Assembly: GCA_012518555.1 (NCBI GenBank)
Contig: JAAYRW010000045.1
Location: forward strand, 1-56,644
From: Tissierellia bacterium
GTDB taxonomy: Bacteria; Bacillota; Clostridia; Tissierellales; Sedimentibacteraceae
DNA: 56,644 nt
Direction of reading: 5' to 3'
Part shown: positions 1-56,644 of the stretch, one piece after another
Numbering within the stretch: the first letter of the stretch is position 1
How the letters are laid out: the number at the start of each line of letters is the position of its first letter
Notes under the pieces: generated by a model
The model's database searches: none
The model's input: only the letters and a program-made list of their open reading frames with translations
What the model was told of the DNA's origin: nothing
Position numbers and translations under genes: made by a program

Positions 1-33
1 AAAAAATTGGTGGATTTTATCCACCAATTTTTT
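1..33 (-). terminator. Rho-independent terminator after etfA
   Basis: A perfect 15-bp stem (1-15 with 19-33) encloses a TTT loop. Both outer edges are A6/T6 runs, so it can stop transcription in either direction. On the minus strand it lies 29 bases past the etfA stop codon and closes the acd-etfB-etfA unit. Confidence 0.9.
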
Positions 34-61
34 ATGTTCTATAATTTTCCATTAAATAACA

Positions 62-1090
62 TTAGGCTTTAGCAGCTTGTTCCTTTTTTAATTCTTCAAT
101 CAACAATGGAACTACTTTAAATATATCCCCTACTATGCCAACGTCTGCTACTTCAAATATAGGAGCCGATTCATCTTTGTTAATTGCTATTATGAAATCG
201 GATTCTTCCATACCTGCCAAGTGCTGAATTGCCCCTGAAATACCACAAGCTATATATAGATTTGGTCTAACAGTCTTTCCTGTCTGCCCTACTTGTCTGT
301 CTTTAGGTACCCAGCCTGAATCAACGGCTGCTCTTGATGCAGATATTGTTCCTCCAAGCAGATCTGCTAATTCCTCAAGCATTGGATAATTATCAGGACC
401 ATGCATTCCTCTACCGCCGGATACTAATACTTTTGCATCCTCAACGTTCATTCTCTGCTGAATTATTCTTGTTACATCTAAGATTTCAACATTTTTTCTA
501 TCAGCAGGAATATCTATTTTATATTCTTCGATATTTACCTTATTCTCCTCAGAATACGCAGCTCTTTGCATAACTCCTGGTCTTACTGTAGCCATCTGAG
601 GTCTATGATTTCCAATTACGATTGTAGCCATTAAGTTTCCGCCGAATGCAGGTCTTGTCATAGCAAGATTTAACTGTTCCGGATTATCTTTATCTGCTCT
701 AATATCCAAACTTGTACAATCTGCCGTTAAACCAGTTTTTAATCTTGCTGATACTCTCGGAGCCACATCTCTACCTATAGCTGATGCTCCGTAAAGAACT
801 ATTTCAGGCTTTTTTTCTCCGAAAATTTGATGTAATGTATAAGTATATGGCTCTGTCATGTATTCATCTAATAATTCATGATCTGCATATATTACATTAT
901 CCGCTCCAGCAAAGCATAATTTCTTTGCTTCTTCCTGCATATTGTGACCTAACAATACAGCTGTTACGGTAGTGTCTAAATCTTTTGCTAATTCTTTTGC
1001 CTTACCTATCAGTTCGTAGGCTACTTTTTGTACTTTTTGGTCTCTTTGTTCAGCAAAAACAAATACACCTTTATACTCAGAAATATTCAT
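62..1090 (-). CDS. etfA: Electron transfer flavoprotein alpha subunit
   Basis: 342 residues, the usual EtfA length. The protein carries FAD between the acyl-CoA dehydrogenase and NADH or ferredoxin. The N-terminal half is the ETF domain. The C-terminal FAD domain shows GGRGMHG near residue 225, the SRAAVDSGW stretch, the GQTGKTV motif and the ACGISGAIQHLAGM signature that contacts FAD. It lies 15 bases after etfB and ends the operon begun by the acyl-CoA dehydrogenase. An EtfA homologue has been linked to dipicolinate formation in some clostridia, but the acyl-CoA dehydrogenase neighbour makes fermentation the simpler role here. Confidence 0.95.
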   Translation of the reverse strand: MNISEYKGVFVFAEQRDQKVQKVAYELIGKAKELAKDLDTTVTAVLLGHNMQEEAKKLCFAGADNVIYADHELLDEYMTEPYTYTLHQIFGEKKPEIVLYGASAIGRDVAPRVSARLKTGLTADCTSLDIRADKDNPEQLNLAMTRPAFGGNLMATIVIGNHRPQMATVRPGVMQRAAYSEENKVNIEEYKIDIPADRKNVEILDVTRIIQQRMNVEDAKVLVSGGRGMHGPDNYPMLEELADLLGGTISASRAAVDSGWVPKDRQVGQTGKTVRPNLYIACGISGAIQHLAGMEESDFIIAINKDESAPIFEVADVGIVGDIFKVVPLLIEELKKEQAAKA

Positions 1091-1105
1091 CTTATCCTCC
1101 TCCTA

Positions 1106-1888
1106 CTATATTATAAATTTCTCTTTCATTTTATCAACTATTAGTTCAGCCGATTCTTGCGGATCTAAGTTAAATACTTTACCAGCGGCTTTTGCACCCT
1201 TAGTAAATGATTTTACAACCTTAGTAGGAGAACCTTTTAAACCTATACAAGCTTGATCAACCTCAACATCTTTTAAGTTCCAAACTTTAACTTCTTTCTC
1301 TCTATATGCATCAAAGATTCCGCCAGGTGTCATATAGCGAGGTTTATTTAATTCTGTCAATGCTGTAATTAGACAAGGTAATTTTGTTTTTAATGTATGA
1401 TATCTATCTTCATATTGTCTTTTAACAATAATATGATCTCCATCTATTTTAATATCTTCAGCATAGCTTATATTTGCTAAGCCTAAGTGTTCTGCAATTT
1501 GAGGTCCAACCTGTGCTGTATCCCCGTCTATTGCCTGTCGCCCTGTTATGATTAAATCATAATCAAGGTTTTTTAATGCTGCTGCAATTGTTGTTGAAGT
1601 TGCTAATGTATCAGCTCCTCCAAAAGCTCTATCTGTTATTAATATTGCTTCGTCGGCGCCCATTGCTAAACTTTCTCTTAATGCAACTTCAGCATTAGGA
1701 ATACCCATTGTTAAAACTGTTACATGAGCTCCGTATTCATCTTTTAATCTAAGTGCTGCTTCCAAACCTGCCTTATCGTCAGGATTTATTATACTAGGTA
1801 CACCTTCTCTTATTAAAGTGTTAGTTTTTGGATCTATTCTAACTTCTGTTGTATCAGGCACTTGCTTTATACATACTACTATATTCAC
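1106..1888 (-). CDS. etfB: Electron transfer flavoprotein beta subunit
   Basis: 260 residues, full length. It starts with the EtfB signature NIVVCIKQVPDTTEVRID and contains GRQAIDGDTAQVGPQIAEHL near residues 116-135. As I recall, that form of the nucleotide loop is typical of electron-bifurcating Etf proteins, which bind a second FAD in the beta subunit rather than AMP. It pairs with EtfA and the adjacent acyl-CoA dehydrogenase and probably couples crotonyl-CoA reduction by NADH to ferredoxin reduction. The bifurcating role is inferred from motif and context. Confidence 0.95.
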   Translation of the reverse strand: MNIVVCIKQVPDTTEVRIDPKTNTLIREGVPSIINPDDKAGLEAALRLKDEYGAHVTVLTMGIPNAEVALRESLAMGADEAILITDRAFGGADTLATSTTIAAALKNLDYDLIITGRQAIDGDTAQVGPQIAEHLGLANISYAEDIKIDGDHIIVKRQYEDRYHTLKTKLPCLITALTELNKPRYMTPGGIFDAYREKEVKVWNLKDVEVDQACIGLKGSPTKVVKSFTKGAKAAGKVFNLDPQESAELIVDKMKEKFII

Positions 1889-1901
1889 TGTCTCTGCCTC
1901 C

Positions 1902-3041
1902 CTATTTCAACATATTTGCACTGATAACCATTTTTTGAACTTCTGAAGTTCCTTCATAAATTTCAGTTATCTTAGCATCTCTCATCATTCTTTCAACAGG
2001 ATAGTCTCTCGTATAACCATATCCACCGTGTAATTGAACAGCCTTAGTCGTAACTTCCATTGCCGTTTCTGCTGCAAACAACTTAGCCATTGCCGCGTCT
2101 ACACTGTATGGCTTTCCTGCATCTTTGTTACACGCAGCTCTATAAACCAACAACCTAGCTGCATCAACTTTAGCCTGCATATCAGCTAATTGGAACTGGG
2201 TATTTTGGAATTTAGCTATAGCTCTACCGAACTGCTTTCTTTCTTTAACGTATTTAACAGTTTCATCTATAGCACCTTGTGCAATTCCCAAAGCTTGTGC
2301 AGCAATCCCTATTCTTCCTGCATCAAGAGTTTGCATTGCTATTCTGAATCCTTGTCCTTCTTTACCAAGTAAATTTTCTTTAGGTACGATACAGTCTTCA
2401 AAAACTAGTTCTGAAGTAGATGAGCCTCTAATACCCATTTTATCTTCTATCTTTCCTATTGAAAAGCCCGGGAAGTCTTTTTCTACTATAAATGCAGATA
2501 TTCCTCGCGTGCCTTTAGATTTGTCAGTCATGGCCATTACTATATAACAATCTGCATAGGCTCCATTTGTAATAAATATTTTAGTACCGTTTAATATATA
2601 GTTATCGCCGTCTAATACTGCTTTAGTTTGCTGACCTGCTGCATCAGTTCCTGCTCCCGGCTCAGTAAGTCCAAAGGCCCCTAACCACTCACCTGATGCT
2701 ACTTTTGTTAGGTATTTCTTTTTTTGTTCTTCAGTTCCATACTCGAATATAGGACCGCAACAAAGGGAAGTATGGGCTGATACGATAACTCCTGTAGTTC
2801 CACAAACTTTGGATAACTCCTCAACTGCCATTGCATATGTTAAATAATCGCAGCCTTGTCCTCCATATTCTTTCGGAAAGGGTATACCCATGAAACCGTA
2901 TTTACTCATTTTTTCTACTGTTTCTACGGGAAATCTTTCTTCCTCATCAATTTCTTGTGCTAATGGCTCTACTTCATCAACAGAAAAGTTTCTGAACAAC
3001 TGTCTAGCCATTTCATGTTCCTTGCTTAGTTGAAAATTCAT
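1902..3041 (-). CDS. bcd: Acyl-CoA dehydrogenase, butyryl-CoA type
   Basis: 379 residues, the normal length for short-chain acyl-CoA dehydrogenases. The flavin contact [11 protein letters not shown] lies near residue 124. The C-terminal block [20 protein letters not shown] is followed by [10 protein letters not shown], whose Glu is the catalytic base of the butyryl-CoA family. It most likely reduces crotonyl-CoA to butyryl-CoA in the cytoplasm together with EtfBA. It is the first gene of a three-gene unit with its own sigma-A promoter at 3118-3146. The exact acyl chain preference cannot be read from sequence. Confidence 0.93.
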
Positions 3042-3117
3042 GACTTCACTCCCTTAAATTTTTTGTCTTACAATTTCATTGACATATTTTTAACTTAAAT
3101 GTTGCTCTAATAATCTT

Positions 3118-3146
3118 ATTATACTTTATTGTCTTAAAAATATCAA
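3118..3146 (-). promoter_or_regulatory. Sigma-A promoter of bcd-etfB-etfA
   Basis: On the minus strand TTGATA (3141-3146), a 17-bp spacer and TATAAT (3118-3123). It sits in the 110-bp gap after the crotonase stop codon, so bcd-etfBA can be transcribed independently of crotonase. Confidence 0.8.
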
Positions 3147-3151
3147 GTGCT

Positions 3152-3925
3152 TTATTTAAAATTTGGTCGTCTTTTTTCAATAAAGGCACCCATGCCTTCT
3201 TTTTGATCTTGGTGAGCAAAGCATAGGCCAAACAAATTCACTTCAACTCCAATGCCTGTCTCAATATCTGTTTCTATTCCCACGTTCATTGCTTCCTTTG
3301 CGTATCTAGTTGCAGACTTAGAATTTGAAATTATTTTTTTAGCCATTGCATAAGTTTCTTCCATAAGGGATTCTTTGTCAGTTACTTTATTAACCAATCC
3401 TATTCTATATGCTTCTTGGGCATCAATGTGGCTTCCTGTTAATATTAATTCTTTGGCTCTTCCTAATCCTATCAATCTCGGCAGCCTTTGGGTTCCAGAA
3501 AATCCTGGTGTTATACCTAAACCAACTTCCGGTTGACCGAATTTAGCCTTTTCTGATGCAATTCTAATATCGCAAGCCATTGCTAATTCACATCCTCCTC
3601 CTAAAGCAAAGCCATTTACTGCTGCAATTACTATCTTGTCTAAGGTTTCTATTTTCCTGAAAATTTTAGCTCCCATTGCTGAAAATTTCTTGGCATCTTC
3701 AACACTTAATTCCTTCATAAAGGCTATGTCGGCACCTGCAACGAAAGCTTTTCCTTCTCCCGTAAGAACAATTATTGAAGCATCATCATCTGCTGCTACC
3801 TGATCGAAAGCTGCATCTAAGTCTTTTAACACCTCTTCATTTAAGGCGTTTAATGATTTAGGATTGTTAATTTTAATCGTGCATATATCATCCTTTGTTT
3901 CTAATAATAAATTTTTAAATTCCAT
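3152..3925 (-). CDS. crt: Enoyl-CoA hydratase / crotonase
   Basis: 257 residues, typical of the crotonase family. The oxyanion-hole segment GKAFVAGADIAFM lies near residues 57-69. GGGCELAMACDIRIAS near 109-124 carries the first catalytic Glu. PEVGLGITPGFSGTQRLPR near 132-150 carries the second. It likely hydrates crotonyl-CoA to 3-hydroxybutyryl-CoA, one step upstream of the neighbouring dehydrogenase. It is transcribed apart from bcd: a TATAAT box at 3955-3960 precedes it, and bcd has its own promoter after it. Substrate assignment rests on neighbours. Confidence 0.92.
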   Translation of the reverse strand: MEFKNLLLETKDDICTIKINNPKSLNALNEEVLKDLDAAFDQVAADDDASIIVLTGEGKAFVAGADIAFMKELSVEDAKKFSAMGAKIFRKIETLDKIVIAAVNGFALGGGCELAMACDIRIASEKAKFGQPEVGLGITPGFSGTQRLPRLIGLGRAKELILTGSHIDAQEAYRIGLVNKVTDKESLMEETYAMAKKIISNSKSATRYAKEAMNVGIETDIETGIGVEVNLFGLCFAHQDQKEGMGAFIEKRRPNFK

Positions 3926-4253
3926 ATTTACCCTCCCAATTATGTAGTTATTTTATTATAACATATATTCTTCGAATTTCATACATATTTTGTAAAGTTT
4001 TAACAATTATTTCACAAACATTTTTATTCAGCATTTTACACATGGATCCCTTATAGACATCAATCTTTAACCCTTGAAGAACAAAAAATATGATAAATTC
4101 CATGGAAAGACTTTATTTTTTATCAAATATTATTAGTTTTTTGTTTCGTGTTTCACAATACCCCATTTACTAGTGCAATCAGAAAAAATCTGAAATTTCT
4201 TTCAGATTTTTTCTCTCTACATTTACAAGTTTGGCAATAATCAAGCATATTCT
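3926..4253. other. Intergenic region between crotonase and HAD phosphatase genes
   Basis: 328 bp without a convincing gene. On the minus strand it holds a TATAAT-like -10 box for crotonase at 3955-3960, without a good -35. At its other end is the terminator of the upstream operon (4181-4214). The middle part is AT-rich, and I see no repeat or structured RNA in it. Confidence 0.6.
4181..4214 (-). terminator. Rho-independent terminator after the HAD phosphatase gene
   Basis: Perfect 15-bp inverted repeat (4181-4195 with 4200-4214) around a 4-base loop, rich in A on one arm and T on the other. It lies about 40 bases past the stop codon and ends the long operon that starts near 13.9 kb. Confidence 0.85.
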
Positions 4254-4889
4254 TTATTTCAATAACTCAGTTAAATCCCACATTTTATCAAGAATATGTT
4301 TTATATTGTATTCTTCAGCTAATGATTTGGAATTAGAGTGCCATCCAACCAGGACTGGTGTAACTTCAGCATTAAGGGCACATTCCATATCATATTTTGA
4401 GTCTCCTACGTACAAACTGCTTTCAGTACTACTATTTAACTGATTTATAACTTTAATTAAAGCTTCTTTATTGGGCTTATGTTTTATAACATCGTCTACT
4501 GCTACAAGAACTTCAAAATATTTGTCTATCTTAAGAACTTTTAGAGCCCATAATGTAGATGCTCTTAATCTAGAAGTTGCAATTCCTAATTTAAAGTTAT
4601 TACTTTTTAAATAATCTAATGTTTCTATAACTGTATCAAAAACTTTTACGTCTTTTTCAAATTTGTCGTTTTGATATTCTCTGTAGCTGGTCATTACATC
4701 TTCAAACTTAAAATCAGCGAATTCTCTTCTTAAAGTTATTTCTAAAGGCTCTCCAAATATACTAAGTATATATTCTTCATCACATTTTCTATTATGGTAC
4801 TTACTATAGATGTGTTTAAATGAATTTAACACAAGTCCAGACGTATCTGCCAATGTACCGTCAAAGTCGAATATTACAGTATTAATCAT
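4254..4889 (-). CDS. HAD-family phosphatase, phosphoglycolate phosphatase-like
   Basis: 211 residues, typical of subfamily IA HAD hydrolases. Motif I is FDFDGTLADTSG near residues 7-18, with the nucleophile Asp and the acid/base Asp. Motif II is the GIATSRLRAST region. Motif III is the Lys in KHKPNKEAL, and motif IV is YVGDSKYDMECA. The N-terminal alpha-helical cap suggests small phosphometabolites such as phosphoglycolate or pyrophosphate, but the substrate is unknown. It follows tex by 8 bases and is the last gene of the operon. Confidence 0.85.
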   Translation of the reverse strand: MINTVIFDFDGTLADTSGLVLNSFKHIYSKYHNRKCDEEYILSIFGEPLEITLRREFADFKFEDVMTSYREYQNDKFEKDVKVFDTVIETLDYLKSNNFKLGIATSRLRASTLWALKVLKIDKYFEVLVAVDDVIKHKPNKEALIKVINQLNSSTESSLYVGDSKYDMECALNAEVTPVLVGWHSNSKSLAEEYNIKHILDKMWDLTELLK

Positions 4890-4897
4890 TGCTTCTC

Positions 4898-7177
4898 CTA
4901 TCTTTTAGCTTTCATACTAAGACCTATTCTCTGTCTTTCTTTATCGATGCTTATAATAGTTACATTTACAGTATCTCCTACCTGCACCACTTCCATTGGA
5001 TCTTTGATATATTTATTGCTCATTTCCGATAAATGTACTAAGCCGTCCTGTTTCACTCCTATATCTACAAAGGCACCGAAATCAACTACATTTCTTACGG
5101 TTCCTGTTACTTTCATACCTACTTCCAGATCTTCAAAGTTAATAACGTCGCTTCTAAATACTACCTTAGGCATTTCATCTCTTGGGTCGCGACCAGGTTT
5201 TTTGAGTTCTTCTATAATATCTGTAAGTGTAGGAACTCCTACCTCTAATTCTTCGGCCAAGACTTTTATTCTTTCTTGAATCTTTTCTTTCTGAGATTTT
5301 TTATCTTCTTTGAATTTTATTTGAGAAAGTGCTTCAAAACTTTTAAGCCTGATATTTTTAGATGATGCTTTTTTGCCTTTTACGGGAATTTCTAATATTC
5401 TTGCATTTATATCTCTTAAATTTCCTGTTTCTACATCCTGTAAAGTATAACCTAATCTTTTTAATAAATTTTCTGCAATTTCGTAACTTTCAGGGTGGAC
5501 AGCGGTTTTGTCTAAGGGATTTTCACCATCAGATATTCTTAAGAAACCTGCGCATTGCTCAAAAGCTTTTTCCCCTAACATTCTTACTTTCATAAGTTGA
5601 GTTCTATTTACAAACTTTCCATTTTCTTCTCTATATTTAACTAAGTTTCTCGCAATTGTCTTTGTTATCCCGGACACATATTGGAGAAGTGCCGGAGATG
5701 CCGTGTTTAAATCAACTCCTACATTATTAACGCAGTCTTCCACTACACCGTCTAATTCCTGTCCTAACTTAGTTTGGTTAACATCATGTTGGTATTGACC
5801 TACCCCTATACTTTTAGGATCTATTTTTACTAATTCCGCCAAAGGATCTTGTAATCTTCTACCTATAGAAATTGCTCCCCTAATTGTTACGTCAAGGTCA
5901 GGGTATTCTTCCTGGGCTAACTTTGAAGCTGAATAAACAGAAGCTCCTGCCTCACTTACTATTGTGTAGGTTACTTTCTTAGGGAAGGTGTATTTTGAAA
6001 GCATATCCGCTACAACTTGTTCCGTTTCCCGGGATGCAGTTCCGTTTCCAATAGTAATAACATCTATATCAAATTTTTCAATTAGTTCAGCCATTAATTT
6101 TTGCGATTTTTCAACTTCGTTTCTTGGCTCATTAGGATACATCACTCCCTGATCTATAAATTTACCAGTTCCGTCTAAAACCGCTAATTTGCAACCGGTT
6201 CTAAAGCTTGGATCTATGGCAAGGATTCGCGTATCCTTAACAGGAGGTGCCATTAAAAGATTCTTAGTATTTTTACCGAAAACTTTAATTGCTTCTTCCT
6301 CTGCTCTTTCTGTAAGCATATTTCTTATTTCTCTTTCAATGGATGGGGCTATAAGTCTTTTATAGCCATCCTGAATTGCTGCTATGTAATAATCTGTCGT
6401 AATTGCAGATTCATTTTTTATTTCTTTAGATTGTAAATAGTCTAATACTTTTTCATCTGGTGTACTTAATTTTACTTTTAATTTCTTTTCTTTCTCTCCT
6501 CTGTTAATAGCAAGTATTCTATGATTTGCAATTTTATTTACCGGCTCTTGGAAATTATAATACATTTCATAAACAGTTTGTTCTTCTTCATCAGCTGCTT
6601 CTGATAAAAGTACTGCGTCCTTACTATATACATCCCTTATATGTTTTCTATAATCTGCATTATCTGAAACAATTTCTGCTATTATGTCGCAAGCGCCGGC
6701 ATAAGCTTCTTTAACATCTTTGACACCCTTTTCTTCATTTATATAAGGTTCTGCCAGTTCTTCTAAATTCCCTTCCGTAATATTTTGTGCCAATATAATT
6801 TCTGCCAAAGGCTCCAATCCTTTTTCCTTTGCCTTGGTAGCCCTAGTTGCTCTCTTTTTCCTATAGGGTCTATATAAATCTTCCACCCTCTGAAGTATAT
6901 CAGCAGTTAATATTTCCTTTTTAAGTTCTTCAGTAAGCTTGCCCTGTTCTTCAATTAAACGAATTACTTCTTCCTTTCGGGTTTCTAAGTTTCTCAGGTA
7001 AGTAAGTCTTTCGTATATATCCCTTATAACTACATCGTCTAAGGAACCGGTTTGCTCCTTACGATATCGTGCAATGAAGGGAATTGTATTCCCTTCATCT
7101 ATTAATTTTACTGTATTTTCAATTTGCACCGGCTTTAAATTAAATTCCGTGCTTAACATTTTATAAATATCTATCAT
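4898..7177 (-). CDS. tex: Tex-family S1 RNA-binding transcription accessory protein
   Basis: 759 residues, close to the usual Tex length of 720-780. In order it has an N-terminal helical Tex domain, the YqgF/RNase H-like fold (ILAIDPSFRTGCKLAVLD near residue 317), helix-hairpin-helix repeats (VGVDLNTASPALLQYVSGI, near 490) and a C-terminal S1 domain (GMKVTGTVRNVVDFGAFVDIG, near 680). Tex proteins bind nucleic acid and affect transcription and toxin expression in several bacteria. The start is supported by a GGGAGAG ribosome site. It lies in the secA-prfB-tex-HAD order with short gaps, so it is cotranscribed. Confidence 0.93.
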   Translation of the reverse strand: MIDIYKMLSTEFNLKPVQIENTVKLIDEGNTIPFIARYRKEQTGSLDDVVIRDIYERLTYLRNLETRKEEVIRLIEEQGKLTEELKKEILTADILQRVEDLYRPYRKKRATRATKAKEKGLEPLAEIILAQNITEGNLEELAEPYINEEKGVKDVKEAYAGACDIIAEIVSDNADYRKHIRDVYSKDAVLLSEAADEEEQTVYEMYYNFQEPVNKIANHRILAINRGEKEKKLKVKLSTPDEKVLDYLQSKEIKNESAITTDYYIAAIQDGYKRLIAPSIEREIRNMLTERAEEEAIKVFGKNTKNLLMAPPVKDTRILAIDPSFRTGCKLAVLDGTGKFIDQGVMYPNEPRNEVEKSQKLMAELIEKFDIDVITIGNGTASRETEQVVADMLSKYTFPKKVTYTIVSEAGASVYSASKLAQEEYPDLDVTIRGAISIGRRLQDPLAELVKIDPKSIGVGQYQHDVNQTKLGQELDGVVEDCVNNVGVDLNTASPALLQYVSGITKTIARNLVKYREENGKFVNRTQLMKVRMLGEKAFEQCAGFLRISDGENPLDKTAVHPESYEIAENLLKRLGYTLQDVETGNLRDINARILEIPVKGKKASSKNIRLKSFEALSQIKFKEDKKSQKEKIQERIKVLAEELEVGVPTLTDIIEELKKPGRDPRDEMPKVVFRSDVINFEDLEVGMKVTGTVRNVVDFGAFVDIGVKQDGLVHLSEMSNKYIKDPMEVVQVGDTVNVTIISIDKERQRIGLSMKAKR

Positions 7178-7186
7178 AATCTCTCC

Positions 7187-8297
7187 CTAACTGTCTTTTG
7201 CTTTCATTATTAAATATTCGTTCATAAACATATCTAAATTGCCATCCATTACCGACTGTACGTTCCCTGTTTCCGCATTAGTACGATGGTCTTTAACCAT
7301 GTTGTAAGGATGAAATACATAGGAACGAATTTGACTTCCCCAGGCAATTTGATTATATTGTCCCTGTATATCTTCTATTTTTTCTTTGTTTTCTAACTTC
7401 TTTATTTCCAAAAGCTTTGATTTCAACATTTTCATTGCTGTTTCTCTGTTACTATGCTGAGATCTTTCATTTTGGCAAGATACCACTATTCCCGTAGGAA
7501 GATGGGTTATTCGTATTGCCGAGTCTGTAGTGTTAACGTGCTGACCTCCAGCACCGCTGGAACGATAAGTGTCTATCTTTAAATCCGACTCGTTTATTTC
7601 TAGGTCTTCATCGTCTTTCATTTCTGGAATTACATCTACTGATGCAAAGGATGTATGTCTCTTCTTTGACGCATCAAAGGGAGATATTCTAACCATCCTA
7701 TGAACTCCTTTTTCCGACTTTAAATATCCGTAGGCATTTTGACCTTCAACTAAAAGTGTAGCACTTTTAATCCCTGCCGCCGTATCAGTAAGTATATCTA
7801 ACAAGGTCATTTTGTAGCCCTTAGCTTCTATCCATCGACTATACATTCTAAAGAGCATATCTGCCCAATCTTGGGCCTCTGTACCCCCGGCACCTGCATG
7901 TATAGATAAAATAGCATTATTTTCATCGTATTCATCGCTTAGAAGAGCAACTATTCGGGCAGATTCAAGCCTTTCTTCAGTTTCATCCATCTTCTCCAAA
8001 AGTTCACCAACATAGCTTTCATCCTCTTCTTCTCTTATCATTTCAATCATAAGTTCAATTTCTTCTAGCTGCTCTTTTAAACTTTTGAACTCTCCCATTT
8101 TATCGGTATTATGTTTAAGTTTCTGGGATACTTTTTGAGCCCTTTCCTGATTGTTCCAAAAATCAGGCTCCTGCATTTCAGACTCTAATAGTAGATTTTC
8201 TTCCTTTAACTTTTCCAAGTCAAAGAGACCCACCTAGCTCTTCTATAATTTCATTAAACCTTTTTACTCTTTCGGTAATTTCATACCAATCTGTCAC
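7187..8297 (-). CDS. prfB: Peptide chain release factor 2, programmed +1 frameshift
   Basis: RF2 recognises UAA/UGA and releases the nascent peptide. The SPF anticodon-like tripeptide (VRISPFDASKKRH) and the GGQ catalytic motif (SSGAGGQHVN) are present. A GTG start at 8297, 8 bases after AAAGGAG, opens a frame of 25 codons that stops at UGA (8220-8222). The rest continues in the +1 frame from GAC. The slip site is CUU-UGA-C, preceded by a Shine-Dalgarno-like AGGUGG. The product is about 369 residues, standard RF2 length. A start at 8233 would lose the conserved N-terminus. It follows secA by 19 bases. Confidence 0.93.
8219..8237 (-). promoter_or_regulatory. prfB autoregulatory +1 frameshift site
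   Basis: On the minus strand the RNA reads AGGUGGGUCUCUUUGAC: an SD-like AGGUGG, CUU (8223-8225), an in-frame UGA (8220-8222) and C. This is the classical RF2 arrangement, in which low RF2 lets the P-site Leu-tRNA slip by +1 to read GAC. Confidence 0.93.
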
Positions 8298-8316
8298 TTC
8301 ATCATCTCCTTTATAA

Positions 8317-11103
8317 TTATTTGTTTGCTCCGCAGCATCGTTTATATTTTTTGCCGCTCCCGCAGGGGCAGGGTTCGTTTCTTCCTACTTTTCTCTCTTT
8401 TTTGACTACTGTCTGAGCTTTACCTCCTAGATTGTCTAAACTTCCTCCGCTGGTTCCCGTAATTTTGGCAACTTCTTTTCGTTGGATTTTTTCTTGGGGT
8501 CTTACACGCATTAACATTTTCACTGTATCTTCTTGTATGGCAGCAGTCATTTCTTCAAACATATCAAATCCTTCCACTTGATATGCTCTAACAGGATCTT
8601 CATTTCCAATAGCACGTAGACCTATTCCCTGTCTTAATTGATCCATTGCATCAATGTGATCCATCCATTTTGAATCAACATTTCGAAGAAGTATTACCCG
8701 TTCAACTTCTCTAAAGATTTCTTCACCAAATTCTGCTTCTTGTCTAGCATAATGTCTATCAACTGCATTTCTTACTCTTTCTGCAAGTATTTCTTTGGAA
8801 ATTTCTTCAGCTTTAACTCCTTCAAAATTTATAAGGATCGAAAATGTGTCTGCTATATATTTTGTAAATCCTGATAAGTCCCAGTTTTCCATATTTCTAT
8901 CTTCAGTAGTATACATATTAATTCCTTTTTCAATTAAGGAATCCACCATGTTAGAAATATAGCCTTTTAGATTTTCTCCTAAAAGCACCCTTCTTCTTTC
9001 TGCATATATAACTTCTCTTTGTTTGTTCATTACATTGTCATATTGAAGAACATGCTTTCTAATATCGAAGTTCCTACCTTCAACTCTTGCCTGAGCAGTT
9101 TCAATAGTCTTAGTAAGCATTCCCGCTTCTAAAGGCTCATCTTCAGGCATTTTCAAAGTTTCAATTAATGATCTTACCTTATCTCCAGCAAATAGCCTCA
9201 TTAAGTCATCTTCAAGGGATATATAGAAACGAGTTGAACCAGGGTCTCCCTGTCTTCCGGCACGACCTCTTAACTGATTGTCGATACGTCTTGACTCATG
9301 ACGTTCCGTACCAATAATATGGAGCCCTCCTGCTTCTCTTACCTTTTGCTGCTCATCTTTTAATTCTTCTTTAGATTCTTCAAGTAATTGTTTATATACT
9401 TTCCTAACTTCTATTAATTCAGCATCATCTGTTTCGTCAAAACCATCTGCTAAAGAAATAAGTTCATCGGAAAATCCCTTTGCTTTCAGTTTATTTTTTG
9501 CAATAAACTCTGGATTACCTCCAAGTACTATGTCAGTACCCCTTCCTGCCATGTTAGTTGCAATAGTTACTGCTCCTAAACGTCCTGCTTGAGCTACTAT
9601 TTCAGCCTCTTTTTCATGATGTTTTGCATTTAAAACCTCATGTTTTATACCATGTTTTTTTAATAATTTACTTAATAATTCAGAGTTTTCTATTGAAATA
9701 GTTCCCACTAAAATAGGTTGCCCGCTTTTATGTCTTTCTATAATTTCATCGATTACGGCCTTGTACTTTCCTTCTTCTCCCTTGTAAACTACATCTTGTA
9801 AGTCTTTTCTTATAACTTCTTTATTTGTAGGGATTTCTATTACATCAACGCCGTAAATTTCTCTAAACTCATCTTCTTCCGTCTTTGCAGTACCGGTCAT
9901 ACCGGAAAGTTTCTTATACATTCTGAAATAATTTTGAAATGTTATTGTGGCAAGGGTTTTTGACTCTTTTCGAACTTCTATTCTTTCCTTTGCTTCGATG
10001 GCCTGGTGAAGACCATTAGAATATCTTCGGCCGTACATAATACGTCCCGTAAACTCATCGACTATTAAAACTTCTCCGTCCTTTACAATGTAGTCAATAT
10101 CTCTTTTCATTGTATTTTGGGCCTTTAAAGCTTGATTTATATGGTGAGAAATTTCCATGTTTTCTTGGTTTGCTAAATTTTCTATATTGAAAAACCTTTC
10201 TGCCTTTGTAATTCCCCTAGCAGTAAGAGTAACATTTTTTGCTTTTTCATCTACAATAAAATCTACCGTATCGTCTTCTTCCACATCACCCATCATATAA
10301 TCCATCTTAGTTTTTTTGTCTTCAGGAAGTTGGACCTTACCTTTCAAGGTCAATACGAAGTTGTTTGCCATTTCATACAGAGCAGTTGACTTTTCCCCCT
10401 CTCCAGAAATTATAAGGGGAGTCCTTGCCTCATCTATAAGAATACTGTCTACCTCATCTATGATGCAGAAATTCAAATCTCTTTGAACCATTTCTTCCTT
10501 ATGGATTACCATATTATCTCTTAAATAGTCGAAACCAAATTCATTATTAGTACCGTAGGTAATATCTGCTTTATAGGCATTTACTCTTTCTTCCTTTGAT
10601 ATTCCATGAACTATACAGCCTACGGAAAGCCCTAAGAAATTATGCACCTTACCCATCCAGTCAGCATCACGTTTAGCCAAGTAATCGTTAACTGTTATAA
10701 CATGTACTCCCTTTCCTTCCAAGGCATTCAAATATACAGGCAAGGTTGAAACTAATGTTTTTCCTTCTCCTGTCTTCATTTCCGCAATTCGTCCCTGATG
10801 AAGAACTACACCGCCTAATACTTGTACTCGGTAATGTTTCTGACCTAAAACCCTCCAGGCAGCTTCTCTTACTACTGCAAAGGCTTCAGGCAGTATATCG
10901 TCCTTAGTTTCACCCTTTTTAAGTCTTTCTTTAAATTCATCAGTTTTAGCTTTTAATTGGCTGTCCGACAATTCTTCCATGGTCTTTTCCAAAGACATTA
11001 CTTTTTCTACTGTCGGTTGTAATCTTTTTATTTCTTTTTCGCTGTATGAACCGAATATTTTTTCTAAAAAACTTTTCACCATACTATCATAGTATCCTTC
11101 CAT
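8317..11103 (-). CDS. secA: Preprotein translocase ATPase SecA
   Basis: SecA drives secretory proteins through SecYEG. As listed it has 928 residues. The true N-terminus may be the Met at 11082 ([12 protein letters not shown]), because the first ATG directly abuts the upstream stop and has no ribosome site; an AAGGAT lies about 12 bases before 11082. Visible motifs are Walker A (MKTGEGKTL), [19 protein letters not shown], the helicase motif [22 protein letters not shown], and a C-terminal zinc SEC-C motif ([14 protein letters not shown]). Order secA-prfB is conserved across Firmicutes. Here two flavoprotein genes precede it in the same operon. Confidence 0.96.
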
Positions 11104-12324
11104 CTATATTATTGAGCAGTAATAGCCTGCAGTATAGCCGGAACTCCAGGCCCACTGCAAGTTAAAACCTCCGCAATCCCCATCTACATCCAGGATTTCT
11201 CCGGCAAAGTACAATCCTTTTACCTTCAGTGATTCTAGGGTTTTAGAATCTACTTGTTTGAGATCTATTCCTCCTGCAGTTGATTGAGCTTGCTGCCATG
11301 AATTATGACCGGCCACTGGGAATTTCCACTCTTTTAGAATATCTATTATCTTATATATTTCTTTTTTATTTAATCTTTTACAAAGTTTATCTAATTTATC
11401 AAAACCTGCCTCGTACAAAACGACGGGTATAAGTTTCTTGTTAATAAAGCCTATCATTCCCTCTTCAACCGTCTTATAGCCTACTTTTCTGAACCTTTCT
11501 TCAAGAATAGTATATAAGTCTATCTTGGTATAGCTTGGGAACATATCAAGAAGGATATAAGGCTCCCGCCCTTTGTTAAATTCCTCTATAACCCTTCGGC
11601 TTATCTGCAAAATTGGAGGTCCTGATATTCCATATTGAGTAAAAAGAATTTCTCCTTCTTCTTCTCTTATAAGTTTATCATTAATATATCCTCTAACTAC
11701 ACCGTCAAATTTAATTCCTGATATTCGCTTAAAGTATTTACCCTTTAATTTCAACTGAACTAAGGCTGGAAAAGGTTCAATAATAGAGTGACCAAAGGAT
11801 TTAGCCAATTGGTACCCCCAACCGTTAGAACCTAACTGAGGGCTTGCTTTTCCCCCTGTTGCCAAAATAACTTTATCTGCAAACTCTGTACTTCTACCTA
11901 TAATACTGAATTTGTCTTTACTTTTCCTTAACTCTCTTACGTCAAAGTCTGTTCTTTCCTCTATATTAAGCCTTTTTACCTCATATCTTAATACATCTAA
12001 AATGCTGGAGGCTTGAAGGGAATTTGGATATACCTTCCCACTTTCATCAACATAGGGATAGATTCCTAAATCTTCAAAAAAATCTAAAGTTTTATATAGA
12101 TCAAAAAACTCCATTACATTCTTAGCACGGTCTATATTTTTACTGTGGTAACATTCTGCCGACAGCTTCATATTTGTATAGTTACATCTTCCGTTACCTG
12201 TAGCTAAAATTTTCTTTCCAACTCTATTCATTTTTTCATAAATACTTACTTGGGCACCATTTCTTGCAGCAATTATTGCCGCAACTAATCCTGATGCTCC
12301 TCCACCAATAACAGCTACCTTCAT
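11104..12324 (-). CDS. HI0933-like (BaiN/RdsA-type) flavoprotein
   Basis: 406 residues, typical of the HI0933/YhiN flavoprotein family that includes BaiN. The N-terminal FAD dinucleotide fold is VAVIGGGASGLVAAIIAARNG. The family signatures GNGRCNYTN (near residue 43) and ATGGKASPQLGSNGWGYQLA (near 155) are present, and the C-terminal FAD block is FAGEILDVDGDCGGFNLQWA. BaiN acts in bile-acid reduction in gut clostridia, but most homologues have no proven substrate, so no reaction is assigned. It lies 3 bases after another flavoprotein and directly abuts secA. Confidence 0.85.
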   Translation of the reverse strand: MKVAVIGGGASGLVAAIIAARNGAQVSIYEKMNRVGKKILATGNGRCNYTNMKLSAECYHSKNIDRAKNVMEFFDLYKTLDFFEDLGIYPYVDESGKVYPNSLQASSILDVLRYEVKRLNIEERTDFDVRELRKSKDKFSIIGRSTEFADKVILATGGKASPQLGSNGWGYQLAKSFGHSIIEPFPALVQLKLKGKYFKRISGIKFDGVVRGYINDKLIREEEGEILFTQYGISGPPILQISRRVIEEFNKGREPYILLDMFPSYTKIDLYTILEERFRKVGYKTVEEGMIGFINKKLIPVVLYEAGFDKLDKLCKRLNKKEIYKIIDILKEWKFPVAGHNSWQQAQSTAGGIDLKQVDSKTLESLKVKGLYFAGEILDVDGDCGGFNLQWAWSSGYTAGYYCSII

Positions 12325-12327
12325 AAT

Positions 12328-13929
12328 CTATTCCTTTTCTACTAAGGGTTTGTATGTTTGAATAATTTGCTCTGCCACTTTAAGTCCGTCTATAGCTGCA
12401 GACATAATTCCTCCTGCATAGCCAGAGCCTTCGCCACAGGGATAAACTCCCCTTATGCTAGACTGCATTTCTTTATCTCTTACTATTCTTAAGGGAGATG
12501 AAGTCCTGGTTTCAACTCCCGTCAGCAATGTATCCGGTCTATCATAACCTGTAAGTAGTCTTCCAAAGGCAGTTATTCCTTCAACTAAACTTTCGCACAC
12601 ATATTCCGGCAAACAATCCCAAAGGTTGCCAAAAGTAGATCCTGGTCTATAAGTAGGATAAATGTCACCAAAAGTTTTAGATACCTTTTTTTCCTTAAAG
12701 TCCTTAAAAAGCTGAATTGGAGCTCGATAATTTCCTCCTCCAACTTCAAAAGCTAACTTTTCCCATTTTCGTTGGAACTCTATACCTGCCAAAGGGTCTT
12801 CCTGGCCACCAAAATCTTCAGGATTTATTGTAACGACTACAGCAGAATTAGCATTTTCAAGATCCCTTTCATGGAAACTCATTCCGTTAGTAACGACACC
12901 GCCAACTTCAGAAGCAGAGGCGGTAACAACTCCCCCAGGACACATACAAAATGTGTAAACACTTCTTCCATTCTTACTTTTATGAACGAATTTATAGTCA
13001 GCAGGTCCAAGTTTCGGATGGTCTGCCATACTTCCATACTGAGCTTCACTTATCATCCTTTGAGGATGCTCAACTCGTAATCCTATAGCAAAAGCTTTTG
13101 ATGTAAGTTCTAACTTTTCATTAAGCATTTCATAGCTATCCCTAGCGTTATGACCTATTGCTAAAACTAATACATCAGTTTCTATAATATCGCTTTCAGT
13201 TATAATTCGATATATAGAACCATCCTTTACAGTGATGTCTACCATACATTCTTCAAATCTAAAGGTTCCGCCTAAGCTAGCAATTTTCTTTCTTATATTT
13301 ACAAGAACCTTCCTCAGTAAATCCGTTCCTATATGAGGTTTATTAATATAGGTTATTTCGTAAGGAGCGCCTGCTTCAACGAATTCCTCTAATACTTTCT
13401 TACCCCGTTTTGATCTATCCTTTATTAAAGTGTTAAGTTTTCCGTCAGAAAATGTTCCGGAGCCACCCTCTCCAAACTGTACGTTAGAGTTTAAATTTAA
13501 AGTTCCGTCCTTCCAAAATCTTTCTACATCCTTAACTCTTTCCTTTATTAATTTCCCTCTTTCAATTATTATTGGATTATAACCTTTCTCTGCAAGAAGT
13601 AAGGCGCAAAACAGTCCTGCAGGTCCACAGCCTACTACAACAGGTCTATTGTTCAAAGGCTGCTCTCCCCTTGCTTTAACATCATAGATAAAGGGTTCTA
13701 CGGCAGAAATATTGTTATTTCTTTTAGAAATTTTTATTTCCCTATCTGTTTCCACATCTAATGTATAGATAAATAATATTTCATCTTTCTTTCGAGCATC
13801 TATTGACTTTCTAAAAATTGTAAGTTCCTTAATATCTTCTATCTCGATCTTTAGGGCTTCCGCTGCTTTTATATATAAATCTTCTTCATCGTGATCTATA
13901 GGTAATTTAACTTGTTGAATTCTAATCAT
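12328..13929 (-). CDS. FAD-dependent dehydrogenase, COG2509 type
   Basis: 533 residues from the ATG at 13929, which has a GAGAGGTG ribosome site; a TTG 15 bases upstream is an unlikely start. The first ~100 residues are the small alpha/beta domain of this family. A dinucleotide-binding loop follows (VVGCGPAGLFCALLLAEKG), then QFGEGGSGTFSDGKL and, near the C-terminus, GVETRTSSPLRI and PCGEGSGYAGGIMSAAIDG. The family is widespread and its substrate is unknown; it resembles geranylgeranyl-reductase-like oxidoreductases. It is the first gene of the operon running through secA to the HAD gene. Confidence 0.82.
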   Translation of the reverse strand: MIRIQQVKLPIDHDEEDLYIKAAEALKIEIEDIKELTIFRKSIDARKKDEILFIYTLDVETDREIKISKRNNNISAVEPFIYDVKARGEQPLNNRPVVVGCGPAGLFCALLLAEKGYNPIIIERGKLIKERVKDVERFWKDGTLNLNSNVQFGEGGSGTFSDGKLNTLIKDRSKRGKKVLEEFVEAGAPYEITYINKPHIGTDLLRKVLVNIRKKIASLGGTFRFEECMVDITVKDGSIYRIITESDIIETDVLVLAIGHNARDSYEMLNEKLELTSKAFAIGLRVEHPQRMISEAQYGSMADHPKLGPADYKFVHKSKNGRSVYTFCMCPGGVVTASASEVGGVVTNGMSFHERDLENANSAVVVTINPEDFGGQEDPLAGIEFQRKWEKLAFEVGGGNYRAPIQLFKDFKEKKVSKTFGDIYPTYRPGSTFGNLWDCLPEYVCESLVEGITAFGRLLTGYDRPDTLLTGVETRTSSPLRIVRDKEMQSSIRGVYPCGEGSGYAGGIMSAAIDGLKVAEQIIQTYKPLVEKE

Positions 13930-14247
13930 AGGTACACCTCTCAACTTATGGTCAAATAAATTCTGTCATGTAACTTTATCATTATAACATAGTTTCAAAA
14001 ATATTCTATGTCTTTTTTTGCAGATGCCCTAACCCCATTTTTCTGAGTCTTTTTTCAGAAAAATGGCTGGTAGGTCATTCGCAACGAATTCCCAAAATAT
14101 GCGACCATAGGGAGCAAATATTTTGGTGAATGAGACTGCGAGATGCCCTTTATGACCTAACCCAATTTCTTCGACCGTTAGGGAGAGAGAAATTAATAAT
14201 ACACCTTTATTTGAGCATATTAACTTAAAGGAATAAGAGGAGTTAAT
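13930..14247. other. Divergent intergenic region with promoter box and repeat
   Basis: 318 bp between the divergent flavoprotein and EamA genes. A TATAAT box for the minus-strand operon lies at 13981-13986, without a clear -35. From 14021 to 14194 is a palindromic repeat, described separately. An AGAGGAG ribosome site for the EamA gene is at the right end. Confidence 0.6.
14021..14194. repeat. Palindromic intergenic repeat element
   Basis: Contains a perfect 12-bp inverted repeat (14035-14046 with 14055-14066). A second imperfect palindrome has TAGGTCATTC on the left answered by GAATGA and TGACCTA on the right. AGATGCCCT occurs at both ends of the element. Two inner stretches, CGACCATAGGGAGCAAATATTTT and a shorter CGACCGTTAGGGAGAGA, resemble the repeats at 15.1 and 47.7 kb. 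No coding potential is seen. Confidence 0.6.
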
Positions 14248-15090
14248 ATGACAAAAAATAAATCGATACTATTAATGCTTTTTTCTGCATTTACATTTTC
14301 ATCTATGCAAATAATAGTTAAATTATTGCCGGAAGTACCTTTGATGGAAAAAGTGTTTTTTAGAAATTTTATCAGTCTTATTATTGCTTACTTCATCATT
14401 AAGAGAAAGGACCAAAGTTTTTTCGGTTTGAAGGAAAATCGAAAATATCTTTTCTACCGTTATTTGTTCGGCTTTTCAGGCCTAATACTGTTCTTTTATG
14501 CTACAACACAAATGTTGGCAGCGGATGCTGCCATACTTAATAAACTGTCACCTATCTTCGTAATGATATTGGCACATTATTTTTTAAAAGAAAAGATTAA
14601 CAAAACTAAAATTCTTGTACTAGTAGTTTCTGTATTGGGTGCACTTTTAGTAATAAAACCTCAGTTTAATTTCTCTATTCTTCCTGCTCTAGCGGGATTT
14701 ATTTCTGCAATCCTATCCGGTGCAGCCTTTGTAGCAATTAAATTACTTGCAGATAAGGAAAGTGTCTATAGGACGGTTTTCTATTTTTCATTTCTTTCTT
14801 CTTTAAGCTGCATACCCTTTTTCTTCTTTGAATTTGTAATTCCAAACTTTCATCAACTGCTACTTCTTATACTATTAGGATTACTTGCAGCCTTAGGCCA
14901 AATTGCCCTTACCACTGCCTATAAAGCTTGCCCTGCCTCAGAAATATCAATTTATGATTATTCAAACATTATTTTCTCATCAGTTTTAGGCTATATCTTT
15001 CTACAAGAGATACCCGACTGGCTATCAATTGTGGGAGGATTATTAATAATAGCTTCCTCCTTCTATTTGTTTATGAAATCAAAGAATTAA
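14248..15090 (+). CDS. EamA/DMT-superfamily membrane transporter
   Basis: 280 residues with about ten hydrophobic segments, arranged as two EamA repeats (roughly 5-135 and 145-275). Such proteins export or import metabolites, often amino acids or nucleotides; S-adenosylmethionine and other substrates are also known. The C-terminal repeat contains the DMT-like stretch SIYDYSNIIFSSVLGYIFLQEIP. The substrate cannot be read from sequence. It stands alone on the plus strand with an AGAGGAG ribosome site 7 bases before the ATG. Confidence 0.85.
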   Translation: MTKNKSILLMLFSAFTFSSMQIIVKLLPEVPLMEKVFFRNFISLIIAYFIIKRKDQSFFGLKENRKYLFYRYLFGFSGLILFFYATTQMLAADAAILNKLSPIFVMILAHYFLKEKINKTKILVLVVSVLGALLVIKPQFNFSILPALAGFISAILSGAAFVAIKLLADKESVYRTVFYFSFLSSLSCIPFFFFEFVIPNFHQLLLLILLGLLAALGQIALTTAYKACPASEISIYDYSNIIFSSVLGYIFLQEIPDWLSIVGGLLIIASSFYLFMKSKN

Positions 15091-15094
15091 TATT

Positions 15095-15137
15095 ATTGGT
15101 GGTCGAAACCGTGAGCGGATATTTTTCTTATTTTTCG
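15095..15137. repeat. Dispersed repeat, half-element copy
   Basis: Positions 15101-15137 match 47756-47792 at 34 of 37 bases (consensus start GGYCGAAACCG, then AGCGGATATTTTTC). It begins just past the EamA stop codon. Only the right half of the 47.6-kb palindrome is present here. Confidence 0.7.
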
Positions 15138-15170
15138 GCGACACTTCGAAAAGTTATGATTCTAGTAACT

Positions 15171-15596
15171 TCATATTTCCTTTCCCACTATGGGACTTGA
15201 CATAATAATAAATGTTTCGGTATTTCCGAAAAATTGAACCTTTCCTACAAGTTCCTGTAAATGTGTCATTTCTCTTAAATAGGCTTCCATAATCATACTG
15301 TGAGGCCCCGTAACATGATGACACTCAACTATTTCCTCTGAATTCCTAGCAAACTCCAAAAAACTTTCCTGTTTTTCAGGTTTTATAGTTGCATTTATTA
15401 AAACATGTATGGGTTTACCTACCTTTTTATTATTTACGACAGCCTTGTAACCTTCAATTACACCCATGTCTTCTAATCTTTTAACTCTTTCAGCTACAGC
15501 AGGAGGACTTAAGGATACTTTCTTTCCTAAATCTTTCATAGAAATTCTTCCTTCATCTTGTAATATGCTTATTATTTTTAAATCTGTTTGATCCAT
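15171..15596 (-). CDS. Lrp/AsnC-family transcriptional regulator
   Basis: 141 residues. An N-terminal helix-turn-helix (IISILQDEGRISMKDLGKKVSLSPPAVAERVKRLE, residues 8-42) is followed by a RAM/AsnC ligand domain (about 60-140). It is transcribed divergently from the carboxyltransferase gene, and the shared 363-bp gap holds inverted sites that suit an Lrp-type octamer. Regulation of itself and of that neighbour by an amino acid is the natural guess. The ligand is unknown. Confidence 0.88.
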   Translation of the reverse strand: MDQTDLKIISILQDEGRISMKDLGKKVSLSPPAVAERVKRLEDMGVIEGYKAVVNNKKVGKPIHVLINATIKPEKQESFLEFARNSEEIVECHHVTGPHSMIMEAYLREMTHLQELVGKVQFFGNTETFIIMSSPIVGKEI

Positions 15597-15959
15597 TTTA
15601 ACACCCCTTATTTTATTAAGTATATTTTGAAAACAACTATTTTTTTAAACGAATTATAGCTGTATTGATTATTAATACTATGTACGTTTCAAGATTTACA
15701 TGATATTATGTAAGTAAGATAAGAATAAGATATGTTGAATGCAAAGTATTTTTATGTTCAAGCTATTTAGTTTTCAAAATATGTATACAATTTTAATTCT
15801 ATGTGGTATTATACCATAGTAATATAGTTCATATCAAGAAAAGAATAATCTAAGATTTTAATGAAATACTTAGTATTATATGATTTAAGATTTAAATTCT
15901 TAATTTACTTAGGGTGAAAGCAAATATTACATAAAAATATAAATTTTGAAGGAGGAATT
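15597..15959. promoter_or_regulatory. Divergent control region between lrp-type and carboxyltransferase genes
   Basis: 363 bp, very AT-rich. A 13-bp sequence ATATTTTGAAAAC at 15622-15634 recurs as an exact inverted copy at 15770-15782. A palindrome TGGTATTATACCA lies at 15804-15816 inside a longer imperfect one (15799-15819). A TATAAT box for the regulator gene is near 15656. The carboxyltransferase ATG has a strong GGAGG site. These are candidate regulator sites; no binding is proven. Confidence 0.55.
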
Positions 15960-17315
15960 ATGTCAAGATTAAAGATAGCTGAAACATCCCTTAGAGACGG
16001 ACATCAGTCCTTGATAGCCACAAGACTTACTACAGATGAAATACTGCCCATTCTTTCAGAAATGGATAAGGCAGGCTATTATTCCATGGAAGTTTGGGGA
16101 GGTGCTACATTTGACACCTGTCTTAGATATTTGAATGAAGACCCATGGGAACGATTGAGAAAAATACGTGCCAATGTTAAAAATACGAAACTACAGATGC
16201 TTTCCAGAGGACAAAATATTTTAGGATATAAAAATTATCCTGATGACATAGTTGAAAGGTTTTTAAAAAATGCTATTTACGAAGGAATTGATATCGTAAG
16301 AATATTTGACGCTCTTAACGATATACGAAATCTGAAAAAATCGATTGAAATAATTAACAAAGAAGGTGCTCATTGTCAGTGTGCCATATCATATACAATA
16401 AGCCCTGTTCATACCAAGGAATATTATTTAAATTTAATAAAAGAATTTGAAAGTGCCGGCGCTGATTCTATCTGTATTAAAGATATGTCTGGAATCTTAC
16501 TGCCTTACCAAGCTTATGACTTAGTTAAATCTATTAAAGAAGTAACTAAGCTCCCCCTGGAACTTCATACTCACTGTACCAGTGGTGTTGCTGAAATGAG
16601 TCTTTTAAAGGCCATAGAGGCTGGAGTTGATATTGTTGATACGGCCATATCACCCTTATCATCAGGAACATCTCAACCTGCTACAGAATCTTTAGCATTA
16701 ACTCTTAAAGATAGTCCTAGGGACCCAAAGCTTAATATTGACAGTTTAAATAATACTGCAGATTATTTTAAATCAATAATGAAAAAATACGAAGAAAAAG
16801 AATTCAATATAAAAGTTCTCATGACAGAACCTAAAACACTTTTATATCAAATACCAGGAGGTATGCTTTCAAATTTATTAGTTCAAATGAAGTCCCTTAA
16901 TGCTTCCGACAAATTTGAAGAAGTATTAGCCGAGGTTCCAAAAGTAAGAGAAGATTTAGGCTTCCCTCCCTTAGTTACACCAATGAGCCAGATGATTGGT
17001 GCCCAGGCTGTATTCAATGTAATTTCGGGAGAAAGATATAAAATAATTCCTACTGAAATAAAAAATTATGTAAGGGGAATGTACGGTAGACCTGCTGTTC
17101 CTTTATCAGATGAAATTACAAAACTTATTATCGGAGATGAAGAAGTTATAACAGTGCGCCCCGCCGACCTTTTAGGCGATGGTTATGAAGAATTTAAAGA
17201 ACAAATAGGGCATTTGGCACAAACAGAACAAGACCTTTTATCTTACGCTCTATTCCCACAAGTAGCAAAAGACTTCTTCGAAAAAAGAAAGCAAAACGTA
17301 ACACTTCATTCATAA
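15960..17315 (+). CDS. Biotin-dependent carboxyltransferase subunit (oxaloacetate decarboxylase alpha / pyruvate carboxylase B type)
   Basis: 451 residues. The HMGL-like TIM barrel starts with KIAETSLRDGHQSLIATRL, whose Asp binds the metal. The metal His pair is in LELHTHCTSGVAEM near residue 200, and the carboxyl-transfer Lys is in SICIKDMSGILLPYQA near 176-180. The C-terminal conserved carboxylase domain (about 290-445) is present, but no biotinyl domain or MKM motif follows. It would transfer carboxyl between pyruvate/oxaloacetate and a separate biotin protein. No biotin carrier, ligase or sodium-pump subunit is in the window. Specificity (decarboxylase, carboxylase or 5S transcarboxylase) is open. 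Confidence 0.85.
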   Translation: MSRLKIAETSLRDGHQSLIATRLTTDEILPILSEMDKAGYYSMEVWGGATFDTCLRYLNEDPWERLRKIRANVKNTKLQMLSRGQNILGYKNYPDDIVERFLKNAIYEGIDIVRIFDALNDIRNLKKSIEIINKEGAHCQCAISYTISPVHTKEYYLNLIKEFESAGADSICIKDMSGILLPYQAYDLVKSIKEVTKLPLELHTHCTSGVAEMSLLKAIEAGVDIVDTAISPLSSGTSQPATESLALTLKDSPRDPKLNIDSLNNTADYFKSIMKKYEEKEFNIKVLMTEPKTLLYQIPGGMLSNLLVQMKSLNASDKFEEVLAEVPKVREDLGFPPLVTPMSQMIGAQAVFNVISGERYKIIPTEIKNYVRGMYGRPAVPLSDEITKLIIGDEEVITVRPADLLGDGYEEFKEQIGHLAQTEQDLLSYALFPQVAKDFFEKRKQNVTLHS

Positions 17316-17323
17316 AAAAAGTG

Positions 17324-17360
17324 AGACACTAAGGGCCTGCTGCCTTAAGTGTCTTTCTTT
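17324..17360. terminator. Bidirectional terminator between carboxyltransferase and rtcB
   Basis: Stem AGACACT-AAGG with CCTTAAGTGTCT (17324-17334 with 17343-17354), with one bulge, flanked by an A7 run on the left and CTTTCTTTTATT on the right. It lies between convergent genes and can serve both. Confidence 0.85.
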
Positions 17361-18469
17361 TATTCTCCGGCTTTAAAATTGTATACCGGCTTAATAATTT
17401 TCAAAACTTCTGCCGTTTCACCGATATTGTTTATAATTTCCTCCATAGGCTTGTATGCCATAGGAGCTTCGTCTAAAGTAGATAAGTTAACTGATGTAGT
17501 GTAAATATCTTTCATGGAGTTTTTATAATCCTCCATGGTAATTGATTCCTTTGCCTTTTTCCTGCTCATTAATCTTCCGGCTCCGTGAGGTGCTGAGTAA
17601 TTCCAATTTTCATTTCCTTTACCTATACATAAAAGACTGCCATCTCGCATATTTATGGGGATAATAATCTTTTCGCCCTTATATGCAGATATACTTCCTT
17701 TTCGAATAATATTATCTTTGAAATTTATATAGTTATGTATAGTTTCAAAGTTATTATAATCTTCAAGGCTTGTCCCGAACATTTTATCTAAAATTATACT
17801 TGCCATAACTTGTCTATTTAAAGTTGCATACTCTTGACAAATTTTCATATCATTTAAATATTTTTCTCTCCACTTACCTTCTAAATAACAAAGAGTGCGA
17901 GGATAGGATTTTTCTTTACCCTTATGCAGTTCTATAGCCTTTCTTTGATAATATTGGGCTACTTGATTCCCTAAATTCCTGCTACCAGAATGGATGACTA
18001 AGTAAAAATTTCCTTCATCATCTTTATTAATCTCTATAAAATGGTTTCCGCCACCTAAAGTTCCAATACTTCTTTTAATTCTATCGATATTCTTTAACTC
18101 TCTATAACAATGAAGTTTTTCAAGATTTTCAAAATTATAAAGAATACTTTTTTGTATACCTCTTCCACTAGGTATATATTTATTAATAAGATTGTCTAAT
18201 TTTTTCAGATCTATAGATGTTTTTTTAAGTTCTATAACTAGTAATCCACATCCAATATCGACTCCCACTATATTAGGTATAACTTTATCTCCTAGATTAG
18301 CAGTAAAACCTATTACACATCCTACTCCTGCATGAGTATCAGGCATTATTCGAATTTTGCTATCCTTTGCAAAATCTTGATCACAAAAATTAATAATCTG
18401 AGACTTAGTTTCTTCATCTATATTATGGGTAAATACTTTTGCAGTATTGTATTTCCCTCTTAATATCAT
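17360..18469 (-). CDS. rtcB: RtcB-family RNA ligase
   Basis: 369 residues. RtcB joins RNA 2',3'-cyclic phosphate or 3'-phosphate ends to 5'-OH using GTP and Mn. Metal and guanylylation motifs are visible: MPDTHAGVGCVIGF (near 44), VGVDIGCG with the metal Cys (near 68), GGGNHFIEI (near 137), HSGSRNLG (near 156) and SAPHGAGRLMSR with the guanylylated His. It is somewhat shorter than E. coli RtcB (408 residues), as in many clostridial copies. AAGGAGG supports the start. It is the last gene after radA, a MoxR ATPase and a VWA protein, a setting that suggests stress or repair. Confidence 0.92.
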   Translation of the reverse strand: MILRGKYNTAKVFTHNIDEETKSQIINFCDQDFAKDSKIRIMPDTHAGVGCVIGFTANLGDKVIPNIVGVDIGCGLLVIELKKTSIDLKKLDNLINKYIPSGRGIQKSILYNFENLEKLHCYRELKNIDRIKRSIGTLGGGNHFIEINKDDEGNFYLVIHSGSRNLGNQVAQYYQRKAIELHKGKEKSYPRTLCYLEGKWREKYLNDMKICQEYATLNRQVMASIILDKMFGTSLEDYNNFETIHNYINFKDNIIRKGSISAYKGEKIIIPINMRDGSLLCIGKGNENWNYSAPHGAGRLMSRKKAKESITMEDYKNSMKDIYTTSVNLSTLDEAPMAYKPMEEIINNIGETAEVLKIIKPVYNFKAGE

Positions 18470-18492
18470 TAAATACCTCCTTCTAAAGAATT

Positions 18493-20223
18493 CTATAGGT
18501 TTTTAAGTTGATTTTGTAATAGCATTCCCACTGTTTCGGCAAATCTATCGGGATTGTTAATGCGAACAAAGTTATGTCCGTATATTTTTTTTGCTGTTGG
18601 AAGGTCTTCATCTTCACCGGTAAAAACACAAAGAATTGAATTGCCCTTTTGTATTCCTTTTTTTACTTCCAGGGCTGTATCTATTATAGCTATAGGCCCG
18701 GAATACTTACTTTGTTCCTTCTTCATACCTGTATGGGGAATAGATTGAGCATCATTAGGTTTACAATCTGATAATACAATCAATATTTTGTTGTCATAGT
18801 CGTAGTTTTCCATCATGTGCAAGGAGGTCCTTATAGCTAATCCATCTCTATTACAAGCTGAAGTTTTATAATTGAAAATTTCTTTATTATTTTTTTCTTC
18901 ATAAGAACGGTAAAGTCTTGTAACTGTATAATTTCTCAAACTACTGAAGGAATATACTTTAACCGCTATTCCGCATCGGGTTAAACTTTCGGCAATTACA
19001 TAAGCTTGAGCTGCAATTATTTCTTGTCTTTCAGCTTGTGAGGCAGATGCATCTAACAGAATGTCTACGGAAATATTTCCTGCATCCTTGTTAAATTCCT
19101 TTGTAAATATTTGATTATCATTTACATGGATTCTCCATAAGCTTTCAATACTTAGCTTTCCTGCTTGAGACTTTCCCCTATAGGGTTCAAAATAAGCTAA
19201 CATTGCATTTCTGATTTTATTTGTAAGTTTTATAATACTGTTTTGGTAAGCTATATAATTTTCATTAAAATGCTTTATGTTAATTTCCCTTTGTTTAAGA
19301 GCTAGATTATTAAAATAAAGGGCATTTACATCGTCACCAAATTCCTTGTCAAACTCACCCCTTGTAAAATGCAGATGGCAGTCTTTGTGGTTGCCTAAGC
19401 AGAGTTTTTGCTCTAATTCACGAGTTTTTTCTTCAGAGATAATTGAAGCACCAAAATACTTCCTTATATATTGTCTTTCTGAATCGTCTTTTTTTTCTTT
19501 GAAAACTTTTCTGGTAGCTTTTTTAGTTTGACCTTTTTTTTCAAAATATACATCTCTGCTTGTTTCGGCAGAACCTGAATAAAGCTCCATCATAGTTGCC
19601 ATTTCTGAGTCGCTTAGTTTCTTTTCGCCCTGCTGAACCTTCTTTTGTAACTCGCTGGCCTTGTCTTTGGTCTTCTTATTATCTGTTTGATATTGACCAT
19701 AGTTGAAGCGAAAATATCTCTTTAAAATTTCATCCATTTTAATAATTATTTCTTCCGTACTTAAAGTAACATCAAATTCAAGGTCATTTAATATATTAAG
19801 AAGATTGCCGGTTACTTCTGGATTCATTCCTAATGCTCTTTTAAAATGGGCTTCCCTAATCCTTTCCAACAACTTACTATCTAAAGCTTCTACTTCTCCT
19901 TTTGCAACTTTTTCACCATAGTTCCGTCTAAGCTTGTATAAAACAGGACGTTCAGCTTTTCCTTTATTAAATATAGAGTTTTCTAAACCAATCCAAAAAA
20001 GAATTTCGTAAAATTCATGGTCACTGTCTGTTTTGAGATAATTGAAAAACTTTTGAAGTAATGGATAATCATAGTACTTGTAAGCTGCACCTATTATATA
20101 ATTCCAGTAAAGATCAACTTCCCCATTTTCAGTATATGCCTTAAATTCAGGGTCTAAGGAATAGTCATTGGAAGCGTTCCAAATAATATTAAGGGCCCTC
20201 TTGTCTTTTTCCCTTTTACTCAT
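18493..20223 (-). CDS. VWA-domain protein partnered with a MoxR ATPase
   Basis: 576 residues from ATG 20223 (AAGGA six bases upstream); the TTG at 20229 is a less likely start. The N-terminal ~330 residues are helical and charged, with no family I recognise. The C-terminal third is a von Willebrand A domain with a MIDAS motif: DASAS (near 388), a downstream Thr region and VLSDCKPND. This layout resembles ViaA, NorD and CobT-like partners of MoxR ATPases, which act with the ATPase to remodel metalloproteins or complexes. It starts 2 bases after the ATPase stop, so the two are translationally coupled. Confidence 0.8.
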   Translation of the reverse strand: MSKREKDKRALNIIWNASNDYSLDPEFKAYTENGEVDLYWNYIIGAAYKYYDYPLLQKFFNYLKTDSDHEFYEILFWIGLENSIFNKGKAERPVLYKLRRNYGEKVAKGEVEALDSKLLERIREAHFKRALGMNPEVTGNLLNILNDLEFDVTLSTEEIIIKMDEILKRYFRFNYGQYQTDNKKTKDKASELQKKVQQGEKKLSDSEMATMMELYSGSAETSRDVYFEKKGQTKKATRKVFKEKKDDSERQYIRKYFGASIISEEKTRELEQKLCLGNHKDCHLHFTRGEFDKEFGDDVNALYFNNLALKQREINIKHFNENYIAYQNSIIKLTNKIRNAMLAYFEPYRGKSQAGKLSIESLWRIHVNDNQIFTKEFNKDAGNISVDILLDASASQAERQEIIAAQAYVIAESLTRCGIAVKVYSFSSLRNYTVTRLYRSYEEKNNKEIFNYKTSACNRDGLAIRTSLHMMENYDYDNKILIVLSDCKPNDAQSIPHTGMKKEQSKYSGPIAIIDTALEVKKGIQKGNSILCVFTGEDEDLPTAKKIYGHNFVRINNPDRFAETVGMLLQNQLKNL

Positions 20224-20225
20224 AG

Positions 20226-21140
20226 TCAATCCTTGAAAATTTCGTTCCTTTCCAAATTAGTGGGTATCCTTAAAGAAATAACATCTTCTACTAAAGTACG
20301 CTCAAAATCATCGAAAGATTTATTTGTAATACCTAATTTTAAAGCTTTATCTGCAGATAATCCCCTATCCATTAAGTTAATAGCAGCTAAAAGCCCTCTC
20401 AAATCTACAGATTTAGTTGAGATTTCAGAGTTTTCGCTCTTCAATTGTAAATCTTTGAAAAGTCCTGCAAATTGATTAAGGTAGTCCTCATTTAAAGAAG
20501 GAAATTCCCTTAAAAGCAACTTTTTTAGATTTTCCAGACTAATATTAGGCATATTTATTACCATAAATCGTGAAGTTAATGCTTCATTTAGTTCTCTGGT
20601 ACCTGCATATCCGTAATTCATAGTTGCTATGAAACGGCTTGCCTCATCTATAGTTATTTTATCGTATCCAGGCACATCGATTATTCTTCTATAGTCTAAA
20701 GTTGCATGAAGTACTGCCACAGAATCATTTTTTGCCATATTAATTTCATCTAAAACCCCGAAGCCTCCCCATTTGGCACATTCATAAATAGGGCCCTGCC
20801 TAAAAACTACCTGCCCATTTTCAAAAGTATCGGTACCAATCAAGCTTGTGGAATCCGTATTTACATGAAATGAAATGTCCCACTTAGGTCTGCCAAATAC
20901 TGCCGACAAATTTTCCGCAAGAACATTTTTTCCTGTTGCCTTAGAACCTACCAACAGTAAATTTTCACCGCAAAGTAAGGCAGTAATAGCTTCTTCCCAC
21001 ACATCTTTGCCATAGTAGTTATACTTAGGATTGGGAATTCTGTATTCAAATTTTTCTTCTATCTTATAAAAATTTCTAAAACTTATAATTTCATTAATTA
21101 GACTTTCTCTAATTCCCTCTTCTCTTAAGAAATTTAGCAA
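20226..21140 (-). CDS. MoxR-family AAA+ ATPase
   Basis: 304 residues. The Walker A-like loop is LLVGSKATGKN (near 82-92) and Walker B is GFGVLDEINMA. The sensor segment SRFIATMNYGYAGTRELNEALTSRF includes the arginine finger. MoxR proteins act as chaperones with VWA partners. The start codon is TTG, with GAGGAGGAG upstream. It lies 13 bases after radA and just before the VWA gene. The likely client is the RtcB system or a metalloenzyme elsewhere, but the sequence alone cannot say. Confidence 0.87.
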   Translation of the reverse strand: MLNFLREEGIRESLINEIISFRNFYKIEEKFEYRIPNPKYNYYGKDVWEEAITALLCGENLLLVGSKATGKNVLAENLSAVFGRPKWDISFHVNTDSTSLIGTDTFENGQVVFRQGPIYECAKWGGFGVLDEINMAKNDSVAVLHATLDYRRIIDVPGYDKITIDEASRFIATMNYGYAGTRELNEALTSRFMVINMPNISLENLKKLLLREFPSLNEDYLNQFAGLFKDLQLKSENSEISTKSVDLRGLLAAINLMDRGLSADKALKLGITNKSFDDFERTLVEDVISLRIPTNLERNEIFKD

Positions 21141-21153
21141 TTTTCTCCTCCTC

Positions 21154-22509
21154 TTAAAATAATATTTCCATTGCCTTCCTTATGTTGTTTACTGGAATTA
21201 TGTCCATATCTTTAATTTCCTTGGAAGCTTCAATATTTGCTTCTGCTATAAGGGCTCTTTCAAAGCCCATTTTCTGTGCCTCTAAAAGTCTTTTTTCAAT
21301 AGAGTTTACTCCTCTTATTTCCCCCGTAAGGCCTACTTCACCTATTAATATTGTTTTAAAATCCACAGGAATTTCCTTAAAGCTTGATGCAAGAGCACAA
21401 AGTATTGCTAAATCACATGCCGGCTCCTTTATTTGAAGTCCCCCCGTTACATTAATAAATGTATCTGAACTTTGAATTGACAGACCTGCTTTCTTTTCTA
21501 AGACTGCAATAAGCATTGCAGCTCTATTTTTATCTATACCAGTAGTTACTCTGTTTGCAAATCCTGCCGGTGAATATGTAACTAATGCTTGTATTTCTAT
21601 GAGTACAGGCCTTGTACCTTCCATAGCTGCCGTTACTACTGTCCCGTAGGCATCTACAGGTCTTCCTTTTAGAAATACCTCCGAAGGATTTTCCACTTCA
21701 ATTAATCCCCTATCCCGCATTTCGAAAATTCCTATTTCATTAGTAGAGCCGAATCGGTTTTTAACAGCTCTTAAAATTCTGTAGGAAAAATGTCTTTCTC
21801 CCTCGAAATATAGAACAGTATCTACCATGTGCTCTAATACTTTAGGTCCGGCAATGGCTCCAGACTTAGTAACATGTCCTACTATAAATGTTGCCATATT
21901 TCTTACCTTAGTCATTCGCATTACCATAGATGTAACTTCTCTTACCTGACTTACACTTCCCGGAGCTGAAGCTACATCAGGTGAGTAAATAGTTTGTATA
22001 GAATCAAGGACCAGCAAGTCTGGTTCTTCCTTGTCAACAAATTCTCTTATTACATCAATATTTGTCTCTGCTAAAACATAAAGTTCCCCATCAGCTATAC
22101 CTAATCTGTCTGCCCTTATTTTTATCTGTTCACCAGATTCTTCTCCTGAAATGTATAAAACCTTTAAACTTTGTCTGGAGGCATAATCTGCAACTTGCAA
22201 TAAAAGTGTTGATTTTCCTATTCCCGGATCTCCTCCCACAAGGATTAGAGAGCTTTTGATAATTCCTCCCCCTAAGACCCTGTCCATTTCCTTAATTCCT
22301 GTTGAAATTCTTTCTTTTTTAGTAGGTCTAATAGTGTTTATTTTTTCGATTTTTCCCTTACTAATACCCCTTTGGCTTTTTTTACTTTCTTTTGATTCAA
22401 ATTCTTCTACAAATCTATTCCATTGACTGCAGGAAGGACATTTACCAAGCCATTTTACCGTTTCATAACCACATTCCTGACAAACGAATTTCGATTTTAT
22501 TTTAGCCAT
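21154..22509 (-). CDS. radA: DNA repair protein RadA
   Basis: 451 residues, full length. The N-terminal zinc ribbon is CQECGYETVKWLGKCPSC. A RecA-like core follows with Walker A GGDPGIGKSTL (near 92), then the RadA KNRFGSTNEIG motif (near 250) and a C-terminal Lon-like domain (TGGLQIKEPACDLAI...GEVGLTGEIRGV). RadA promotes branch migration in recombination. It begins the radA-moxR-vwa-rtcB operon, and its promoter faces away from the XRE-pot promoter in the 240-bp gap. Confidence 0.95.
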   Translation of the reverse strand: MAKIKSKFVCQECGYETVKWLGKCPSCSQWNRFVEEFESKESKKSQRGISKGKIEKINTIRPTKKERISTGIKEMDRVLGGGIIKSSLILVGGDPGIGKSTLLLQVADYASRQSLKVLYISGEESGEQIKIRADRLGIADGELYVLAETNIDVIREFVDKEEPDLLVLDSIQTIYSPDVASAPGSVSQVREVTSMVMRMTKVRNMATFIVGHVTKSGAIAGPKVLEHMVDTVLYFEGERHFSYRILRAVKNRFGSTNEIGIFEMRDRGLIEVENPSEVFLKGRPVDAYGTVVTAAMEGTRPVLIEIQALVTYSPAGFANRVTTGIDKNRAAMLIAVLEKKAGLSIQSSDTFINVTGGLQIKEPACDLAILCALASSFKEIPVDFKTILIGEVGLTGEIRGVNSIEKRLLEAQKMGFERALIAEANIEASKEIKDMDIIPVNNIRKAMEILF

Positions 22510-22536
22510 CTTTCACCTGCTTTCACTTATTAACTA

Positions 22537-22566
22537 ACTATATAATAGAAGAATATGCTATGTCAA
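22537..22566 (-). promoter_or_regulatory. Sigma-A promoter of radA operon
   Basis: On the minus strand TTGACA (22561-22566) lies 18 bases from TATAGT (22537-22542), or 16 from the overlapping TATATA. It sits 28 bases upstream of the radA start. Confidence 0.65.
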
Positions 22567-22602
22567 TACTTAAGGTTAACTAAATTTCTTTCTATAAATT
22601 TT

Positions 22603-22619
22603 GTTTAGTAGTTGTAAAC
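22603..22619 (+). promoter_or_regulatory. Operator-like 17-bp site 1 (XRE-pot control region)
   Basis: GTTTAGTAGTTGTAAAC, an imperfect palindrome (GTTTA/TAAAC). It differs at two positions from site 2 at 22702-22718 and lies upstream of the XRE promoter, between it and the radA promoter. Confidence 0.6.
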
Positions 22620-22657
22620 ATATGTTATTTTTTAGAAAAAATTTATGAAAATTTTTA

Positions 22658-22686
22658 TTGACATAGACCTATTCCCTATATATAAT
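22658..22686 (+). promoter_or_regulatory. Consensus sigma-A promoter of XRE-potABCD
   Basis: TTGACA (22658-22663), a 17-bp spacer and TATAAT (22681-22686), a full match to consensus. The start of transcription should be near 22693. Confidence 0.9.
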
Positions 22687-22701
22687 GATATCTGTTCATA
22701 A

Positions 22702-22718
22702 GTTTAGTAATTTTAAAC
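22702..22718 (+). promoter_or_regulatory. Operator-like 17-bp site 2 (XRE-pot control region)
   Basis: GTTTAGTAATTTTAAAC, within a longer TAAGTTT...AAACTTA inverted repeat and just after the expected transcription start. It is followed by another small palindrome, AAACTTAAAGTTT. A repressor bound here would block the consensus promoter. Confidence 0.6.
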
Positions 22719-22749
22719 TTAAAGTTTAACAACAAACGAGAGGCACATT

Positions 22750-23286
22750 ATGACTATAGGAGAAAATTTAAAAAGATTAAGAGTTGCAAATTCCCTCACT
22801 CAGCAAGAATTAGCAGATAGATGTGAGTTAACAAAGGGATATATATCACAATTAGAAAGGGATTTAACATCACCGTCTATTGCAACACTCACAGACATAC
22901 TTGAATGTTTAGGTACTGATTTAGCCAGCTTTTTCAACCAATCTACAGATACTAAAGTTGTATTTAAACAGGAGGATGTGTTTGTAAAAGAATCTGATGA
23001 TAATTATATAATAAACTGGATCGTCCCTAATGCCCAAAAAAACAAAATGGAACCTATTTTAATAGAATTAGGCCCAAATAGTAAAACTAAGGCTGATGAA
23101 CCTCACGATGGAGAAGAATTCGGTTACGTATTAAATGGTTCCATAATTCTCAATTACGGAAATCAAGTTTATAAAGTTAAAAAAGGAGAATCCTTTTATA
23201 TAAAAGCAAACAAAACTCACTATATTGAGAATACAGGTAAATATACCGCAAGAGTACTGTGGGTATGTACTCCCCCAAATTTTTAG
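22750..23286 (+). CDS. XRE-family regulator with cupin domain
   Basis: 178 residues. The N-terminal XRE helix-turn-helix ([32 protein letters not shown], residues 8-39) is followed by a cupin_2 ligand domain (about 100-176). This architecture is shared by PuuR and other regulators of polyamine and amino-acid uptake. It starts the potABCD operon, 13 bases before potA. It probably senses polyamine or a related compound and represses the operon through the paired 17-bp sites; that link is inference. Confidence 0.9.
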
Positions 23287-23299
23287 ACAGGAGAATGAT

Positions 23300-24340
23300 A
23301 TGGACAAAGCAATAATACAACTTAATAATATTACTAAAAAGTTTGACGGAGAAATAGTTCTTAACGATATTAATTTATCCGTAAAGGAAAATGAATTTGT
23401 TACTTTGTTGGGACCAAGTGGCTGCGGTAAGACCACAACTTTAAGGATAATAGGAGGATTTGAAATTCCTGATGAAGGGGAAGTATATTTTGATGGTCAA
23501 TTAATAAATGACCTACCTCCTTTTAAAAGACAACTTAATACTGTTTTTCAAAAATATGCTTTATTTCCTCATTTAAATGTTTTTGAAAATATAGCCTTCG
23601 GCCTTCGGATTAAAAAAATGGATGAAGGAACTATTACTAAAAAAGTTGAAAAAATGCTTGGACTTTTTAATCTTAAAAATTACGGTAAAAGAAGAATTGA
23701 CCAACTAAGCGGCGGACAACAGCAACGTATTGCCATTGCCAGGGCCTTAGTCAATGAGCCCAAGGTACTTTTGCTAGATGAGCCTTTAGGAGCCTTAGAC
23801 TTAAAGTTAAGAAAAGAAATGCAACATGAGTTAAAGGCTATGCAACAACAGTTAGGAATTACATTTATCTATGTAACCCACGACCAAGAAGAGGCTCTTA
23901 CTATGTCTGATACTATAGTAGTAATGAATGATGGTATAATCCAGCAGATGGGAACCCCCATCGACATATATAATGAGCCTGAAAATGCATTCGTAGCAGA
24001 TTTCATCGGGGAAAGCAATATTTTAGACGGTATAATGCATGATGATTACTTGGTAGAATTTTTAGGTAAGAAGTTTCAATGTTTAGATGCAGGCTTTGGT
24101 AGAGGGGAAGAAGTAGATGTAGTAATTCGTCCGGAAGATTTGGATCTTACTCCTGCAGGAGAGGGTAAATTAGAAGGTGTGGTAAAGTCAGTAATATTTA
24201 AAGGTGTTCATTATGAAATGGACATTGAGGCTAATGGCTATGAATTTTTAGTTCATTCAACAGATATGGCTGCTGTAGGTACTAGTGTAGGCTTAACATT
24301 AACAGCTGATGATATTCATATTATGGTAAAGGGGGAATAG
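23300..24340 (+). CDS. potA: Spermidine/putrescine ABC transporter ATPase
   Basis: 346 residues from ATG 23300, behind ACAGGAG; a longer frame overlapping the regulator gene has no ribosome site. Walker A is GPSGCGKTT (near 39), the signature is [15 protein letters not shown], Walker B is [12 protein letters not shown] and the switch His is in [11 protein letters not shown]-terminal TOBE domain (about 270-345) completes the PotA form. It powers import through PotBC at the membrane. It is first of the four transporter genes and almost contiguous with potB. Confidence 0.94.
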
Positions 24341-24342
24341 CA

Positions 24343-25185
24343 TTGAAAAATAGAACCAAGTATTTCGCTTATCCCTATATAATATGGATAATTATATTTA
24401 TAGCTTTGCCTGCATTTTTAGTACTATTATACAGTATTACGACTAAAGAATCAGATGGTATTACTACAATACAGTTTACACTAGAAAATTTTAAGAATTT
24501 TTTTAATCCTTTATATTTAAATATTTTGTGGGATTCCATATACTTAGCGGCAGTTTCAACCATAATCTGTTTACTAATAGGTTATCCGGCAGCATTTATA
24601 ATTTCCAATGCTCATTTATCAAGAAGAAATACACTTTTGTTTCTTTGTATACTGCCTATGTGGATGAATATGCTTCTAAGAACTTATGCTTGGATGACTA
24701 TTTTAGGAAATAACGGCATACTTAATAATCTTTTCAGTTTATTAGGTCTACCTACATTTAACTTACTCTATACAAAAGGGGCTACAGTAATGGGAATGGT
24801 TTATAACTTCCTTCCCTTTATGATACTTCCTATTTATACTGCTTTAAGTAAAATGGATAGGGGACTTTTAGAAGCAGCAGATGATTTAGGTGCAGATAAG
24901 AAAACAGTTTTTATTAAAGTTATACTTCCTTTAAGTATGCCTGGTGTTATTTCTGGAATTATAATGGTTTTCATGCCTGCTGTAAGTACATTTATTATTC
25001 CTCAACTGTTAGGAGGAAATAAAAACATGATGATAGGAAACTTAGTAGAAAGGCTGTTCATTATAAATGGAGACTGGAATTTCGGTTCGGCAATTTCCAT
25101 TGTAATGATGCTTATAATACTGCTTTCCATGTCAATAATGAATAAATTTGACATAGATAAGGAAGGAGGGGCAAGATTATGGTAA
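24343..25185 (+). CDS. potB: Spermidine/putrescine ABC transporter permease PotB
   Basis: 280 residues with six predicted membrane helices. The EAA coupling loop is EAADDLGADKKTVFIKVILP near residue 185, where the PotA ATPase docks. It begins with a TTG codon after an AAAGGGGG ribosome site, immediately after potA, and overlaps potC by 7 bases. Substrate is inferred from the complete potABCD order. Confidence 0.92.
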   Translation: MKNRTKYFAYPYIIWIIIFIALPAFLVLLYSITTKESDGITTIQFTLENFKNFFNPLYLNILWDSIYLAAVSTIICLLIGYPAAFIISNAHLSRRNTLLFLCILPMWMNMLLRTYAWMTILGNNGILNNLFSLLGLPTFNLLYTKGATVMGMVYNFLPFMILPIYTALSKMDRGLLEAADDLGADKKTVFIKVILPLSMPGVISGIIMVFMPAVSTFIIPQLLGGNKNMMIGNLVERLFIINGDWNFGSAISIVMMLIILLSMSIMNKFDIDKEGGARLW

Positions 25186-25982
25186 AAAAGTATTTATCTA
25201 AAATATATATGGCTATAATATTTATATTCCTCTATGCCCCTATAGTAGTTTTAGCTGTTTTCTCTTTTAATGAATCCCGATCGAGAGGTAATTGGACAGG
25301 ATTTACATTAAAATGGTATGTTGAGCTTTTTTATGATCGTGATATTCGTTTAGCCTTTTATTACACTATATCTATTGCAATAATTTCTGCAATTATATCT
25401 ACAATTATAGGTACATTTGCGGCAATAGGAATAAACAGCATGAAGGGAAAAACAAAATCTTTAATATTAAATGTAAACTATTTGCCGGTTTTAAACCCGG
25501 ATATAGTTACGGGAATATCTCTAATGATTTTATATATATCATTTAATATGGACTTTGGATTTAACACCATGCTTTTATCCCATATAGTCTTTAATATTCC
25601 ATACGTAATACTGTCCATACTTCCCAAATTAAAGCAGTTAGATGTTCATATAACTGAAGCTGCCATGGACTTAGGAGCTACTCCCATGTATGCTCTTAGA
25701 AAAGTAATTATACCGGAAATTAAGCCGGGAATAGTAACAGGATTCTTAATGGCATTTACACTATCTATCGACGATTTTATAATAAGCTACTTTACAAAGG
25801 GCGAAGGAGTTACCAATCTTTCTATAATAATTTACTCTATGGCTAGAAGAGGTGTTCGTCCTACTATTAATGCTTTGTCTACAATTATGCTGACTGTAGT
25901 ATTAATTTTAATGATATTGATTAACAAAAGAACAAGTGCTGAAAGAGTAAGTAAATTTAAAAGAAAAGAGGTAAAAGAGTGA
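25179..25982 (+). CDS. potC: Spermidine/putrescine ABC transporter permease PotC
   Basis: 267 residues and six predicted membrane helices. It has the PotC N-terminal SFNESRSRGNWTGFTLKWY region and the EAA loop EAAMDLGATPMYALRKVIIPE near residue 165. It overlaps both potB (7 bases) and potD (4 bases), so translation is coupled across the set. Confidence 0.92.
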   Translation: MVKKYLSKIYMAIIFIFLYAPIVVLAVFSFNESRSRGNWTGFTLKWYVELFYDRDIRLAFYYTISIAIISAIISTIIGTFAAIGINSMKGKTKSLILNVNYLPVLNPDIVTGISLMILYISFNMDFGFNTMLLSHIVFNIPYVILSILPKLKQLDVHITEAAMDLGATPMYALRKVIIPEIKPGIVTGFLMAFTLSIDDFIISYFTKGEGVTNLSIIIYSMARRGVRPTINALSTIMLTVVLILMILINKRTSAERVSKFKRKEVKE

Positions 25983-27013
25983 AAAGATTAATATTGATAA
26001 TTATAATTTTAGTAATGGTTTTTGTTCTAGCAGGATGTAGTTCCGGAGACAGAGAAGTTTTAAATATATTAAATTATGATATTTATATCGACAGAGATTT
26101 ATTAAAAGAATTTGAAAATGAACACAATGTAAGAATTAAGTATGATACCTATTCTACTCCTGAAGAAATGTATATTAAAGTAAAAGCAGGGGCTTCAAGT
26201 TATGATTTAATTTTTTCTAGTGAATATATGATTGAAAGAATGATCGACGAAGGAATGGTCAACAAATTAAATTTTGACAATATACCTAATTATAAATATA
26301 TAGACCAAGATTTTAAAAATCATCCCTATGACCCTAACAATGAATACTCGGTACCTTATTTCTGGGGAACATTAGGAATATTGTATAACAAAAATACCGT
26401 TGATGTTTCATCTAATAGCTGGGAGATTCTTTGGGACGAAAATCATTCTCAAAGAATAATTATGATGGATTCCCAAAGAGACTCTTTCGGTGCAGCTCTT
26501 AAATTATTAGGATATTCCATGAATACGGTAGATGAAAATGAGTTAGATGAAGCTAAGGATTTACTCCTTAAACAAAAACCCTTAGTAATGGCTTACATTA
26601 CTGACGGGGCTCCTGACATTATGGTAAATGAAGAAGCAAATATGGCATTAGTATGGTCTGGAGAAGCAGTAGCTGCAATGGCTGAAAATGAAAACTTAGA
26701 TTTCGTTATTCCAAAAGAAGGTAGCAACATTTGGATCGATGCAATGATTATTCCTTCAACAACGACTAATCAGCCCTTAGCTGAAAAATTTATTAACTTC
26801 CTATGCTCAACGGAAGCAACTTTAAGAAATATAGACGAAGTTTGGTACTCTACTGTCCATACAGAAGCTATAAAGGAAGTAGATGAAGAACTACTGAACA
26901 ATCCTGCCTTCAACATTCCCCAGGAAGATATTGATAAAATGGAAATGTTCAGAGACCCAAAAGAATTTATAGACCTATATACACAGCGTTGGACTGAAAT
27001 AGCAGTCCAATAA
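25979..27013 (+). CDS. potD: Spermidine/putrescine-binding lipoprotein PotD
   Basis: 344 residues. A lipoprotein signal peptide ends in VLAGC, so Cys19 would be lipidated and the protein held on the outer face of the membrane. The mature part matches polyamine-binding proteins: NILNYDIYID early, YDLIFSSEYMIERM, SVPYFWGTLGILYNK and WSGEAVAAMAEN. It starts with GTG, overlapping the potC stop. Polyamine specificity is a family inference. Confidence 0.93.
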   Translation: MKRLILIIIILVMVFVLAGCSSGDREVLNILNYDIYIDRDLLKEFENEHNVRIKYDTYSTPEEMYIKVKAGASSYDLIFSSEYMIERMIDEGMVNKLNFDNIPNYKYIDQDFKNHPYDPNNEYSVPYFWGTLGILYNKNTVDVSSNSWEILWDENHSQRIIMMDSQRDSFGAALKLLGYSMNTVDENELDEAKDLLLKQKPLVMAYITDGAPDIMVNEEANMALVWSGEAVAAMAENENLDFVIPKEGSNIWIDAMIIPSTTTNQPLAEKFINFLCSTEATLRNIDEVWYSTVHTEAIKEVDEELLNNPAFNIPQEDIDKMEMFRDPKEFIDLYTQRWTEIAVQ

Positions 27014-27020
27014 CAAGCCC

Positions 27021-27064
27021 AGGGACCTTTTGGCTATTTGCCAATAGAGTCCCTGTTCTTTTAT
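27021..27064 (+). terminator. Rho-independent terminator after potD
   Basis: Stem AGGGAC (27021-27026) with GTCCCT (27049-27054), plus inner TTGGC/GCCAA, followed by GTTCTTTT. It lies 8 bases past the potD stop codon. Confidence 0.88.
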
Positions 27065-27094
27065 AACTAAGTTAATTAGCTGTCCTTAGCAACC

Positions 27095-27934
27095 TTACAG
27101 GAATTCGCAGTACTTACAACCGCTGCAATTTTCAACTTTTCCTTCAAATATTTTTTTAATTATACTTGCTGTATTATATGCCTCTTTGTCTCTTTTGCTT
27201 AATTTAGAATCGTGAAGTATTATTTTTTTAGGAGATACACTTAATAAAATATTTATTACATTTTCATCATAGTTGTTTCTTTCTGAATTTAATTCAGCAG
27301 AAAACTCTACATTTGACAAATAATTAAGTTTATGCATATCTTTATCATATACTTGAACTTTATTATTATTGAAAAGTACGTTCAAAACAGCATATTCCTT
27401 TTCCTCAGTATCGGAAATTAATTTAATAATACTTATAAAATCCATATACTCTTTCTTCATTAGGTATGAATCTATGCAGCGTTCTACTACCTGAGCTGCA
27501 TAAAGCTTAATAAATTTAAGCCTGAAATTGACAAATCCGTTTAAATTTATTAACTTAGACTTTTCTAAGACCTCTTTAAACTTATTTTTTATAATTAACT
27601 GTATTTTAATATCATTTTCTATTTCATCCTCTATGGTAGATATTATTGCACTTACTTCATCTTCATCAAAGTAAAAATAGTTTTCCTTAAGACAATCTAT
27701 TCCCACTAACTTGGTATACTCAACCAAAAGTTTCGTTACTTTTCCTATAATTTTATTTGTATACTCTTTTTTGTTTACCTTACTATCAGTAAAATATCTA
27801 ATCCTTATATTTCCTTCATCTGTTGACGATAATTCTATATTTATATTACTTTCATCTATATTGGTTAATATTCTTATATTATTATAAATTTCATGATTTT
27901 CATTTTCATTTAACTCTAATGATAAAAGCTCCAC
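27095..27934 (-). CDS. ytxC: YtxC-like sporulation protein
   Basis: 279 residues. The central block NLNGFVNFRLKFIKLY, followed by a segment ending MKKEYMDFISIIK (about 130-170), is the conserved part of the YtxC family, which is found in endospore formers; its role is unknown. The N-terminal half is acidic and Ile-rich. The protein ends in CSGCKYCEFL, with three Cys that could bind a metal. It lies 26 bases after the GME-fold-like gene. The assignment rests on recalled family features. Confidence 0.7.
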   Translation of the reverse strand: MELLSLELNENENHEIYNNIRILTNIDESNINIELSSTDEGNIRIRYFTDSKVNKKEYTNKIIGKVTKLLVEYTKLVGIDCLKENYFYFDEDEVSAIISTIEDEIENDIKIQLIIKNKFKEVLEKSKLINLNGFVNFRLKFIKLYAAQVVERCIDSYLMKKEYMDFISIIKLISDTEEKEYAVLNVLFNNNKVQVYDKDMHKLNYLSNVEFSAELNSERNNYDENVINILLSVSPKKIILHDSKLSKRDKEAYNTASIIKKIFEGKVENCSGCKYCEFL

Positions 27935-27960
27935 TTAGTCACTCCTCTCGGTCAGGGAGG

Positions 27961-28695
27961 TTATATTATCGGTATCAGCGTTCCTAAATCTGTTATTTGC
28001 TGATTAGAAGCTTCATCATACACATATCCCGATGACTGAACAAATTCTTTTAATGAAAAAGAAATATTTTCATCAAATATTTTACCTGTTGACAGAAATA
28101 TTTTATCATTTATTAAACCTGTACAGCCACCTATAAATCCATAGTTATAGCCTTCTAAACGGACAATCTTTGGATCTATATACATACTTTCTATATTGTA
28201 GGATATGAGTGTTTCATGTATCAAGAAGTCTGATGTCAAAGTTTTGTTCTCACTGATAGTGGCTACGGAGCACTTTGTATAGCCTTGATTTACATGAATT
28301 AATTCAATGCCTGCTTCTTCCAAATAATATTTCAATAGCTGGTCTGTATGCTGAGTATTATGAACAGCATATCTCCCTATTCTTGCTACATTATATGCTA
28401 TATCCTCAGGATAGTTTCTGCTAAGAGTTTTTCCACCTTTAATAACTTTTATTCCTTTGTGGTCTAAAACATTTCTGTAGTAATCGTAAACGTTTGGAGC
28501 AACGATGAAAGTTTCAAAGTCTATAGGATGAATGACCATGTCTGGATGACCGTCTACAGGCTCTTGTAAATCTGTGCATTTTATGGTTTTTATAGGTTGA
28601 ATATTTAATTTTCTCAAGTAATTTAGAATTTCTTCACTGGCTCTGTAATCTATAATTACATAGCGTGGATTTTGATTTGGAATGTATGGATTCAT
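27961..28695 (-). CDS. DUF6873-like protein, possible guanidine-modifying-enzyme fold
   Basis: 244 residues from ATG 28695, with AGGAG 8 bases upstream; a longer start at 28728 lacks a ribosome site. It resembles clostridial proteins grouped as DUF6873, predicted to adopt the GME fold of arginine deiminase and dimethylarginine hydrolase. Candidate active-site residues are in DGHPDMVIHP (near 42), HVNQGYTKCSVA (near 142) and GGCTGLI (near 202). Substrate and activity are unknown. It precedes ytxC on the same strand. Confidence 0.55.
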   Translation of the reverse strand: MNPYIPNQNPRYVIIDYRASEEILNYLRKLNIQPIKTIKCTDLQEPVDGHPDMVIHPIDFETFIVAPNVYDYYRNVLDHKGIKVIKGGKTLSRNYPEDIAYNVARIGRYAVHNTQHTDQLLKYYLEEAGIELIHVNQGYTKCSVATISENKTLTSDFLIHETLISYNIESMYIDPKIVRLEGYNYGFIGGCTGLINDKIFLSTGKIFDENISFSLKEFVQSSGYVYDEASNQQITDLGTLIPII

Positions 28696-28809
28696 TTTAT
28701 TATCTCCTGATAAATACAAGTAATTCAAAAGTTAAAAAACATTTCCTTTTCATTACTTTAACTTTTGAAATTATAACAAAATAATCAATAATATTCTACA
28801 AATAAAAAA

Positions 28810-28922
28810 ATTCTTCACCTGTGGTTCAAAATGACAGTTATTCCTCCGTATCAATGATTTAACATTGCTTAGAATAAATGCTTGGGCGTAGACCTCGTCA
28901 TTCTGAGCCTTAGCGAAGAATC
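28810..28922. repeat. Inverted pair of the CATTCTGAGC...GAAGAATCT intergenic repeat
   Basis: The right arm (28897-28922) reads GTCATTCTGAGCCTTAGCG, then AAGAAT. The left arm (28810-28836) is a diverged inverted copy. About 60 bases separate the arms. This short motif is, as I recall, scattered in intergenic regions of many unrelated bacteria. It lies between the GME-fold-like gene and the MoaD-like gene. Confidence 0.7.
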
Positions 28923-28939
28923 TTATACTTATATTTGTA

Positions 28940-29146
28940 TTACCCACCGGCTAAAAGGTGGATCATTTCAACCTTATCCCCTTTATTAACTTCTGTTTTT
29001 TCGTAATCTTCCTTTTCAATAACTTTTCCATTAACTTTTACTACTATTTTAGGAAAGGTGTATCTCTTTTTTTCCATTATTTTTTTTATAGTTAAACCTT
29101 CTTCCCAAGGAAAATCTCTATTGTTAAGTTTAATTATTTTTACCAC
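28940..29146 (-). CDS. MoaD/ThiS-like sulfur carrier protein
   Basis: 68 residues with a beta-grasp pattern and the C-terminal Gly-Gly tail (HLLAGG) that becomes a thiocarboxylate. The position, 11 bases after the aldehyde oxidoreductase gene on the same transcript, indicates a MoaD-type role in making the tungsten or molybdenum pyranopterin cofactor for that enzyme. A ThiS role is possible but less likely, because no thiamine gene is nearby. Confidence 0.82.
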   Translation of the reverse strand: MVKIIKLNNRDFPWEEGLTIKKIMEKKRYTFPKIVVKVNGKVIEKEDYEKTEVNKGDKVEMIHLLAGG

Positions 29147-29157
29147 CTCCTAGGGGG

Positions 29158-31311
29158 TTATTGTAAGTCTTTGACTACTTCTATTAATTCCGGTAAATCC
29201 ATCTTTATTTCTTTTAAATATTCTATCTTTGGAACTCCCTTTGAATTCCATCCTCTTCTTTTGTAAACTGCATCCATCAGTTGCTCATATTGATCTTCTC
29301 TATATTTTCTTAATTGCGCAATTTTTTCTTCAGTAGTCTTACCTTCTATATGGTATCCTATTTCCTTTAATTGTTTATCGTACCTTTCTTGTCTGGATTC
29401 ATATTCTTCCTTAGTTACGGGACCCATGGAGCGATAGGGGGCTTTATCGTCCTTTCTTAAACCCTTACCCATTCTTATGTTGAATATTTTCTGGAAATTA
29501 TATACTCTTTCAGATTCTCTTATCATGTCTGAAACTTTTAATCTTTTGCCAGTTACGCCATAGGCTACGTCCAAGTAATTTTGTACGTGCTCAGGAACTT
29601 TAGCTGGCTCATCAGTATATTGGTTACCTTCAGGGACTATATCATTCCATGGAAGTTTACAAAATCCGTACAAGCCAAACCAAGTTCTAAACATAGGGAA
29701 GTAATGCAATGCTTCTGCCTTATCTTCAAAAGTAGGTAGCTGGTTGTTTACCATATCCATAAAAATCAACCAAGCTTCATCATGTTGGGGACCCTTATTT
29801 GTAAAACCGTATCCTCCTTGTTGAGCAAGAGATTCTTTAGAAACATACTCTGAATATTCAAGTCCTTTTTGCTCCATTCCTATATCGAATAAAAAGTCTG
29901 CGTCGGCTCCGTATTTTTCCACAAACATTTTTTTCATTCTGTGAACACCTTGACCTATGACCGTTCCAAAACCTTCACCTCTTGACATTTGGTGAAGAAG
30001 TTCTACGGCTGTTTCAAAGTTACCGAAATTTAATTCTAATCCTCCAGTAGCTTCTTTATTAATTATAGCTCTTCCATAACATTCCATTGCAAAAGCAGTA
30101 GCAGTACCGAAAGAAATAGTATCTATACCGTAAGTATCACAGTAGAAGTTTAGTTCCAATATTGCTGCTGGGTCAAAAATTCCGCAGTTTGAACCTAAGC
30201 CGGCAGCATTTTCATATTCGGGACCGTCAACAGTAACTTTCTGTCCTTTGTAAGGTCCTGTTTTTAAGGTAAAGTTATCAGCTGCCTTAGCACAAGCCAT
30301 AGAACATCCATACCAGCAACCGTCTTGAACACCTTGAGTAATATATTTTTCAATAAATACAGTGGACTTTATTTTTTCAGTGTCGGGATGGCTACCATAT
30401 TGAAAATTCATTACAGGCAATAAATCGTATTCATCCATTACCTCAATAATATTTGCAGTTCCTATTTTACGCATATTATTTTGAAGATGGTCTAAATCAT
30501 GAATTTCCTTATGGTATTTTATTCCTGTTTTATTTATTATAGATTGATCGTAAGCGTTGTTTAAATTACCCTTTACATTACTGAATTTTACAACTAGGGC
30601 CTTGATTTTCTTGTTACGAAATACCGTCCCTATTCCACCTCTACCAGCTTGTTTAAGCCTGGTTGTTTTTCTTCTTGGGTCATAAAATGAAAAATTCAAC
30701 AAGCCCATACGAGTATGTTCCGCTCCTGTACCTGCAGTTACAACGGCTACATTTCTTTTGTCATCTTCGTTATCCGCGTACATTTCCGTAAGCTGTTCTC
30801 CTAAAATATGACCGTCTACGGCTTCTAAAGGTGCTTCTTCAATTGTAACTACTCCCTTATTTCCATCTATGTATACAATAATATCATTGTCAGCTTTTCC
30901 TTGTACCTCAAGAGCATCCCAACCTGCAAACTTCAGTAAGGGTCCAAAATAACCTCCTACATTTGAATCTATGGGAATACCTGTCAAAGGAGAAATACTG
31001 CAAACTAATGATTTTCCCGTACCAGCATATTGAGTAATACCACAGGCAGGTCCTCCTGCAATAACTATTTCGTTTTCCGGACTATCCCATTTTGTAGAAG
31101 GACTTGTTGCATTCCACAAATACCACAGACCGAAACCTTTACCTCCTACAAATTTTTCTTTCATAGTTTCAGTTACAGGTTTTGAACTTATAGTGTTATC
31201 GGAAATATTTACATACAAAGTTCTATTTGCATATCCTCTTTCTATTTTACCAAGTTCATATTTATATTCTGCCAACAACTTATGGCTTTCTCTCATTTTT
31301 TTAATATCCAT
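29158..31311 (-). CDS. Aldehyde:ferredoxin oxidoreductase family enzyme (YdhV-like length)
   Basis: 717 residues, longer than classical AOR (about 605) and close to YdhV-type members. An AFOR N-terminal domain (about 20-230) starts after GYANRTLYVNIS, with GGKGFGLWYLWN and GGPACGITQYAGTGKS for cofactor contact. The [4Fe-4S] cysteines are probably CWYGCSMAC (near 330-338) and the Cys in LYGFCKLPWND (near 560). The enzyme would oxidise an aldehyde or reduce an acid with a W/Mo-bispyranopterin. It follows a ferredoxin by 2 bases and precedes a MoaD-like gene. The substrate is unknown. Confidence 0.88.
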   Translation of the reverse strand: MDIKKMRESHKLLAEYKYELGKIERGYANRTLYVNISDNTISSKPVTETMKEKFVGGKGFGLWYLWNATSPSTKWDSPENEIVIAGGPACGITQYAGTGKSLVCSISPLTGIPIDSNVGGYFGPLLKFAGWDALEVQGKADNDIIVYIDGNKGVVTIEEAPLEAVDGHILGEQLTEMYADNEDDKRNVAVVTAGTGAEHTRMGLLNFSFYDPRRKTTRLKQAGRGGIGTVFRNKKIKALVVKFSNVKGNLNNAYDQSIINKTGIKYHKEIHDLDHLQNNMRKIGTANIIEVMDEYDLLPVMNFQYGSHPDTEKIKSTVFIEKYITQGVQDGCWYGCSMACAKAADNFTLKTGPYKGQKVTVDGPEYENAAGLGSNCGIFDPAAILELNFYCDTYGIDTISFGTATAFAMECYGRAIINKEATGGLELNFGNFETAVELLHQMSRGEGFGTVIGQGVHRMKKMFVEKYGADADFLFDIGMEQKGLEYSEYVSKESLAQQGGYGFTNKGPQHDEAWLIFMDMVNNQLPTFEDKAEALHYFPMFRTWFGLYGFCKLPWNDIVPEGNQYTDEPAKVPEHVQNYLDVAYGVTGKRLKVSDMIRESERVYNFQKIFNIRMGKGLRKDDKAPYRSMGPVTKEEYESRQERYDKQLKEIGYHIEGKTTEEKIAQLRKYREDQYEQLMDAVYKRRGWNSKGVPKIEYLKEIKMDLPELIEVVKDLQ

Positions 31312-31313
31312 TA

Positions 31314-31742
31314 CTACCTCCTAAAAACTTCGTCCAATTTCAATTCCCTTGCTTCATCATCACTTTTTTCATCTATGTAGATAGCGCCAGTAGGGCATTC
31401 TTTAACACATAGACCACAGGCTATACACTTGAAAGGCTCTATATAGTCATCATGCTGTCTCATAGATAGTTGAGGACAGAAACCAACACACATAAAACAA
31501 CCTACACAAATTTTCTTATCGATCCTAACTACACCTAGCTTGTCCCTTTTTATTGCGACTACAGGACATATATCTATACATTCTCCACATTGATTACAAA
31601 CATTAATTTCAGGGTCACCCTCTTTGTTTATTTGAATACATGATTTTTCATAATTGTCTTCCTTGAAATAGGTCTTTGAACATACAGTCTCACAGTTTCC
31701 ACACTGGATACATTTACTATTATCTTTTGCTAAATACTTCAT
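31314..31742 (-). CDS. Ferredoxin-like protein with four [4Fe-4S] motifs
   Basis: 142 residues with four full Cys motifs: CIQCGNCETVC (near 15), CNQCGECIDICP (near 49), CVGCFMCVGFCP (near 79) and CIACGLCVKECP (near 101). It probably carries electrons to and from the aldehyde oxidoreductase encoded 2 bases downstream, like YdhY/AorA-type partners. GGGAGG supports the start. No membrane segment or signal is seen, so it is cytoplasmic. Confidence 0.9.
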   Translation of the reverse strand: MKYLAKDNSKCIQCGNCETVCSKTYFKEDNYEKSCIQINKEGDPEINVCNQCGECIDICPVVAIKRDKLGVVRIDKKICVGCFMCVGFCPQLSMRQHDDYIEPFKCIACGLCVKECPTGAIYIDEKSDDEARELKLDEVFRR

Positions 31743-31836
31743 AATTACCTCCCATCCTTATAGCTTGTCTAACTTTATATTATAATAAGAGAAATAGTTT
31801 TCTCCTATTATATTTTTTCTCTAATTAAATGAACTC

Positions 31837-32715
31837 TTACTCAATATATTTTAAAATCTTCTCAAGCTTATCTCCTGCAAACATATACTTCTTATTACAA
31901 AAATGACATACAGTTTCAATTTTTTCATCTTCTTCAATTATTTCTTTAAGCTCATCCTTGCCTAATGAAATCAATGCTTTTTCCATTCTGTCTTCCGAAC
32001 AGTCACAGTTAAATTTAACAGGAATTTTATCAGTTATTTCAATTTCAAAATCGCTGAATATTTCCCTGGCAATATCCTCAACATCCTTACTATTATCAAA
32101 ATAATCTGACACTGATTTTAGATTATTAAGAGTATTTTCTAATTTTAATAAATCTTCCTCCTCAATAAAGGGCAAGGGTTGAACTATGAAACCTCCTGCT
32201 GATTTAATTGAATAATCCCTATCTACTAATACTCCTAAAGCTACAGCCGTATTTTGTTGTTCTGAAAGATAGTAGTAATAGGCTATATCTTCTCCTATTT
32301 CTCCCGTTACTAAGTCAGTACTTCCAAGGTAAGGCTCCCTCATACCTATATCCATCATAACAGTTAATTTGCCATTGATTCCTACAGCTTTTCCTACGTC
32401 TAATTTCCCATTTTCTTTTAATTTTAAATCCACAGTAGGGTTACCTACATAACCTTTGACATTTCCTTTATTGTCAGAAACAGCTAAAATTGTACCGATT
32501 GGTCCTCCACCATTTATATTAATGGTCAATCGATCCCTTTCATTTTTCATCATATATCCCATCATTAAACCTGCAGTAAGAGTTCTTCCAAAGGCAGCCG
32601 ATGCGGTAGGCGTCGTATTATGATGACATCTAGCTTCTTCTACCGTATTTGTTGACCTTACCATAAAAAGTCTGAATGTTTGCTTTTTATCCATTGCCCG
32701 TATCATATAATCCAT
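31837..32715 (-). CDS. hslO: Redox-regulated chaperone Hsp33
   Basis: 292 residues, full length. The N-terminal holdase domain includes GGGPIGTILAVSDNKGNVKGYV. The C-terminal zinc switch has CDC (near 238) and CHFC (near 270), the CxC...CxxC set that releases zinc on oxidation. Hsp33 protects proteins during disulfide stress. AAAGGAT precedes the ATG. It stands between a methyltransferase gene and the aldehyde oxidoreductase operon on the same strand. Confidence 0.95.
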   Translation of the reverse strand: MDYMIRAMDKKQTFRLFMVRSTNTVEEARCHHNTTPTASAAFGRTLTAGLMMGYMMKNERDRLTININGGGPIGTILAVSDNKGNVKGYVGNPTVDLKLKENGKLDVGKAVGINGKLTVMMDIGMREPYLGSTDLVTGEIGEDIAYYYYLSEQQNTAVALGVLVDRDYSIKSAGGFIVQPLPFIEEEDLLKLENTLNNLKSVSDYFDNSKDVEDIAREIFSDFEIEITDKIPVKFNCDCSEDRMEKALISLGKDELKEIIEEDEKIETVCHFCNKKYMFAGDKLEKILKYIE

Positions 32716-32801
32716 TGTTTTATCCTTTCAATTTTAATCTTTTATTACTGCAACTATTACAATCAAGAAAAATAATAAAAATGTCTAGCAACGAGAATCC
32801 C

Positions 32802-33521
32802 TTAATCAGCTTTACTTGCTAAAAAAACTGCCCTTAAAGATGTGTCCGAATAGCTTTCCTGGCTATAATCATCAAATACTTCTACATCCTTAAATCCTAC
32901 ATCCTTCAGCATATTAAGTATTTCTTCTGTTTTATGTACATATTGTATTTGTTCCTCAGTAATTCTAGTATATTTATCTTCGTCCTTAAGGAAAAAATTT
33001 ATTTCAATATTTATAATTCCCTCACTATTTATATTTTCCCAAACGTAAAATATATTTTCATCCTCATAGACATAAGTATCGTTAAAGATTGTATCGTACT
33101 TATACTTGGTAGAAATATCAAAAATAAATTTGGAATCATTTTTCAAATGCTTATAAACCCTCTCAAAAAAAGAACCTGCCTCATCTTTGTTAAGGTAATT
33201 TACACCGTCACAACAGCAAATAGCAGCTTCGAATTTACTATCTATTTTAAAATTAACCATGTCTAACTTTAAAAAACCTACCATAGGACTCCTTTTAAGC
33301 TTTTCATAAGCTCTCATAAGCATGTCCTCGGATAAATCAAAGGCAGTAATTTTATAATTATTATCTGCCAATATTTTAGTTACGCTGCCGGTTCCACAAG
33401 CTGCTTCTAAAACTGTTTTTCTATCCTGCAATTTATCTATAATAAAGTTTGTCCATTGTTCATAGTCTATATCCATAAGCAAATCATAAATTTGCGAAAA
33501 CTCCTTATAGCTATTCTTCAT
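32802..33521 (-). CDS. Class I SAM-dependent methyltransferase
   Basis: 239 residues. Motif I is VLEAACGTGSVTKILA (near 37), followed by the acidic AFDLSEDML, a motif II-like AICCCDGVNYL and FIFDIST. It resembles small-molecule or uncharacterised methyltransferases of the same length. The target is unknown. The gene overlaps the end of the spore-protein gene by 11 bases, so expression in the forespore by read-through is possible. Confidence 0.85.
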   Translation of the reverse strand: MKNSYKEFSQIYDLLMDIDYEQWTNFIIDKLQDRKTVLEAACGTGSVTKILADNNYKITAFDLSEDMLMRAYEKLKRSPMVGFLKLDMVNFKIDSKFEAAICCCDGVNYLNKDEAGSFFERVYKHLKNDSKFIFDISTKYKYDTIFNDTYVYEDENIFYVWENINSEGIINIEINFFLKDEDKYTRITEEQIQYVHKTEEILNMLKDVGFKDVEVFDDYSQESYSDTSLRAVFLASKAD

Positions 33522-33696
33522 TTTTCTTCCTTTTCTTTTTCTTAGCTGTCATTAACCCGCCTATTCTTCCTGTTTCTTTTGCTGTAAGTCCTCCCCAGCC
33601 AAGTTCTTCGACTTTATCCATAAGACCTAACTCTTTTGCTATTTCCATTTTCATAATATCGTTAGGCGTTAGTTCTTTCTTCTTCTTTTTAGCCAT
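33511..33696 (-). CDS. Small acid-soluble spore protein, alpha/beta type (SspF-like)
   Basis: 61 residues. MEIAKELGL (residues 17-25) contains the Glu-Ile-Ala cleavage site of the germination protease GPR. GWGGLTAKETGRIGGLM (34-50) is the DNA-contacting repeat of SspF-like SASPs. Both termini are Lys-rich. Such proteins coat spore DNA and protect it from UV. A sigma-G-type promoter lies immediately upstream (33718-33746) and AAGGAGG precedes the ATG. It is good evidence that the organism sporulates. Confidence 0.9.
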   Translation of the reverse strand: MAKKKKKELTPNDIMKMEIAKELGLMDKVEELGWGGLTAKETGRIGGLMTAKKKKRKKNEE

Positions 33697-33717
33697 AATT
33701 TCCTCCTTACATAAGAA

Positions 33718-33746
33718 TATTATGGTTAAATATATAGAAATTATTC
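33718..33746 (-). promoter_or_regulatory. Sigma-G-type promoter of the SASP gene
   Basis: On the minus strand GAATA (33742-33746), a 17-bp spacer and CATAATA (33718-33724), matching the sigma-G pattern GHATR/CATNHTA. The -35 element overlaps the last codons of the small upstream gene. The leader would be only about 15 bases, mostly ribosome site. Confidence 0.72.
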
Positions 33747-33881
33747 TCCTTTGCTATTTTTAATACGCATTAGAAGTAATTTTATTTCTTTTAATTCAAT
33801 AAGTATTTTATTAAGAGTAAATTGCATACTTATTTGAATTATAAAAAACATTACCAGTACTATTATTTTTATATCAATCAT
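33741..33881 (-). CDS. Small single-pass membrane protein, 46 residues
   Basis: ATG at 33881 follows AAGGAG by about six bases and opens a 46-codon frame ending in TAA at 33741-33743. The product starts MIDIKIIVLVMFFIIQ; residues 4-22 form one hydrophobic helix. The rest is Lys/Glu-rich and probably a cytoplasmic amphipathic helix, ending NSKGE. A good sigma-A promoter stands upstream (33920-33948). I recognise no family. Its last codons overlap the -35 box of the spore-protein promoter. It could be a small regulator of a membrane protein, but no function is assigned. Confidence 0.7.
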   Translation of the reverse strand: MIDIKIIVLVMFFIIQISMQFTLNKILIELKEIKLLLMRIKNSKGE

Positions 33882-33919
33882 AATTTCTCCTTAAATCTAT
33901 AGGATAAAGATTAATCTCC

Positions 33920-33948
33920 ATAATATCATAAGAAAATGGTGATTTCAA
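33920..33948 (-). promoter_or_regulatory. Sigma-A promoter of the small membrane protein gene
   Basis: On the minus strand TTGAAA (33943-33948), a 17-bp spacer and TATTAT (33920-33925), about 38 bases upstream of the start codon at 33881. Confidence 0.7.
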
Positions 33949-33961
33949 GAACTTTCCAAAT

Positions 33962-33992
33962 AAAAAACCCCTAAATTTTATAGGGGTTTTTT
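33962..33992 (-). terminator. Rho-independent terminator after the uspA-type gene
   Basis: AAAAAACCCCTA (33962-33973) pairs with TAGGGGTTTTTT (33981-33992), with a short loop. Located 11 bases past the stop codon on the minus strand. Confidence 0.92.
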
Positions 33993-34003
33993 AGTTTGGA
34001 AGA

Positions 34004-34453
34004 TTATTCTTTAACAACTATAACTGGACATGGGGCTTCTGAAATAACCCTTTGAGTTACTGAGCCTATGAAAAATCTTGTAATTTTAGAATATCCTCTT
34101 CGTCCCATTACTATATAATCATATTTAGATTCGTTAGCTATTTTCAATATTTCTTCATAAGGTTCTCCTACAACAACTATCTTTTCAAAATTGATCCCTT
34201 CAATATTTAATTCATCTAAAAACTTATCAATCATTTTTGTTTCCAATTCCTTGGCGTTATTTACTATATCGCCATAACTTTTTTCAACTCTAAACCTCAT
34301 ATCACCATACCTGTACAAATCCGGTACAGCTGCTACTGTAACAAAAGTAATTTCACTATCGTTTTTTTTAGCTATACTAACAGCCCTTTCTGCAGCCTTC
34401 CTTGAAGCCGCCGAACCGTCAATAGGTACTAATATTTTTTTAATATCACTCAT
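34004..34453 (-). CDS. Universal stress protein, UspA family
   Basis: 149 residues from ATG 34453, chosen because AGGAGG lies 7 bases upstream; a longer frame from 34498 has no such site. It starts KKILVPIDGSAASRKAAERA. The ATP-binding signature GRRGYSKITRFFIGSVTQRV (near 125) matches the G-2x-G-9x-GS pattern, so it probably binds ATP. It is transcribed alone, between the oxidoreductase cluster and the small membrane protein. Role in stress is a family statement only. Confidence 0.9.
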   Translation of the reverse strand: MSDIKKILVPIDGSAASRKAAERAVSIAKKNDSEITFVTVAAVPDLYRYGDMRFRVEKSYGDIVNNAKELETKMIDKFLDELNIEGINFEKIVVVGEPYEEILKIANESKYDYIVMGRRGYSKITRFFIGSVTQRVISEAPCPVIVVKE

Positions 34454-34601
34454 GGGCGGGCCTCCTTCGAAATATATTTGTATTAAACTTATACCCAAAG
34501 AAATAGCCCTTTAAACATAGAGACAAGCTAAAAGTCACTAGCTAATTCACACTGGTCTTTTAAGGCATATAGGGGACAATAGCAGAAAAGGCAGTTAAAG
34601 G

Positions 34602-34641
34602 ATTCAAAGCATAAAGCCAATATTGGCTTTATGCTTTGAAT
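34602..34641 (-). terminator. 40-bp perfect palindrome after the oxidoreductase operon
   Basis: Each arm is 20 bases, ending in the centre CCAATATTGG, with no mismatch. The palindrome begins at the last base of the stop codon of the 4Fe-4S protein gene. Only a weak U-rich stretch (CCUUUAACUGCC) follows on the minus strand, so it may be a terminator, an mRNA-stabilising hairpin or a cruciform. Confidence 0.65.
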
Positions 34642-35147
34642 TATGAAACAGTTATTCTCTTTATATTTACAACTTCTTCAAAGTATTCTTTGGGATATTC
34701 AATAGTAATGATGGCGGTACGATCATTAGATTTTGGATTACGCACTCTTATTACTTTAGCTTCACAAACATACTTTCCATGTCTTGTTACTGCCTCAACT
34801 CTAGTTCCTACCTCAGGAAGTGGATAGTATTCATATGGAAATGACAGTAGGACCATGTTTTCACTATAGTTATAATCCTTTATATAAATTGCTAAACCGG
34901 GACATGCTGCTATGCACATACCGCAAGCAATACATTTTTCGAAGTCCATCTTAGGTAAATTTGTAATTTGTTTACCGATTTTTATTGCCCCTTGGGGACA
35001 GGAAGCCTCACAGGGATTACATGGAATTTCTTCTATACACTCAATTATTGCAATAGGGCCTTTATGAATATCTTCCTCTGTTGGAAAACCTGGAGAATTA
35101 TGAAGTTCCTTTAAGGAAGGAGCCCCTGTAGTTTTTAATGATTCCAT
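34641..35147 (-). CDS. 4Fe-4S dicluster protein of the dehydrogenase complex
   Basis: 168 residues. Two ferredoxin motifs are present: CIEEIPCNPCEASCP (near 36-50) and CIACGMCIAACP (near 72-83). A C-terminal beta-rich domain (about 95-165) has no cysteine pair. This two-part form occurs beside HcnB/LhpA-like flavoproteins and is the likely electron exit of the complex. It overlaps the flavoprotein gene by 13 bases and is last in the operon. A perfect palindrome starts at its stop codon. Confidence 0.8.
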   Translation of the reverse strand: MESLKTTGAPSLKELHNSPGFPTEEDIHKGPIAIIECIEEIPCNPCEASCPQGAIKIGKQITNLPKMDFEKCIACGMCIAACPGLAIYIKDYNYSENMVLLSFPYEYYPLPEVGTRVEAVTRHGKYVCEAKVIRVRNPKSNDRTAIITIEYPKEYFEEVVNIKRITVS

Positions 35148-36244
35148 TTAATCACCTCTTTTCCCTTTTGTAACATAGAATCTTTTGAAGTACGGCGTCT
35201 CTCTCCAAAATAGCCGCTTCTTAGTGAATTAAGACTATCCCATATTTCATTAGAACGAGCTCTAGCTTCTTCTTCAGAAATATATCCTAATTCAGTAGCA
35301 ACATTTATGCCGGCTAATCTTCCTTCTTCCATGGCAGTACTAGCTTCTTCTATTCCGGATATGTCCCCAGCAAGGAATATATCCGGCTGTGTTGAACGCA
35401 TTTTATCATCGTGAATAGGTAAATGACCACCTAAAGCATGAACATAATTAAATTTACAACCTGCAAGCCAGGCTAATTCCGTAAGAGGAGTTAATCCTGT
35501 GGCTAAACAAACCGTATCTACTTCTAGTATACGTTCCGTTCCGGGAATTTGCTTAAATGAACTGTCTAATTCAACTATTTCAACAGCTTCCACATGATCT
35601 TTTCCAAAAGCAGTTTTTATTGTGTGAGAAACATATAGGGGAACACCTGCTCTGGCTACTTTTGCCGTATGGACTCCATAACCACCTAACTTAGGGGCTG
35701 CTTCCAAAATAGCAACAACCTCTGCTCCAGCCTGTAAAAGCTGGTAGGCAACTATTACTCCCACATTACCAGAACCTAACATTACTACCTTTTTACCAGG
35801 TAGTACCCTATTAACGTTTATCATAGTTTGAGCTGCACCGGCTCCCATTACACCTGGAAGTTCCCAACCTTTAAAAGCTACGGCATTTTCTGTTGCACCA
35901 GTAGCAAGAATTATTTTCTTAGCCTTTACAAGTTCGCTACACTTTCTATCTCGTACAACCCATAGATTTCGTCCCTCTTCTATACCGCAAACTTCTCCCT
36001 TAAGCCAAGTTTCTATACCCAATTCTTCACTTTCTTCCAAAAGTGTACTAGCTATATTCATTCCTCTAATTCCTGCCTTATGATCTCGGGAACCGAAAAA
36101 TTTATGTATCTGTTTAAACAACTGTCCTCCAGGTCGGGAATTTTCATCTATAAGCAAGACTTCAACTCCGGCCTTCCGTGCTTCTATAGCTGCCGAAAGC
36201 CCTGCAGGCCCCGCTCCTACTATTGCTAATTCCGTTTCATACAT
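35135..36244 (-). CDS. FAD/NAD-binding oxidoreductase subunit (HcnB/LhpA/PDH-alpha-like)
   Basis: 369 residues. An FAD fold at the N-terminus (AIVGAGPAGLSAAIEARKAG) is followed by DENSRPGGQLFKQIHKFFGS, a second dinucleotide fold (VVMLGSGNVGVIVAYQLLQAG near 150) and the C-terminal FLAGDISGIEEASTAMEEGRLAG. It matches the large flavoprotein of hydrogen cyanide synthase, D-hydroxyproline dehydrogenase and archaeal dye-linked proline dehydrogenase. Those usually carry a C-terminal BFD-like domain; here that domain is a separate gene at 37448-37738. It probably moves electrons between the amino-acid-oxidising subunit and NAD or ferredoxin. It overlaps both neighbours. Confidence 0.85.
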   Translation of the reverse strand: MYETELAIVGAGPAGLSAAIEARKAGVEVLLIDENSRPGGQLFKQIHKFFGSRDHKAGIRGMNIASTLLEESEELGIETWLKGEVCGIEEGRNLWVVRDRKCSELVKAKKIILATGATENAVAFKGWELPGVMGAGAAQTMINVNRVLPGKKVVMLGSGNVGVIVAYQLLQAGAEVVAILEAAPKLGGYGVHTAKVARAGVPLYVSHTIKTAFGKDHVEAVEIVELDSSFKQIPGTERILEVDTVCLATGLTPLTELAWLAGCKFNYVHALGGHLPIHDDKMRSTQPDIFLAGDISGIEEASTAMEEGRLAGINVATELGYISEEEARARSNEIWDSLNSLRSGYFGERRRTSKDSMLQKGKEVIKWNH

Positions 36245-36567
36245 TACCGTTCCTCCTCAGACCAAACTCCCATACCCTTCTGGGTTGTAATTCGCATACC
36301 TTCCTCTACCTTGGTAACACAAGTACGTATATTAGGCACATCATTAACAGTCATTATGCAGTCAGTACAACGACCTATAGCACAATAAATACCTCTCGGT
36401 TTATGTTCATGAGCTGTATACCTGTTTATATGTATACCATTTGCAATTAAAGCGGCAGCAATCATTTCACCTTCCATGGCTGTAATAGGTTTATCATCCA
36501 CAAATATCTGCACTTCTTTTCCCTGTTTGCCTTCTTCTAAAATAGGATGATTAACTATTCTGTTCAT
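36244..36567 (-). CDS. (2Fe-2S)-binding subunit (HcnA-like)
   Basis: 107 residues. Cysteines in GIYCAIGRCTDCIMTVND (near 70-87), plus the Cys in NIRTCVT, match the 2Fe-2S domain of HcnA and of the N-terminus of sarcosine oxidase alpha. The N-terminal part has QIFVDDKPITAMEGEMIAAALIANG, typical of this group. It is one subunit of the flavin dehydrogenase. It overlaps dapA and the flavoprotein gene by one base at each side, so it is translated with them. Confidence 0.85.
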   Translation of the reverse strand: MNRIVNHPILEEGKQGKEVQIFVDDKPITAMEGEMIAAALIANGIHINRYTAHEHKPRGIYCAIGRCTDCIMTVNDVPNIRTCVTKVEEGMRITTQKGMGVWSEEER

Positions 36568-37451
36568 TATTTTACCTCCAAAAGTCCCAACTCAGACATA
36601 GCATCTTTTAATTCATTTATTACATTATCAGAAGGTGCAGCCAAAGGCATACGTGTAATTCCCACATCCATACCTAAAATATTAAGGGCTGCTTTTACAG
36701 GAATAGGATTTGCAGTCATAAACATTTTATCGGTAATTTTAATTAGCTTTAAATGAATTTTAGCTGCTTCTTCAACATTACCCTTTAAATAGCTTTCTAC
36801 CATATTCTTTATATCTTTGCATACTACATGGGCTGTTACAGATACAACACCGTATCCTCCTACTGCTAGGGTAGGTAGTATTTGGGCATCTTCTCCCGTA
36901 TATACGGCGAAGCCTTCTTCGGCATCACGTACTACAGTAGCAAGTTGATTTAAATCTCCGGATGCTTCTTTAAGTGCTACTATGTTAGAAATTTTAGAAA
37001 GAGCTACCGATGTTTCAGCAGTCATATTCATACCGGTACGTCCCGGAACATTGTACAACATAAGCGGTAACTTAGTCGCTTTTGCCACCTGAGCAAAATG
37101 CTGGTAAAGAGATTCCTGATTGGGCTTATTATAATAGGGAACTACTACTAGAAGGCCGTCTACTCCTACTTTTTCCGCTATAAGAGCATTCTCAATAGTA
37201 GCCTGAGTGCAATTAGTTCCTACTCCTGCAATAATTGGTACATTTACTGCCTCCTTTACAACTGTCAGTAATTTTTCCTTTTCTTCTGACGTAACTGTAG
37301 GAGATTCTCCTGTGGTTCCATTTATAACTAAAGCTGTATTCCCTTGTTCAACTAAGTGTTTAGCCAGCTCTGCCGCCTTATCGTAATTTATCTTCCCTTC
37401 AGCATCCATGGGAGTAACCATGGCTGTAATTATTCTTCCCCAGTTATTCAT
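36567..37451 (-). CDS. dapA: 4-Hydroxy-tetrahydrodipicolinate synthase
   Basis: 294 residues. It condenses pyruvate with aspartate semialdehyde in lysine, diaminopimelate and dipicolinate synthesis. Family residues are present: GTTGES (the Thr pair near 45), VVPYYNKPNQE (Tyr near 107), LYNVPGRTG (Tyr and the Arg that binds the substrate carboxylate, near 134-139) and ALKEASGD (Schiff-base Lys near 162). The whole set favours true DapA over the related hydroxyproline-pathway deaminase. It is embedded in the dehydrogenase operon, overlapping the BFD-like gene by 4 bases and the 2Fe-2S gene by 1. Aspartokinase and Asd lie upstream on the same strand. Confidence 0.88.
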   Translation of the reverse strand: MNNWGRIITAMVTPMDAEGKINYDKAAELAKHLVEQGNTALVINGTTGESPTVTSEEKEKLLTVVKEAVNVPIIAGVGTNCTQATIENALIAEKVGVDGLLVVVPYYNKPNQESLYQHFAQVAKATKLPLMLYNVPGRTGMNMTAETSVALSKISNIVALKEASGDLNQLATVVRDAEEGFAVYTGEDAQILPTLAVGGYGVVSVTAHVVCKDIKNMVESYLKGNVEEAAKIHLKLIKITDKMFMTANPIPVKAALNILGMDVGITRMPLAAPSDNVINELKDAMSELGLLEVK

Positions 37452-37738
37452 TTAGTTAATCCTCCTTCTGATTTGTTGTTATATTCTTCTATTAAATCCG
37501 ACCGTACCGGACGAACCGGCTGACGGTAACCGGATGGTTGTATTTCACTGAGAGGAGTAGCTGTCTTTTCAGACAATATCCGTTCTACCAGTCTTCTACA
37601 GGTCCGCCCTTGGCAAAGTCCCATGCCGGCTCTCGTAAAGCGTTTTATTTCATTAGTAGTTACAGCTCCATCTTCAATAGCAGCCTCTATTTCTCCACGG
37701 GAAATTTCCTCACAGCGGCATATTAATTCATCACACAT
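37448..37738 (-). CDS. BFD-like [2Fe-2S]-binding protein
   Basis: 96 residues. LICRCEEISRGEIEAAI (near 5-21) and GLCQGRTCRRLVERIL (near 56-71) provide the CxC...CxxxxC cysteines of bacterioferritin-associated-ferredoxin-like domains. In related dehydrogenases this domain is fused to the C-terminus of the alpha flavoprotein; here it is free-standing. It opens the dapA-containing operon, 49 bases after the regulator gene. Confidence 0.85.
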   Translation of the reverse strand: MCDELICRCEEISRGEIEAAIEDGAVTTNEIKRFTRAGMGLCQGRTCRRLVERILSEKTATPLSEIQPSGYRQPVRPVRSDLIEEYNNKSEGGLTK

Positions 37739-37787
37739 TTTTCTACCTCAATTTTCATAAAGTTTTACTTCAATTATTAATTTTACT

Positions 37788-38510
37788 TCAATAAAATAAA
37801 TCCCAATACTTAGTTACATCTTCAATTAAACTATCTATATGTTTAATCATACACTTTTCTGCAAGTTCAGAGTCATGTTTTTTTAAGGCTTGATATATTT
37901 CTTCGTGAGAAGTCATATAAATAGCATTTACCTGTTTTCGCACATGCTCAAATATAGTAGTTTGCTGACCGTAGCTGAAAAGCATTAAGTAGAGAGTTTC
38001 AAGAACTTTATTTCGTGAAGCTTTAGCGATTGCTCTGTGAAAAGAAATATCACTACTTGCTACAGATTCACCTGTTCTATGTCTTTCCCTTTGTTCGTCT
38101 AAAATACTTTTTATAGCAGCTAATTCTTCTCTAGTTATATTTTCTGCTGCTAGACGAGCCGTCTCTCTTTCAATGGCCTTCCGAGCTTGCAATACAATTA
38201 TATAATCTTCTAAAACTGTCGTAGAAATCATTTGCTCCAAGGTCTGAGCTTGTTCATTTAAGTAGTTAAACATTTCATGATTATTTAAGGCTTCTAAGCC
38301 ACTTTTAGTAATAACCCTACCGTTATGACCATCCTTTTTTACAAATCCTCTTCTTTCAAGGCTACTTAAAGTTCTTCCTATAGTGGCAGAACTTACGTAT
38401 TGGCCTTTTTCCTCTAGTTTTTCAACTAAATTCCAGGACCCCATAGGTCCTTGGGCAACTTTAAGGGACTCTAAAATTGCTACTTCCTTCTCCTGTAGTT
38501 TTTTTTGCAT
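37788..38510 (-). CDS. FCD-domain transcriptional regulator with NrpR-like winged helix
   Basis: 240 residues from ATG 38510, which has GGAGG 5 bases upstream. The N-terminus (about 1-70) is a winged helix (GQYVSSATIGRTLSSLERRG) more like the NrpR N-terminal or RNase R-type domain than the usual GntR one. The C-terminus (about 80-240) is an FCD ligand domain with SSDISFHRAIAKAS, TSHEEIYQAL and CMIKHID supplying metal-binding Asp and His. FCD proteins sense small carboxylic acids. It lies between the symporter and the dehydrogenase genes and is preceded by a long inverted repeat that may be its operator. Confidence 0.82.
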   Translation of the reverse strand: MQKKLQEKEVAILESLKVAQGPMGSWNLVEKLEEKGQYVSSATIGRTLSSLERRGFVKKDGHNGRVITKSGLEALNNHEMFNYLNEQAQTLEQMISTTVLEDYIIVLQARKAIERETARLAAENITREELAAIKSILDEQRERHRTGESVASSDISFHRAIAKASRNKVLETLYLMLFSYGQQTTIFEHVRKQVNAIYMTSHEEIYQALKKHDSELAEKCMIKHIDSLIEDVTKYWDLFY

Positions 38511-38531
38511 TGTATCCTCCGTTCTACATAA

Positions 38532-38593
38532 CTTTAGCAATATTGTACATATTCATGACAGAAAAATCAAGATATGTACAATATTTGCTAAAG
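38532..38593 (-). promoter_or_regulatory. Long inverted repeat upstream of the FCD regulator gene
   Basis: Arms 38532-38552 and 38572-38593 are inverted copies differing by one inserted T, around a 19-base loop. Each arm contains an ATATTGTACATAT-type near-palindrome. It fills the gap between the symporter stop and the regulator ribosome site. No U-run follows, so an operator pair is more likely than a terminator. Confidence 0.62.
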
Positions 38594-38609
38594 ACTGTAA
38601 GACTTATGC

Positions 38610-40088
38610 CTAATATACTTTTTGTACAGGATTTACATTTCCTTCACTAACAAATTTAGGATTATTATCTATGTCCTTAGTAACTAAGGATACTACTACT
38701 ATACAAACTGCAGAAGCAGCCAAAGCAATTAAAACAGCATTTGGTCCTAAAGCACTTATCTGAGAAAGTACAGCCCCAACTACTATACCTACACGGGCAC
38801 CCCAAGGTGTAACTTTACTATTTTTCTTACCCATAACTGGTCCGTCACTAGCTTCTTCCTTCCATATAAGTCCTATAACTAGTAGCGGCACTAAACCTGC
38901 ACCTGCCATTGAATAGGCTCTGGAGAACAAACTCATTATGGAAGCCGCATATATTCCCCCTATTGCTGAAAGTGCACCTATTACAACAGTTAAAGTTCTT
39001 GTTAATGAAATCATTTGCCTATCAGTAATATCCGTTTTGAAAGGTTTTATTAAGTCATTTGCAACAAGAATTGCAGCTGAATTAAGGTTAGAGTCTGCTG
39101 AAGACATACCTGCTGCTAATACTAATACAAATAGCATTATTGTAATAATCATAGGAGTTTCATTTAACATAAACCATGACATTGCCGAGTTTGCATCTAA
39201 GTCTTGATTTATGGTCATTATAATCAATCCAACTACTGCAGTTAACATAGTAAATATTATAGCAACAGAACCACCATAGAACATAGATCGTTTCGCTGTC
39301 TTAGGACTTTTTGCTGCGAAACATGGTTGCCAGTAAATCTGTGCTACTAAAATTCCTACACATCCTGTTACAAATCTGGTAATTATGTTCATAGTGTCTG
39401 TTCCTGCAAAAGTAAATAACTGTGCCTGACCTACTTCAGCTAAACGTGAACCTAAAACAGCAAAGCTGAAATCTATCTTTGAGAAGGCGAAAATATAGAA
39501 TAAGGCTCCAAAAACAACGCATATAAGACCTTGAACAAGGTCCATCCACACTAATGACAGCATACCTCCCATAGTAGTATAGAATACGAACATGGCCGTA
39601 AAGAATAATATTATGGGAACAGGGTTTGCACCTGTAAATATACTGAAAAGCTCACCGAAAGCCTTTCCTTGACCACCTACCCAGGCTATCATAATAGCTG
39701 ATGCCAACAAACCGCACATAGCTCTCGTTACTTTATCACGAGTAATCAAATCATCGATCATTTCCGGGAAAGTATTGTATGTCATCTTACCTGCCATACC
39801 GGCAAAAACTAAAGCAAATATAATTTTTGACCCTTGCTCACCTAAGATAAAAGCTAGCCAAGGCAGTCCGTTAACATAAGCACTTCCTGCATGACCCATG
39901 AAATTACCTACACCCATAATGTTAGCAAAGTGAGTGAAGAAAAGTAAGTAGAAAGGTAGTACCCCTCCTCCTATTGCGTAGTTAGCAAAACTTTCTTCCG
40001 CCTGTTTCTTTTGCTTAACGGCGATAAAGAAATAAACGACAAATAATGCAATAGTTAAAACCCAAATAACTATTCCTGCTGTACCCAT
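38610..40088 (-). CDS. Sodium:solute symporter, SSS family (PutP/PanF-like)
   Basis: 492 residues with about 13 predicted membrane helices. SSS signatures are visible, such as GMSSADSNLNSAAILVANDL (near 325), with the Ser residues of the Na site, and GQGKAFGELFSIF. SSS members import proline, pantothenate, sugars and other solutes with Na. The neighbours suggest an amino or imino acid as substrate. A 15-bp palindrome lies at 40122-40136, close to its start, and AAAAGGAG precedes the ATG. Confidence 0.88.
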   Translation of the reverse strand: MGTAGIVIWVLTIALFVVYFFIAVKQKKQAEESFANYAIGGGVLPFYLLFFTHFANIMGVGNFMGHAGSAYVNGLPWLAFILGEQGSKIIFALVFAGMAGKMTYNTFPEMIDDLITRDKVTRAMCGLLASAIMIAWVGGQGKAFGELFSIFTGANPVPIILFFTAMFVFYTTMGGMLSLVWMDLVQGLICVVFGALFYIFAFSKIDFSFAVLGSRLAEVGQAQLFTFAGTDTMNIITRFVTGCVGILVAQIYWQPCFAAKSPKTAKRSMFYGGSVAIIFTMLTAVVGLIIMTINQDLDANSAMSWFMLNETPMIITIMLFVLVLAAGMSSADSNLNSAAILVANDLIKPFKTDITDRQMISLTRTLTVVIGALSAIGGIYAASIMSLFSRAYSMAGAGLVPLLVIGLIWKEEASDGPVMGKKNSKVTPWGARVGIVVGAVLSQISALGPNAVLIALAASAVCIVVVSLVTKDIDNNPKFVSEGNVNPVQKVY

Positions 40089-40121
40089 GTTTTTTCTCCT
40101 TTTAAAATTATTTTATAATAG

Positions 40122-40136
40122 ACGATTTTAAATCGT
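40122..40136 (-). promoter_or_regulatory. 15-bp palindrome in the symporter promoter region
   Basis: ACGATTTTAAATCGT, two 7-bp arms around one base, 34 bases upstream of the symporter ATG. TATTAT lies just downstream on the minus strand, so a bound protein would cover the promoter spacer. Confidence 0.5.
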
Positions 40137-40179
40137 ACTATTTATTAGAATAGTGTTACAGTATATGCAATTTATTAGA

Positions 40180-41346
40180 TTATGAGAATCTTCTTAAATT
40201 TAACTCATCGAATCTTTTGTGATTTCCTACTCCCCTAACCATTTCTGACACAGATTTTCCCGTAATAGGCGATAGAGCTATTCCATCCCCTTCATGACCT
40301 GCTGCTATAAATAGGCCAGGAAAACCATCAACGGGGCCTATAATAGGACTTCCATCTTTTGTACCAGGTCTAAAGCCTGCCATAGTACGAATTATATTTA
40401 CCTCATTCATAATAGGGAAATATTTACGAGTTTGTTCTAACATTCTGCTTATAGCTTTAAAATTAGTAGTTTTATCAAAACCTGCATTCTCCCGGGTACT
40501 CCCTATAAGGTAGTTACCTTCGCTAGCCCTAGAAAAAGCAAATCCTAATCCAATTTCTTTATCATATTCACTTCTATCAGGCATTATGGAAGGATCATGT
40601 TTGGATGCTATGTAAGCCGCCGTCCAACAATTAGTTTCACCTATGGGAGCAATTTGTTCTGTAACTGCAATCTGACCCTTAATAGGTTTAATAGGAATGT
40701 CTATGCCTATTAATTTACCGATCTGTGCCGACCATGCACCTGCTGCAATAACGACACTGTCACATTCTACACTAAGATCGTTTTCCCCTTTAACTTCCCA
40801 GTGGTCGCCTTTTTGATTAAGCTCTTTAACAGGAGTATATCTAAATACTTCCATTCCCATTTTAAGTCCATTATGTAAAAATGCTCTCATAAGCATTAAG
40901 GGATTTACTTGGGAATCTGCACTACTATAAGTAGAGGCTTTCATGTAAGGCGCTACATGAGGTTGCTTTTTAAAAAGAGTTTTTCTACCTACTATTTCAA
41001 CATCTAAACCGTAAGAAATCTGTTGTTTTACAAAATCCTCCATTATTTTAAGTTGTTTTTCATCTTCAATAATAACCATTCCTCCCAAGGAAAGGAAACC
41101 TATATCTGTATCTAACTCATCAGGCAAGCCTCTATACATTTCTAAACTTTCCATGGCTAAGGTTAATGCAATGCCCGGCTTTTTTGATTGCAAAAGTATC
41201 ATATCGTCACAAGAACTTGAAGCACCGCTTCCTATTTCTGCTTTTTCCAAAATAGCTACCGTCTTACCAGCCTTGAGAAGGTAGTAAGCCGTAGCAAGCC
41301 CCATGACACCTCCACCTATAACACAAACATCCTTTTTTAAATTCAT
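40180..41346 (-). CDS. FAD-dependent amino-acid dehydrogenase subunit (HcnC/DAO family)
   Basis: 388 residues from ATG 41346 (GGAGG upstream). The N-terminal FAD fold is VCVIGGGVMGLATAYYLLKAG. A D-amino-acid-oxidase fold follows, with AGAWSAQIGKLIGIDIPIKPIKGQ (near 210) and the C-terminal IRTMAGFRPGTKDGSPIIGP and AAGHEGDGIALSPITGK. It is the likely catalytic beta subunit that oxidises a secondary or D-amino acid, as in HcnC, LhpB and archaeal proline dehydrogenase. It pairs with the iron-sulfur and flavin genes at 34.6-37.7 kb, although separated from them by the symporter and regulator genes. The substrate is unknown. Confidence 0.85.
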   Translation of the reverse strand: MNLKKDVCVIGGGVMGLATAYYLLKAGKTVAILEKAEIGSGASSSCDDMILLQSKKPGIALTLAMESLEMYRGLPDELDTDIGFLSLGGMVIIEDEKQLKIMEDFVKQQISYGLDVEIVGRKTLFKKQPHVAPYMKASTYSSADSQVNPLMLMRAFLHNGLKMGMEVFRYTPVKELNQKGDHWEVKGENDLSVECDSVVIAAGAWSAQIGKLIGIDIPIKPIKGQIAVTEQIAPIGETNCWTAAYIASKHDPSIMPDRSEYDKEIGLGFAFSRASEGNYLIGSTRENAGFDKTTNFKAISRMLEQTRKYFPIMNEVNIIRTMAGFRPGTKDGSPIIGPVDGFPGLFIAAGHEGDGIALSPITGKSVSEMVRGVGNHKRFDELNLRRFS

Positions 41347-41377
41347 TATCTTCCTCCGTCTTTGCACTTAGCACTTG

Positions 41378-42439
41378 CTAAGCACTAACAACAATTTTTC
41401 CAAATAAACTATTATATAAATCCTTAGCTAATAATTCAACATCCTTAGATTGAACAAATATATGTGCACATAATTCGTTAAAATATATACTGCCCTTAAC
41501 TGGCAATCTTCCTATGGCATCTTTTATACTTTCTTCATCGTATCCCCTGAAAACTACTGTTAAAAGTGAATTTTCACTTCCCGGACAAGGTCGAACTGCC
41601 TTTTTCTCTTTACCTGCTATTATTAGACTATCCCTCTCCTCAGCTTCAAACAAACTGCATTCCTTCATAAGGGCAATTCCCACAGGTCCCTCTTCTAATT
41701 TTGTATTTTTTTCTATTTTAGTACCCATTCCCTGGTGGAAGTTAGAACGAACGTATACACTTACCTTATGCTTTTTAGCTTCAGCAATAGCTCGCGGATG
41801 AACGATTGAAGCACCCCATAAAGCAAGTAAGTACATATCTTCCATATCCACATATTTCATAAACTTTGCTTCAGGAACCACCCTTGGATCTATAACCGCT
41901 ACTCCCGGAACATCGGTAAATATATGTACGGATTCTGCCTTCATAAACCCACCTATTACTACAGCAGAAGTATCACTGCCTCCCCGACCTAAGGTTGTAA
42001 CTTCCTTTCGAACACTTACCCCTTGAAATCCAGGTATAATTACTACTTTACCTTCATATAGCTCCATTTTAATACGCTTAGTATCGATATCAAATATATC
42101 TGCGCTTCCAAAAATACCATTTGTAACTATTCCTGCCTGTCCTACCGTTAAAACACTACTATCAATTCCTTTTTCTACAAGCTTATCTGCAAGTACACAG
42201 GCGGATATTACCTCTCCACAACTCATTAGTAAATCTAAATTTTCAGGTCTACTAGTTGGTTTCAATAAGGAAATAAGGGTATCTGTAGCATAGGGTGAAC
42301 CTTTACGTCCCATTGCTGAAACAACGGCTATTACATTTTTACCGGCCTCCCTTAAAGCAGCTATGTGTGAAATAGCTTGACATCGAGCCTCTTCCGTTGC
42401 CAGGGACGTTCCGCCAAATTTTACAACAACTATATCCAT
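41378..42439 (-). CDS. lysC: Aspartate kinase, shortened regulatory region
   Basis: 353 residues from ATG 42439, behind AAGGTGG; the GTG at 42448 lies inside the ribosome site. The kinase domain has VVKFGGTSLAT, the LMSCGEVISA region, GFQGVSVRKEVTTLGRGGSDTSA and FTDVPGVAVIDPRVVPEAK. The part after the kinase domain is only about 110 residues, against about 160 for tandem ACT domains in most aspartokinases, and its sequence is diverged. Feedback control by lysine, threonine or diaminopimelate is therefore probably altered. It follows asd by 17 bases and precedes the amino-acid dehydrogenase gene by 31. Confidence 0.88.
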   Translation of the reverse strand: MDIVVVKFGGTSLATEEARCQAISHIAALREAGKNVIAVVSAMGRKGSPYATDTLISLLKPTSRPENLDLLMSCGEVISACVLADKLVEKGIDSSVLTVGQAGIVTNGIFGSADIFDIDTKRIKMELYEGKVVIIPGFQGVSVRKEVTTLGRGGSDTSAVVIGGFMKAESVHIFTDVPGVAVIDPRVVPEAKFMKYVDMEDMYLLALWGASIVHPRAIAEAKKHKVSVYVRSNFHQGMGTKIEKNTKLEEGPVGIALMKECSLFEAEERDSLIIAGKEKKAVRPCPGSENSLLTVVFRGYDEESIKDAIGRLPVKGSIYFNELCAHIFVQSKDVELLAKDLYNSLFGKIVVSA

Positions 42440-42456
42440 CTTAACCACCTTGGTAT

Positions 42457-43467
42457 TTAAACTAAGTCCATTTCAATCATCTTTTCGGCTATCTGTACAG
42501 TATTTAGCGCTGCACCCTTCATTAGATTGTCTGCAACTACCCATAAATTCAATCCATTTTCCACAGTGTCGTCTTTCCTGATTCTGCCAACGAATACTTC
42601 ATCTTTACCTTCACAGTTAATTGCCATAGGGTATATATTTTGATCTAAATCGTCTAAAACTACAATACCTTTTGATTTGCTTAAAAGGTCTTTAACTTCT
42701 TCAACATCCATAGCTTTTTCAGTTTCTATATTTATAGACTCACTATGCCCTCTAAATACTGGAATACGAACAGTAGTAGCAGAAACTCTAATAGATGGAT
42801 CTAAAATTTTATGAGTTTCATTAACCATTTTCATTTCTTCCTTGGAATAGCCATTCTCTAAAAATACATCTACATGAGGTATAGCATTAAAAAGAATTTG
42901 ATGAGGATAAACACTATAAGTTACCTCTTCTCCCTGGGCGTATTGTTTCCCTTGATTTTTCAATTCCTCAATTGCTCTTTGACCACTGCCAGATACAGCT
43001 TGGTAGGTAGATACAACTATACGCTTTATATTGTATAGATCGTGTAATGGTTTCAATGCTACAAGCATCTGTATAGTCGTACAATTTGGATTTGCTATAA
43101 TTCCCTTGTTGTTAACTAAGGCTTCAGGATTAACTTCCGGTATTACTAAAGGTACATCCTCATATAAACGCCAGGCACTAGAATTATCAACAACTTTACA
43201 ACCTTCAGCTACAGCTATTGGTGCCAGTTCCAAACTTGCCTCTCCACCGGCAGAAAACAATGCAATATCTACATCCTTGAAAGCACCCGCTTTAGCCTCT
43301 TTAACGATGAACGTTTTCCCGTTGAAAGCAACTTCCTTGGATACGTTTTCTAAAATATCTAAGGGTACTAACTCATTAACAGGAAATGATCGCTTTTCTA
43401 AAATTTTAATCATCTGTTGTCCAACAGCACCCATGGCTCCCACTACTGCTACATTATATTTTTTCAT
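42457..43467 (-). CDS. asd: Aspartate-semialdehyde dehydrogenase
   Basis: 336 residues from ATG 43467, with GAGGAGG 5 bases upstream; the longer start at 43503 is not supported. The Rossmann loop is VVGAMGAVGQQM. The catalytic Cys is in IIANPNCTTIQM (near 128), the active-site Gln follows in VVSTYQAVSGSG, and the His is in RIPVFRGHSESI. It makes aspartate semialdehyde, the DapA substrate. It is the first gene of the asd-lysC-dehydrogenase transcript, driven by the promoter at 43561-43589. Confidence 0.94.
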   Translation of the reverse strand: MKKYNVAVVGAMGAVGQQMIKILEKRSFPVNELVPLDILENVSKEVAFNGKTFIVKEAKAGAFKDVDIALFSAGGEASLELAPIAVAEGCKVVDNSSAWRLYEDVPLVIPEVNPEALVNNKGIIANPNCTTIQMLVALKPLHDLYNIKRIVVSTYQAVSGSGQRAIEELKNQGKQYAQGEEVTYSVYPHQILFNAIPHVDVFLENGYSKEEMKMVNETHKILDPSIRVSATTVRIPVFRGHSESINIETEKAMDVEEVKDLLSKSKGIVVLDDLDQNIYPMAINCEGKDEVFVGRIRKDDTVENGLNLWVVADNLMKGAALNTVQIAEKMIEMDLV

Positions 43468-43528
43468 TCTCGCCTCCTCTTTATAGTACATTATATTAAG
43501 CATAATGTATATTTAAGACTACTTTTTT

Positions 43529-43554
43529 AACTACTCATCACCCGATGAGTAGTT
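43529..43554 (-). promoter_or_regulatory. 26-bp palindrome at the start of the asd transcript
   Basis: AACTACTCATC and GATGAGTAGTT around ACCC, 11-bp perfect arms. It begins about 7 bases past the -10 box, so it is both the first 26 bases of the transcript and a possible operator. Confidence 0.65.
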
Positions 43555-43560
43555 ACCTAT

Positions 43561-43589
43561 ATTGTAGCTAGCTTTATATAATTTGTCAA
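43561..43589 (-). promoter_or_regulatory. Sigma-A promoter of asd-lysC
   Basis: On the minus strand TTGACA (43584-43589), a 17-bp spacer and TACAAT (43561-43566). Confidence 0.85.
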
Positions 43590-43705
43590 TAATAATTTTT
43601 TGATTTTTAAAAGTTATTTATTTGTCATGGAAATTGGAATTTATTGCGGTAAGTGGATTGATGACCCACTATACCGCCTACATAAGAAAGGAATTCAGAA
43701 ATGAA

Positions 43706-44038
43706 TTAAAATAAAAATTGAACTTGCAGCATATAGACTAATGTTCCTGCAATAATAGACAAAAGAGTCTGTCTTTTCCATAGATGAAGCAATACTACTA
43801 CAATAATTGCAATTAATTCAGGAATACCATGGCTGCCGGTTGATATATTTACATCTTTAAGACAATACACTACCAACATTCCTAATACTGCTGGAGGGAG
43901 AACTTTACCTAAATATCGAACATATTCCGGTGTAGGTTTATCTGCAGGAAAGAGTATGAAGGGCAAAAAACGAGTCAACATGGTACTTGCTGTTACTACT
44001 AATATAATTATAATATGTTGAGGAATAGTCATTGTCAT
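43706..44038 (-). CDS. azlD: AzlD-family branched-chain amino acid transport subunit
   Basis: 110 residues with three or four hydrophobic segments and the AzlD stretch [12 protein letters not shown] near residue 18. With AzlC it forms an exporter of branched-chain or other hydrophobic amino acids. It overlaps azlC by 4 bases. Confidence 0.88.
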
Positions 44039-44748
44039 TTTAATTCACCTGCTTTCATTAAAATTGTTCTCAGCAAAGTAAGCGTTAATAGAATCAATAC
44101 CATTGTAGGTATAATAAAGTTACCGCTGCCAAAAATAACAAGACATACTACAGACACTAACAGTCCTATAATAAAACTACTATGGTTATCTTCTTTTAAC
44201 CACTGCTCTGTAAAAATAACTACGAACATAGCCGTCATAACGAATTCCAGCCCCTTAGTATTAAATTCTACTAAACCTCCAAAAATACCTCCTAAAGTAG
44301 AGCCTAATGCCCAATAAATGTAATTTAAGAGGGTAACAAAGAACATAAACCAACCCTTATCTATATCTTCTGGAATATTGGCTGCGTAATTTACAGAAAA
44401 TGTTTCATCACACATACCAAAAATCAAAAAAAACCTCTTTATTCCTGGAACCCTATATTTCTCTAACATTGAAATTCCATAAAACAAATGACGGGCATTT
44501 ATCATAAGTGTTAAAACAAAGGCATTTACCGGGTCGAAGGTTCCCATAAGCAATCCTACAGTTACAAATTGTGTAGAGCCTCCAAATATAATTAAGCTCA
44601 TAAACATAGGATATAAAAAGTTAAATCCAAAAGCATTCATATATATACCATAGGCCATACCTAAAAATATAAAACCTGTTAAGATGGGAATTGTTTTAGG
44701 AAATGCCGCTTTAAAGGCCTTTTTTATTTTCTTATTTTCTTTTTCCAA
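44035..44748 (-). CDS. azlC: AzlC-family branched-chain amino acid permease
   Basis: 237 residues, about seven membrane segments. AzlC signatures are visible: [20 protein letters not shown] (near 14), [13 protein letters not shown] (near 54) and [10 protein letters not shown] (near 85). It works with AzlD in export at the membrane. A sigma-A-like promoter stands upstream at 44785-44813. Confidence 0.92.
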
Positions 44749-44784
44749 TTACTTCTTCACTCCTACTAACTAAAAATGTAGTTT

Positions 44785-44813
44785 ATTCTATCATTTATAA
44801 TTCCAATAATCAA
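44785..44813 (-). promoter_or_regulatory. Putative sigma-A promoter of azlCD
   Basis: On the minus strand TTGATT (44808-44813), a 17-bp spacer and TAGAAT (44785-44790), 37 bases upstream of azlC. Confidence 0.6.
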
Positions 44814-44836
44814 TTAATATTTAAAGTATAAATAAA

Positions 44837-44877
44837 GGCTAATGAACTTTAATGCTAGTGCATAAAGTTCATTAGCC
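44837..44877 (-). terminator. Rho-independent terminator after the parvulin gene
   Basis: GGCTAATGAACTTTA (44837-44851) pairs perfectly with 44863-44877. TTTATTT follows on the minus strand. It separates the whiA-HPr-parvulin group from azlCD. Confidence 0.88.
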
Positions 44878-44895
44878 CTTGCCATCATTAGAATA

Positions 44896-45642
44896 TTATT
44901 TTTCGAAAATTTCTACTTGGTATTTTTTATTTAATTGTTCTTTTTTCTCTAAATATACTTCTTCTTGTTTTACGGCTAAATAATTGTTTTTTACTTCTTG
45001 ATAGGCTTCTTCAAAATCCGCAATTTTAGCAGGTCTATGCTCTGTAAGCTTTATAATATGGTGGCCGAACTGAGTTTCAACAGGTGAACTAATATCGCCT
45101 ACCTTCATTGAAAATACAGCATCTTCAAATTCTTTTACCATTTGTCCTTTACCAAATTGTCCTAATGCTCCGCCACTTTGATTAGAGGGACAGCTGGAAT
45201 ATTTAGCTGCAGCATCTTCGAAAGACAATCCTTCTTCAATTTCTTTTATTATTTCATTTGCCTTTTCTTCTGTTTCTACTAAAATATGGCTTGCACTAGC
45301 CATTTCTTGCTTATTGAACTTATTTTTATTTTTTTCATAAAAGTCTTTTAATTCTTCATCAGTTACAACTATACTGTTAAACATTTTTCTCAGGCTATAT
45401 TGCTGAAGCATTGATTTCTTCATTTTGTTAAATACTTCTATGAATTCTTCATCATTTTCCAAGTTGTTTTCAACAGCTTCCGAATACATAAGCTCGTGCA
45501 TTACTAATTCATCAATAAGTTTTGTTCTACCTTCAGGTCCCTGAAAATAAGCAACATTTTGTCCTAAACTTTGCATTAAGTTATTTAAATCTGATTCCTT
45601 CACTTCTCTGCCATCTACAAGGGCTAATACTTTATTATTCAT
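44896..45642 (-). CDS. Cytosolic parvulin-type peptidyl-prolyl isomerase
   Basis: 248 residues. A SurA/PrsA-like N-terminal helical region (about 1-110) is followed by a PpiC domain with ASHILVETEEKA (near 118), SGGALGQFGKGQMVKEFEDAVF and THFGHH-type FGHHIIKLTEHR. There is no signal peptide or lipobox, so unlike PrsA it should act in the cytoplasm, helping folding or prolyl isomerisation. It follows the HPr gene after a weak hairpin. Confidence 0.88.
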   Translation of the reverse strand: MNNKVLALVDGREVKESDLNNLMQSLGQNVAYFQGPEGRTKLIDELVMHELMYSEAVENNLENDEEFIEVFNKMKKSMLQQYSLRKMFNSIVVTDEELKDFYEKNKNKFNKQEMASASHILVETEEKANEIIKEIEEGLSFEDAAAKYSSCPSNQSGGALGQFGKGQMVKEFEDAVFSMKVGDISSPVETQFGHHIIKLTEHRPAKIADFEEAYQEVKNNYLAVKQEEVYLEKKEQLNKKYQVEIFEK

Positions 45643-45664
45643 TTTATCTCCTATAATTTTTATT

Positions 45665-45719
45665 CTAGTACACTTAAGTACTAGTATGCTCCCATAAAAT
45701 TAGAGGGTTCTCACCCTCT
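45665..45719 (-). terminator. Weak hairpin terminator after the HPr gene
   Basis: AGAGGGT (45702-45708) pairs with ACCCTCT (45713-45719), directly after the HPr stop, followed by AATTTTATG. A second palindrome, CTAGTAC/GTACTAG (45665-45684), lies just downstream. Partial read-through into the parvulin gene seems likely. Confidence 0.55.
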
Positions 45720-45986
45720 TTACTCTTCTTCTTCCATGAACTCTAATAAATTAGATAATTCTTCAATAGCCTTATCTTCATCTGAACCCTTAGTTAAAAT
45801 AACCAGTTCATCACCTTGTACGGCACCTAAAGCCATAATGCTTATTATACTTTTGCCATTTGCTTCCTGTATACCTTTTTTTATAATTATCTCACTATCG
45901 TAATTCCTTGCTTTTTTTACGAATATAGCGGCGGGTCTGGCATGTAGTCCAATTTTATTTTTTAGTATTACTTTTTGCGATCTCAC
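45720..45986 (-). CDS. ptsH: Phosphocarrier protein HPr
   Basis: 88 residues. NKIGLHARPAAIFVKKA contains the PTS phosphorylation His (near 15), and ANGKSIISIMALG contains the regulatory Ser (near 46). The presence of His shows HPr rather than Crh, where the position is Gln. It starts with GTG behind AGAGGTG and overlaps the end of whiA by 32 bases. HPr transfers phosphate to sugar permeases and, when Ser-phosphorylated, signals carbon status. Confidence 0.92.
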   Translation of the reverse strand: MRSQKVILKNKIGLHARPAAIFVKKARNYDSEIIIKKGIQEANGKSIISIMALGAVQGDELVILTKGSDEDKAIEELSNLLEFMEEEE

Positions 45987-46944
45987 TATTTACACCTCTC
46001 TTCTCATGCTCAATTAAATCTTCAGCAATTTTTTCTATTTTCTTTAATCTGTGATTCACTCCTGATTTACCAAGGGGTGGATTTAGCATTTGTCCTAATT
46101 CTTTTAAACTTGCATTATTATGTTTAAGTCTTAAATATGCCAACTCCCTTAAATTATCCGGAAGTTTATCCATAACCTTATGTTTTCTTAATATTTGAAT
46201 ACTGTTAATTTGCCTCATTGAAGTATGTACAATTTTATCAAGATTAGCCGTTTCACAATTTATCACTCTATTAATTTGATTTCGTGTTTCTTTTACAACC
46301 CTTATATTTTCAAAATCAAGAACTGCATTGTTAGCACCCATAAGAGCTAATAAATCTGATATCTGCTCGCTATCCTTAATATATGTTACATAATAATTCT
46401 TACGGATAATGTTCTTAGCCTTTATTCCGTATCCTTCTAGTAATTCCTGAAGTATTTTACTTTGTACTTCCTTACTGCTGACAAATTCTACATGGTATGA
46501 TCTTTCAGGATTGCTTATAGAGCCACTACCCATGAAAGAACCTTTTATATAAGCCCTTTTGGATAAATCATCCCTTAAAATCCTTGTGGATACTCCATAA
46601 TCTATCATACTAAAATCATTTTCCTTTGCGATTTCTGTGTCAATAAGGAACTTTCTGGTTAATTCTTGGTGAATTTTAATAATGTAATTGTTTAGTTTTT
46701 TTAATCTGTTGCTTTTAGCTACGATTACCTTTGCAGATATGCCATGAGCTATTTTTAAAAGTCTGAATATTCTTCTTGCAACTGCTGCATTTTCCGTAGA
46801 AAACTCAAATTCCACCTTATTTTGTCCCTTAAGGGTAATAGAACCTACAGTCCTAACGAAGGCGGCAGTCTCAGCCCTAGCACAAGAAATATCTACAATT
46901 TCTGTCCTGGACAACTCATCTTTAACTTTTGAAGAAAATGTCAT
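45955..46944 (-). CDS. whiA: DNA-binding protein WhiA
   Basis: 329 residues, full length. It begins SSKVKDELSRTEI; the LAGLIDADG-like domains include YIKGSFMGSGSISNPERSYHVEF (near 133). The C-terminal helix-turn-helix is LAYLRLKHNNASLKELGQMLNPPLGKSGVNHRLKKI. WhiA influences cell division and chromosome segregation in Gram-positive bacteria. It follows the NUDIX gene by 8 bases and overlaps HPr. In Bacillus the order NUDIX-rapZ-glmR-whiA-crh is known; rapZ and glmR are missing here. Confidence 0.94.
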   Translation of the reverse strand: MTFSSKVKDELSRTEIVDISCARAETAAFVRTVGSITLKGQNKVEFEFSTENAAVARRIFRLLKIAHGISAKVIVAKSNRLKKLNNYIIKIHQELTRKFLIDTEIAKENDFSMIDYGVSTRILRDDLSKRAYIKGSFMGSGSISNPERSYHVEFVSSKEVQSKILQELLEGYGIKAKNIIRKNYYVTYIKDSEQISDLLALMGANNAVLDFENIRVVKETRNQINRVINCETANLDKIVHTSMRQINSIQILRKHKVMDKLPDNLRELAYLRLKHNNASLKELGQMLNPPLGKSGVNHRLKKIEKIAEDLIEHEKRGVNSEIAKSNTKK

Positions 46945-46952
46945 AGTATCAC

Positions 46953-47378
46953 CTATTTATAAGAATGGAATTTAATATCCTCTAAAGCTTTCTTAATAAT
47001 TTTTCTCTCGTCATCGTAGCGGGCTAGTACTAATGACCTTTCGAAAGAAAGAAATTTAGCATCTACAAAGCCTTCATTTTTTTGGGCAGTACAAGTCATG
47101 TTTCTTGCCATCATTAAATACCAATGTACTTCTTTCCTTATATGGATTTTGTCAAGGTAGCAGGTGCGGCTGAATTCATAATTTATTTTACCCAAGTATT
47201 TAATGGGAGTAACTTTTGCCTTTGTTTCTTCATAAACTTCTCGAAGGGCAGTTTCTTTTAAAGACTCATGCCCTTCTACTCTTCCTTTAGGAAGAACCCA
47301 ATCACCGTTAAACTTTTTTAACATTAAAATACTGTTTTTAAAAAAGACAATTCCTCCTGCACTTACTTCATTAATCAT
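46953..47378 (-). CDS. NUDIX hydrolase (YvcI-like)
   Basis: 141 residues. The Nudix box GRVEGHESLKETALREVYEETKAKV (near 32-57) fits GX5EX7REUXEEXGU with Ala for the last Gly-type position. Such proteins hydrolyse nucleoside diphosphates linked to other groups, and the substrate is unknown. GAGGTGAGG-like RBS AAAAGGTGAGG supports the start. The position before whiA matches Bacillus yvcI. Confidence 0.88.
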   Translation of the reverse strand: MINEVSAGGIVFFKNSILMLKKFNGDWVLPKGRVEGHESLKETALREVYEETKAKVTPIKYLGKINYEFSRTCYLDKIHIRKEVHWYLMMARNMTCTAQKNEGFVDAKFLSFERSLVLARYDDERKIIKKALEDIKFHSYK

Positions 47379-47802
47379 ACTTGCCTCACCTTTTAATATC
47401 GTAGTTAATATGATAACACAATATTAGAAAAAATCAAACACTTCCTACATATTAGTCTACAATAAAAGTTGTCTTTTTTCAACTGATTTATAAATAAATA
47501 TTACAGCTTATTCCGGATTTCTTACTATTCTTAATATAGTCGAAAAATTAAAACAAGCTAGATCTTTTATGAACTTGTCACTATTGGCGATAGCTAAGAA
47601 AAATTAGAAAAATATTTAGCGAACATTTGCAGGACACGATTATAATTCTTAGCGAATGCAGGATAAAAATCCGTTAAGCAGCTTGCACTGTTTGAGCGAT
47701 AGCGAGTTTGCAAGCTGTAGGATTTTTAACCGGAATAAGCTTTAGAATTATTCGTGGCCGAAACCGAGAGCGGATATTTTTCTAATTTTTCGCTGCCAAT
47801 TG
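47379..47802. other. Intergenic region with promoter and large palindrome
   Basis: 424 bp between the methyltransferase stop and the NUDIX start. It has a putative NUDIX promoter at the left (47410-47437) and then about 230 bp of imperfect palindrome (47577-47806). I see no coding frame. Confidence 0.6.
47410..47437 (-). promoter_or_regulatory. Putative sigma-A promoter of NUDIX-whiA-HPr
   Basis: On the minus strand TTGATT (47432-47437), a 16-bp spacer and TATCAT (47410-47415), 32 bases upstream of the NUDIX start. Confidence 0.5.
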
Positions 47803-47806
47803 CTAC
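47577..47806. repeat. Large imperfect palindromic (MITE-like) element
   Basis: The left end 47577-47617 and the right end 47770-47806 are inverted copies, sharing GAAAAATTAGAAAAATAT on the left. Next inward, CACGATTATAATTC on the left answers GAATTATTCGTGG on the right. An inner hairpin pairs CAGCTTGCA (47679-47687) with TGCAAGCTG (47709-47717). Another pair further out is AGCTTATTCCGG (about 47503) and CCGGAATAAGCT. It has no open frame, and its right end reaches the stop codon of the next gene. Confidence 0.72.
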
Positions 47807-48945
47807 TTTTCTGGTCTTTGGCCATAAAATTGGTAGTAATCTACTCTCATGTCTCCGTTGAAAAGTTTTCTTTTTCTATTAGCTTTTCTTCCAAATTCCT
47901 TTTCAAAGTTTTCAGAGGCAGTTATTACATAAATAGACCAAGTTTCATCCTTACCGAATACTTGACCTAATTTGTTATGAATCTTTGAAACTTGAGGATT
48001 TTTACCTAATCGTTGACCGTAAGGAGGATTAGTAATTAATACTCCGTAAGGACCTATTGTTTTATCAATATGGTGTATATCCTTTACAAAAAACTCTATA
48101 CAATCATCTACACCGGCTTCAATTGCATTTTCCTCTGCAATTCTTATAGCTTTTTCACTTACATCAGAAGCGTATATTTTAATTTCAGAGCTGAAATCAA
48201 TATTTTTTCGTGCTTGAATTTTTGCATTTTTCCAATATTCTTCTTTAACTAAAGGCCATCCATGGGAAGCAAATTCTCTGTTAAGGCCTGGGGCGATATT
48301 TCTACCCATTAATGCCGCCTCGATAGCAATGGTTCCAGAACCACACATAGGATCATACAAAATCCTATCCTTATTCCAAAAACTAAGTTTTACCAAGGCT
48401 GCTGCCATAGTTTCCTTTAAAGGAGCAGTCATTGATTTTTCCCTATAACCTCTTTTAAACAAACCATCTCTTGCACCAGTTGTATCCATTGAAATAGTTG
48501 CAAGATCTTTATGAATTGACACTAAAATTGTGAATTCCGCTCCACTTTCCGGCATCCAATCTAGATCATAATATTGGCAGAGTTTTTTTGATACTGCTTT
48601 TTTTACTATAGCTTGACAGTCAGGAGTACTGTATAGTTTAGATTTTACAGATTTCCCCTTAACTGTAAACTTTCCTTCCTTGCTTATCCACTTTTCCCAA
48701 GGAAGTTCATAAGTTTTGTCGAATAAGTCTTCAAAACTTAAAGCTTCAAATTGTCCCATTACAAGCATTACCCTTTCGGCACACCTTAAATGTATATTTG
48801 CTATACAAATATCCTTGATTTCTGCATCAAAGTACACCCAGCCATTATCTACAGAAATATTTTCATAACCTAAATCTATTAATTCTCGTTTTACAATTGC
48901 TTCCAATCCAAAAGCAGCAGTTGCAGCTAATTTTATTTTATCCAT
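47803..48945 (-). CDS. THUMP-domain rRNA (guanine-N2)-methyltransferase, RlmL/YpsC-like
   Basis: 380 residues. A THUMP RNA-binding domain (about 45-160) is followed by a UPF0020-type methyltransferase with MCGSGTIAIEAAL (near 205), YASDVSEKA and the catalytic NPPYGQRLG (near 305). It resembles the N-terminal half of E. coli RlmL and Bacillus YpsC, which modify 23S rRNA. Its stop codon lies inside the right end of the palindromic element. It follows the sigma-54 activator gene after an 81-base gap. Confidence 0.9.
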   Translation of the reverse strand: MDKIKLAATAAFGLEAIVKRELIDLGYENISVDNGWVYFDAEIKDICIANIHLRCAERVMLVMGQFEALSFEDLFDKTYELPWEKWISKEGKFTVKGKSVKSKLYSTPDCQAIVKKAVSKKLCQYYDLDWMPESGAEFTILVSIHKDLATISMDTTGARDGLFKRGYREKSMTAPLKETMAAALVKLSFWNKDRILYDPMCGSGTIAIEAALMGRNIAPGLNREFASHGWPLVKEEYWKNAKIQARKNIDFSSEIKIYASDVSEKAIRIAEENAIEAGVDDCIEFFVKDIHHIDKTIGPYGVLITNPPYGQRLGKNPQVSKIHNKLGQVFGKDETWSIYVITASENFEKEFGRKANRKRKLFNGDMRVDYYQFYGQRPEK

Positions 48946-48959
48946 TGTTTTCCTTTCTA

Positions 48960-49026
48960 ACGGTAGCTATGACGGGGACCTTCCTCTAAGCTTACCCCAA
49001 GGACTATCCCTACTTAGTGTGTCCCC
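48960..49026 (-). repeat. REP-like G-rich repeat between activator and methyltransferase genes
   Basis: On the minus strand the segment reads AGGGGGACACACTAAG, then TAGTCCTTGGGG and AGGAAGGTCCCCG, so GGGGAC near one end pairs with GTCCCC near the other. Related AGGGGGAC segments follow glnS and the YihY gene. Confidence 0.5.
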
Positions 49027-50439
49027 CTACCCTACTCCATACTTATCCATCTTATAATACAGCGTAGGCCTTGGAATTTTAAGCCTTTTAGCTGTTTCCG
49101 TCTTATTGTAGTTAGTTTCTTCCAAGGTCTTCACAATTATTCTTTTTTCAATTTTTTGCAAATATTCATCTAAGCCATATTCCCGAGAAATTACTTGGTT
49201 TAACTTTATTAAATTATTAATTTCATCTACCTGAATATTTTGAAGATGGGCAGGAAGAAAATCTTTTTCGATTTTATTTTTTCCCCTTTGGGCTGCTATT
49301 ACGGCAGACCTTTGAATAACATTTCTCAGTTCTCTTACATTTCCATCCCATCTGTATTCAGTAAATATATTCAATATTTCATCGGGTATTTCCACTATAT
49401 TCATTCCCTGCTCCATACAAAATTCCTGAAGAAACCGATTTGCTAAAAGAACTATATCTCCCTTTCTCTCTCTTAAGGGAGGTATGTTAACCTGAAAGGT
49501 ATCAAGTCTGTAATAAAGATCTTTCCTAAATTTATTTTCCCTTATAAGCTCCCTTATATCTTTGTTAGTAGCAGAAATTATTCTTACGTCAATCTTCTTT
49601 GGCTTATTACCGCCTATACGGGTAACTACACCATCTTCTAAAACCCTTAATAATTTAGGCTGAAGTTCCATAGGCATTTCACCAATTTCATCTAAGAAAA
49701 GAGTGCCTCCTTCAGCTTCTTCAAACTTTCCTTTCTTTCCTTCACTTTTAGCTCCAGTAAAAGCACCTGCTTCATATCCAAAAATTTCACTTTCAAATAA
49801 TTCCTTAGGAATGGCACTGCAATTTATAGGAATAAACTTTCCCTTCCTACCACTTTCATAATGAATTGCCTTTGCAAACAATTCCTTTCCTGTGCCACTT
49901 TCACCTTTTAACAAAATATTTAAAGGTGTTTTTGAAATGTTTTTACACAAGTTAATAATTTCTATAAAAGCTGAATTGTTGCTTATTATTTTAGAAAAAT
50001 AAGCTTCTCCGGAGGAAGTTATCTTTGAATATTCCTTCTCTAATTTCAAAAGGTTAGACTGGGTTTTATTCAACAGTTCGCTTAATCTTACAATTTCCGT
50101 AATATCCCTATCTCTTGCAAGGCCTCCTAATATATTTCCCTTCCTGTCATAAAGTAAAACAGCACTGGAAACGACAAAGGTATTTTCTCTAGGACTGTTG
50201 TAAATATTGTGATAAGATGTCTTGTTTTTCAATACTCTCGGTAGTAAAGCCGTAGGAAAAAAATCAATTAAGTCTTTATCTATTATATCCTTTTTTTCTA
50301 CACCATAATACTCTTCTGCCGTGGTATTAAAAAAAGTAACTTTGCCGTAGTTGTCAACAATAGTTATGGCATCAGGAATGTTATCAAGTATATACTCGAA
50401 TTTTTCTCTTTCATAATTATTAGTTCCCATATCCTTCAT
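49027..50439 (-). CDS. PAS-domain sigma-54-dependent transcriptional activator
   Basis: 470 residues from ATG 50439, with GGAGG five bases upstream; the TTG at 50454 is less likely. A PAS sensor (about 10-120) is followed by a sigma-54 AAA+ domain with Walker A GESGTGKELFAKAIH (near 180), the GAFTGA loop that contacts sigma-54 (near 225), Walker B GGTLFLDEIGEMP and a C-terminal Fis-type helix-turn-helix (TETAKRLKIPRPTLYYKM). There is no response-regulator receiver, so it senses its signal through PAS. No clear -24/-12 promoter was seen in the window, so its targets are unknown. Confidence 0.93.
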   Translation of the reverse strand: MKDMGTNNYEREKFEYILDNIPDAITIVDNYGKVTFFNTTAEEYYGVEKKDIIDKDLIDFFPTALLPRVLKNKTSYHNIYNSPRENTFVVSSAVLLYDRKGNILGGLARDRDITEIVRLSELLNKTQSNLLKLEKEYSKITSSGEAYFSKIISNNSAFIEIINLCKNISKTPLNILLKGESGTGKELFAKAIHYESGRKGKFIPINCSAIPKELFESEIFGYEAGAFTGAKSEGKKGKFEEAEGGTLFLDEIGEMPMELQPKLLRVLEDGVVTRIGGNKPKKIDVRIISATNKDIRELIRENKFRKDLYYRLDTFQVNIPPLRERKGDIVLLANRFLQEFCMEQGMNIVEIPDEILNIFTEYRWDGNVRELRNVIQRSAVIAAQRGKNKIEKDFLPAHLQNIQVDEINNLIKLNQVISREYGLDEYLQKIEKRIIVKTLEETNYNKTETAKRLKIPRPTLYYKMDKYGVG

Positions 50440-50462
50440 ATCTTCCTCCGGCAATAACTTTA

Positions 50463-51602
50463 TTATTGTTGGTAATAACTTTCTATAAATAAATCTTTAA
50501 GATTCCAGAACTTTTTAAAATTCTCATATTCTATTTCTGCCGCCTTTATATCTTTCTTTGTTTTTGTAGCTCTTATAAGAATATTTTTCGGAGTATGCTC
50601 CATTGAAACAAATTCCATTAACTGAACCTTGTAACCTTTGCTTTCTAAGAATAAAGACCTTAAAGAATCTGTAACTAATGAAGATACTCTCTCTTTTATT
50701 AGACCATGTTTAAGCATGGGATTTAATTGTTCATTTTCAATTTTATCAAAAAACTCATGCTGGCAACAGGGTACAGATAATATAGTTTCCGTATCCCATT
50801 TAATTGCCTTTACAAGGGCTGCATCTGTTGCTATATCACATGCATGAAGGGCAACCATCATATCTACCTTGTCCTTATATTGGAAATTACGTATGTCTCC
50901 CCACATAAATTTGAGATTATGGTAGTTTAATTTTTGGGCAGTTTCATTACAAAATTCAATTACTTCTTCCTTTAAATCCAGACCGATAATGTTAGCTTTT
51001 ATTTTTCTTATATAGTAAAAATAGTAGTAAAGGGCAAATGTAAGGTAGGCTTTACCGCAACCAAAATCTATAATCATAAAATCATCTTTAATAGTCCTAT
51101 CTTTTAAAGAATCATCAACTATTTCCAAAAACTTATTTATTTGCTTAAACTTATCATACATCTTAGCATAAACACGCCCTTCCTTGCTCATAACTCCCAA
51201 ATGAATTAAAAAATCGCAAGGCTGGTCTTCGCTTATGATGTATTGTTTTTTCTTATTGTGATCTAATTGTTTTAAAGTCTTGGTAGCTTCTTTTTTAATA
51301 ATTTTCATACTTCCCTTTTTACTTACCAGCAACTGGTAATCAACATCTGTTGTAAAGATGTTTCCATTTCGATATTCATTAACTAAGCTAATCAACTGGT
51401 TAGCAGCATCCTCATAAGGTAAATTCTCGTGGAATACTTGGGTTTTTGTGAACTTTTCCACTTGTATATACTTGCTTCCCTTCAGCAATAAGGGTCGTAG
51501 ATTTATTCTTCTATAGGAGGATTTATCTCTTGGAGTAGACAAAACTCCATAGATAAATTTTTCCTCCAATAAAGCAGTCCTGATTATTTCCTCTATATTC
51601 AT
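50463..51602 (-). CDS. SAM-dependent methyltransferase, type 13-like
   Basis: 379 residues. The central class I fold has motif I MIIDFGCGKAYLTFALYYYF (near 180), then NIIGLDLKEEVIEFC and MVALHACDIATDAAL. The N-terminal ~170 residues are a family extension of unknown role. The LHACD and CCQHEF segments match uncharacterised methyltransferases, some of which act on RNA or glutathione-like substrates. It is followed by the sigma-54 activator gene after 23 bases. Confidence 0.8.
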   Translation of the reverse strand: MNIEEIIRTALLEEKFIYGVLSTPRDKSSYRRINLRPLLLKGSKYIQVEKFTKTQVFHENLPYEDAANQLISLVNEYRNGNIFTTDVDYQLLVSKKGSMKIIKKEATKTLKQLDHNKKKQYIISEDQPCDFLIHLGVMSKEGRVYAKMYDKFKQINKFLEIVDDSLKDRTIKDDFMIIDFGCGKAYLTFALYYYFYYIRKIKANIIGLDLKEEVIEFCNETAQKLNYHNLKFMWGDIRNFQYKDKVDMMVALHACDIATDAALVKAIKWDTETILSVPCCQHEFFDKIENEQLNPMLKHGLIKERVSSLVTDSLRSLFLESKGYKVQLMEFVSMEHTPKNILIRATKTKKDIKAAEIEYENFKKFWNLKDLFIESYYQQ

Positions 51603-51652
51603 ATTTCTCCTTTGTATCCCCTATATATCCAGAGGTACATAGCTCTAGGCTA

Positions 51653-51676
51653 GTGTCCCCCTAGCTTTAGTCCTCT
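51653..51676 (-). repeat. AGGACTAAAGC-AGGGGGAC motif after glnS
   Basis: Directly after the glnS stop the minus strand reads AGGACTAAAGCTAGGGGGAC. The same sequence with one base fewer (AGGACTAAAGCAGGGGGAC) spans the YihY stop codon at 55455-55473 on the plus strand. Confidence 0.55.
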
Positions 51677-53371
51677 CTACTTCTTCTTCCCCTTCTTATA
51701 ACTACTCTTCAATGAAACTATTCTATTAAATACTAAATTATCAGTAGTTGTATCTTGATCGATAACAAAATATCCATGTCTTAAAAATTGGAATCTATCC
51801 CCTACCCTGTAGTCTTTCAATATAGGCTCTAATTTGCAATTCTTTAATACAATTTTAGACTTAGGATTAAGTTTTTCTAAAAAGTTAGTTTTGTCGTAAT
51901 CATCATCTACCATCATGTAGTCATAAAGCCTTACTTCTCCATCTATAGAATGTTTTGCTGAAACCCAATGAAGAGTACCCTTAACTTTTCTACCCTTAAA
52001 TCCAGTACCACTCTTAGTTTCAGGATCGTAAGTACAGTGAACTTCAACTACCTTTCCATCTTCGTCCTTAAGGAAATCAACACATTTTACAAAATAGGCA
52101 TTTCTCAATCTCACTTCATTACCTGGGAATAGTCTAAAATATTTCTTGGGAGGATTTTCCATGAAGTCTTCTCTTTCTATAAAAAGTTCTCTAGTGAAAG
52201 GAATCATGCGAGTGCCAGCTTCCGGATCATCAGGATTTATTTGTGTTTCTAAGTATTCTACCTTATCTTCAGGATAGTTAGTAATTATAAGTTTTATAGG
52301 GTCTAAAACAGCCATAGTTCTTGGCACTTTAGGACCTAGGTCATCTCTTATGGCAAATTCAAGCATGGCAATATCCACTTCACTATGTGCCTTAGAAACT
52401 CCTATAGCTTCACAGAAATTATGAATAGCTTCAGGAGTATATCCTCTTCTCCTTAAAGCTGCTATGGTAGGCATACGAGGATCATCCCATCCATCTACAT
52501 ACCCTTCATCTACCAATTGTTTTAAGTATCTCTTACCCATCATTGTCCTTGATAAAAACAATTTTGCAAATTCTATTTGCTTGGTAGGAGCCTCTTTAAA
52601 ATCATCAATATTACTTAATACCCAATCATAGAAAGGTCTATGGTCTTCAAATTCTAAAGTACAGATGGAATGGGTAATACCTTCTATAGCATCTTCTAAG
52701 GGATGGGCGTAATCATACATAGGATAAATACACCATTCATCGCCAGTATTGTGGTGAGATTCGTGAATTATTCTGTAAATTACAGGATCCCTCATATTTA
52801 TATTAGGACTTGCCATGTCAATTTTAGCTCTTAGAACTTTTTCCCCATTGGCAAATTCGCCCTTTTTCATTTTTTCAAACAATTCTAAATTTTCCTCAAC
52901 AGATCTATTTCTGTAAGGACTTTCCTTTCCCGGTTCCGTCAATGTACCTCTATATTCACGAATTTCATCAGCAGATAAATCATCTACAAAGGCCAATCCT
53001 TTTTTAATCAGTTCAAGGGCATAATCGTACATTTTGCCGAAATAATCGGAAGCATAAAAAATTCTCTCTTCCCAATCGGGACATAACCACTTAACATCTT
53101 CTATAATTGATTCTACATATCTTTCATCTTCCTTAGTAGGGTTTGTATCGTCAAATCTTAAATTAAATATTCCATTATTCTTTATTGCTAAACCATAATT
53201 AAGACATATAGACTTAGCATGGCCTATATGAAGATATCCATTAGGCTCTGGGGGGAATCTTGTATGTACTCTATTTCCGTAATATCCCGTTCTTAAATCT
53301 TCGTTAATTATCCTTTGTATAAAATTAACCGATTCTACTTCGTTATTGTTTTCCTTATTATATTCGCTCAT
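51677..53371 (-). CDS. glnS: Glutaminyl-tRNA synthetase
   Basis: 564 residues, full length. The class I HIGH motif is in [17 protein letters not shown] (near 42) and the KMSKS-equivalent is [14 protein letters not shown] (near 275). The C-terminal anticodon-binding beta-barrels cover about 340-560. It charges tRNA-Gln directly. The leader has a promoter at 53457-53485 and a hairpin just before the gene, but no T-box. Confidence 0.96.
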
Positions 53372-53389
53372 TTTAACCTCCTGTGTTCT

Positions 53390-53425
53390 ATCTACTAGAT
53401 TTCAGCAATCTAGTCTTAGTAGACT
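53390..53425 (-). other. Leader hairpin of glnS
   Basis: On the minus strand CTAGATT-GCTG-AAATCTAG, extended by TCTACTA/TAGTAGA-like flanks, within the glnS leader. It lies between the promoter and the GGAGG site and could affect translation. It is too small for a T-box. Confidence 0.45.
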
Positions 53426-53456
53426 TTATTGTAGTAAACTTCTATTAATAAACTTA

Positions 53457-53485
53457 ATTATAATTAACAAAACCCTATAATTCAA
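53457..53485 (-). promoter_or_regulatory. Sigma-A promoter of glnS
   Basis: On the minus strand TTGAAT (53480-53485), a 17-bp spacer and TATAAT (53457-53462), about 85 bases upstream of the glnS start. Confidence 0.75.
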
Positions 53486-53581
53486 GTTAAATCTTCCAAT
53501 TATACTATTATATCCTCTTTTAATTCATATAATCTTAGTTTAAATAGTATAAAAGAGAAAATAATAATATAATCATCCACC

Positions 53582-53615
53582 AAAAAAGGAGCGAAATCCT
53601 TCAGATATTCGCTCC
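53582..53615 (-). terminator. Rho-independent terminator after hbd
   Basis: GGAGCGAA (53588-53595) pairs with TTCGCTCC (53608-53615). TTTTTT follows on the minus strand (53582-53587). Confidence 0.9.
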
Positions 53616-53643
53616 CCTCTTATATATTTTTAAACTTATTTAT

Positions 53644-54501
53644 CTATTTTTTACTGTAGTCGTAGAATCCTTTGCCTGTCTTTCTTCCTAATAAGTTTGC
53701 TCTTACCATTTTGCGAAGCAATGGATGAGGTCTATACTTAGGATCTCCGAATTCATTGTGGAGAACTTCCATAATTGCAAGACAAACATCTAATCCTATT
53801 AAGTCTCCAAGCTCTAAGGGACCCATTGGATGGTTTGCACCTAACTTCATAGCTGCATCGATTTCTTCTTTAGAAGCTACTCCATCTGCTAAAATTCCTA
53901 CTCCTTCGTTAATCATTGGAACCAATATTCTATTTACAACAAATCCTGGAGCCTCATCAACACTTACAGGAGTTTTACCTATTTTTTCAGATAATTCAAC
54001 TATGGTAGTATGTACATCTTCATCTGTAAGCTTGCCTTTTATTACTTCAACCAGCTTCATTACAGGTACTGGATTGAAAAAATGCATTCCAATTATTTTA
54101 CCTGGATCTTTTGTTTTTGAAGCGATTTCCGTAATAGATAAAGATGACGTATTTGTAGCTATTATTGCACCTTCTTTAGCAACCTTTTCTACATCAGCAA
54201 GGATTGCATGTTTAATTCCCATATCTTCAGCAATAGCTTCGATAAATAAATCAGCATCTGCACATTCTTCGTATGTTGTAGATTTAGTAATGTTGCCCAT
54301 TATTTCATCCATTTTGGCTTGTTCCATTCTTCCTCTTGAAACTTGCCTGCTTAGACCTTTAGCTATAGATTCTTCTAAAGTATCATAAGTCTTTCCTGCT
54401 CTTCCTTTAACTATAACCGGATATCCAGCCTGTGCAAAGGTTTGTACTATACCTTTAGCCATGGTACCAGTTCCAACTACGCAAATCTTTTTAATTTCCA
54501 T
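53644..54501 (-). CDS. hbd: 3-Hydroxybutyryl-CoA dehydrogenase, probable NADPH preference
   Basis: 285 residues from ATG 54501 (GGAGG upstream); the TTG at 54513 overlaps the ribosome site. Catalytic features are present: [11 protein letters not shown] (near 115), [15 protein letters not shown] with the active His (near 138), and [15 protein letters not shown]. The nucleotide loop is [11 protein letters not shown], with Ala where the usual GxGxxG has Gly. The acidic residue after the second strand is replaced by KGRAGK. Both changes point to NADPH rather than NADH. It likely pairs with crotonase and Bcd/Etf at 1-4 kb. Confidence 0.93.
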
Positions 54502-54537
54502 ATTATCCTCCAATGATTTATTCTTTTAAGCAACCTT

Positions 54538-54566
54538 ATTATAACATCAACTGTCAAGATAATCAA
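54538..54566 (-). promoter_or_regulatory. Sigma-A promoter of hbd
   Basis: On the minus strand TTGATT (54561-54566), a 17-bp spacer and TATAAT (54538-54543), 36 bases upstream of the start. Confidence 0.78.
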
Positions 54567-54634
54567 GAGCTTTTTGATAATATTTTAACATAATAATTAT
54601 ACATTTTTTGTTTATAATAAGCTAGGGTGAAATA

Positions 54635-55462
54635 ATGATTAAGAGGATTTTAGTTTTTTTAAGGAAACTTTTTAATAGGGTCATGGAAGACAATATATTC
54701 GGGTTAAGTGCTCAACTTTCATATTACTTAATATTGAGCATCTTTCCCTTTGTTATTTTTTTTATTTCAATATTGTGTAATTACAGTGAATACATTTACA
54801 TTTTCTTAGAATCTTTAGTTACAATACTTCCAATTCAAGTTTATGACATAATTTATAAGCTTGTAAATTATGCCGTAAATAGTTGTAGTCAACAGTATAT
54901 GACAATAAGTATGCTAGTTATTTTATGGTCTGCTACAGCAGCTAGCTCCACTATTATCAAAGTCATTAATGTGGCCTATGGATTTAAGATGGAAAAGAAT
55001 TATATTTTTCTAAGATTAAGAGGAATATTGTTTACTTTAGCCCTTATGTTTTCTATACAAATTATCTTTGTAATTATAATTGCTGGTCGTTCAGTACTAA
55101 TCTTCGTTAAAAATTTATCCGTTTTTAGAGCTTTTAATTTTATCTTTATTGACCTCTTAAGATACGGGCTTTCTTTCCTTATAGTATTTATTATTTTAAT
55201 AGCTAGCTATAAATTTTTACCCTATGAAAGAATTAAATTCTCCTACGCAGTTCCCGGCGCCATTTTTTCTTCCATAGGATTTACCCTAGGTTCTTATATT
55301 TATTCCCTTTATGTGAGTACCAAAGTTGTATACATTAATTCCATTTACGGTAATCTATCAGGATTATTCGTCTTCTTTATATGGATATATATTATGTCCA
55401 TTATTTTTTTAACAGGTGCCCAAGTTAATTACCTATACCCCCAAACCTGGGGAAAGGACTAA
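54635..55462 (+). CDS. YihY/virulence factor BrkB family membrane protein
   Basis: 275 residues with six predicted membrane helices. It begins with FNRVMEDNIFGLSAQLSYYLILSIFPFVIF, has LWSATAASSTIIKVINVAYG (near 88) and SIYGNLSGLFVFFIWIYIMSIIFLTGAQVNY at the C-terminus. These are the marks of the UPF0761/YihY family once called RNase BN; its function is unresolved. It stands alone on the plus strand with AGGGTG before the ATG. Confidence 0.9.
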   Translation: MIKRILVFLRKLFNRVMEDNIFGLSAQLSYYLILSIFPFVIFFISILCNYSEYIYIFLESLVTILPIQVYDIIYKLVNYAVNSCSQQYMTISMLVILWSATAASSTIIKVINVAYGFKMEKNYIFLRLRGILFTLALMFSIQIIFVIIIAGRSVLIFVKNLSVFRAFNFIFIDLLRYGLSFLIVFIILIASYKFLPYERIKFSYAVPGAIFSSIGFTLGSYIYSLYVSTKVVYINSIYGNLSGLFVFFIWIYIMSIIFLTGAQVNYLYPQTWGKD

Positions 55463-55473
55463 AGCAGGGGGAC
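55455..55473 (+). repeat. AGGACTAAAGC-AGGGGGAC motif at the YihY gene end
   Basis: AGGACTAAAGCAGGGGGAC overlaps the stop codon and matches the segment after glnS except for one inserted T there. It runs up to the end of the convergent SulP gene. Confidence 0.55.
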
Positions 55474-56643
55474 TTATACAGTTTTCTCTGTTTGTATTAT
55501 TTCTAAATATTTAAAAGCTTCTATTACATCCCAGAAAAAAAAATCCCCTCCGATAAGGTTAGTCATTCCTGCCCTATCGAACATTTCCTTTACCTTTGGT
55601 TGAAGTCCACAAATCAAAATATTGCTATTATTTTTGAATATTTCTGATGCTACATCTTTAAATTCAACTACTGCCGATTCATCTATAGTAGTGACTGCTC
55701 TCATAGAAATTATAATGTTTTCAGCACCTAAAGAATGGTCTACAAGTGATTTAAGTTTGTCCCTAGTAATAAAGAATAATGGGCCTGTCAAGTAAATTAT
55801 TTTTGTGTTTGCATATCCTCCCGACACTTCATGACCTCTAATCCTTCTTAAATCAACAGGGCTTACATCCACCTTCAATTCCGCACTTTTAAGGATAAAT
55901 ATTGCCATCCCTAAGAATACACCTATTAAAATTGCTATTGTAAGGTCGAATACAACTGTTGCAACCATTGTGATGGTAAACTCCAAAATAGCAGTTTTGA
56001 ATTTCCTTCCAAATATAAATTTAATTTCTCTCCATTCATTCATCCGCCATGCTGTAACCATCAATACTCCTGCCAAGGCAGCCATGGGAATCCTTGAAAT
56101 AAATTCTCCTAAGAATAATATTGAAATCATGAGACCTAAAGACTGTATTATTGATACCAGGCGGGTTTGGCCACCTGATTTAAGGGCAACACTGGTTCTT
56201 GCCAAGACAGCTGATGCCGGTATACCCCCAAAGAATGGTATTATCATATTTCCTAATCCCTGTGCAATTAACTCTCTATCCGCATTAATAGGTTGATTTT
56301 TAATTTTTCCTGCTGAAGCGCCACATAGCAAGCTTTCAATCATACATAGTATGGCAATACTTAATGCAGGTCCTGCTAAGCTAAGCATTTTATTTATTGA
56401 AATATTTCCCAATGATAATCTATTCTCTAAAATTATTGTGTTTGGTATGTTTCCTACTAAATCGACTGGGAAATTAAATATCGAATTAACAATTAGTGCA
56501 ATTATTAATGCTGCTAGAGAAGATGGGATTCTGGACAATTTCTTTGGCCAGAAAACCATTATTGCAATTACTAGTAAACCTATTAGAACCGCATATATAT
56601 TAGGATTAAATCCTAACTCTACATAAGAAAGAATTTTTTCAAC
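55474..56643 (-). CDS. SulP-family anion transporter with STAS domain, 5' end outside window
   Basis: The reading frame stays open from 55474 to the window edge, giving at least 389 codons; the family is usually about 550 residues, so roughly the first 150 are missing. Membrane helices fill the first ~270 visible residues, with LSGP-type ISINKMLSLAGPALSIAIL and PFFGGIPASAVLARTSVALKSGGQTRL. A C-terminal STAS domain (KIIYLTGPLFF...TTIDESAVVEF) follows. Substrates include sulfate, bicarbonate and dicarboxylates, and none can be chosen here. An ATG at 56559 is internal. Confidence 0.9.
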   Translation of the reverse strand, partial: VEKILSYVELGFNPNIYAVLIGLLVIAIMVFWPKKLSRIPSSLAALIIALIVNSIFNFPVDLVGNIPNTIILENRLSLGNISINKMLSLAGPALSIAILCMIESLLCGASAGKIKNQPINADRELIAQGLGNMIIPFFGGIPASAVLARTSVALKSGGQTRLVSIIQSLGLMISILFLGEFISRIPMAALAGVLMVTAWRMNEWREIKFIFGRKFKTAILEFTITMVATVVFDLTIAILIGVFLGMAIFILKSAELKVDVSPVDLRRIRGHEVSGGYANTKIIYLTGPLFFITRDKLKSLVDHSLGAENIIISMRAVTTIDESAVVEFKDVASEIFKNNSNILICGLQPKVKEMFDRAGMTNLIGGDFFFWDVIEAFKYLEIIQTEKTV

Positions 56644-56644
56644 G

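Follow-up and report, generated by a model that had tools for sequence, protein, structure and literature searches.

A recurrent gene cluster joining a DAO-type flavin/iron-sulfur complex to dapA and aspartate genes, with a possible role in anaerobic dipicolinate breakdown

Gene content of the cluster

The window, a 56,644-nucleotide stretch of Tissierellia bacterium DNA (GCA_012518555.1, contig JAAYRW010000045.1), contains ten minus-strand genes whose order, as described in the first-pass annotation, was confirmed by the open reading frame (ORF) listing and by a family-model search that returned matching domains. The series starts with asd, encoding aspartate-semialdehyde dehydrogenase (42457–43467; asd_B 445 bits, cut-off 324), and lysC, encoding an aspartokinase catalytic domain (41378–42439) with AA_kinase as the sole Pfam match and a degenerate C-terminus. 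It continues with genes for a DAO-family flavoprotein (40180–41346; DAO domain), presumed to be the catalytic subunit of a complex, an SSS sodium:solute symporter (38610–40088; SSF domain), and an FCD-domain regulator with HTH_12 as its DNA-binding domain (37788–38510). The last five ORFs overlap by 1 to 13 bp, as had also been described, and encode a BFD-like [2Fe-2S] subunit (37448–37738; Fer2_BFD), the 4-hydroxy-tetrahydrodipicolinate synthase/lyase DapA (36567–37451; DHDPS; dapA equivalog 320 bits, cut-off 206), a plant-type [2Fe-2S] subunit (36244–36567; Fer2_4), an FAD/pyridine-nucleotide subunit resembling the soxA N-terminal region (35135–36244; FAD/Pyr_redox_2), and a 4Fe-4S ferredoxin-like subunit (34641–35147; Fer4).

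The DAO, soxA-like FAD, and 2Fe-2S subunits are encoded together, as in Lhp/PDH/Hcn-type multisubunit amino-acid dehydrogenases, and we infer that the DAO, FAD, and Fe-S subunits assemble into one complex. LhpBEF, the archaeal dye-linked proline dehydrogenases, HcnABC, and the opine oxidases share the DAO-type, soxA-like FAD, BFD, and 2Fe-2S pieces, and archaeal proline dehydrogenase (PDH) also has a ferredoxin-like subunit, like that of the unit. Unlike these systems, the unit carries dapA, plus asd/lysC or a gene for aldehyde ferredoxin oxidoreductase (AOR) under a common palindrome, and a 17/13 split (support 100/100) places its DAOs together on the same side. The structure model of the DAO was poor (pLDDT 52.3). 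Clade-specific residues are present in the DAO alignment.

Recurrence and exchangeable modules

A core unit comprising the DAO flavoprotein, SSS symporter, BFD, dapA, Fer2, FAD, and Fer4 genes, usually with the FCD regulator, recurs in the 18 loci examined. The gene set was found, whole or in large part, in 10 further loci with DAO identities of 82–92%, and in 7 more loci, with different flanks, at 50–55% DAO identity; because of this recurrence, the cluster is not a chance arrangement. The dehydrogenase genes stand beside dapA and the aspartate genes in relatives too, and the two groups form one unit, in line with the first-pass annotation.

The lysC gene adjoins the core unit in 14 of the 18 loci (asd as well in 8), whereas the remaining four have AOR instead; lysC and AOR never occur together within the unit, and adjacent asd is missing in six Sedimentibacter-type loci. 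AFOR_N and AFOR_C domains were identified in three of the four cluster AORs by Pfam (L029, L054, L055), and the fourth (L072) shares 58–65% identity with L029 and L055; the cluster AORs fall into two subfamilies that are about 30% identical. Either module, Asd/LysC or AOR, could convert aspartate semialdehyde to aspartate, and the position of the AOR genes and their shared palindrome suggest that the enzyme acts on this aldehyde. Two findings count against the catabolic reading proposed below: the six loci without an adjacent asd, and G989, where the same SSS gene and an orthologous AOR adjoin a DAO of the other clade and dapA is absent.

Promoters and a shared palindrome

A sigma-A-like promoter (TTGACA-17-TACAAT; 43561–43589, minus strand), matching 11 of 12 consensus positions and having the same layout in relatives, lies before asd. 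It is the best of 22 sigma-70-like matches in positions 34400–43900; since shuffled sequence gives more of them (30.1 on average), this match proves nothing by itself. Next to it is a palindrome, TAACTACTCATC-N4-GATGAGTAGTTA (43528–43555), whose half-site is common to the regions upstream of cluster genes in eight lineages. Such palindromes are located just downstream of sigma-A-like promoters before dao, asd/lysC, and AOR. A sigma-A-like match (≤2 mismatches) with the palindrome starting 8–14 bases past the −10 box was present in 17 of 21 promoter stretches, a raw count without shuffle control, based on start codons placed by hand and in a few cases off by some bases. These promoters look vegetative.

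A consensus scan of 616,074 bases (short or duplicate loci left out) gave 21 matches, all upstream of cluster genes, versus 4.6 per base-shuffled copy; the consensus was derived from the same promoters that it then matched, and one of the 21 comes from L005, which is near-identical to L004. There was no match in L007, which begins inside asd, or in L009, which also has no fcd. When the half-site typical of the Sedimentibacter-type loci was applied to seven loci from other lineages, cluster promoters (2,506 of 118,374 bases) held 13 of the 14 matches, versus 0.09 in shuffled promoters, in a comparison that was not blind since all promoters were known beforehand; 17 comparison loci (301,891 bases) gave five matches. 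The site in G1005 overlaps the start of the mechanically called AOR ORF. Judged from sequence, the asd/lysC, dao, and AOR genes under the shared palindrome are one regulon, for which the FCD regulator is the likely partner of the candidate operator. The spacing of the half-sites, 3 or 6 bases, counts against this reading, because a single dimeric regulator would have difficulty in accommodating both.

DapA, Asd, and LysC and the probable direction of the pathway

All six cluster DapAs scanned exceeded the equivalog cut-off, five relatives of the window protein scoring 329–347 bits. T44, T45, Y107, Y133, R138, and K161, which we take to be catalytic residues, including for the aspartate-semialdehyde product, are kept in all 13 cluster DapAs aligned. 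The earlier suggestion that an imported cyclic amino acid is oxidized, with the aspartate genes merely recruited, fails to explain this retention. The Asd motifs NPNC, Q, E/K, and R/H, presumably catalytic, are kept in 7/7 aligned cluster proteins. The window LysC (AA_kinase 136.7 bits) is short, at 353 aa; KFGGTS and GRGGSD are invariant across nine LysC rows of the alignment, and presumably the LysC motifs fit an aspartate skeleton.

No ACT match was found by Pfam at E 1e-3 in the four cluster LysCs scanned, whereas the product of a second, housekeeping lysC in the same genome has one; a structure model of modest confidence (pLDDT 65.6) shows one remaining ACT-like beta-alpha-beta-beta-alpha stretch. 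The best NCBIfam match of the window LysC is PRK08210, a DapG-type model (293 bits, below its cut-off of 474). In Bacillus subtilis, the gene order is spoVFAB-asd-dapG-dapA, likewise grouping asd, an aspartokinase, and dapA. Unlike that operon, the window cluster has no dpaAB (located elsewhere in the genome) and no ACT match, and it has an importer, an FCD regulator, and a sigma-A-like promoter.

We conclude that flux through DapA and aspartate semialdehyde is probably catabolic; the pathway probably includes the DapA-derived cyclic imine, as one option of the first-pass annotation had it. The DAO relative 1y56_B, titled sarcosine oxidase and in our understanding an archaeal proline dehydrogenase subunit, and an architecture identical to that of proline/hydroxyproline dehydrogenases would suit a proline-like route, in which D-hydroxyproline is oxidized to a pyrroline that a DapA-family deaminase turns into 2-oxoglutarate semialdehyde, to be oxidized in turn by AOR or by the kinase/dehydrogenase pair. 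This route is very unlikely given the Arg138 conserved in 13/13 DapAs, the equivalog scores (6/6), and the retention of Asd and LysC motifs that we assume to serve an aspartate skeleton; in addition, no epimerase is apparent from the annotations of the unit's genes.

Dipicolinate synthesis for spores

The same genes could also operate in the opposite direction, towards dipicolinate (DPA), with the complex aromatizing dihydrodipicolinate (DHDP) supplied by its own lysC-asd-dapA. SpoIVA was matched in all 12 cluster-positive genomes of the genus (two as fragments); long DpaA matches are missing from 6 of these genomes and DpaB matches from 7. NikD of nikkomycin biosynthesis, from the same flavoprotein superfamily as the DAO, makes the pyridine carboxylate picolinate, which also favors synthesis, even though NikD, unlike the complex, is a single-subunit biosynthetic oxidase working in the oxidative direction. 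PMC6222107 assigns it to the PF01266 amine oxidase family.

Against this stand dpaA and dpaB, adjacent elsewhere in the window's own genome (DpaB 277.5 bits, cut-off 229; DpaA 232 bits, full length, below the cut-off of 320), because of which the cluster is unneeded for spore DPA. The DpaA cut-off was passed by 0/31 genomes, and the model gives short matches in all 14 control genomes, so only long or contig-end-cut matches were counted. Neither family was among the best 25 listed matches for any of the ten cluster proteins. Within the genus, DpaB scored above its cut-off in 5 of the 12 genomes with the cluster and in 9 of the 13 without it, several of them incomplete, and no clear link between dpaAB and the cluster emerges. 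As shown in PMC5104732, C. perfringens has no spoVF and uses EtfA as its DPA synthase; hence a missing dpaAB does not require this cluster. Of two findings named beforehand as adverse to the first-pass proposals, a complete dpaAB elsewhere was present, whereas the unit occurs without lysC/asd only in the four loci where AOR replaces them. The sigma-A-like promoters with their palindrome, and an importer, FCD regulator, and AOR with no role in synthesis, also argue against the earlier proposal of a spore function, which we consider highly improbable; as the main reading, it was rejected on account of the genome's own dpaA/dpaB and the vegetative-looking promoters.

A possible route of dipicolinate fermentation

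We tentatively interpret the cluster, at somewhat less than even confidence, as a catabolic regulon that imports DPA and breaks it down with the top of the lysine pathway run in reverse. The SSS symporter would import a cyclic C7 dicarboxylate, most likely DPA; the complex would reduce it by two electrons to DHDP, which would hydrate to 4-hydroxy-tetrahydrodipicolinate, to be split by DapA into pyruvate and aspartate semialdehyde. Asd would oxidize the latter, giving aspartyl phosphate, and LysC, with its missing ACT match, would form aspartate and ATP, a pair that may be likened to GAPDH-PGK; in other lineages, AOR would instead give aspartate and reduced ferredoxin. The FCD regulator would repress the promoters until substrate is present. 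The set is self-contained since the complex, DapA, and Asd plus LysC suffice from DPA to pyruvate and aspartate (DPA + 3 H2O = pyruvate + aspartate; redox-neutral), and the overall balance is DPA + 4 H2O = acetate + propionate + NH3 + 2 CO2.

To our knowledge, none of the 18 cluster carriers is a known DPA degrader. The weakest step is DPA reduction by a DAO-type enzyme: DAO-family enzymes normally oxidize amines, reduction of an aromatic pyridine requires a strong reductant, and DHDP is readily oxidized to DPA. An anaerobic coculture fermenting DPA formed acetate, propionate, ammonia, and CO2 (Seyfried and Schink 1990, cited in PMC9826295), identical to the products predicted here, although as cited there it is not linked to these organisms. 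Because the redox-neutral balance predicts these products, DPA is the best-fitting substrate, an assignment that falls just short of an even call.

Diaminopimelate (DAP) from peptidoglycan is plentiful in sludge, which favors catabolism of DAP or another tetrahydrodipicolinate (THDP) precursor: imported DAP would be deaminated to THDP and desaturated by the complex to DHDP, bypassing an uphill DapB reversal, before DapA and Asd/LysC or AOR. As this would predict, 8 of the 11 Sedimentibacter-type loci have ddh close to the cluster; the gene occurs in 8 of the 12 cluster-positive genomes of the genus (TIGR01921 454.6 bits in the window's own), and in L003 and L007, where it comes directly after the final cluster gene in the same orientation, it may be co-transcribed. 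However, a ddh match at E 1e-20 was absent from cluster-positive G164, G165, G175 (only 74% complete), G183 (only 70%), G379, and Geosporobacter in a search that left out G887, G971, and G1005, and G173 and G181 have ddh without the cluster. No accepted-spacing palindrome precedes ddh or dapB in L003–L012 or L034, and the six electrons per DAP need another sink. We consider the DAP route unlikely; ddh is dispensable, and ddh/dapB were discounted as required parts, although they may be helpers. A weak palindrome match 41 bp before dapB in L034 (3 mismatches, spacing 4) was rejected as chance, as it runs into a likely ribosome-binding site and its spacing is not accepted. Because gene anatomy sets the central and final steps and leaves the first substrate free, another imported compound, such as a 4-hydroxylated DAP or piperidine dicarboxylate, might be made into the DapA substrate; this is quite improbable, as we are aware of no such compound that is abundant in nature.

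Returning to DPA, FadR-family regulators carry FCD domains. DipR, a GntR/FadR-family repressor of the dip cluster for DPA catabolism (2024; title cited in PMC12307443), thus offers a precedent for DPA sensing by an FCD protein. Judged from that title, the dip cluster shares the proposed substrate and the kind of repressor with the present cluster, and is probably aerobic and different, although the two may overlap. Catabolism through the dip cluster reportedly begins by hydroxylation in aerobes, unlike the proposed reductive start.

Implications

According to a 2022 paper (PMC9826295), DPA makes up 5–15% of spore dry weight and the exact enzymatic pathway of its fermentation has not been elucidated; in the open-licence PMC literature searched, the scope to which novelty is limited, no account was found of the enzymes by which DPA is degraded anaerobically. 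With slightly less assurance than for the substrate itself, the genes may be those of anaerobic DPA fermentation, combining reduction by the DAO-type complex, reversed DapA, and either ATP formation by reversed aspartokinase or an AOR returning low-potential electrons for the reduction. DPA has to be turned over in sediments and sludge, and the cluster offers a concrete, testable gene set, which has a promoter that is probably inducible and occurs in a named strain, Geosporobacter subterraneus DSM 17957. Should the reading hold, aspartokinase and aspartate-semialdehyde dehydrogenase would generate ATP in catabolism, and AOR and Asd-LysC would be mutual replacements; if the substrate were DAP instead, this would still be a catabolic use of the reversed lysine pathway.

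Gene content and distribution of the cluster

All ten genes named in the first-pass annotation were found on the minus strand, at 34641–43467 of the window, in the order asd, lysC, DAO-type flavoprotein (dao), SSS symporter, FCD regulator (fcd), BFD-like protein, dapA, 2Fe-2S protein (Fer2), soxA-like FAD protein, and 4Fe-4S protein (Fer4). The cluster is preceded by a 28-base palindrome (43528–43555) and a sigma-A-like promoter. A further leader element (TTAATATAATGTA-like; 43468–43510), conserved in Sedimentibacter-type loci (the window, L003, L004, L006, and L009), lies downstream of the palindrome and ahead of the first gene. The window's genome assembly totals 2.09 Mb in 176 contigs and is 88% complete; the nearest named relatives by DAO protein are Sedimentibacter and Tissierellia metagenome assemblies. 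Elsewhere in this genome (locus L034), dapB-ddh adjoins dapA2-dapB2-lysC2, therefore it carries two copies each of dapB, dapA, and lysC.

We examined 18 loci of the unit from dao to Fer4: 11 Sedimentibacter-type loci (the window and L003–L012; L004 and L005 are near-identical and L007 is from a different family of the class) and seven others, from Geosporobacter subterraneus (L013 and L078, on two contigs) and genomes G164 (L030), G165 (L029), G379 (L037), G887 (L054), G971 (L055), and G1005 (L072). The dapA gene is in place in 16 of the 18, and in L011 and L030 the contig end comes first. The fcd gene is absent from L009 and lies upstream of asd instead in L010, L012, and L037. Adjacent lysC is present in 14 loci and adjacent asd in eight (partial in L007). 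The two genes stand in three arrangements: they share an operon in the window, its relatives, and G164, converge in G379, and diverge in Geosporobacter. The remaining four loci (L029, L054, L055, and L072) have an aldehyde ferredoxin oxidoreductase (AOR) gene beside the unit. In G165 (L029: 3878–4384) and G379 (L037: 4630–5199), the final gene of the cluster is followed by one resembling a flavin reductase. At L007/L038 (G515), dao is interrupted by an in-frame TAG codon, reflecting either assembly error or decay; the rest of the cluster looks intact.

DAO matches were found in 15/249 genomes of the order (E 1e-60; genus share: 12/25), 3/391 of the class (1e-95), and 12/398 of the phylum (1e-90), where the dapA-linked kind occurred only in the window's genome, G887, and G971. 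The order of G887 had matches in three of four genomes. A tree of 30 DAO proteins contained one split with 100/100 support, with 16 members of this unit and G977 on one side and the 13 remaining proteins (L031–L033, L057–L066) on the other. G977 has a long branch and its placement is unsure: it groups with the unit's side, with the gene context of the other side and a DapB-like gene. The 13 other-clade loci have the FAD gene and mostly Fer2, Fer4, and BFD genes, often with a racemase-like gene (10/13) and a DctM-like transporter (6/13), and none contains a cluster-type dapA, lysC, or asd (Pfam naming checked on L056 only). These other-clade complexes are widespread multisubunit dehydrogenases of the same kind. 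In genome G225, a related DAO complex is flanked by a fusion protein (L032: 10551–12281) that joins a DapA-like domain (153 bits, below the cut-off) to a TRAP permease.

A candidate operator shared among loci

Inverted-repeat searches of promoter stretches recovered the same palindrome across lineages, and 13 of 14 matches in a half-site test fell in promoters. Geosporobacter and G379 each have two sites (at asd and dao), as do G165, G887, and G1005 (at dao and AOR); L030 has both of its sites at asd. The sigma-A match was good in 17/21 promoter stretches, in which the palindrome starts 8–14 bases past the −10 box, a position suited to a repressor. Certain half-sites differ in ways that would prevent pairing of an RNA stem, pointing to a putative DNA operator. 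Co-occurrence suggests that the FCD protein is its regulator; in L009, which lost fcd, the site has decayed (five mismatches), although the G165 dao site likewise scores 5. As precedent, DipR is, from the title of a 2024 paper, reportedly a FadR-family repressor of another dipicolinate (DPA) cluster. Half-site spacing is 3 or 6 bases (L013, L029, L037, L054, L055, L072, and Sedimentibacter-type loci), with both within G1005; a single dimeric regulator does not explain two spacings, which counts against our reading.

Sporulation and dipicolinate synthesis

SpoIVA was matched in all 12 cluster-positive genomes of the genus (two as fragments), therefore these are probably spore formers. One option raised in the first-pass annotation was that the cluster acts towards DPA in a spore former, with a check whether such genomes lack spoVFAB (dpaAB). 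DpaB passed the cut-off in five of the 12 cluster-positive genomes, including that of the window, and had no match in G379, G515, and Geosporobacter. Among the genus's probable spore formers dpaAB is patchy (DpaB over cut-off: 14/25 genomes). A synthetic role may exist in dpaAB-less members, although it is unneeded to account for the cluster.

Enzymes, direction, and substrate

Cluster DapA keeps its catalytic residues in 13/13 aligned proteins, with roles that we take to be those of known DapA enzymes, and is 50–59% identical to the window copy in Geosporobacter, G379, G165, G887, G971, and G1005 (housekeeping DapA of the window's genome: 44%). Asd motifs are retained in 7/7 aligned proteins. 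LysC retains its kinase motifs, and no ACT domain was recognised in the four cluster LysCs scanned; a predicted model of modest quality leaves one ACT-like stretch, with aspartokinases as best fold matches. The cluster AORs belong to two subfamilies: three are orthologous (53–65%), and that of G887 is ~30% identical and has a site resembling the operator 25 bp before it. The window has its own AOR (29158–31311, 717 aa) 3.3 kb downstream of the cluster, 26–29% identical to the cluster AORs and paired with its own ferredoxin-like gene (the two together: 29158–31742), and no palindrome was found near it. A direction from aspartate semialdehyde (ASA) to aspartate is favoured by the importer, by the FCD regulator, by the lack of a recognised ACT domain, and most strongly by the finding that AORs of two subfamilies stand in for Asd-LysC. 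Equilibrium data from the 1950s reportedly favour ASA + ADP + Pi + NADP -> aspartate + ATP + NADPH. The ASA-to-aspartyl-phosphate direction is termed 'nonphysiological' and compared to GAPDH in PMC3276109. In G989, an other-clade DAO, with dapA absent, neighbours the same SSS together with an AOR orthologue, which counts against our reading.

If the pathway is traced backwards from the DapA step, the complex would need to supply dihydrodipicolinate or 4-hydroxy-tetrahydrodipicolinate. Diaminopimelate catabolism, in which the complex would desaturate tetrahydrodipicolinate and ddh would feed the route, is unlikely: ddh lies near the cluster in 8/11 Sedimentibacter-type loci and may be co-transcribed with it in two, but it has no palindrome of its own, searches of six cluster-positive genomes gave no match to it, and the route leaves six electrons over. 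We tentatively favour DPA, from which the DapA substrate would be reached by a two-electron reduction. The sum, C7H5NO4 + 3 H2O = C3H4O3 + C4H7NO4 (DPA to pyruvate and aspartate), would need no outside electrons because Asd or AOR would return two. Against DPA stand the energetically hard reduction and, to our knowledge, the oxidative action of DAO enzymes in every known case. For a DPA-fermenting coculture, PMC9826295 calls the exact enzymatic pathway not known and cites acetate, propionate, ammonia, and CO2, without a ratio. Fermentation of the pyruvate and aspartate that the cluster would release can yield these same four products, with 2 CO2.
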